The position numbers and the translations under genes are program-made. Below the pieces are notes generated by a model. The model did no database searches and was not told the DNA's origin. It saw nothing but the letters and a program-made list of their open reading frames with translations. Below are positions 1 through 33,621 of a stretch of DNA of 33,621 bases, one piece after another (within the stretch, counting starts at the first letter, position 1; the number at the start of each line of letters is the position of its first letter). Source of the stretch: Lachnospiraceae bacterium (lineage in GTDB: Bacteria > Bacillota > Clostridia > Lachnospirales > Lachnospiraceae); assembly GCA_015057205.1 (NCBI GenBank), contig SVEW01000003.1, positions 1 through 33,621 of the forward strand, read 5' to 3'.

Positions 1-798
1 AGCCGGTTCCGCATTCGCATAACAATATCTGCACAGATGTTTGCAGGTATTATACGCCCCAATATCACAAGACAAATAGCAGGCGCATTCTGCCCGCGCC
101 CCTTTCTTTTTCGGTGCATCCAGGCGTTTGCCAATAGCTTTTTCATAATCGCTGATACGCATACAACCACCGCAATCCGCCCCAAAAACCGCCAGTTCAT
201 CCCCCTCGGCGCAAGGTTTAAGCGTCATGCCGTGACGCGTAGCAATATCCACAAATGCTTTCCCTAACCGCAGCCTTTTTTCTTCCGTCACTTCCTGCGC
301 CTCCGGAAAATTCCGTCGAACCTTTGGATACAAATCCAGAAAACTAATAACCGCCGTTTGTGTATATCCTTCCAAAGCGCATGCGATCTGTTCAAAGGCA
401 TGAATATGGTACGCTTCCGTATACCGTTCCGATACAAAAACCGGGTCGTAACGCCAGCCAATGGCGTCTATGCCCACCATATCTGACAATTTCCGAAAAT
501 CCGCCAACAATCTATGTTTATCCGGTACATTTGGCTCGATATCTTTGCCATAGGATGTGATTGTCACATACCAAAACTGTCCGTACTCCTTAAGCAGGGC
601 CATATAAGGAAACATAGGTGCCGGATTTTTGGTACAAAACCCAATCACATCTACCACCGCCGGATCCAATCGATATCTGCTAACCTGATTCGGATTATAA
701 GGATTGCGAACACAAACAAAGCCTTCTTTTAACCGATTTGCAAACCATTCCGCATAAAAAGCCGGAATATCCGTCCGTTGGCCGGTGTTAATAATCAT
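1..798 (-). CDS. DUF1848-like protein (partial; 3' end runs off the window)
   Basis: Minus frame open from ATG at 798 to the window edge: MIINTGQRTDIPAFYAEWFANRLKEGFVCVRNPYNPNQVSRYRLDPAVVDVIGFCTKNPAPM..., with a Cys cluster (ACYLSCDIGAYNTCKHLCRYCYAN) near the edge, as in DUF1848 proteins. Confidence 0.8.
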   Translation of the reverse strand, partial: MIINTGQRTDIPAFYAEWFANRLKEGFVCVRNPYNPNQVSRYRLDPAVVDVIGFCTKNPAPMFPYMALLKEYGQFWYVTITSYGKDIEPNVPDKHRLLADFRKLSDMVGIDAIGWRYDPVFVSERYTEAYHIHAFEQIACALEGYTQTAVISFLDLYPKVRRNFPEAQEVTEEKRLRLGKAFVDIATRHGMTLKPCAEGDELAVFGADCGGCMRISDYEKAIGKRLDAPKKKGARAECACYLSCDIGAYNTCKHLCRYCYANAEPA

Positions 799-874
799 AC
801 CGATTCCTCCATCCATTCTTTCTCTTTATGATAAAACATTCCTTCCACGGATGCAACCATTGCCTAAGCATCGA

Positions 875-918
875 AATGCGGAGATTGCCAAAAGTCATCT
901 TCCAACAATCTCCGCATT
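875..918 (-). terminator. 13-bp perfect stem hairpin downstream of the 117-aa ORF; possible terminator with a weak U tract
   Basis: AATGCGGAGATTG (875-887) / CAATCTCCGCATT (906-918), immediately after the stop codon at 920-922. Confidence 0.5.
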
Positions 919-919
919 A

Positions 920-1273
920 CTAATTATGTTTCCCTTTTATTAGCCCAAACCGTCTTCGCGTTAAATAAGTTTCGGTTACTCCCACAAATACAATTAACAT
1001 AAAAGAATACTTTGAGCCGGTGAATGCAATCATATACATGAGGCAGAATACTATTATGGATAGAATAAAACGAATTTTAGTAGCACCCTCTTTTTCGCTC
1101 CATCTAAAAACGGTAAAAAAAATCGCACTAACTAGAATTGCCCCAAACACCCCTTGTCCCCCAAAAAATATCCACGAATATGTCTCATTGAAATTCTGAT
1201 TATATTCTATGCACGCCACCAAAGACATTGCAGTTGCCAAAATCCCGATTGCACCAGTTTGATACATCCTCAT
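920..1273 (-). CDS. small hypothetical membrane protein
   Basis: 117 aa ORF with several hydrophobic segments; no recognised family. Confidence 0.6.
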   Translation of the reverse strand: MRMYQTGAIGILATAMSLVACIEYNQNFNETYSWIFFGGQGVFGAILVSAIFFTVFRWSEKEGATKIRFILSIIVFCLMYMIAFTGSKYSFMLIVFVGVTETYLTRRRFGLIKGKHN

Positions 1274-1294
1274 ACATTTCTCCTCTATTCAATT

Positions 1295-1747
1295 CTAAAA
1301 AATACCATAGACATACTCTGCATCCTGCGCTTCCAAACAGCTCAGCGCCCATATAATGGTGGCGTTGGCCTCCACCGAGTCATTATCAAGATATATCTCC
1401 GTTCCATAATGACTACACGAAAACCGCTTTCCTGCCGTAACCGTAAAATACGGAATAAATTTCCTATCTATTGCTTGATCTTCTGGTTTTGTCTCTGCTA
1501 TGAGTTCCTCAAGCATTTCGTCTGACACGATACCTTTAATGGAAATTTCTAGTCGCGAATTGTCTTCTTCGCTTATTTTCCCATATTTCAAAGCTTTCCT
1601 GATTTCTTCATCTTGATCATTCCAACACCGAATTTCAAATTCGTCCCCTACCTTCACAAAATGTGAAAAAAGGAAATTCCAAAACTCTTTACCCGGGTTA
1701 CAATCAAGCGTATAGATACAGCAATTCATTCCTAATCCTCTCTTCAT
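1295..1747 (-). CDS. hypothetical protein
   Basis: 150 aa ORF; internal start MNCCIYTL possible at 1729; no recognised family. Confidence 0.6.
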   Translation of the reverse strand: MKRGLGMNCCIYTLDCNPGKEFWNFLFSHFVKVGDEFEIRCWNDQDEEIRKALKYGKISEEDNSRLEISIKGIVSDEMLEELIAETKPEDQAIDRKFIPYFTVTAGKRFSCSHYGTEIYLDNDSVEANATIIWALSCLEAQDAEYVYGIF

Positions 1748-1903
1748 ACCTCGGTTTGCTTAAGCAATTATAAACTAGCACAATCGTCCCTTCCCCACAA
1801 GGGGGCGTTTTGTGCCACTTTTCCCAAAGCACTTGACTCTCACCTTATATTTATGTTTCAATGGAATCTGGGTTAAATATTATAAGATTATAAGGGGGCG
1901 CAA

Positions 1904-3688
1904 ATGAAAAGCACCAAATTTTCAAACTACATGAAACAACGTATGGCACGCTTAAATATTCCTGCCAGATATATATATTACGGAATCATCGACAAAAAAG
2001 GCTTTTATCGCATTCTAAACGATGAATACACGCCCAACTTTTGGATTACCAATCACTTACTATCACGAATGGGCGTCAACACCAATAGTTTATTTCAATA
2101 CGTAAACTCCAAGGATTTTAAGGCGATATCCCTTCGTAACGAGATTGTCTATGCCCTTAACCGCCATGAGTATTCTGCGGTTTCCGATATGTTAGAGAAC
2201 AATTGGCTACCCTTATGCCATTCAAACACTCTACTACTCCAATTTTATTATACGGTAAAAGTAATGCTATCCAGCCAAAACGGCAACGCTGATTCTATCA
2301 CTTTAAGTTACGTAGAATCCGCGCTATCACTCACCCTTCCCAACTTTACACAGATTGATTGCCTATCCTACTGCCTGTCCTATCAGGAATTGGATTTATT
2401 ACTTGATTTTTACCATTATAGCAACGAAAGCTCTAGCGAACGCTTTTTAGAAATCTACCACTATGTCAACAAGCGATGTTACGATAGCAAATGTGCTTCC
2501 TTTGTTCAGCCCAAGGCCCTGGTGTACTACCTGCAATGCACATTTACCTCCAACGAATCCCTGGAGTTGTCAAAAGCACACGCATTAGTCTCCCTCTGCC
2601 AGGACACGTTGACACTCTTAAAGAAAAACAATTCTACCTATTTTTTGGTGGAAATTCATAATTATCTAATAAAATTATTAAGATATCTATTTAATCAAAC
2701 CGCCGATACGGCTTACTTGTCGCTACTAAACAGAAGCGAGCTACTTTTGCAAACATTGGATTATATAGAATCCATCTTAGCCTGTTCATTCAAAACAACC
2801 GGTTCGTCGATTATATACAGCATTAACCGCATTGAAGACATCTGCCAGACCATACACGTGCGTCGAAAAACGCTCGGTCTGACAAGACCGGCTCTTTGCG
2901 AGGAAATCTGCAACCTGACTACCCTAAAGCGCATCGAAGGTGGTCATTCCTCCCCTTACAGCTATACCAGGGACTTGCTCTTTCAAAAGCTACGTCTTCC
3001 TACGGAAGCTTTGAAGGATTCCATAATTGTAGAAAATGACGTGCAACGCCAGCGATTGTCTACCTATCGCCAACTTGTTAATCAAGCAAAATGGGATGAG
3101 GCTAAACAGCTCTTAGACGAGCTGTCTGCGGCATGTGATTTGCAGGACAAGTATACGCTTCAATCCGTTCTTAGAATGTACGATTCCTGCCACGTTGAAA
3201 AAAATCATCTCCCGCCTTCGGACTCGCAAGAAACAGCACGTTTTAACTTAGAGCTTACTTTGCCGCTAGAAAAAATCGAGCATGCTTCGCAACTTTATTT
3301 TACACAAAATGAGCTCCTTTGTTTTTTGGATTATGTACGAGCGTGCCCCTCCCTTTCCAAAAAGAAGACGCTTCGCATCCTTGAAAATTACATGAACCAA
3401 TTTTCAGAAAGCGAGCGTCAAACCAACTGGCTATTTCGAAACGAACTTATTTTAAGCACATTGCTTGACGAGTACTTAAACCTCAAAGACTTGGAAATGA
3501 TTAATAAATATTTGCAAGCGCTTTTACAAGCATCCATTGTAAATAAACGTAGCTACTTTTTTAGTGATTTACTATACTTACTGGAAAAACTAGATTTGAT
3601 TTCCTTTTTCCCGTCATTTCCATATCATCTGTTATCAGAACTAGCCTCAAACAATTACAGATTAACCTATTATAAGAATAAAATCTAA
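1904..3688 (+). CDS. large HTH (XRE-like) regulator with probable TPR-like helical repeats
   Basis: 594 aa with AGGGGG-type RBS. Internal XRE-like stretch IRVRRKTLGLTRPALCEEICNLTTLKRIEGGHSSPYSYTRDLLFQKLRLP-type (about residues 310-370) and a second degenerate HTH-like N-terminus (IPARYIYYGIIDKKGFYRILNDEYTPNFWITNHLLSRMGV). Confidence 0.65.
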   Translation: MKSTKFSNYMKQRMARLNIPARYIYYGIIDKKGFYRILNDEYTPNFWITNHLLSRMGVNTNSLFQYVNSKDFKAISLRNEIVYALNRHEYSAVSDMLENNWLPLCHSNTLLLQFYYTVKVMLSSQNGNADSITLSYVESALSLTLPNFTQIDCLSYCLSYQELDLLLDFYHYSNESSSERFLEIYHYVNKRCYDSKCASFVQPKALVYYLQCTFTSNESLELSKAHALVSLCQDTLTLLKKNNSTYFLVEIHNYLIKLLRYLFNQTADTAYLSLLNRSELLLQTLDYIESILACSFKTTGSSIIYSINRIEDICQTIHVRRKTLGLTRPALCEEICNLTTLKRIEGGHSSPYSYTRDLLFQKLRLPTEALKDSIIVENDVQRQRLSTYRQLVNQAKWDEAKQLLDELSAACDLQDKYTLQSVLRMYDSCHVEKNHLPPSDSQETARFNLELTLPLEKIEHASQLYFTQNELLCFLDYVRACPSLSKKKTLRILENYMNQFSESERQTNWLFRNELILSTLLDEYLNLKDLEMINKYLQALLQASIVNKRSYFFSDLLYLLEKLDLISFFPSFPYHLLSELASNNYRLTYYKNKI

Positions 3689-3704
3689 ATCCAAAATTTC
3701 CCTC

Positions 3705-3733
3705 TTTACAAATTCGAATATTTGTTCTATAAT
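3705..3733 (+). promoter_or_regulatory. sigma-A-type promoter for the Y-polymerase cassette
   Basis: TTTACA (3705-3710), 17-nt spacer, TATAAT (3728-3733). Confidence 0.7.
3715..3728 (+). promoter_or_regulatory. LexA/DinR-box-like site inside the promoter spacer
   Basis: CGAATATTTGTTCT, close to the Firmicutes consensus CGAAC-N4-GTTCG, between -35 and -10. Confidence 0.6.
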
Positions 3734-3751
3734 CATTCTTACCAAATCATT

Positions 3752-3765
3752 CGAACGCTTGTTTG
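3752..3765 (+). promoter_or_regulatory. second LexA/DinR-box-like site
   Basis: CGAACGCTTGTTTG matches CGAAC-N4-GTTYG; just downstream of the predicted transcription start. Confidence 0.7.
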
Positions 3766-3785
3766 TTTTTCTAAGAGGTGATTGC

Positions 3786-5180
3786 ATGAGTATTTACATT
3801 GCCATTGATATGAAGAGTTTTTACGCATCCGTGGAATGTGTGGCCCGTGGACTCAATCCGCTGACAGCGCGCCTGCTTGTGGCGGATGAGTCCCGTTCTG
3901 ATAAGACCATTTGTCTTGCTGTATCGCCGGCGCTAAAGGCGCTGGGTGTACCAAGCCGGCCACGTTTATTTGAGGCGAAGCAGGCCATTCATTATTATGA
4001 GAAGTGTCACAATGTGAAAGTGGACTATTTTATTGCCTGCCCGCGTATGACTACCTATGAGAAGATTTCTGCCGATATTTACGGCATCTATTTGCGCTAC
4101 GCTGCACCGGAAGACATTCATGTATACAGCATTGATGAATGTTTTATTGATGCAACGCCCTATCTTCACCTTTATCACTCGCAGGCGAAGAAGGCCGGCC
4201 GGCATCCGGCGCATATCATGGCCATGTCCATCATCCACGATGTGTTAAGAAATACTGGTATAACCGCCACCGTCGGTCTTGGAACGAACTTGTATCTTGC
4301 CAAGGTTGCCATGGATATTGTTGCGAAGAATGCACCTGCCGATAAGGATGGGGTTCGCATTGCCTATTTGAATGAAGATTTGTATAAATTTCGTCTTTGG
4401 AATCACCGTCCTCTTACAGATTTTTGGCAGATAGGTAACGGCAAGGCAAGACGCCTCGAGACCAATATGCTGTTTACTATGGGAGACATTGCAGAGAAGT
4501 CGCAGATTGACGAAGAGTGGTTTTACCGCACCTTCGGTATCGATGCCGAAATTCTAATCGATCATGCCTGGGGAATTGAGCCTGTTCGCATGTGTGATAT
4601 CAAGAATTACCAAAGCGACTCTTCTTCCCTTACCAATGGACAGGTATTACCCCGTCCTTACACTTATAAGGAGGCTCGCACGGTTTTCAAAGAGATGGTT
4701 GAGGTGCTATGTACCGATATGTACAAGAAACACGTTGTTTCTGATCAGTTTAGCTGGTACATCAGTTACGATTACAAGAGCCTCGAAGTCTGTCCGCACT
4801 ACGACGGCCCTCTTACTGTGGATTACTATGGACGCTTGCACCCGAAACATGCCTCGGGAACGGTCCGCCTTCCTCACGAGACCAGTATTCCCGGCGAGGT
4901 TCGTCAAGCTATGCTGCTTGCTTTTGATGCCAAGACGGACCATCGTCTACTCTTCCGTCGTCTCGGTGTCAATGCCGGCAATTTGCAACCGGATAACGGC
5001 ATTTTTCAGTTGGATTTGTTTACCGATTACGACGCCCTCGATAAAGAACGCCGCCTGCAACGTGCCACATCAGAAGTTAGGACACGATATGGCGAGAACG
5101 CAGTTTTGAAAGGAATGAATTTTTTGGAAGGTGCTACCACCAGGGAACGCAATAAGCAGATCGGTGGACATCGCGCCTAG
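3786..5180 (+). CDS. Y-family (DinB/UmuC-like) DNA polymerase
   Basis: MSIYIAIDMKSFYASVECVARGLNP... and YSIDECFIDATPYL motif; the ORF track starts at 3759, but ATG 3786 has an AGAGGTG RBS and the family-typical N-terminus. Confidence 0.93.
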   Translation: MSIYIAIDMKSFYASVECVARGLNPLTARLLVADESRSDKTICLAVSPALKALGVPSRPRLFEAKQAIHYYEKCHNVKVDYFIACPRMTTYEKISADIYGIYLRYAAPEDIHVYSIDECFIDATPYLHLYHSQAKKAGRHPAHIMAMSIIHDVLRNTGITATVGLGTNLYLAKVAMDIVAKNAPADKDGVRIAYLNEDLYKFRLWNHRPLTDFWQIGNGKARRLETNMLFTMGDIAEKSQIDEEWFYRTFGIDAEILIDHAWGIEPVRMCDIKNYQSDSSSLTNGQVLPRPYTYKEARTVFKEMVEVLCTDMYKKHVVSDQFSWYISYDYKSLEVCPHYDGPLTVDYYGRLHPKHASGTVRLPHETSIPGEVRQAMLLAFDAKTDHRLLFRRLGVNAGNLQPDNGIFQLDLFTDYDALDKERRLQRATSEVRTRYGENAVLKGMNFLEGATTRERNKQIGGHRA

Positions 5181-5189
5181 GAGTTTGTT

Positions 5190-5384
5190 ATGAAAGCAAA
5201 GAAAGACCTCTGTCCTCCAGACTTTCGCTACCGCGCTGTATATGAGCGCGGGAAGCCTGACCACAGCAACAAAGATAGTTTCTACGTGAAGCATCCACCC
5301 ATGGATTTATCACGTCGAGCAAAGATTTTTAATCCCTTTGATGCCCTAAAGGGATTTTCCGAGGAATTACGTAAGCGAGAGTAA
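5190..5384 (+). CDS. small YolD-like conserved protein
   Basis: 64 aa with PMDLSRRAKIFNPFDALKGFSEELRKRE, resembling YolD-like small proteins found next to Y-family polymerases in Firmicutes. Confidence 0.6.
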   Translation: MKAKKDLCPPDFRYRAVYERGKPDHSNKDSFYVKHPPMDLSRRAKIFNPFDALKGFSEELRKRE

Positions 5385-5429
5385 GAAGCCCTCCCTTTTG
5401 GTATCCTGTTTTATGTGAGGTGAAGAATT

Positions 5430-6068
5430 ATGTGTACACGTTATTTTATGGATGATGTACCAAGACAATTGGCTGATATTATTATGACCGCCAGGAATTC
5501 GCGGCTTACCAATAAGATGATTAATAAATTTTCCAGACCACTGGTTACCGTAGGGGAAGTGCGACCTACTGACATCGTTCCGGTAATCGCACCGAATACC
5601 AAGGGTGAACGGGCAATTTATCCCATGCGATGGGGCTTTCAGAACCCCCACCACAATTCAATTCTATTCAATGCCCGAACCGAAACTGCCGGCACAAAGC
5701 CCACTTTTCAAGAAGCATGGCAGTCACATCGCTGTGTGATTCCTGCCTCCTACTATTTTGAATGGCAGCATTTTAAGAGTCCGGATGGCAAAGAAAAGAC
5801 CGGAGCCAAATATGCCATTCAGCCCTACGACTCGGAATTTACCTGGCTTTGTGGTTTGTACCGCATCGAAGATGGCATTCCATATTTTGTTATTTTAACC
5901 AGAGAACCCGGCCCGCACTTGGCTGAGATTCACGATCGTATGCCACTCATTTTACCGCCGGAGCGTATCAATGAATGGATTATGCCAACTACCGACCCGA
6001 ATACCCTGTTACCTTATGCGTTAACCGATATGATCATAGAAAAGCAGTTTAAAGACAGTTCTTCTTAG
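5430..6068 (+). CDS. SRAP-family (SOS response-associated peptidase, YedK/HMCES-like) protein
   Basis: MCTRYF with Cys2; MRWGF, FNARTET, CVIPASYYFEW and HDRMPLIL motifs. Confidence 0.93.
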   Translation: MCTRYFMDDVPRQLADIIMTARNSRLTNKMINKFSRPLVTVGEVRPTDIVPVIAPNTKGERAIYPMRWGFQNPHHNSILFNARTETAGTKPTFQEAWQSHRCVIPASYYFEWQHFKSPDGKEKTGAKYAIQPYDSEFTWLCGLYRIEDGIPYFVILTREPGPHLAEIHDRMPLILPPERINEWIMPTTDPNTLLPYALTDMIIEKQFKDSSS

Positions 6069-7205
6069 CTGATACACGAACTGTCTCCACTCCTTTTCAC
6101 GTTGTTTTTCAATTTCCTTTACAATTACCCGTACAGTAGCTGCAACATCTTCCATAATCCCAGCTATCTGCTCATCAATTGCGCGTTCTTCTGCCGCTAA
6201 ATGCTTTGCAAAGGTATACTTACGAATCACTTCCAGCATGGCATATAGTCCGCGCCCATCCATGCCCTGATTATGGTAACCGGATGTTATGTAGCGTTCC
6301 TTTGGTGACAAACGCACGTAATTATTATGCCATAAAGACAGCTGCGCTTCTTCAAATCCCTTGATTAACCAGGTATCTTCCGCACCTTTTACCCATAGAG
6401 TATTCGTATCTTCCATTCTCAATTTCAAACCATAGCTAAGTGCCATGCGTTCTAAATCATCCGTTCGTAAATTTCTACTCTTCAGCATATAATCCACCCT
6501 GCCGATTTGCTTCACGTAAGGATGGCACATCTGCCGTATATAACTTTTTCGTGCACACAGGCAACACATTTCACGATCTTCCGGCCGTTTTTCGGTTGCC
6601 TGAAAAGCTTCCGCTGGAATTTCATGAATCAGTTCGCACTCCTTATCATGGTACACTTGTTCCATCTCGGAATAAAAGAAATGATTATGCGGATTAGCCA
6701 ATGCACTTTGCATACGCCCCCAGGCTTGCTTATTCTCATTCAGTTGTGTGCGTGCTTTTCGAACAATACAATCATTCTCAACAACGGCCCGGCTTCCCCT
6801 TCTATCTAAGAATCCCAAATCCAATATATCTTCCGGTTCCTCACACCAAACGTCCTCACCGCTATCTTTTGCAATTTGAATTCCCAGTGCAACTCCGTTT
6901 TTAACATACTTCCAAATATTATTAAATACGTTTTCCTGAATCAGTACACATTCTTCTTTTTCGAACCACTTGACGTTTTCCATACAAATGAGGCGCCCTT
7001 CCCTTTCGGATTGAAAAATCAGCTTTCCTCTCTCGAAATCTGACTGTCGAACCCCAAATACTTTTTCAAAAGAAAAATCTTTAGGGTAAACCACTAACTG
7101 CAAGTCCCACAAATCCTCATCCCACAGAAAAAAATCTTCATCACCAAACCGCATTTTCCCTTCGACTTCATCTTTATATAATTCTTTTTTACTACGTACC
7201 TCCAC
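6021..7205 (-). CDS. hypothetical protein with a possible Cys-rich metal site
   Basis: 394 aa ORF; YHDKECELIHEIP...REMCCLCARKSYIRQMC. Its 3' end overlaps the SRAP ORF by 48 bp in convergent orientation. Confidence 0.75.
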   Translation of the reverse strand: MEVRSKKELYKDEVEGKMRFGDEDFFLWDEDLWDLQLVVYPKDFSFEKVFGVRQSDFERGKLIFQSEREGRLICMENVKWFEKEECVLIQENVFNNIWKYVKNGVALGIQIAKDSGEDVWCEEPEDILDLGFLDRRGSRAVVENDCIVRKARTQLNENKQAWGRMQSALANPHNHFFYSEMEQVYHDKECELIHEIPAEAFQATEKRPEDREMCCLCARKSYIRQMCHPYVKQIGRVDYMLKSRNLRTDDLERMALSYGLKLRMEDTNTLWVKGAEDTWLIKGFEEAQLSLWHNNYVRLSPKERYITSGYHNQGMDGRGLYAMLEVIRKYTFAKHLAAEERAIDEQIAGIMEDVAATVRVIVKEIEKQREKEWRQFVYQLRRTVFKLLFYDHIG

Positions 7206-7290
7206 TTCCTACTTACCCCCATGTATTTTTACCTACTTTATAAACGTACTACAAAATTAACATTTTTTCAACAAAGCAGAAAATTAAATA

Positions 7291-7316
7291 CAAAAAAGAA
7301 CCGGTTTCCCGGTTCT
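7291..7316 (-). terminator. Rho-independent terminator of prfC
   Basis: Minus strand: AGAACCGG-GAAA-CCGGTTCT followed by TTTTTT. Confidence 0.9.
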
Positions 7317-7321
7317 CCTTA

Positions 7322-8524
7322 TCAATCCTTGCTAAATTCAACAAGTTCAAGTCCTTCATTTCTGTCAAGGGTCATCTTAATGCTCCACTCATGTGCAAAC
7401 AATAGCAGTGGATTGCCTTTTAAATCCTTAATCTTCTTCATATCTGACGTACCAATCAATTTATCCATATCCAAGGACTTATCTTTAATCCAGCGAATGT
7501 GTTCATATGGCAGATTCTCCATACGAATCTCCACACCATATTCGCTTTCCAGACGATACTTCAACACATCAAACTGAAGCACACCTACAACACCTACGAT
7601 AATTTCTTCCAAACCGGTGTTGAACTCCTGAAAAATCTGAATGGCACCTTCCTGGGCAATCTGGTTAATGCCCTTTACAAACTGCTTCCGCTTCATAGTA
7701 TCCACCTGACGCACACGGGCAAAATGCTCCGGCGCAAAAGTTGGAATACCTTCAAATGCAAACTTGTCCGGTGCTGTTGTCAGGGTATCACCAATGGAAA
7801 AAATACCCGGATCAAAGATACCGATAATATCACCGGCACAAGCCTCTTCTACCATCTTACGCTCAGAAGCCATCATCTGCTGTGGCTGAGAAAGCTTAAC
7901 TTTCTTACCGCCCTGCACATGAAATACATCCATACCGGCTTCAAACTTACCGGAAACAATACGCATAAACGCAATACGGTCACGATGTGCCTTATTCATG
8001 TTGGCCTGAATCTTAAATACAAAGGCAGAAAAATAATCCTCAAACGGAGTAATCTCTCCCTTATCCGATGTTCGGGCAAGTGGCGCATAAGTCATCTTTA
8101 AAAAGTGCTGTAAAAAGGTCTCCACACCAAAATTCGTAAGTGCTGAACCAAAGAACACCGGTGACAATTCACCTTTCGTTACCAGTTCCTGGTCAAATTC
8201 CGCGCCGGCACCATCGAGAAGTTCAATCTCCTCCAACAGATTCGCATAATTCTGTTGTCCGATACGATTCATGGCAGCCTCATCGTCTATGGAAAATTCT
8301 TCTTCGTTACCTTCCTTCGTACCTTTCTGGGTATCGGAAAAGGTCATAATCTTACGTGTATTTCGATCATACACACCCTGGAAATTCTTACCGGAACCGA
8401 TCGGCCAGTTAATCGGGCAGGTTGCAATACCAAGCTCATTCTCTATTTCATCAAGCAACGCGAAGGTATCATTAGCATCACGGTCCATCTTGTTAATAAA
8501 GGTAAAAATCGGAATATGACGCAT
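7322..8524 (-). CDS. prfC: peptide chain release factor 3, C-terminal part (split gene)
   Basis: [33 protein letters not shown]... through the RF3 C-terminus; colinear continuation of the 8524-8910 ORF in the -1 frame. Confidence 0.85.
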   Translation of the reverse strand: MRHIPIFTFINKMDRDANDTFALLDEIENELGIATCPINWPIGSGKNFQGVYDRNTRKIMTFSDTQKGTKEGNEEEFSIDDEAAMNRIGQQNYANLLEEIELLDGAGAEFDQELVTKGELSPVFFGSALTNFGVETFLQHFLKMTYAPLARTSDKGEITPFEDYFSAFVFKIQANMNKAHRDRIAFMRIVSGKFEAGMDVFHVQGGKKVKLSQPQQMMASERKMVEEACAGDIIGIFDPGIFSIGDTLTTAPDKFAFEGIPTFAPEHFARVRQVDTMKRKQFVKGINQIAQEGAIQIFQEFNTGLEEIIVGVVGVLQFDVLKYRLESEYGVEIRMENLPYEHIRWIKDKSLDMDKLIGTSDMKKIKDLKGNPLLLFAHEWSIKMTLDRNEGLELVEFSKD

Positions 8525-8910
8525 TACACAACTTTAAAGAGCTTACGTGTCTGCGCCTCAACACCCTTTGAACCGTCAATCACCATTACCGCAGAATCCG
8601 CCGCCATCAAGGTGCGGTAGGTATCCTCCGAGAAGTCCTGATGTCCCGGTGTATCCAAAATGTTAATGCAATATCCATCATAGTTAAACTGCAAAACAGA
8701 GGATGTAACAGAAATTCCTCTCTCTTTTTCAATTGCCATCCAGTCAGAAACAGCGTGTTTCGCGGTGGCCTTTCCTTTTACAGAGCCCGCCTGATTAATG
8801 GCTCCACCATATAGCAAAAATTTCTCCGTTAAGGTCGTCTTACCTGCATCCGGGTGGGAAATAATCGCAAAGGTTCGTCTTTTCTCTATTTCTTTCTTCA
8901 AATCTGCCAC
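8524..8910 (-). CDS. prfC: peptide chain release factor 3, N-terminal part (split gene)
   Basis: GTG start; [28 protein letters not shown]...[17 protein letters not shown]...TRKLFKVV-stop. Confidence 0.85.
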
Positions 8911-8948
8911 AATGCTTCCTCCATTTATCTAATAACATCAAACAATTA

Positions 8949-8977
8949 ATTATATAAAAGGAATCCGTCATTGTCAA
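8949..8977 (-). promoter_or_regulatory. sigma-A promoter of prfC
   Basis: Minus strand: TTGACA, 17-nt spacer, TATAAT. Confidence 0.85.
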
Positions 8978-8981
8978 GCCA

Positions 8982-9554
8982 CTACTCCACCCGTAAAGGC
9001 GTCACTACAATATTTTGGGCATCACATTCGTACTTTCGGCATACTACTTCATTGATTTTTGCCAGATCTTTTTCCGAAACCACCGACAAATCCACCACAA
9101 CGTCTACGCTATCACCCCCAATGGAAACAACCACATTTTTAAATCCCTTTGCTTCCAAAAGATTCTCAATGGCAACTTCCGCATCTTGCGCTGTGGCCAG
9201 CTCCACTAACTTCTGCGTAATTTCCTTTTTCTCCTGCGGCAAAATCCCCTGTTTTTCGGACAATTTAGTCAACTCTTCCTTTGCCTTGGCATGCGCCTGT
9301 TCCCGCTTCAAACGTGCGGACGCTGCATAATTTTTCGCCGCCTTTCCGGAGGTCATCACCGCTTCCCCCGCATCTTCATAATCATCCACCGATGTCGGTT
9401 CTACATGCCCTTGCTTTTCCTTCACAGCGCCTTTTCCCATGGCAACCTTCAGGAAATTGTGATCTTTATGCTGAAAACTCACAAATCCGCCTGCTGCAAT
9501 CAAAAGAACCAGCGCTGTTATCATACATTGGTTTTTTAGTCGTTTTCGTTTCAT
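8982..9554 (-). CDS. spoIIIAH: stage III sporulation protein AH
   Basis: N-terminal TM, Lys-rich N-terminus and YscJ/FliF-like C-terminal region; last gene of the spoIIIA operon. Confidence 0.88.
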   Translation of the reverse strand: MKRKRLKNQCMITALVLLIAAGGFVSFQHKDHNFLKVAMGKGAVKEKQGHVEPTSVDDYEDAGEAVMTSGKAAKNYAASARLKREQAHAKAKEELTKLSEKQGILPQEKKEITQKLVELATAQDAEVAIENLLEAKGFKNVVVSIGGDSVDVVVDLSVVSEKDLAKINEVVCRKYECDAQNIVVTPLRVE

Positions 9555-9566
9555 GAAAGAGCCCCC

Positions 9567-10073
9567 TTACTTTTCTTTTTTGACTATACTAATCTTATGA
9601 CTGGCAATCTGAAATAATGCCTGCACCGCCTCGGAAATTCGCTGTTTCACCACCGGATTGCCTGCACCCTCGCAAACCACCACCACACCTTGTACCCGGG
9701 GAGTCTTACTCGCAACGACAAATGGCTTTCGCTCCTGCCCCTGCTCCTGATATACCGCGCTTTCCTCACTTTCTTTTTCCGATAGTCTGGAATCCTTTCC
9801 CATCACCGATTCTCCGGTATCTTCAACCGTCACCATCACCTTAACCTCCCCAGCGCCCTCTATTTCAGACAAAAGCGCTCTAAGTTTTTCTTCCATCTCT
9901 GCTTCATATTCCGACAACGTTGTCACATCCGTTGCTGCATCCTCCTTTTCCTTCTCAGACGTGTCGGACGTGGGCGCTCCTACAATAAGCAACAAAATGC
10001 CTGCCAAAAACACCAGCAACAGTGTCTCCTTTTTCATGGAAAACAATTTCTTTTTCAGCGACTCGAACTGCAT
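9567..10073 (-). CDS. spoIIIAG: stage III sporulation protein AG
   Basis: KLRALLSEIEGAGEVKVMVTVE and VQGVVVVCEGAGNPVVKQRISEAVQALF motifs; operon position. Confidence 0.92.
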   Translation of the reverse strand: MQFESLKKKLFSMKKETLLLVFLAGILLLIVGAPTSDTSEKEKEDAATDVTTLSEYEAEMEEKLRALLSEIEGAGEVKVMVTVEDTGESVMGKDSRLSEKESEESAVYQEQGQERKPFVVASKTPRVQGVVVVCEGAGNPVVKQRISEAVQALFQIASHKISIVKKEK

Positions 10074-10085
10074 ACCTTCCTCCTG

Positions 10086-10598
10086 TCATTTCTTAACAAT
10101 CAACCGAAACTCCGGCCGAAACAATTGCATCAAGCGTTTTTTACACGCCTTTGCCTGTGCATCTTCCGTCGTTGGTTCTACAGCGATTGCTTTTCCGGGC
10201 ATTGCCAGAAAAAGCGTCATACTTTCCAGACAATCACCATCATAGTTCACTTCATAGTGTCTGATTTCGTAAGGCTCATTCTGAATGCACCTGCGAAAGC
10301 CATCCACCAATAAATCCGCAGCTTCCTGTTTCGGCTCGCTTCCATATTGCCTAATGACCTGCTCAAAACTTTTCTGTTCCGTAAATGCACGCTTCACATC
10401 CTGCATTCGTAACACAGATGGCAACGCTTCCGCTCCCATTAGCCTTGCCACTGGATTAAAAATCACCAGTAAAAACAAAATTCCCACCACAAATTGTATG
10501 TACCGATTCAGATTACTTTCCCCCAGAATCAGACGTACCATACACACCAGCAGAGACAGATAAAAACACTCGCGCACCAGATTTTTCAATACTTCCAT
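10086..10598 (-). CDS. spoIIIAF: stage III sporulation protein AF
   Basis: 170 aa with two N-terminal TM segments (NRYIQFVVGILFLLVIFNPV); operon position. Confidence 0.88.
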   Translation of the reverse strand: MEVLKNLVRECFYLSLLVCMVRLILGESNLNRYIQFVVGILFLLVIFNPVARLMGAEALPSVLRMQDVKRAFTEQKSFEQVIRQYGSEPKQEAADLLVDGFRRCIQNEPYEIRHYEVNYDGDCLESMTLFLAMPGKAIAVEPTTEDAQAKACKKRLMQLFRPEFRLIVKK

Positions 10599-10607
10599 GT
10601 TCTCTCC

Positions 10608-11609
10608 TTACGTTAGCATCGTCAAAATACTAAGACTGACAAACACAAAGGTCACTGCATAAATAAGCACCTTAAACAACAATAAAATACTCTCGTATGC
10701 CCCGGTAAGCATGGTCACCATACTATCCGTTGCAAAGGGACGCAGACAAGCTTCCAAAATGCGAAACGCCAACAAATACCCCAAAATACTCAAAAGTGGT
10801 GGTAAAAAAATCAATCCAACACACAACAACCCCACCGCTCCGATGCTGTTTTTTAACGCATGGGCCACTCCGGTTATCATTCCAAAGCAAGCGGAACTTA
10901 CCGGCCCGATACCGGGTAACAGCATGGCCGCTTTTTTTACGCCATTTTGAATCACCGCTTCACTCCCCGGTGCTACCAGTGCCTGTACCACGTTGAATCC
11001 ACAAATCAAAGACAGCATCCCCTTCATCAAAAATGTAGTTCCATCAAACAATAATCGCCCCAATCGTTTCAGCAAATGCTGTCCGGTACAGGCATTGCTG
11101 AAGTGAAAAGCCAGCAGCAACTTGGTGCAGGGCAGGCAAACGCTTTTTAACAGCATTTGAAAAACGGTTATTTCCCCCATCAGTGCCGCGTAAATCATGG
11201 ACGCCGCTCCCATACCGTCCGCAAATAAAATGCTCATTCCATACACCGGCGTAAGCACCGTCATAAAGCGGCATACTGCCTCTAAACACTCCCCCACCAA
11301 CGAATAACAGTGTAAAAACAACCGCATGCAAATTCCGGCTCCGCAAATGAAAAACATGGTGCCACCATACTGCCCGAAGCCATTTTCTCCAAACGCCAAA
11401 ATCAACTGACTTATGGCACCAAATAATAAACACAACACCGCTAACGTGACGAAGGATTTTCGATCCACCAGAAATCCCTTTGTGAAAAGCTGGCTAATTT
11501 GTTCAAATACAAACCCGGGGCTGTGAATGCCCTGAAGCAGTGTCTCCACGTCGGTATAAATTCCCTCTTTTGCCAGTACCTCATTCATTGCCCGATAATC
11601 CATGGTCAC
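10608..11609 (-). CDS. spoIIIAE: stage III sporulation protein AE
   Basis: Polytopic membrane protein; operon position; start overlaps the spoIIIAD stop. Confidence 0.88.
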   Translation of the reverse strand: MTMDYRAMNEVLAKEGIYTDVETLLQGIHSPGFVFEQISQLFTKGFLVDRKSFVTLAVLCLLFGAISQLILAFGENGFGQYGGTMFFICGAGICMRLFLHCYSLVGECLEAVCRFMTVLTPVYGMSILFADGMGAASMIYAALMGEITVFQMLLKSVCLPCTKLLLAFHFSNACTGQHLLKRLGRLLFDGTTFLMKGMLSLICGFNVVQALVAPGSEAVIQNGVKKAAMLLPGIGPVSSACFGMITGVAHALKNSIGAVGLLCVGLIFLPPLLSILGYLLAFRILEACLRPFATDSMVTMLTGAYESILLLFKVLIYAVTFVFVSLSILTMLT

Positions 11610-11992
11610 CTCATCATCTCTTCCATAATCTCAACCAACTCCGTTAACAGCGGATACCCCGCCGACAAAATACAGAATCGGCCAAATACTTTTACCTGTT
11701 TGGCACATACCGAATTTTCTGCCTGCATACAAATGTCCGCCGTCCCCTCCGTCAATAACGTAATGCCCGCCATTTTTATTAGAATCTCCACATACAAACT
11801 CTCCACATGGGCACGATTGCCCAATTGTATCAGATAGCTAAAAAACAGACGTGTCCTGCTGAGCAATACCATACTAATCATGACGCAAACCATAAGACCA
11901 ATGAGTTTGCCGTACACTTTTTGCTCGTTTAGCATAAGCATGGCTACCAGCGAACCGGTCAATGCCAATGCGCATAGGGATATGCTACTCAT
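11606..11992 (-). CDS. spoIIIAD: stage III sporulation protein AD
   Basis: 128 aa membrane protein; operon position. Confidence 0.88.
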   Translation of the reverse strand: MSSISLCALALTGSLVAMLMLNEQKVYGKLIGLMVCVMISMVLLSRTRLFFSYLIQLGNRAHVESLYVEILIKMAGITLLTEGTADICMQAENSVCAKQVKVFGRFCILSAGYPLLTELVEIMEEMMR

Positions 11993-12001
11993 TTTCTCCT
12001 C

Positions 12002-12196
12002 CTAAAATGTCAACAATCTGGAAAATTCCGTCAAAAGCTTCCTTATGTACGGTAACACCCACCCAATTACGATAAGCAATCCCAAAAGTTGCGTCATAAA
12101 CGCCAGTTCATCCCGGCCACTATGTTTCAGCACCTGTGCCAACAGCGAAATCACAATCCCTACTGCCGCAATTTTCAGCAAAATGTTTCCTTCCAT
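12002..12196 (-). CDS. spoIIIAC: stage III sporulation protein AC
   Basis: 64 aa with two TM segments: LLKIAAVGIVISLLAQVLKHSGRDELAFMTQLLGLLIV. Confidence 0.92.
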   Translation of the reverse strand: MEGNILLKIAAVGIVISLLAQVLKHSGRDELAFMTQLLGLLIVIGWVLPYIRKLLTEFSRLLTF

Positions 12197-12205
12197 AGCT
12201 CCTCC

Positions 12206-12733
12206 TTACCAAAGCACCAGCATCGTCATGGTTCCAATTAACCCGGCACATGCCGCTTTTACCCTAGCCTTCGCCCCGTAACACCTTCCGTACTGCCCCA
12301 TTTCTTCTTCCAAAACCGATACACATTCCCGAAGGTAATGATCGATGGTTTCCCCGTCTGCCTTCGTCACCACCTTTCCCAATCGAGTAAGTAGCAAAGT
12401 CAGGCTTTCTGACATTCCCACAATCCGCTGAAGTTGCCCCATATAATTGGTCCACGCCTCTTCCGGCTGGCCCTTTCCTTCTTTCATGCATGCCAGAAAT
12501 TCACCTGTCGCCCCTTTTACCCTCGATTCCGGCGCCAAAAGGGAAAGGCTGCTCTCCATCACCTGCCACAAAAGCATTCTTCCGGTGCGCATATTGCGTA
12601 ACAATTCCACCAAAATCGTCTGCAAATCCCGATATTCCGCGTATCGTCGCCCCATGTCCTGGCGCATTTTCAGGCACCACACTACCGTTGCCAGCACAAT
12701 CAGTACGCACCCACTACCTTTCCCATACATCAT
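12206..12733 (-). CDS. spoIIIAB: stage III sporulation protein AB
   Basis: Likely start MMYGKGSG at 12733, overlapping the spoIIIAA 3' end; RRYAEYRDLQTILVELLRNMRTGRMLL. Confidence 0.88.
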   Translation of the reverse strand: MMYGKGSGCVLIVLATVVWCLKMRQDMGRRYAEYRDLQTILVELLRNMRTGRMLLWQVMESSLSLLAPESRVKGATGEFLACMKEGKGQPEEAWTNYMGQLQRIVGMSESLTLLLTRLGKVVTKADGETIDHYLRECVSVLEEEMGQYGRCYGAKARVKAACAGLIGTMTMLVLW

Positions 12734-13556
12734 AATGAAATCCCCCTGCGTCCTGATGCAAAAGCACCACCGCAAAACTTTCCGGAATGCCTTTTTTATA
12801 CGCTTCCTGCACCGAATTTCCATGCATGGTGCACAAAATCTTACAGCCACTTCGCATGGCATATTCCATAGCTGCAAATTCCTGTGCACTTCCTATTTCA
12901 TCCACCGCCACATACTGCGGTCCCATACTGCGGATGCACATCTCCATTCCTTTGGCCTTACTACACCCACTCAACACACTGGTTCTACTGCCTACCGAAA
13001 GTTGCGTAACTCCCTGATAGACCGCTGCCACTTCACCACGTTCATCAATCAGACTAACGTAGTGCCCCTGCTCTGATAATAGCCGAACAAGATCCCGCAA
13101 CATGGTGGTTTTTCCTCCGCCGGGCGGTGACACCAAAGCGATTCCGCTTCCTTCTCCTTTTGACCCAAGGGCATACCAAAGATTTTTCGCACATCCCTTC
13201 ACCTCATGTGCAATGCGCAAAGTAGCATAACCAAGTCTTCGAAATTTTATTTTTCCATCCTCCATTCTTCCTTCCCCGCATACTCCCAGGCGATGTCCGC
13301 CTTGTAGCGTCAAAAATCCCTGCTCCAATTGTTCCTCGTATGCAAAAAGGCAATAGTCGGTGGCTCTCTCTATCACCCGGTCAAATGCCTGCCTCGTAAG
13401 CGGGTATGGTTCTACCACGTACTCCTTTTCCGCTACCCTCAAGTACACCGGTTGTCCGATTCCCATTCGTATCTCCTGCAAACCTTCCATCCCTTCGTCT
13501 AGTTGCAGGCAAGCCTCCCTTACCTTATCCGGCAAAATTGCCAGCACTTCCTCCAT
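12714..13556 (-). CDS. spoIIIAA: stage III sporulation protein AA (ATPase)
   Basis: Walker A SPPGGGKTTMLRDLVR, SLIDERGEVAAVY, QYVAVDEIG. Confidence 0.95.
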   Translation of the reverse strand: MEEVLAILPDKVREACLQLDEGMEGLQEIRMGIGQPVYLRVAEKEYVVEPYPLTRQAFDRVIERATDYCLFAYEEQLEQGFLTLQGGHRLGVCGEGRMEDGKIKFRRLGYATLRIAHEVKGCAKNLWYALGSKGEGSGIALVSPPGGGKTTMLRDLVRLLSEQGHYVSLIDERGEVAAVYQGVTQLSVGSRTSVLSGCSKAKGMEMCIRSMGPQYVAVDEIGSAQEFAAMEYAMRSGCKILCTMHGNSVQEAYKKGIPESFAVVLLHQDAGGFHYDVWER

Positions 13557-13585
13557 GCCACACCTCCTTGTCCACTTCTGTTTTC

Positions 13586-13614
13586 ACTATATGCCAGCGT
13601 TCATTTTCTTATGA
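13586..13614 (-). promoter_or_regulatory. sigma-E-like promoter of the spoIIIA operon
   Basis: Minus strand: TCATAAG, 14-nt spacer, CATATAGT, then AAGGAGGTG RBS and ATG at 13556. The same layout occurs before spoIVA. Confidence 0.6.
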
Positions 13615-13661
13615 CAATACAAAAAGTGCACTCTCTTATCCGCCCATTAATCCGGACAGCG

Positions 13662-13698
13662 CAAAAAATCCCTACGAAAGATTCTCTCTCGTAGGGAT
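13662..13698 (-). terminator. Rho-independent terminator/attenuator hairpin
   Basis: Minus strand: ATCCCTACGA (11-nt loop) TCGTAGGGAT followed by TTTTTT. Confidence 0.85.
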
Positions 13699-13790
13699 AT
13701 AGATTTCCACCCTGGGGAGTCATTACACCGGCTCTCCTATCGATTTATCACCTTCATCACTTTTGTGTATTTTCCTCTCTTATTGGGAAA
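13668..13790 (-). ncRNA. attenuator-like leader, possibly a degenerate T-box
   Basis: Minus strand: ...GGAGAGCCGGTGTAATGACTCCCCAGGGTGGAAATCTATATCCCTACGA...; AGGGTGGAA resembles the T-box core (AGGGTGGNACCGCG), and AGGG could pair with the terminator-arm CCCT. No convincing stem I or specifier loop was found. Confidence 0.3.
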
Positions 13791-13872
13791 CATATAGAAT
13801 TCTGATATCTGTTGTTTTCAACTACCTACTTTATCTCACACCAATCCCACGATAGCCAACAAATTTTTCACT

Positions 13873-14243
13873 AATGGGCATAGCCTTCTCTTTTCGTGAC
13901 GTCTATGCCCACCAACTCTCTTATTATGGGCATTGCACTCCCTTTTCATAACATCTATGCCCACCAACTCTCTTATTATGGGCATAGCCTTCCCTTTTCA
14001 TAACAGCTATGCCCACCTGCTCTCTTATTATGGGCATTGCACTCCCTTTTCATAACGTCTATGCCCATCAACTCTCTTATTATGGGCATTGCACTCCCTT
14101 TTCATAACGTCTATGCCCACCAACTCTCTTATTATGGGCATATCCTTCTCTTTTCATAACGTCTATGCCCACCAACTCTCTTATTATGGGCATATCCTTC
14201 TCTTTTCATAACGTCTATGCCCATCAACCCCCTTATTATGGGC
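13873..14243. repeat. tandem array of seven 52-bp units plus a 7-bp partial unit, each with inverted-repeat arms
   Basis: Unit starts at 13873, 13925, 13977, 14029, 14081, 14133 and 14185, partial at 14237; core TATGGGCAT...CTATGCCCAYCAACTCTCTTAT. Confidence 0.97.
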
Positions 14244-14249
14244 TTTATC

Positions 14250-14317
14250 AACAAATTCTTGATTAAAGTGCTTTTACCGGCACCATTTTCCCTGCTAATC
14301 CGAAGTTCCTTCGCCAT
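14250..14317 (-). pseudogene. fragment of an ABC ATPase (Walker A region only)
   Basis: MAKELRISRENGAGKSTLIKNLLIKP reads into the tandem array; no Walker B or signature motif follows. Confidence 0.55.
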
Positions 14318-14389
14318 TCAACGCACAGACGGTAGCGCTTCGTCCTCCTGCATAACAGGGGGTTTATTAAAAACCTTGCTACACAACCA

Positions 14390-14421
14390 AAAAGAAGCAG
14401 GATGATTACTCACCCTGCTTC
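14390..14421 (-). terminator. Rho-independent terminator of rpsU
   Basis: Minus strand: GAAGCAGG...CCTGCTTC followed by TTTTT. Confidence 0.85.
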
Positions 14422-14429
14422 TGTGTTAC

Positions 14430-14606
14430 TTAGTTATATTTACGTTTTCTTGCTGCTTCAGATTTCTTCTTGCGTCTTACGCTTGGCTTTTCATAATGCT
14501 CTCTCTTGCGGATTTCCTGCTGGATACCTGCCTTTGCGCAATTTCTCTTGAATCTGCGTAAAGCGCTATCTAAAGTCTCGTTCTCTTTTACGATTACATT
14601 TGACAT
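14430..14606 (-). CDS. rpsU: 30S ribosomal protein S21
   Basis: [58 protein letters not shown]. Confidence 0.97.
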
Positions 14607-14738
14607 AGTCTCACACCTAACCTCCCTCCAGTTGCGTAATTGTGCATTCAACTGTTTGGGTATTCTTTTTGCACCTAATCATTTTATACCCAAAGAGCGG
14701 GGTTCGTCAAGTAGTTTTTTATTTTTTTCGCAGTTTTT

Positions 14739-17396
14739 TTACTGAATCTGCTCAGATAAAACATCTTTTGCTTTCTTCAGTGCATCTGCGATTCCAGCCG
14801 GATTCTTACCTCCGGCCTGTGCCATATTTGGACGACCACCGCCGCCACCGCCTACAAGACCGGCAACGTTCTTAATTAACATACCTGCATGGGCTCCCTT
14901 CTTCATAGCACCATCCGTTGCCATGGCTACCAGGTTCACTTTTCCTTCGAATTCCGAAGCAAGTAAAATCACGCCCTCGCCTAACTTCTCTTTCAATGAG
15001 TCGCCAAGCTCTCGCAGATTGTTCATATCTACATTCTTAACATCCGTTGCCAGGAAGGAAATACCCTTCACATCCACAACGTTATCTAATACATCACCAA
15101 GTGCCTCTTTCGCTGCTGCACTCTTCAGACTCTCATTCTCACTGCTTAAGTTCTTTACTTCCGCAAGCAGGCTGCTTACACGATGTTCCACCTCTGCCGG
15201 AGATGTCTTAAGAAGCTCACAAGCCTTATTTAAGCGTGCTTCTGCCTCTTTATAATAAGCAAACAGTCCGTCTGCCGTAATTGCCTCTATACGACGCACA
15301 CCGGCTGCTACACCTGTCTCAGAAAGAATCTTAAACGCTACGATGGAACCGGTATTCTTAACATGAGTACCACCACACAATTCCACGGAGAAATCTCCCA
15401 TAGAAACCACACGTACCTTGTCGCCATACTTCTCACTAAAAAGTGCCATAGCGCCGGTCTTCTTCGCTTCTTCCATGGTCATAACGTCCGTACGAACCTC
15501 TAAATCATTCTGAATCTGTTCATTTACAAGATCTTCTACCTTCTGAATCTCTTCTGCAGTCATTGCCGTAAAATGAGAAAAGTCAAAACGCAATCGGTCT
15601 GCATTAACATCAGAACCCTGCTGTTCTACATGTGTTCCAAGAACAGTACGAAGTGCCTTCTGTAACAAATGGGTTGCACTGTGGTTCTTACCGGAACATA
15701 AACGATTCTTCTTATCTACGATAAGGGTAACCGAATCATTCATGGAAAACATACCGCTACTTACCACACCGATATGACCAATCTTACCACCGGATAATTT
15801 CTTGGTATCTTTCACTTCGAAGGTACCGTTCGCACTTTCAATTACACCGATATCCGCTGCCTGACCACCACTTGTGGCATAGAACGGAGTCTCCTCTACG
15901 ATAATGGTTCCTTCACTACCCTCTGCTAAGGTATCCACTACTTCTGTAGTAGAAGTCATTGCAATTATCTTTGATTCTTTCGTTAACGTATCATAACCCA
16001 CAAACGTTGAGGTCATAGCCGGATCAAGCTGTTCGTAAACCGTTGCGTCAGCACCCATGTAGTTGGTCTCTTTGCGGGCTGCTTTCGCCATCTTACGCTG
16101 CTTATCCATCTCAGCTTTAAACCCATCTTCATCTACGGAATATCCCTTCTCTTCGAGAATCTCGACGGTTAAATCATATGGGAATCCATAGGTATCATAC
16201 AACTTAAAGGTATTCTCACCGGAAAGAACTTTCTCATTCTTCTTAGCCATCTCACCCATCATGTCATTCAAAATAGAAAGACCCTGGTCAATGGTCTTAG
16301 AGAACTGTTTCTCTTCCTGTGCGAATACTTTCAGAATAAATTCTTTCTTCTCTTCTAACTCCGGATAGCCATCCTTACACTCACGAATCACTACCTGGCA
16401 AAGCTCTGCAAGGAACTCACCCTGCATACCCAATAATTTACCGTGACGAGCCGCACGACGAATCAAACGACGAAGTACATAGCCACGTCCTTCATTACTC
16501 GGCATAACACCATCAGAAATCAGGAATGTAGAAGAACGAATATGGTCGCAAATCAAACGAATGGATACATCATCCTTCTCGTTCTGTCTATAACTCTTCT
16601 TTGCAGCATCACAAATAGCATCACGAATCGCCTTCATAGTGTCGATATCAAAAATAGTATCCACATCCTGAACAACCACTGCAAGACGCTCAAGTCCCAT
16701 ACCGGTATCAATGTTCTTCTGCTCTAATAATTCATAATTACCCTTGCCGTCACCTTCAAACTGGGTAAATACGTTATTCCATACTTCCATATAACGGTCG
16801 CACTCACACCCAACTTTGCAATCCGGTCTTCCGCAACCATATTTCTCTCCACGGTCATAATAAATTTCGGAACATGGACCACACGGGCCTGCACCATGCT
16901 CCCAGAAGTTATCGCATTTTCCATCTTCATCACGGTAGAAACGAGTAATCTTCTCTGCCGGTACCCCAATCTTCTTGGTCCAGATATCAAATGCTTCCTC
17001 ATCCTCAAAATAAATGGATGGATATAAACGCTCCGGATCCAGACCGATTACTTCTGTCAGATATTCCCAGGACCAGGTCAGCGCCTCTTCCTTGAAATAA
17101 TCTCCAAATGAGAAGTTACCAAGCATCTCGAAAAATGTAAGATGTCTTGCGGTCTTGCCTACGTTCTCAATATCATTGGTTCGTACACACTTCTGGCATG
17201 TACAGACTCTCTTGCGTGGTGGAACCTCCTGTCCGGTAAAATACGGCTTCAGTGGTGCCATTCCCGCATTAATTAATAGTAAACTCTTATCATTGTGTGG
17301 TACCAATGAGAAACTCTTCATTGCTAGATGATCCTTGGATTCAAAGAACTCTAAGAATGAACGTCGTAACTCATTTACTCCAAAATACTTACTCAA
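14739..17396 (-). CDS. alaS: alanyl-tRNA synthetase
   Basis: 885 aa; NELRRSFLEFFESKDHLAMKSFSLVPHNDKSLLLINAGMAPLKPYFTG; HSATHLLQKALR; VELCGGTHV. Confidence 0.98.
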   Translation of the reverse strand: MSKYFGVNELRRSFLEFFESKDHLAMKSFSLVPHNDKSLLLINAGMAPLKPYFTGQEVPPRKRVCTCQKCVRTNDIENVGKTARHLTFFEMLGNFSFGDYFKEEALTWSWEYLTEVIGLDPERLYPSIYFEDEEAFDIWTKKIGVPAEKITRFYRDEDGKCDNFWEHGAGPCGPCSEIYYDRGEKYGCGRPDCKVGCECDRYMEVWNNVFTQFEGDGKGNYELLEQKNIDTGMGLERLAVVVQDVDTIFDIDTMKAIRDAICDAAKKSYRQNEKDDVSIRLICDHIRSSTFLISDGVMPSNEGRGYVLRRLIRRAARHGKLLGMQGEFLAELCQVVIRECKDGYPELEEKKEFILKVFAQEEKQFSKTIDQGLSILNDMMGEMAKKNEKVLSGENTFKLYDTYGFPYDLTVEILEEKGYSVDEDGFKAEMDKQRKMAKAARKETNYMGADATVYEQLDPAMTSTFVGYDTLTKESKIIAMTSTTEVVDTLAEGSEGTIIVEETPFYATSGGQAADIGVIESANGTFEVKDTKKLSGGKIGHIGVVSSGMFSMNDSVTLIVDKKNRLCSGKNHSATHLLQKALRTVLGTHVEQQGSDVNADRLRFDFSHFTAMTAEEIQKVEDLVNEQIQNDLEVRTDVMTMEEAKKTGAMALFSEKYGDKVRVVSMGDFSVELCGGTHVKNTGSIVAFKILSETGVAAGVRRIEAITADGLFAYYKEAEARLNKACELLKTSPAEVEHRVSSLLAEVKNLSSENESLKSAAAKEALGDVLDNVVDVKGISFLATDVKNVDMNNLRELGDSLKEKLGEGVILLASEFEGKVNLVAMATDGAMKKGAHAGMLIKNVAGLVGGGGGGRPNMAQAGGKNPAGIADALKKAKDVLSEQIQ

Positions 17397-17423
17397 AATC
17401 TTTCCTCCAAACGGTATTAAAGT

Positions 17424-17570
17424 CTAATTCTTCTTTGTCTCCTCCACCGGCTGTGACGCGTCCTTTCTCTTTCTGGCTACCATTCCAAGCCAAAAGCCTA
17501 ATGCAGACACTGCTGCAAATACAAGTAACAAAACTACCTGATTAAAAAATGCATTAAAAAAAGTGATCAT
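17424..17570 (-). CDS. 48-aa single-TM small protein upstream of alaS
   Basis: MITFFNAFFNQVVLLLVFAAVSALGFWLGMVARKRKDASQPVEETKKN with AAGGAGGT RBS; too short for the supplied ORF track. Confidence 0.7.
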   Translation of the reverse strand: MITFFNAFFNQVVLLLVFAAVSALGFWLGMVARKRKDASQPVEETKKN

Positions 17571-17603
17571 TGCGTTACCTCCTTAAGAAAACTACATTCG
17601 TTT

Positions 17604-17632
17604 ATTATAGCGTAAATCCCTTAGGATTTCAA
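17604..17632 (-). promoter_or_regulatory. sigma-A promoter of the small ORF-alaS unit
   Basis: Minus strand: TTGAAA, 17-nt spacer, TATAAT; overlaps the rnhA stop codon. Confidence 0.7.
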
Positions 17633-18097
17633 CTCGACATCCTCCATGCGCTCATCCGAATCCGCCGCGGCCGTTGCCAACTCGTCGCATCGTTCATTAT
17701 ACACATGCCCTGCATGTCCCTTCACCCAGCAAAACGTAACCTGATGTTGTTCGGTTGCCGCCACCAGTCGTTTCCATAAATCCACATTCTTAACCGGCTT
17801 CTTATCCGCTTTCTTCCAGTTGTTCTTTACCCAGGAACCAATCCAGTTCTGGTTAAAAGCATCAATTACATACTTGGAATCCGATGTAAACACAACTTCG
17901 CAAGGACGATTCAACGCCTCAAACCCTACGATAGCACCCATCAGCTCCATACGATTGTTCGTCGTATTCACGTAGCCTCCGGAATACTCCCGAATGTGTT
18001 CTTCCCCTTTCGGATCCACGTAACGAAGCACTGTGCCGTAACCTCCCGGCCCCGGATTGCCTCGCGCCGAGCCATCGGAATAAATTTCTACTTTCAA
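17621..18097 (-). CDS. rnhA: ribonuclease HI
   Basis: [60 protein letters not shown]; likely TTG start at 18097. Confidence 0.9.
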
Positions 18098-18182
18098 AAA
18101 AGCTATCCTCCTTTGGTCTATTACTACATTATAGCATAACTCTTTCATTTTTCCTACGTTATCTTTTGTACTTTTTTGTGAA

Positions 18183-19658
18183 TCATATGATAATACAAAC
18201 CATTCCACCGTTTAAATCGTTCACAATCTTTTCCATACTCTCCATTAATTTCCGTTGACTTTCTTCATCCATCATGGCAATTTTGCGTTGCATCCCCTCT
18301 TCCACCAGTTCTCCAACGGTTTTTCCAAAGATGTTGATATTCAAAAAATCACTTTTTTCCTTTCCTTCCTCCTTCATATAAGCAAGAAGTCCTTCCGCCT
18401 GTTCCCTGCTTCCTACAATGGGCGCAATTTCCGTTTCAATATTCGCTTTGATCAAATGCACCGATGGCGAAAATGCCTTGATTTTAATTCCATATTTATT
18501 GCCGTGTTTCACAAGCTGAGGTTCTTTTAACGTAATTTCTGACAACTGCGGTTTCATTACCCCATACCCCTTGCGATGCACATTGTCAAAAGCTTCTGCC
18601 AGACTGCTTACCCGCTTTTTCTGAGAGGATAACTCTACCAGCAAGTTTAATAGTTCTGCCTCGCCTGCGATGGTTTCCCCCGTTAGATTGCTGATGTATC
18701 CATAGTAACAGGATTGTGGCACCAACAAGGTAAACACAACTTCTCCGCCAGCCGGATTTATCTCTTTTTTACGCACCTCACTAACCAACCCTTCTCCACT
18801 TATGGGCTCTTTGCCCATCACCTGGTTCATGACCTGCATATGTTGAATCATTTGGCGCCCTGTTTTCAAAAGCGATTCCATCACCTCATTTTCTTCCGGC
18901 AACGTTCTGGTCCATTCCGGAATTTCGAAGTACCAGCGCATAATCGGAAATTCATACAACAGGGTTTCCAAAAGCTCCTGCCCATCCTTCTGCGAAAATT
19001 GCTCCACATTCATCGGCACCACGGTTACCTGATATCGCTCCCTTAGGGTTTTTGCCAATGTTTTGGTCTCTTCCGCGTAGGGGTGATTGGTATTTAACAC
19101 CACAACAAACGGTTTTCCAATTTTCTTTAATTCCTGCACCGTCTCTTCTTCTGCCACTTCGTAAGCCATCCGCGGAATGTCCGTAAAACTGCCATCCGTC
19201 GTCATAACAATCCCGAGAGTCGCATGTTCATGAATCACTTTTTGTGTTCCCACTCGCGCTGCCTTGGAAAAAGGAATTTCACTGTCAAACCAGGGTGTGT
19301 GAACCATACGCTCCGTCCCATTTTCCATATGCCCTTCCACGCCGTCAATCATAAAACCGACGCAATCCACTAACCGCACCCTGCATTTCGTTTGTTCATC
19401 CAATACAATCTCCGCCGCCTTTGCCGGAACAAACTTCGGCTCCGTAGTCATAATGGTTTTGCCCTGAGCCGCCTGTGGTAATTCATCAATCGCTTCCTGC
19501 CTTCCCACTTCGTCTGTCAAAAACGGCAATACACACGCTTCCATAAAACGCTTGATAAACGTACTCTTCCCTGTTCGTACCGGTCCTACGACCCCAAGGT
19601 AAATCTCCCCATTGGTCCGCATTCGAATATCCTGATAAACTGAAAAATTCATATCCAT
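18183..19658 (-). CDS. spoIVA: stage IV sporulation protein A
   Basis: [28 protein letters not shown]...[24 protein letters not shown]; likely start near 19658. Confidence 0.96.
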
Positions 19659-19681
19659 AAAATCACCTTCCTCATAGCATA

Positions 19682-19710
19682 GTCTATGAATCTTTCGTGA
19701 TAAGTATGAA
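19682..19710 (-). promoter_or_regulatory. sigma-E-like promoter of spoIVA
   Basis: Minus strand: TCATACT, 14-nt spacer, CATAGACT. Confidence 0.65.
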
Positions 19711-19711
19711 C

Positions 19712-19772
19712 AAAAAAACATCCTCAAATTGTGGGATTTTATAAGCGCATGCGCTCCCACTTTTGAGGATGT
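19712..19772 (-). terminator. long bipartite terminator after nfnB
   Basis: Minus strand: ACATCCTCAA..GTGGGA...TCCCAC..TTGAGGATGT then TTTTTTT; the loop contains the palindrome AGCGCATGCGCT. Confidence 0.88.
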
Positions 19773-19786
19773 CTATTGATTCGTCT

Positions 19787-21166
19787 CTATTTACTTAAAT
19801 ACTCATGAATACCCTTCGCTGCCGCTTTTCCGGCTCCCATGGCCAGAATTACCGTTGCCGCTCCGGTAACTGCATCACCGCCTGCAAACACACCGGCCTT
19901 ACTGGTCTGCCCATTTGCTTCATCTGCGACAATACATTTTTTCTTATTAGCCTCAAGGCCTTCGGTTGTGGATGTAATCAATGGGTTTGGCGATGTTCCC
20001 AAAGACATGATTACAGTATCCGCCTCGATTTCAAACTCAGATCCCGGCACCTCAACCGGTCTTCTTCTTCCGGAAGCATCCGGTTCGCCCAATTCCATCT
20101 TGATAACACGAATGCCCTTTACCCAGCCATCTTCGTTAACCAAAATTTCCGTTGGGTTGGTCAAAAGATTAAATACTACTCCCTCTTCTTTTGCATGATG
20201 TACTTCCTCTACTCGCGCCGGAAGCTCTGCTTCACTACGACGGTAAACAATATGCACATCCGCACCAAGACGAAGGGCTGTTCTTGCTGCGTCCATGGCT
20301 ACATTTCCACCACCTACAACAACAACCTTCTGTCCTGCATGAATCGGGGTTTCATACTGTTTAAATGCCTTCATCAGGTTATTTCTGGTTAAATACTCAT
20401 TGGCAGAAAATACGCCGTTGGCATTCTCTCCCGGAATCCCCATGAATTTCGGAAGTCCTGCACCGGAACCGATAAATACTGCTTCAAAGCCTTCTTCTTC
20501 CATCAATTCATCGATGGTAACAGACTTACCGATGATAACGTTTTTCTCAATCTTAACACCAAGGCTCTTAACATTCTCCACTTCCTTGGCAACCACCTTC
20601 TCTTTTGGAAGACGGAATTCCGGAATGCCATATACCAACACTCCACCTGCTTCGTGCAATGCCTCAAAAATGGTTACGTCATAACCGATTCTTGCCAGAT
20701 CACCGGCACAGGTAAGTCCTGCAGGGCCGGAACCAATAACAGCCACCTTCTTGCCATTCTTCTCTTTTGCCGGTTGTGGTTTCACACCATGTTCAGAAGC
20801 CCAATCCGCTACAAAACGCTCTAATTTACCAATGGCAACCGCTTCGCCTTTCACGCCGCGAATACACTTGCCCTCGCACTGGCTTTCCTGTGGGCATACA
20901 CGACCACATACTGCAGGTAATGCAGAGGATTCGGAAATAATTTCATACGCTTTCTCGAAATTGCGGTTCTTAACCTGCTCAATAAATGCCGGAATGTTAA
21001 TGGATACCGGACATCCACTTACACACATAGGATTCTTACAGTTTAAGCAACGACCTGCCTCTTCAACTGCCTCTTCCTCTGTGTATCCCAAACATACTTC
21101 ATCAAAATTGGTTGCACGTACCTTTGCGTCCTGTTCGGTAATCGGTACTCGTTTCATCATATCCAT
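19787..21166 (-). CDS. NADPH-dependent glutamate synthase small-chain-like / NfnB-like FAD oxidoreductase
   Basis: CLNCKNPMCVSGCPVSINIPAFI, VCGRVCPQESQCEGKCIRG, VIGSGPAGLTCAGDLA, VVGGGNVAMDAARTALRLGA; adjacent to the NfnA-like gene. Confidence 0.88.
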   Translation of the reverse strand: MDMMKRVPITEQDAKVRATNFDEVCLGYTEEEAVEEAGRCLNCKNPMCVSGCPVSINIPAFIEQVKNRNFEKAYEIISESSALPAVCGRVCPQESQCEGKCIRGVKGEAVAIGKLERFVADWASEHGVKPQPAKEKNGKKVAVIGSGPAGLTCAGDLARIGYDVTIFEALHEAGGVLVYGIPEFRLPKEKVVAKEVENVKSLGVKIEKNVIIGKSVTIDELMEEEGFEAVFIGSGAGLPKFMGIPGENANGVFSANEYLTRNNLMKAFKQYETPIHAGQKVVVVGGGNVAMDAARTALRLGADVHIVYRRSEAELPARVEEVHHAKEEGVVFNLLTNPTEILVNEDGWVKGIRVIKMELGEPDASGRRRPVEVPGSEFEIEADTVIMSLGTSPNPLITSTTEGLEANKKKCIVADEANGQTSKAGVFAGGDAVTGAATVILAMGAGKAAAKGIHEYLSK

Positions 21167-22053
21167 TAGTTGTCACCTCCGCAATTTCCACATCCGCCAT
21201 GATGTGTTTTTCCTTCGCGTAATCGTAATAACGCGCGTCCTTCTTCCGTCTTGTACATCTGCTGACGTTTCATTGCTTCGTCAAAATTAATCAGATGTCC
21301 GTCAAATTCCGGACCGTCTACGCAGGCAAACTTAATCTCATCCCCAACACTCAATCGGCAGGCACCACACATACCGGTACCATCCACCATAATCGGGTTC
21401 ATGGAAACAATGGTTGGAATATTAAATTTCTTGGTTGTCAAACAACAGAATTTCATCATAATCATAGGTCCAATGGAAACGCAGACATCATACTGTTTTC
21501 CTTCTGCTACCAAATCTTCGATAACTTTCGTTACCATACCACTTCTTCCATAGCTTCCATCATCGGTGGTAATATAGAGATTGCCGGCAACTGCCTCCAT
21601 CTCTTTTTCCAGGATAATCAAATCCTTAGTCTTGGCACCCACAATTACATCCGCATCAATGCCATGCTCATGAAGCCATTTTACCTGCGGATATACCGGA
21701 GCGGTGCCAACACCACCTGCAACAAAAAGAATTTTCTTTTTCTTGGTTTCTTCTACGTCATCCGTGACTAACTCGGATGGATTTCCCAAAGGTCCTACCA
21801 CATCCATAAAGCTATCACCGGCCTTTAATGCGGTCATAGCTTCTGTTGATGCGCCTACGGGCTGAAAAACGATTGTGACGGTTTCCTGCTGGCGATCATA
21901 ATCGCAAATCGTAAGCGGAATGCGCTCTCCTTCCTCATCGGTTTTGACGATTAAAAACTGTCCCGGTAAGCAATGTTTTGCCACACGCGGTGCCTTCACA
22001 ACCATGAGATAAATATTCTCATTAAGCTTTTCGGCCTTCAAAATTGAATACAT
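21166..22053 (-). CDS. NfnA-like sulfide dehydrogenase/ferredoxin-NADP reductase subunit
   Basis: FVAGGVGTAPVYPQVKWL; C-terminal CGACRLSVGDEIKFACVDGPEF [2Fe-2S]-type cysteines; overlaps the nfnB-like start. Confidence 0.87.
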   Translation of the reverse strand: MYSILKAEKLNENIYLMVVKAPRVAKHCLPGQFLIVKTDEEGERIPLTICDYDRQQETVTIVFQPVGASTEAMTALKAGDSFMDVVGPLGNPSELVTDDVEETKKKKILFVAGGVGTAPVYPQVKWLHEHGIDADVIVGAKTKDLIILEKEMEAVAGNLYITTDDGSYGRSGMVTKVIEDLVAEGKQYDVCVSIGPMIMMKFCCLTTKKFNIPTIVSMNPIMVDGTGMCGACRLSVGDEIKFACVDGPEFDGHLINFDEAMKRQQMYKTEEGRALLRLREGKTHHGGCGNCGGDN

Positions 22054-22081
22054 GAAATTGTTCCTCCCTCATACATGCTAT

Positions 22082-23023
22082 TTAATTAAAATATACCAGT
22101 TCGTCTTCTGGTTTTTCTGCCTCTTTGATTTCTTTTACATAAAGAACCGGCCCCTTGCCGCGATATTCTTTGGCAAATTCGGTCTTCATCTCTGCTGTTA
22201 CCCATATCCATGACTTGTGTGGAATTTCTTTGGATTTGTCGTATTTTGCTTTAAATCCGATAAACTGAATATCTTCAACACAACAGGTCATGGCAAAACG
22301 CCCCGGCACAAAGGTGCCTTTTTTCATTTTATCCGGGTTATACACAAGGGCAAGGAATTTCACCGTCTTGCCATCGTATTTCCGCGGATTCTCCTGTGCA
22401 TCGATAAACCAGATTCCATAATCCATATCCGTAATCTCAATGGTATCTTGCGTAATATCATACGGCAATGGTTCCGGTGTTTCATCGATGGTGCCATCCT
22501 TCTTCTCATAAACAATCTGTGCCCGACGGTTGTTGGTCTTTACCGCCGTACGGAATTTAATTTTCGGCGTATTCTCGTCACTGCGGTTAAAAATAACCAC
22601 ATCCGACAAAAACAACTGCTCCATCATCATGGCACGCATATTGGTCAGGTAGTTCTCAAACGTTGTAGAATCCACCGTAGTCAACACCTGCACCAGTTCA
22701 CAGCTTTCCGGCAATACTTCTTCTGCAAAATCTGCAACTTCCCAGGTTCCGTTATATTCGATAAAAATATTATCCGGCCAGTATTCCCGCACACACTTAT
22801 CAATAAACTCTTTATTGAACTCTTCTTTTTTCTCAACAAACACTATAGACGTGTTCATTTTCTCCAATTTGTCTTCGTCAAACTCCTCATCACCATCTTC
22901 GCAAACGATAATCAGGTTCTTTGAACCGATTCCAAACCCATTTTCCACCAGGGTTTCTTTAATCAGGGTAGTTTTTCCACTATCCATGAAACCGGTAAAC
23001 AGATATACACCAATTGTATCCAT
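22082..23023 (-). CDS. CobW-like GTPase fused to a DUF1980-like C-terminal domain
   Basis: Walker A GFMDSGKTT; C-terminus GKTVKFLALVYNPDKMKKGTFVPGRFAMTCCVEDIQFIGFKA...SWIWVTAEM...GPVLYVKEIKEAEKPEDELVYFN. Confidence 0.75.
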   Translation of the reverse strand: MDTIGVYLFTGFMDSGKTTLIKETLVENGFGIGSKNLIIVCEDGDEEFDEDKLEKMNTSIVFVEKKEEFNKEFIDKCVREYWPDNIFIEYNGTWEVADFAEEVLPESCELVQVLTTVDSTTFENYLTNMRAMMMEQLFLSDVVIFNRSDENTPKIKFRTAVKTNNRRAQIVYEKKDGTIDETPEPLPYDITQDTIEITDMDYGIWFIDAQENPRKYDGKTVKFLALVYNPDKMKKGTFVPGRFAMTCCVEDIQFIGFKAKYDKSKEIPHKSWIWVTAEMKTEFAKEYRGKGPVLYVKEIKEAEKPEDELVYFN

Positions 23024-23032
23024 GTTGCTCTC

Positions 23033-24211
23033 CTACATTCCAAATAAGGTCTTCATTTCCTCTTCTTCTACGTTGGTTCCAATGACCACCAGACGACCGG
23101 TGTAATCCGGTGCGCCGTCACGCAATTCATAATCACCCGGAACCATATTAAAATAAATCCACTTGCCGTCCGTTGCCGGAATCATTCCTTTTGCACGTAA
23201 AATTGTACTTTCGTATTTTTCAGAATGACACAAGGTATCCAGCGCCTTCTCAACGGTTGCACGGTCAAATTTATGTGGTGTCTCAATACCCCAGCTAATA
23301 AACACATCATCTGCATGATGATGTCCATCTTCGTGATGATGTCCACAAGAACAGTTGCCATGCTCATCGTAATGATGCTCGTGATGGTCGTGGTCATGAT
23401 GATGCTCGTGCTCATGCTCGTGATGCTCATGCTCGTGCTCACGATGATGCTCGTGCTCGTGGTCATGATGATGCTCGTGCTCGTGCTCATGCTCGTGGTC
23501 GTGGTCATGTCCACAGCAACAATGTCCGTCTTCATCGTGATGATGATGTTCATGATCGTGATGATGCTCATGATGTTCATGTTCTACCTCATGAAGAATC
23601 TCATCTTTCAGAGAAGCCTTCTTCTCTACAGCACTTAAAATCACGTCTCCACTTAATTCATCCCATGGCGTAGTAATAATCGCCGCCTTCGGGTTCTTTT
23701 CCTGTAATACGCTTACACATTCGGTTAACTTTGCATCGTCCATATCCTGTGTACGGCTCAATACAATCGTTGTAGCATATTCAACCTGATTATTGAAAAA
23801 CTCACCGAATGCCTTCATCTGTTTTAATGCCTTCTTACCATTTACAACCGTAACAAGACCGTTTAATTCTACATCCAACGTCTTAGCTACGTCTGCAACA
23901 CTTGCCATTACATCCGATAATTTACCTACTCCGGATGGCTCTACCAAAATACGGTCCGGATGAAATTTGTCAACTACTTCTCCCATATTCTTGGTGAAGT
24001 CGCCAACCAAAGAACAGCAGATACAACCGGAGTTCATTTCCGTAACCGTAATACCGGAATCCTTTAAAAATCCTCCATCAATACCTACTTCTCCATATTC
24101 ATTTTCAATCAAAACAACCTTTTCACCCTTGAAAACCTCTTCCAACAGCTTCTTAATTAACGTTGTCTTTCCGGCTCCCAAAAATCCGGAAATAATATCA
24201 ATCTTTGTCAT
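23033..24211 (-). CDS. CobW/COG0523 family GTP-binding metallochaperone with long His-rich insert
   Basis: GFLGAGKTTLIKKLLEE, MNSGCICCSL (CxCC), EPSGVGKLSDV; about 100-aa His/Glu/Asp-rich stretch; C-terminal CobW_C-like region. Confidence 0.92.
   Translation of the reverse strand: MTKIDIISGFLGAGKTTLIKKLLEEVFKGEKVVLIENEYGEVGIDGGFLKDSGITVTEMNSGCICCSLVGDFTKNMGEVVDKFHPDRILVEPSGVGKLSDVMASVADVAKTLDVELNGLVTVVNGKKALKQMKAFGEFFNNQVEYATTIVLSRTQDMDDAKLTECVSVLQEKNPKAAIITTPWDELSGDVILSAVEKKASLKDEILHEVEHEHHEHHHDHEHHHHDEDGHCCCGHDHDHEHEHEHEHHHDHEHEHHREHEHEHHEHEHEHHHDHDHHEHHYDEHGNCSCGHHHEDGHHHADDVFISWGIETPHKFDRATVEKALDTLCHSEKYESTILRAKGMIPATDGKWIYFNMVPGDYELRDGAPDYTGRLVVIGTNVEEEEMKTLFGM
23310..23590. repeat. low-complexity DNA encoding the His-rich insert
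   Basis: Iterated gatgatgctcgtgctcatgctcgtggtc-type motifs, coding HEHEHHHDHEHE on the minus strand. Confidence 0.85.
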
Positions 24212-24225
24212 ACTAAAACCTCACT

Positions 24226-25959
24226 TTACATGGAAATATTGTATAGATTTGCATAAACACCCTGCTTTTGCAAAAGTGCTTCATGTGTTCCTTCTTCAGC
24301 GATACTGCCATCTTCTGCCAGTACCAAAATTCGCTTCGCATTGCGAATCGTACTTAAACGGTGAGCAATAACAAATGTCGTTCGATTCTTAGCCAATGTT
24401 TCTAAGGATTCCTGCACCACTTTCTCGCTCTCATTATCCAAAGCACTGGTAGCCTCATCAAAAATGAGAATCGGTGGATTTTTTAAAAATACTCTGGCTA
24501 ATGACAACCTCTGCTTCTGTCCTCCGGATAATTTAATACCACGCTGTCCAATATCGGTATCGTAGCCATCCGGCAAACTCATAATAAAATCATGTGCATT
24601 GGCTGCTTTGGCCGCTTTTACAATCTCTTCGTCCGTAGCATCCGGCTTACCATAAAGAATATTTTCCCGCACAGTTCCTACAAACAAATATACATCCTGC
24701 GCCACAATCCCAATATGATCGCGCAGACTCTTCATGGTAAACTGTCGCACATCCGTGCCGTCCACCTTCACAGCGCCTCCGGTAACATCATAAAAACGCG
24801 GAATCAGCGAGCACAAAGTACTCTTTCCTGCACCGGAAGCACCAACAAGCGCCACATACTCGCCCGGAGCAACAGAAAGATTCAGATGATTTAATACCAT
24901 CTGGTCATTCTTCTCATAAGCAAAGGAAACATCTTCAAAGGAAATAGCACCTTTAACCGTTTCCATTACCGTGGCATCCGGCTTATCCTGAATATCCGGT
25001 TCAATGGCCATGATTTCACAAAACCGCTCGTATCCGGAATACCCGTTTAAAAACGTCTCAACAAAGTTAATTAACTTTCTTACCGGTTCGGTATAGGTTG
25101 AAATATAAAGTAAAAAGGTAATCAAATCTTCTATCTTCACCTGTCCACCCGTAATAAATATGGTGCCTCCAACCACAACCAATACCTGAATCAATGTCAC
25201 AAAGGCATTCATACCGGAATTAAATCCGGCCATATAGCGATAGCTATCCTTCTTAGCTGACAAAAAGCCATCGTTGCCTTCCTTAAACTTCTTCATCTCC
25301 TCAGATTCGTTAGCAAAGGATTTTACCACACGAATTCCTGATAGATTATCTTCAATCTGGCTATTAATCGCTGCAATCTTAATACGATTGTTGCGATAAG
25401 CTCGCTTCATGCGATTTTTGAAAATATAAGCATACAAAAGCATAACCGGTACCAATGCAAAGGCAATCAAGCAAAGGCGCACGTTAATACGGAACAGAAT
25501 GATAAAGGACCCAATTATCTTGATAAAAGAAATCACAATATCCTCCGGTCCATGATGTAACAATTCGGTAATGTCAAATAAATCGTTGGTAATACGGCTC
25601 ATGAGCTGACCAACCTTTTGATTATCAAAGAAATTAAAAGACAACTTCTGATAATGGCCAAAAATCTTACGTCGCATATCGTATTCGATCTTTGCACCCA
25701 TTACATGTCCGTAATACGTTATAAAATAATTACAATAAATTTCAAGCCCGACTAATACCAACATCAAAACGCCAAGCTTTAGCACCATCTCCAACGCTTC
25801 CGTTGGTCCTAAATGAATTACATAATGCGTAATGTAGCGGATAATCAATGGCAGAACCAGTGCAATTCCGGCTCCCAACATTGCAAAAAACATATCCGCA
25901 AAAAACACACCCTTGTATGGCTTATAGTATCCTGCAAGGTTCTTTAAATTGTTCCACAT
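24226..25959 (-). CDS. ABC transporter, fused permease/ATP-binding (exporter type)
   Basis: Six-TM N-terminus; Walker A GASGAGKSTLC; LSGGQKQRLSLARV signature; ILIFDEATSALD. Confidence 0.95.
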   Translation of the reverse strand: MWNNLKNLAGYYKPYKGVFFADMFFAMLGAGIALVLPLIIRYITHYVIHLGPTEALEMVLKLGVLMLVLVGLEIYCNYFITYYGHVMGAKIEYDMRRKIFGHYQKLSFNFFDNQKVGQLMSRITNDLFDITELLHHGPEDIVISFIKIIGSFIILFRINVRLCLIAFALVPVMLLYAYIFKNRMKRAYRNNRIKIAAINSQIEDNLSGIRVVKSFANESEEMKKFKEGNDGFLSAKKDSYRYMAGFNSGMNAFVTLIQVLVVVGGTIFITGGQVKIEDLITFLLYISTYTEPVRKLINFVETFLNGYSGYERFCEIMAIEPDIQDKPDATVMETVKGAISFEDVSFAYEKNDQMVLNHLNLSVAPGEYVALVGASGAGKSTLCSLIPRFYDVTGGAVKVDGTDVRQFTMKSLRDHIGIVAQDVYLFVGTVRENILYGKPDATDEEIVKAAKAANAHDFIMSLPDGYDTDIGQRGIKLSGGQKQRLSLARVFLKNPPILIFDEATSALDNESEKVVQESLETLAKNRTTFVIAHRLSTIRNAKRILVLAEDGSIAEEGTHEALLQKQGVYANLYNISM

Positions 25960-25997
25960 AGTTTCCCAGTACCTTTCTCATTTGTACACCAATCACT

Positions 25998-26025
25998 ATT
26001 ATAACACTATTCTCTTTCTTTGCAA
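25998..26025 (-). promoter_or_regulatory. candidate sigma-A promoter of the ABC-cobW-cobW-nfn unit
   Basis: Minus strand: TTGCAA, 16-nt spacer, TATAAT. Confidence 0.5.
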
Positions 26026-26900
26026 GCAAACACTTTTCTACAAAGTAATTTTGCAGTGGTAGTATTGGCAAGTCCGCCCTCTGCAGTTTCCTTTAAGGAC
26101 ACATCCATCTTGTTCCCTACCTCCGCCATAGCTTCTATAACTTCATCAGCCGGAATAGCACTTTTCACACCACAAAGCACCAGTTCTGCAGCCACAATAG
26201 CGTTGGCTACACCGGAAGAATTCCGTTTAACGCAAGGTATTTCCACCAAACCTGCAACCGGGTCACACACCAGTCCCATAATATTTTTCAATGCTATGGC
26301 TACCGCATGGGCACACTGGGTTGGTGTTCCGCCGGATAGTTCCACAATGGCTGCAGCCGCCATGGCTGACGCCGCGCCACACTCTGCCTGACATCCGCCT
26401 TCTGCACCGGCAATGCTTGCGTTATTGGCAATTACCATACCAACTGCAGATGCTGTCAAAAGTGCACGCACACAATCATCTTCGCTTACACCTTTTTCCT
26501 CTTCCATAGTTATCAACGCTGCCGGCAAAATTCCGCAAGAGCCTGCCGTTGGTGCTGCAACAATTTTACCCATAGCTGCATTTAATTCAGAAATAGCCGT
26601 TGCACGCATCAATGCCCCTGCCATAAAAGAACCGGTTAATGTGCGCTTTTCTTCCAGAGCCGTTTTAATTTTATAGGCATCCCCACCGGTAAGCCCGCTG
26701 GTGGATTTGATATCTTTTTTCTGTCCACGCAGATTCGCACTCTTCATTACCTTATACTGTTCTCTCATACGATTCAGTACATCCGGCTGTGAGCACTCCA
26801 ACACGTTGGCCTGCTCCATCAGTACCAGGTCAGAAAGCTTCATACCGCGATTCTCCGCCATTTCCACAATCTCCTGTAAAGATCGATATGTAAATTCCAT
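26007..26900 (-). CDS. sdaAA: L-serine dehydratase, iron-sulfur-dependent, alpha subunit
   Basis: SGLTGGDAYK, PTAGSCGILPAALI, GCQAECGAASAMAAAA, CDPVAGLVEIPCVKRN. Confidence 0.95.
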   Translation of the reverse strand: MEFTYRSLQEIVEMAENRGMKLSDLVLMEQANVLECSQPDVLNRMREQYKVMKSANLRGQKKDIKSTSGLTGGDAYKIKTALEEKRTLTGSFMAGALMRATAISELNAAMGKIVAAPTAGSCGILPAALITMEEEKGVSEDDCVRALLTASAVGMVIANNASIAGAEGGCQAECGAASAMAAAAIVELSGGTPTQCAHAVAIALKNIMGLVCDPVAGLVEIPCVKRNSSGVANAIVAAELVLCGVKSAIPADEVIEAMAEVGNKMDVSLKETAEGGLANTTTAKLLCRKVFACKERE

Positions 26901-26901
26901 G

Positions 26902-27567
26902 CTACTTTCCTCCTGCCAATAACATAATACAACGGGTTACGCCTACAAACCGGTCAATATACGTCGTTACATCCAAATCGGTATGACCATCAATAGCAAT
27001 GCACAAAATAGCCTGTCCTCCTTTGGTTTCGCGAGATAATGCCATATTACATACATTAATACCGCAGTTTCCAAGAAACTCGGCTACTTTTCCTACGATA
27101 CCCGGCATATCCTGATGAACCACAATCAACGTATCATTCTGTCCGTTGATGGATACTTCCATTCCGTCAATCTGAGAAATAAAAATGTTTCCGCCACCAA
27201 TGGATGCACCGGTAACAGCCACGCTGCTTCCGTTTTCGCCTTTCAACGTAATAATGGCGGAATTCGGGTGTTTGGCCGGTCGCGAAGCTTCTCTGATAAA
27301 AATCTGCACACCTTCGTCCTTGGCAATCTGTAAACTGTTTCGAATCCGTTCGTCATCCGGATTCATTCCTAAAATACCACCCACCAAAGCCTTGTCTGTA
27401 CCATGTCCCTTATAGGTCTTGGCAAAGGAACCAAACAATTCCACATCGGCTTGTACAATCTTCTCCTTCATCAATAAGCTCGCAATTTTCCCAATACGGG
27501 CAGCGCCTGCTGTATGGGAACTGGAGGGTCCAATCATAACCGGACCAATAATATCAAAAATATTCAT
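26902..27567 (-). CDS. sdaAB: L-serine dehydratase, iron-sulfur-dependent, beta subunit
   Basis: MNIFDIIGPVMIGPSSSHTAGAARIG...GHGTDKALVGGILGM; C-terminal ACT-like region. Confidence 0.94.
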   Translation of the reverse strand: MNIFDIIGPVMIGPSSSHTAGAARIGKIASLLMKEKIVQADVELFGSFAKTYKGHGTDKALVGGILGMNPDDERIRNSLQIAKDEGVQIFIREASRPAKHPNSAIITLKGENGSSVAVTGASIGGGNIFISQIDGMEVSINGQNDTLIVVHQDMPGIVGKVAEFLGNCGINVCNMALSRETKGGQAILCIAIDGHTDLDVTTYIDRFVGVTRCIMLLAGGK

Positions 27568-27590
27568 CGCATTCACCCTCACATTGCAAA

Positions 27591-27612
27591 GGTCGGGGAT
27601 AAAACCCCGACC
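27591..27612. terminator. GC-rich hairpin between argS and sdaAB, possible weak terminator
   Basis: GGTCGGGG (27591-27598) / CCCCGACC (27605-27612). Confidence 0.6.
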
Positions 27613-27624
27613 CCAAATATCCAG

Positions 27625-29391
27625 TTACATTCTTTCCGGTGCTTCAAATCCGAGTAAGTCAATACAGGTTTCCATAACACCTTTCGTTAACTCTAACATA
27701 CGGATATAGCTTCCCTGCACCTTTTCATCTTCTTCACTCATAATCTTTGTTTCATGATAGAAGTGGTTAAATTTGTTTGCTAATTCGTAAATATATGCAC
27801 ATACCTTATGCGGTGCATATTCTTCTGCCGCATTCTCAATCATACCCTGGAAATTAGCAAGGGCAAGCATTAATTCTTTCTCGCTCTTGTTCTTCGGGGC
27901 AAGCACTTCATAATCTGCAGCATTCTTGCCTGTCTCTGCGTATTTAGCCAAAATAGACTTAATACGTACAATGGAGTAAAGAAGATATGGACCGGTATTT
28001 CCTTCGAAAGAAGTAAATCTATCCATATCAAATACGTAATCTTTAGAAGCCTGGTTGGACAAATCGCCGTACTTTAATGCTGCCAAACCAACAATCTTAG
28101 CAGTCTTCTTAGCTTCTTCCGGATCTACGGTATGGTTCTCGGTAATCTTCTTATACATCTCGTCTGCGATGTCAGAAATCATATTCTCAAGACGCATAAC
28201 CCCGCCGTCACGTGTCTTAAACGGCTTGCCGTCTTTGCCGTTCATCGTACCAAATCCGATGTGTGTCAATTCTACATCGTCTCTTACAAGACCTGCTTTT
28301 CTTGTTGTTCTGAACACCTGTACAAAGTGAAGTTCCTGACGTTTATCTACAACATAGATAATAGCATCCGGATTCTGCTCCTCACGACGCATAATAATGG
28401 TTCCAAGGTCTGTGGTCGCATACAAGGCCGCCCCATCGGACTTCTGAATAATACATGGTGGAATTTCGCGCTTATCATCATCTTTTGCAACTTTAACAAT
28501 CAACGCACCGTCACTTTCTTCTGCAATACCACGCTTTTTCATATCTTCAATCATATCCGGAATATATGGCTGTGCATCCGACTCACCCTTCCACAAATCA
28601 AAGATAACATTTAAGTTACCATAGTTTTTCTTTAAATCTGCATGAGACAGGGTTAAAATATGCTTTAAAATAGCGGTATATGCACGGTGTCCATTCTGTA
28701 ACTCATTGGTAATTTCAAGTGCTTCCTTCTTATATTCCGCGTTCTTCTTACTCTCTGCGGAAGCTGCCGGGTAGATTTCTTCCAAATCAGCCAGTGTAAA
28801 TGGTGGTTCGGATGGATATTCACCGGTAAAGCTTTCATCAAAGTATGGAAGTTCCGGTTTACGGCGTTTCAATTCCGTAATAATAAGACCGATCTGAAGT
28901 CCCCAGTCTCCCAAATGAACGTCACCGTAAACGGTATTACCGGTGTAACGTAAAATACGTTTAATACTCTCACCGATAATAGCCGGACGTAAATGTCCAA
29001 CATGAAGTGGCTTTGCTACGTTTGCTCCGCCGTAGTCAATTACGATGGTTCTTGGATTCTTGGCATTCTCAACGCCAAAATGCTCTTCTGTCAACATGGT
29101 CTTCATGTAATTTGCCATGTATACATCTGCCATTTTGATATTCAAAAATCCCGGCTTTACGGAATCTACAGTCTCAAACATTGCTTCTTTATCAAGCACT
29201 GCCTTAATTTCGTCTGCAATCATAAATGGTGCTTTATGTGCTTCCTTTGCGCACGCCATAGCACCGTTACACTGGAATTCACAAAGATCAGGACGGTTAC
29301 TTACCGTTACCTTTCCATATTTCTCATCGTATCCGCACTCTTTAAACGCTTTGGATACTACTTCTGTAATTTCATCCAAAATCTTTTTCAT
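27625..29391 (-). CDS. argS: arginyl-tRNA synthetase
   Basis: DYGGANVAKPLHVGHLRPAIIGESIKR; GDVHLGDWGLQIG; C-terminal ALKYGDLSNQASKDYVFDMDRF. Confidence 0.97.
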   Translation of the reverse strand: MKKILDEITEVVSKAFKECGYDEKYGKVTVSNRPDLCEFQCNGAMACAKEAHKAPFMIADEIKAVLDKEAMFETVDSVKPGFLNIKMADVYMANYMKTMLTEEHFGVENAKNPRTIVIDYGGANVAKPLHVGHLRPAIIGESIKRILRYTGNTVYGDVHLGDWGLQIGLIITELKRRKPELPYFDESFTGEYPSEPPFTLADLEEIYPAASAESKKNAEYKKEALEITNELQNGHRAYTAILKHILTLSHADLKKNYGNLNVIFDLWKGESDAQPYIPDMIEDMKKRGIAEESDGALIVKVAKDDDKREIPPCIIQKSDGAALYATTDLGTIIMRREEQNPDAIIYVVDKRQELHFVQVFRTTRKAGLVRDDVELTHIGFGTMNGKDGKPFKTRDGGVMRLENMISDIADEMYKKITENHTVDPEEAKKTAKIVGLAALKYGDLSNQASKDYVFDMDRFTSFEGNTGPYLLYSIVRIKSILAKYAETGKNAADYEVLAPKNKSEKELMLALANFQGMIENAAEEYAPHKVCAYIYELANKFNHFYHETKIMSEEDEKVQGSYIRMLELTKGVMETCIDLLGFEAPERM

Positions 29392-29423
29392 TACAATCTT
29401 ACCTTCCTATTTCTCTATTCTCA

Positions 29424-30257
29424 TTATGCAAAAAAGGCGTCGCTTAGCATCATCATTCCCACACTGTCAACGCTTCCCGTCATAATAATTTCATCGTTAT
29501 CATTTAGTTCTACAGTTAATACTCCTCCCGGCTGGCTTACTTGTACTTTTCGTTTCGTAAGTCCCAACCGAACGGTCACAGCAGCTGCTGCACACGCACT
29601 GGTTCCGGACGCCAATGTATAACCGGCACCACGCTCGTATACTTCAATTTCTACATGTTCATCATCCACAACATGAAGCAACATGAAATTCATGCGGTCA
29701 GGAAAATAATCGGAACTTTCTACAATTGGTCCTAATTCCATAACCCGCTTATAATTCACTTCTCTTGCAAGTAGCGCACAATGTGGATTACCTACACTTA
29801 GGCAGGTTACTTCGTAAGGCTTACCCCCAAAGTACATAGCCTCGTTAATTACCTCTCGCTCTTCGCCAATCACCGGAATTGCTGACGCATGGAAATCCGG
29901 CTTACCGATTCGGGCTCGGACTAAAGTTGCATCCTCATTTAAAAATTCAACCTCTGCCTTACCACTGACAGTATAAAATGTTACCTTATTTTCTTTTGCA
30001 TAGCCTTCATCCTTCAGATATTTGGCAAAAATACGAATACCGGTACCAGTGTTGGTTGCTTCACTTGCATCCGGGTTAAAACATCGGACATGGATCTTCC
30101 CATCTTTTTCAATTGGTCCATAAAGAATACCATCTGCACCAATACCAAAATTTCGTTTGCATAACTTACGAATATGGTGTTCCTGCAAATCCACATCATT
30201 CTTGTTTGGATCAATTACCAGATAGTCGTTCCCAAGCCCATGATACTTCTTAATCAT
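29424..30257 (-). CDS. dapF: diaminopimelate epimerase
   Basis: KYHGLGNDYLVID, RCFNPDASEATNTGTGIRIFAKYL, ERGAGYTLASGTSACAAA. Confidence 0.9.
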   Translation of the reverse strand: MIKKYHGLGNDYLVIDPNKNDVDLQEHHIRKLCKRNFGIGADGILYGPIEKDGKIHVRCFNPDASEATNTGTGIRIFAKYLKDEGYAKENKVTFYTVSGKAEVEFLNEDATLVRARIGKPDFHASAIPVIGEEREVINEAMYFGGKPYEVTCLSVGNPHCALLAREVNYKRVMELGPIVESSDYFPDRMNFMLLHVVDDEHVEIEVYERGAGYTLASGTSACAAAAVTVRLGLTKRKVQVSQPGGVLTVELNDNDEIIMTGSVDSVGMMMLSDAFFA

Positions 30258-30316
30258 AAATGAACCCAATTGTCTAGTTCCTCCTGCTTGTTCACTCCAA
30301 TTTTTCAGAATCCGCG

Positions 30317-30736
30317 CTAATCTACCTGATTCTGGCTAATCAAGGCGGCAAGGCCATCTGCCTTTTCTCCTAGTATACTCGCAGCCAGATCTTTTGTTTC
30401 ATCCGAAACGTTACCTTTTCCATAAGCTCCGGAATATGAGCCGGTGGTTGCATTGTAATCACTATCACTCACACCCTGTTCCTGTGAAAGTTTCGCAATC
30501 CATTCTGCTTCCTTGGCCTTTTCATCCTCTTCCGCTTCCTTTTGCAAACGTTCGAATATTTCGTTAGCTTGTGCAAGCGCTTCCGCGTCTGCCCCGCTCT
30601 CAGTGGACATTGTTTCCTCATCCTCCTGTGGCGTAGGCATGTAACGAACGCGGCTACGTTTCACAATAGCATGTTTCAGTTCGTCGTTGAAATTTCGGAC
30701 ATCAATTTTATCCGTAATTGGTGCTCTTAATTTCAA
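30317..30736 (-). CDS. conserved hypothetical protein, Ala/Glu-rich
   Basis: 139 aa ORF directly downstream of a strong promoter and upstream of dapF. Confidence 0.7.
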   Translation of the reverse strand: MKLRAPITDKIDVRNFNDELKHAIVKRSRVRYMPTPQEDEETMSTESGADAEALAQANEIFERLQKEAEEDEKAKEAEWIAKLSQEQGVSDSDYNATTGSYSGAYGKGNVSDETKDLAASILGEKADGLAALISQNQVD

Positions 30737-30793
30737 ATCCTACACCCCCTAACTGTATGTATTCCTCTCTTCCAATTCATACATACACACAAA

Positions 30794-30861
30794 ACGGCAG
30801 TTTGATGATTCTGATATAGTGTTAATTATACTAACACCACACCAAAAAGTCAAACTGCCGT
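30794..30861. repeat. 12-bp perfect inverted repeat enclosing a promoter
   Basis: ACGGCAGTTTGA (30794-30805) ... TCAAACTGCCGT (30850-30861). Confidence 0.9.
30825..30853 (-). promoter_or_regulatory. sigma-A promoter of the hypothetical-dapF-argS unit
   Basis: Minus strand: TTGACT, 17-nt spacer, TATAAT; -10 centred in palindrome TGTTA-N7-TAACA (30820-30836). Confidence 0.8.
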
Positions 30862-30899
30862 AAGGATTTTAACTGATTTTTCACCACAAATTTTTACTT

Positions 30900-32114
30900 T
30901 TACAACAGATTCAATGGTTCTAAACTTCTTTCCAAAATTCCATTCATATACGCAATTGCTACGCCGTAATTGGTCATTGGTACGCTCTGCCGTTTTGCCT
31001 CTGCCAACCGATATTTCATCTCTTTTTCATTTAGCATACAGCCACCACAATGGATAATCAAATCAAATTGTGTTAGATTTCTTTCAAAGCCGGTACCGCT
31101 TGTAAAGGTCAACTCCAACTGTTTCCCTGTAAATTTCTTAAGAAGTTTGGGGAGCTTCTCCGTTCCGATGTCGCCACACTGCCGATGATGGGTACAACCT
31201 TCTGAAATCAAAACCTTTGCACCATCCTGTAACCCGCCTATAGCGTATGCCCCCTGCACCTGCTGTTCAAGGTTCCCTTTTAATCTTGCAAATAGAATTG
31301 AAAAAGAAGTAAGCGGCACCGCATGCGGCGTCATTTCATCCACTATTTTAAATGCCTGACTATCCGTAACCACCATTTTAGGCGGTTCTTTTAGACTCGC
31401 GAGGGTTTGCGGTAATGTGGTTTCCTTTGTCACCATACAGATTGCATTTCCATCCAAAATATCCCGTATCGTCTGCTGTTGCGGCAGAATCATGCGTCCT
31501 TTTGGTGCCGCCGCATCAATCGGTGTCACCAGCACCACCACATCTTCCGGTTTTAACAAATCTTTAATCAGGTCACGCTCCACATTTTCTTTCATAGCAT
31601 TGGCAATGTAGTTTTTCAGTTCCTCCACCCCTGATTTTGTCAAAGCACTTACAAATAGGTAGGGATAATCCTTTGCCCAGGAAGCCTGCAAAATCTTTTT
31701 TTCCTGGGATTCTGCCATCGCATCCATTTTATTAATGGCAACAACAAAGGGCAGTTTTTTATCCTTTAATTGCTTTAAAAGACGTTCCTGCGCCTCTGAT
31801 AGCTGTGCCTCCTGTCCATCTAATACCACAATGGCAAAATCAATTTTTCGAAGAACTTCAAAGCTTTTTTCGATGCGCTTTTGACCTAGTTCTCCTTCGT
31901 CATCCAACCCCGGCGTATCTATAAATACCACCGGTCCAATGGGTAAAAGTTCCATCGCTTTGGTTACCGGATCGGTGGTGGTTCCCTTTACATCAGATAC
32001 CACCGCCAACTCCTGTCCGGTTATGGCATTTAATAAACTTGATTTTCCTGTATTTCGGTTGCCAAAAAAGCCGATGTGCAACCGGTTTGCACTTGGTGTT
32101 TCATTTAAACCCAT
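30900..32114 (-). CDS. hydF: [FeFe] hydrogenase H-cluster maturation GTPase HydF
   Basis: GFFGNRNTGKSSLLNAITGQ, DTPGLDDEGELG, CTHHRQCGDIGTEKLP, IIHCGGCMLN. Confidence 0.96.
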   Translation of the reverse strand: MGLNETPSANRLHIGFFGNRNTGKSSLLNAITGQELAVVSDVKGTTTDPVTKAMELLPIGPVVFIDTPGLDDEGELGQKRIEKSFEVLRKIDFAIVVLDGQEAQLSEAQERLLKQLKDKKLPFVVAINKMDAMAESQEKKILQASWAKDYPYLFVSALTKSGVEELKNYIANAMKENVERDLIKDLLKPEDVVVLVTPIDAAAPKGRMILPQQQTIRDILDGNAICMVTKETTLPQTLASLKEPPKMVVTDSQAFKIVDEMTPHAVPLTSFSILFARLKGNLEQQVQGAYAIGGLQDGAKVLISEGCTHHRQCGDIGTEKLPKLLKKFTGKQLELTFTSGTGFERNLTQFDLIIHCGGCMLNEKEMKYRLAEAKRQSVPMTNYGVAIAYMNGILERSLEPLNLL

Positions 32115-32123
32115 CTTTTCCTC

Positions 32124-33542
32124 CTAGAAACGGAAATCACGTTCCCCTGCATCAATACTGTTAATGTATTTCTTTGCAGTCTCTTTAACCTTTGGATTCG
32201 GGATTTTCTCAAGTTCTGCTTCAATCATCTTCTTACCTGCTGCTTTTACTTTCTCGGAAGCATAATCATCCAAATACTCGTTTAATGTCATAAGAGCATT
32301 CGGGTGGCAGCAGTTCTGAATCTGTCCGGATTTCAAAAGGGACATAAACCGATCACCGGTTCTTCCTTCACGATAGCATGCCGTACAGAAAGATGGTACA
32401 TAACCCATGTCAATCAGCCATCCCACTACTTCATCCAGTGTCCGATTATCAGACACATCAAACTGTGCGGAATTCTCTTCTTCCGGCTCTTCTTCCACAT
32501 AACCACCTACGCTTGTTCTAGAACCACCGCTAATCTGAGAAACACCTAATTCTAAAACTTTTTCTCTGGTTTCTTTGCTTTCTCTGGTGGAAATAATCAT
32601 ACCGGTATACGGTACAGCAACTCGGATGCAGGCAACAATTTTTTCAAACATTTCATCGGTAATACCATTATCGAATACATCCGGGTCAATATCATCCGCT
32701 CGACGAAGTCTTGGTACGGAAATGGTATGTGGTCCGCATCCTTTGGCCTGCTCTAAATGTTCCGCATGCATCAATAAGCCGGCAAAATCATAACGATACA
32801 AGTTTAAGCCAAACAATACACCAATTCCTACATCATCGATTCCACCATCCATCGCTCTGTCCATGGCTTCTGTATGATAACTGTAATCAGACTTTGGTCC
32901 TGTTGGATGAAGTTTCTCATACTGTTCCTTGTTGTATGTCTCCTGGAATAAAATATAGGTACCAATTCCTGCTTCTTTCAATTTTCTATAATTCTCCACT
33001 GTTGTGGCTGCAATGTTCACATTTACACGGCGAATAGCACCATTTTTGTGTTTAATACTATAAATGGTCTTGATACTCTCTAAAATATACTCAAGCGGGT
33101 TATTTACAGGATCCTCTCCTGCCTCTAATGCAAGACGTTTATGACCCATATCCTGCAAAGCAATCACCTCTTTGCGGATTTCTTCCTGTGTCAGTTTCTT
33201 TCTTGCAATATGCTTGTTTTTCAAGTGATACGGACAATATTCGCATCCGTTTACGCAATAGTTAGACAGATACAGTGGCGCAAACATTACAATTCTATTT
33301 CCGTAAAAATCTAATTTAATCTGCTTTGCCAACGCATAGATTTCCTGATTTTTCTCTTCAATATCACAATCAAGAAGCACCATAGCCTCTCTATGGGATA
33401 GGCCTTTTCTTAATTTTGCTTTTTCAATAATTTCGGTAATTAATTTCTCGTTATGCTTATTCTCCTCTGCATACTTCAGTGTTTCGAGGATTTCCTCGTG
33501 GTTAATAAATTCCTCTGCCTTGGATGACATCACATTATACAT
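32124..33542 (-). CDS. hydG: [FeFe] hydrogenase H-cluster radical SAM maturase HydG
   Basis: CVNGCEYCPYHLKNKHIARKKL; C-terminal SFCTACYREGRTGDRFMSLLKSGQIQNCCHPNALMTL. Confidence 0.96.
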   Translation of the reverse strand: MYNVMSSKAEEFINHEEILETLKYAEENKHNEKLITEIIEKAKLRKGLSHREAMVLLDCDIEEKNQEIYALAKQIKLDFYGNRIVMFAPLYLSNYCVNGCEYCPYHLKNKHIARKKLTQEEIRKEVIALQDMGHKRLALEAGEDPVNNPLEYILESIKTIYSIKHKNGAIRRVNVNIAATTVENYRKLKEAGIGTYILFQETYNKEQYEKLHPTGPKSDYSYHTEAMDRAMDGGIDDVGIGVLFGLNLYRYDFAGLLMHAEHLEQAKGCGPHTISVPRLRRADDIDPDVFDNGITDEMFEKIVACIRVAVPYTGMIISTRESKETREKVLELGVSQISGGSRTSVGGYVEEEPEEENSAQFDVSDNRTLDEVVGWLIDMGYVPSFCTACYREGRTGDRFMSLLKSGQIQNCCHPNALMTLNEYLDDYASEKVKAAGKKMIEAELEKIPNPKVKETAKKYINSIDAGERDFRF

Positions 33543-33556
33543 AGCTATTTCTCCTC

Positions 33557-33621
33557 TTATCTTTTATCTTTCGCGGGGTCTCCGCGGTCAATTACTAATT
33601 CGTATCCGATGCTTTGCATAC
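33557..33621 (-). CDS. 3' fragment of the upstream gene, possibly hydE
   Basis: In-frame ...MQSIGYELVIDRGDPAKDKR-stop just upstream of hydG; hydE assignment rests mainly on gene order. Confidence 0.4.
   Translation of the reverse strand, partial: MQSIGYELVIDRGDPAKDKR

Follow-up and report, generated by a model that had tools for sequence, protein, structure and literature searches.

A CxCC-less CobW-type GTPase fused to the C-terminal domain of DUF1980 in Lachnospiraceae, and its constant pairing with a CxCC-bearing CobW protein

In the stretch of DNA analysed here, 33,621 nucleotides of a Lachnospiraceae contig (hereafter the window), one gene of this gut bacterium encodes a protein, named here Q, in which a CobW-type GTPase domain devoid of the CxCC motif is joined to the C-terminal domain of the DUF1980 proteins (DUF1980_C). 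The fusion is confirmed as real: 80 distinct fused homologues were collected, the architecture is widespread and old in its bacterial family, a second CobW-type gene (cobW1) constantly accompanies it, and both halves of the protein group, in separate trees, with genes of the same operons. Judged from these sequences, Q is most likely a soluble protein that works with cobW1 to handle zinc, or a metal like it, in a GTP-dependent manner.

The fused protein and its upstream partner

Q is read from an ATG in a single open frame (Table 1), and profile searches bear out the combination of a CobW-type GTPase with a DUF1980-like domain that a first-pass annotation of this DNA had proposed. PF02492 matches the N-terminal half with 44.5 bits (Pfam cut-off 20.7) and PF21537, DUF1980_C, the C-terminal half with 91.2 bits (cut-off 25.9), far above chance; TIGR03943 reaches 86.9 bits (E=1.2e-24), 1.9 bits below the NCBIfam equivalog cut-off of 88.8. 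Only the soluble half of DUF1980 is present: PF09323, which describes its membrane N-terminal half, does not match Q, and no transmembrane segment is predicted in Q or in any fused homologue. Similarly, Pfam gives no match in Q to CobW_C (PF07683), in whose place DUF1980_C stands.

Table 1. Coordinates of Q, of cobW1 and of their main motifs in the window
Feature	Position	Strand	Evidence
Q, GTPase2-DUF1980_C fusion protein	22082..23023	minus	313 aa; open frame, Pfam matches, 80 full-length homologues
CobW-type GTPase domain of Q, residues 6-169, CxCC-less	22517..23008	minus	PF02492, E=1.7e-11; model resembles HypB and YjiA
Walker A / P-loop GFMDSGKT of Q, residues 11-18	22970..22993	minus	G11, G16, K17 and T18 invariant in 80/80
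Walker-B region motif E-Y-N-G of Q, residues 89-92	22748..22759	minus	E89, N91 and G92 invariant in 80/80; alignment
DUF1980_C domain of Q, residues 186-311, predicted OB-fold	22091..22468	minus	PF21537, E=6.1e-26; C-domain model pLDDT 90; best PDB matches OB-folds
Cys247-Cys248 pair of Q	22280..22285	minus	invariant in 80/80 fused proteins
cobW1, G3E protein with CxCC, His-rich linker and CobW_C	23033..24211	minus	PF02492, 7e-36; PF07683, 1.4e-9; in 59/59 genomes with GTPase2
CICC motif of cobW1, residues 63-66	24014..24025	minus	C63, C65 and C66 invariant in 15 aligned cobW1
His-rich linker of cobW1 (approximate limits)	23309..23596	minus	visible in translation

The P-loop GFMDSGKTT, pointed out in the first-pass annotation together with the lack of CxCC, still falls within the canonical GxxxxGK[ST], and CxCC is indeed missing, from Q as from all 80 homologues. 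In the alignment, E-Y-N-G occupies the site of E-P-S-G in CobW proteins. The guanine-specificity motif [NT]KxD is degenerate, reading NR-C/S-D/T in Q and SR[TS]x in cobW1 (S152 and R153 invariant in the 15 aligned sequences), and the nucleotide specificity of both proteins may be unusual. A CC motif of the R..CC..D type, like that of Q, also occurs in 61 of 76 membrane DUF1980 ORFs, and the Cys247-Cys248 pair is predicted to bind metal. The model of the whole protein (mean pLDDT 79.5) matches HypB and YjiA, and a sequence search for solved structures returned only weak YjiA matches. The C-terminal domain, modelled alone, finds OB-folds, Ten1, RPA and AspRS among them, with weak scores (best TM 0.53, E ~1e-3) and without an informative functional homologue; the two cysteines are located in the least certain stretch of this model.

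cobW1 lies upstream of Q, 9 bp away. All cobW1 proteins with their N-terminus present carry CxCC (58 from fused and 15 from permease loci; in the nine that do not, the stretch is truncated or the ORF was called from a start within the gene), and those at fused loci have a median of 39 histidines. The GTPase half of Q had been called metallochaperone-like: it is a CobW-type G3E domain, but not of the metallochaperone type, being CxCC-less, and a tree that joins it to cobW1 is rejected (p-AU 0.001); it is cobW1, a separate gene upstream, that encodes the chaperone-like protein. The same test rejects the idea that Q arose by tandem duplication of the neighbouring CobW gene. Elsewhere on the minus strand of the window, a release-factor-3-like gene (prfC, 7322-8910) appears in two ORFs split at ~8524, possibly by a frameshift or an assembly error, and apparent HydF- and HydG-like [FeFe]-hydrogenase maturation genes occupy 30900-33542.

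Distribution, relatives and probable origin

When 196 genomes of the order were searched with a profile built from the entire fusion, full-length copies were recovered in 34 of the 35 sampled genomes of Q's own family, placed in the Lachnospiraceae by its close named relatives, as well as in three other families, and a sample drawn from the whole phylum extended this range to additional families and classes. The survey that the first-pass annotation had suggested thus describes an old, family-wide architecture and no oddity of one genome. In the named Oscillospiraceae strain Vescimonas fastidiosa MM35 the annotation of the pair goes no further than "CobW family GTP-binding protein" for one gene and "GTP-binding protein" for the other. 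Among the 196 genomes, cobW1 (>280 bits) occurs in 59, exactly the 59 with a CxCC-less GTPase of Q's type, hereafter GTPase2, in fused, permease-fused or free-standing form and in several families, a hand count uncorrected for shared ancestry that includes one broken fused copy; two further genomes have weaker CobW-like matches only and 135 have neither. The broken copy (genome G094, contig C2, ~67686-68620) is interrupted by an in-frame TAG and a shift. At 67 of the 80 fused loci, cobW1 precedes the fused gene in the same orientation, the median distance between the two being a few tens of bases, and several of the other loci are truncated stretches; some secondary fused paralogues have instead a YjiA-type COG0523 gene as partner, or no CobW neighbour. 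In near relatives a SudB/SudA-like pair often comes after Q, and beyond cobW1 no neighbour is generally conserved at fused loci, the flanks consisting of varied housekeeping genes.

Outside Q's family, GTPase2 either forms the N-terminal part of a fusion with an ArsP_1 permease or adjoins one, and the gene order is cobW1, then GTPase2/ArsP_1, then a membrane-anchored DUF1980 protein. These neighbourhoods support the earlier statement that DUF1980 proteins are usually permease partners. GTPase2::ArsP_1 fusions, with a total length of ~510-550 aa, were seen in many Clostridia (loci L130, L134, L135, L137, L138, L145, L147, L152, L165 and L166, and others). Two variants were observed among the permease and DUF1980 genes: an ArsP_1 permease, adjoining a DUF1980 gene, that is extended at its N-terminus by what resemble PKD repeats in sequence (L164, 3019-4821), and a membrane DUF1980 protein whose predicted membrane segments enclose a His-rich loop, GHDHDCGCGHDHDHEHGHEQ (L141, 5011-5868).

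The GTPase half of Q belongs to this CxCC-less subfamily. In the GTPase tree, all 31 sampled fused proteins form one clade (support 98/90), sister to the permease-fused GTPases of L135 and L138 (100/98); in a separate tree of DUF1980_C, the fused domains group with the DUF1980 proteins of the same two operons (98/90), L135 lying among the fused sequences on a long, weakly supported branch. A topology in which all permease-linked GTPases stay together, separate from the fused proteins, narrowly escapes rejection (p-AU 0.064). No ArsP_1 permease was found beside the fused loci or elsewhere in the genome that carries Q, which is 77.6% complete, and many genomes of its family are likewise devoid of one.

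The probable origin of Q is a zinc-linked membrane system from which the membrane parts disappeared. The ancestral operon would have had the order cobW1 - [GTPase2::ArsP_1] - [membrane DUF1980] and would have been tied to zinc uptake; since the permease and the membrane segments of DUF1980 are consecutive between GTPase2 and DUF1980_C, one in-frame deletion would remove both and join the GTPase to DUF1980_C, creating Q. That the permease was lost is the likely direction, not proven because of the p-AU of 0.064. In this change DUF1980_C probably moved from the outside of the cell to the cytoplasm, because the charge pattern of the membrane DUF1980 proteins with three segments, called by a crude hydropathy method, favours a C-terminal domain outside in 28 of 42 (against in 9, ties in 5).

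Metal context and proposed role

The genes around the permease-linked relatives connect the system to zinc. Of the 15 GTPase2-permease loci, 9 have a Fur-family regulator within ~6 kb and 8 have a ZnuB-type permease, compared with 0 and 1, respectively, of 17 permease-DUF1980 loci that have no GTPase2; at L130 a single run comprises an ABC ATPase, a ZnuB-type permease, a Fur-family regulator, cobW1, GTPase2::ArsP_1 and DUF1980. In Bacillus anthracis Zur was bound by EMSA upstream of an ArsP_1 permease operon, with a probe set that also covers yciC (PMC6336718). The fused loci have a Fur-family gene in 2 of 65 and ZnuB in 0 of 65, and a search for Zur-like palindromes upstream of their cobW1 genes gave no shared operator; three related permease loci share an AATAATCCTAYGCATtATT-like site. 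The hint at metal handling in the first-pass annotation therefore holds for the wider family, through gene context and the published Zur binding, but not through zinc genes at the fused loci themselves, so that the zinc link of Q is one of descent and partnership. Furthermore, the metal need not be zinc, because the GTPase2 locus L147 is near a gene for a CbiM-type cobalt transporter. Two fused paralogues (L153, 5246-7775; L107, 4867-8084) were also observed in same-strand runs with Fur-family and YjiA-type COG0523 genes.

As the best explanation, and quite possibly the correct one, we propose an obligate metal-handling module of two GTPases, of which Q is the second, the one that lacks CxCC, and in which a cytoplasmic DUF1980_C, arisen by in-frame deletion, replaces the ArsP_1 permease. 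Here we infer complex formation, the identity of the metal, its hand-over and the client. In its GTP state, cobW1 would take up a divalent metal, Zn(II) or one like it, at CxCC, and its His-rich linker would serve as a metal reservoir; Q, the partner that has no metal site, would associate with cobW1 in an asymmetric two-GTPase unit; GTP hydrolysis would release the metal, and the OB-fold CC domain of Q would be the metal acceptor or a docking site for a client apo-protein. Against this stand the absence of ZnuB, the rarity of Fur and the lack of a shared palindromic operator at the fused loci, their housekeeping neighbours, the CbiM-type gene near L147, which does not compel zinc, the degenerate guanine-specificity motif of cobW1 and Q, the secondary fused paralogues without a CobW neighbour, and the unsettled descent from permease-fused forms (p-AU 0.064). 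A broader form of the proposal, which we hold to be doubtful, is that cobW1 and GTPase2 or Q form an obligate asymmetric complex that gates metal transfer, driving or controlling, in other Clostridia, an ArsP_1 permease with an extracellular DUF1980 subunit, and that in Lachnospiraceae this complex has become fully soluble, its membrane parts lost and DUF1980_C now cytoplasmic. If true, it would give a metal function to the uncharacterised YcgRQ / ScfAB / SMU.746-747 group.

Alternatively, Q could be a metal sensor or regulator, in which DUF1980_C would bind metal at the CC loop, switch the GTPase domain and so control the activity of cobW1. The invariant CC of the C-terminal domain, the constant pairing with cobW1, and a GTPase that lacks the CxCC metal site and keeps all P-loop residues are consistent with it, but sequence alone does not separate this unlikely alternative from the two-GTPase module. 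The same module might also serve iron, cobalt or nickel for a particular enzyme such as an iron-type alcohol dehydrogenase, genes for which are found near the secondary fused paralogues of L091 (4203-5507) and L102 (3792-4967), making this enzyme a possible client. The CbiM gene near one GTPase2 locus and the fused loci devoid of zinc-uptake context point the same way; however, these dehydrogenase neighbours occur at few loci, and the GTPase2-permease relatives are mainly accompanied by ZnuB and Fur-family genes, so we consider it distinctly unlikely. Very improbable is a role outside metal biology, in which the OB-fold would bind nucleic acid or protein and the pair would have a housekeeping function: the nucleic-acid-binding OB-folds among the best matches and the housekeeping surroundings agree with it, but those matches are weak and the fold generic, Cys247-Cys248 is invariant, and cobW1 retains both CxCC and the His-rich linker. 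Finally, an assembly chimera or frameshift artefact, suggested by a source genome in 202 contigs and 77.6% complete, is practically excluded because the same architecture and length recur in 80 independent loci of many genomes, including the annotated Vescimonas fastidiosa.

Comparison with known systems

All the domains of Q are known; the architecture, the GTPase2 subfamily and its pairing with cobW1 are apparently undescribed, and an earlier description is possible. A search of mostly open-access literature on DUF1980, TIGR03943, YcgQ and COG0701/COG0523 returned no description of the Q fusion or of a GTPase::ArsP_1 protein, nor, within the same limits, of the CxCC-less GTPase2 subfamily or its constant cobW1 pairing. 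DUF1980 proteins include YcgQ of Bacillus subtilis, ScfB of Streptococcus pyogenes and SMU.747 of Streptococcus mutans, and together with their ArsP_1 partners (YcgRQ, ScfAB, SMU.746-747) they are uncharacterised in function but matter for streptococcal fitness (PMC5584981). The fusion, its constant CobW partner and the ZnuB- and Fur-linked relatives offer a concrete hypothesis for DUF1980, namely a part in GTP-dependent metal handling, with zinc or a similar metal as the cargo, and GTPase2 would be a GTPase subfamily, apparently not described before, through which a metallochaperone system is linked directly to a permease.

The TIGR03943/DUF1980 proteins share with Q the DUF1980_C domain and its CC motif, but they reside in the membrane, in most cases through three predicted transmembrane segments, and their genes adjoin that of an ArsP_1 permease, whereas Q is soluble, fused to a GTPase, has no permease nearby and scores just below the TIGR03943 cut-off. 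The BAS1632 operon of B. anthracis has an ArsP_1 permease with its own Zur boxes, studied by EMSA alongside yciC, a COG0523 gene, and neither GTPase2 nor a fusion is described there (PMC6336718). With the COG0523/CobW G3E GTPases (YjiA, YciC, ZigA and CobW), Q has in common the G3E fold, PF02492, Walker A and ExxG, but it lacks CxCC and CobW_C and clusters away from cobW1; CxCC is conserved in all COG0523 members according to Haas et al. (PMC2770081), and because it is absent in Q and in all its fused homologues, we do not file Q as a COG0523 metallochaperone. The nearest relatives of its GTPase half are the GTPase2::ArsP_1 fusions of other Clostridia, equally CxCC-less and preceded by the same cobW1, which differ in carrying the ArsP_1 permease where Q has DUF1980_C and in having DUF1980 as a separate membrane protein.
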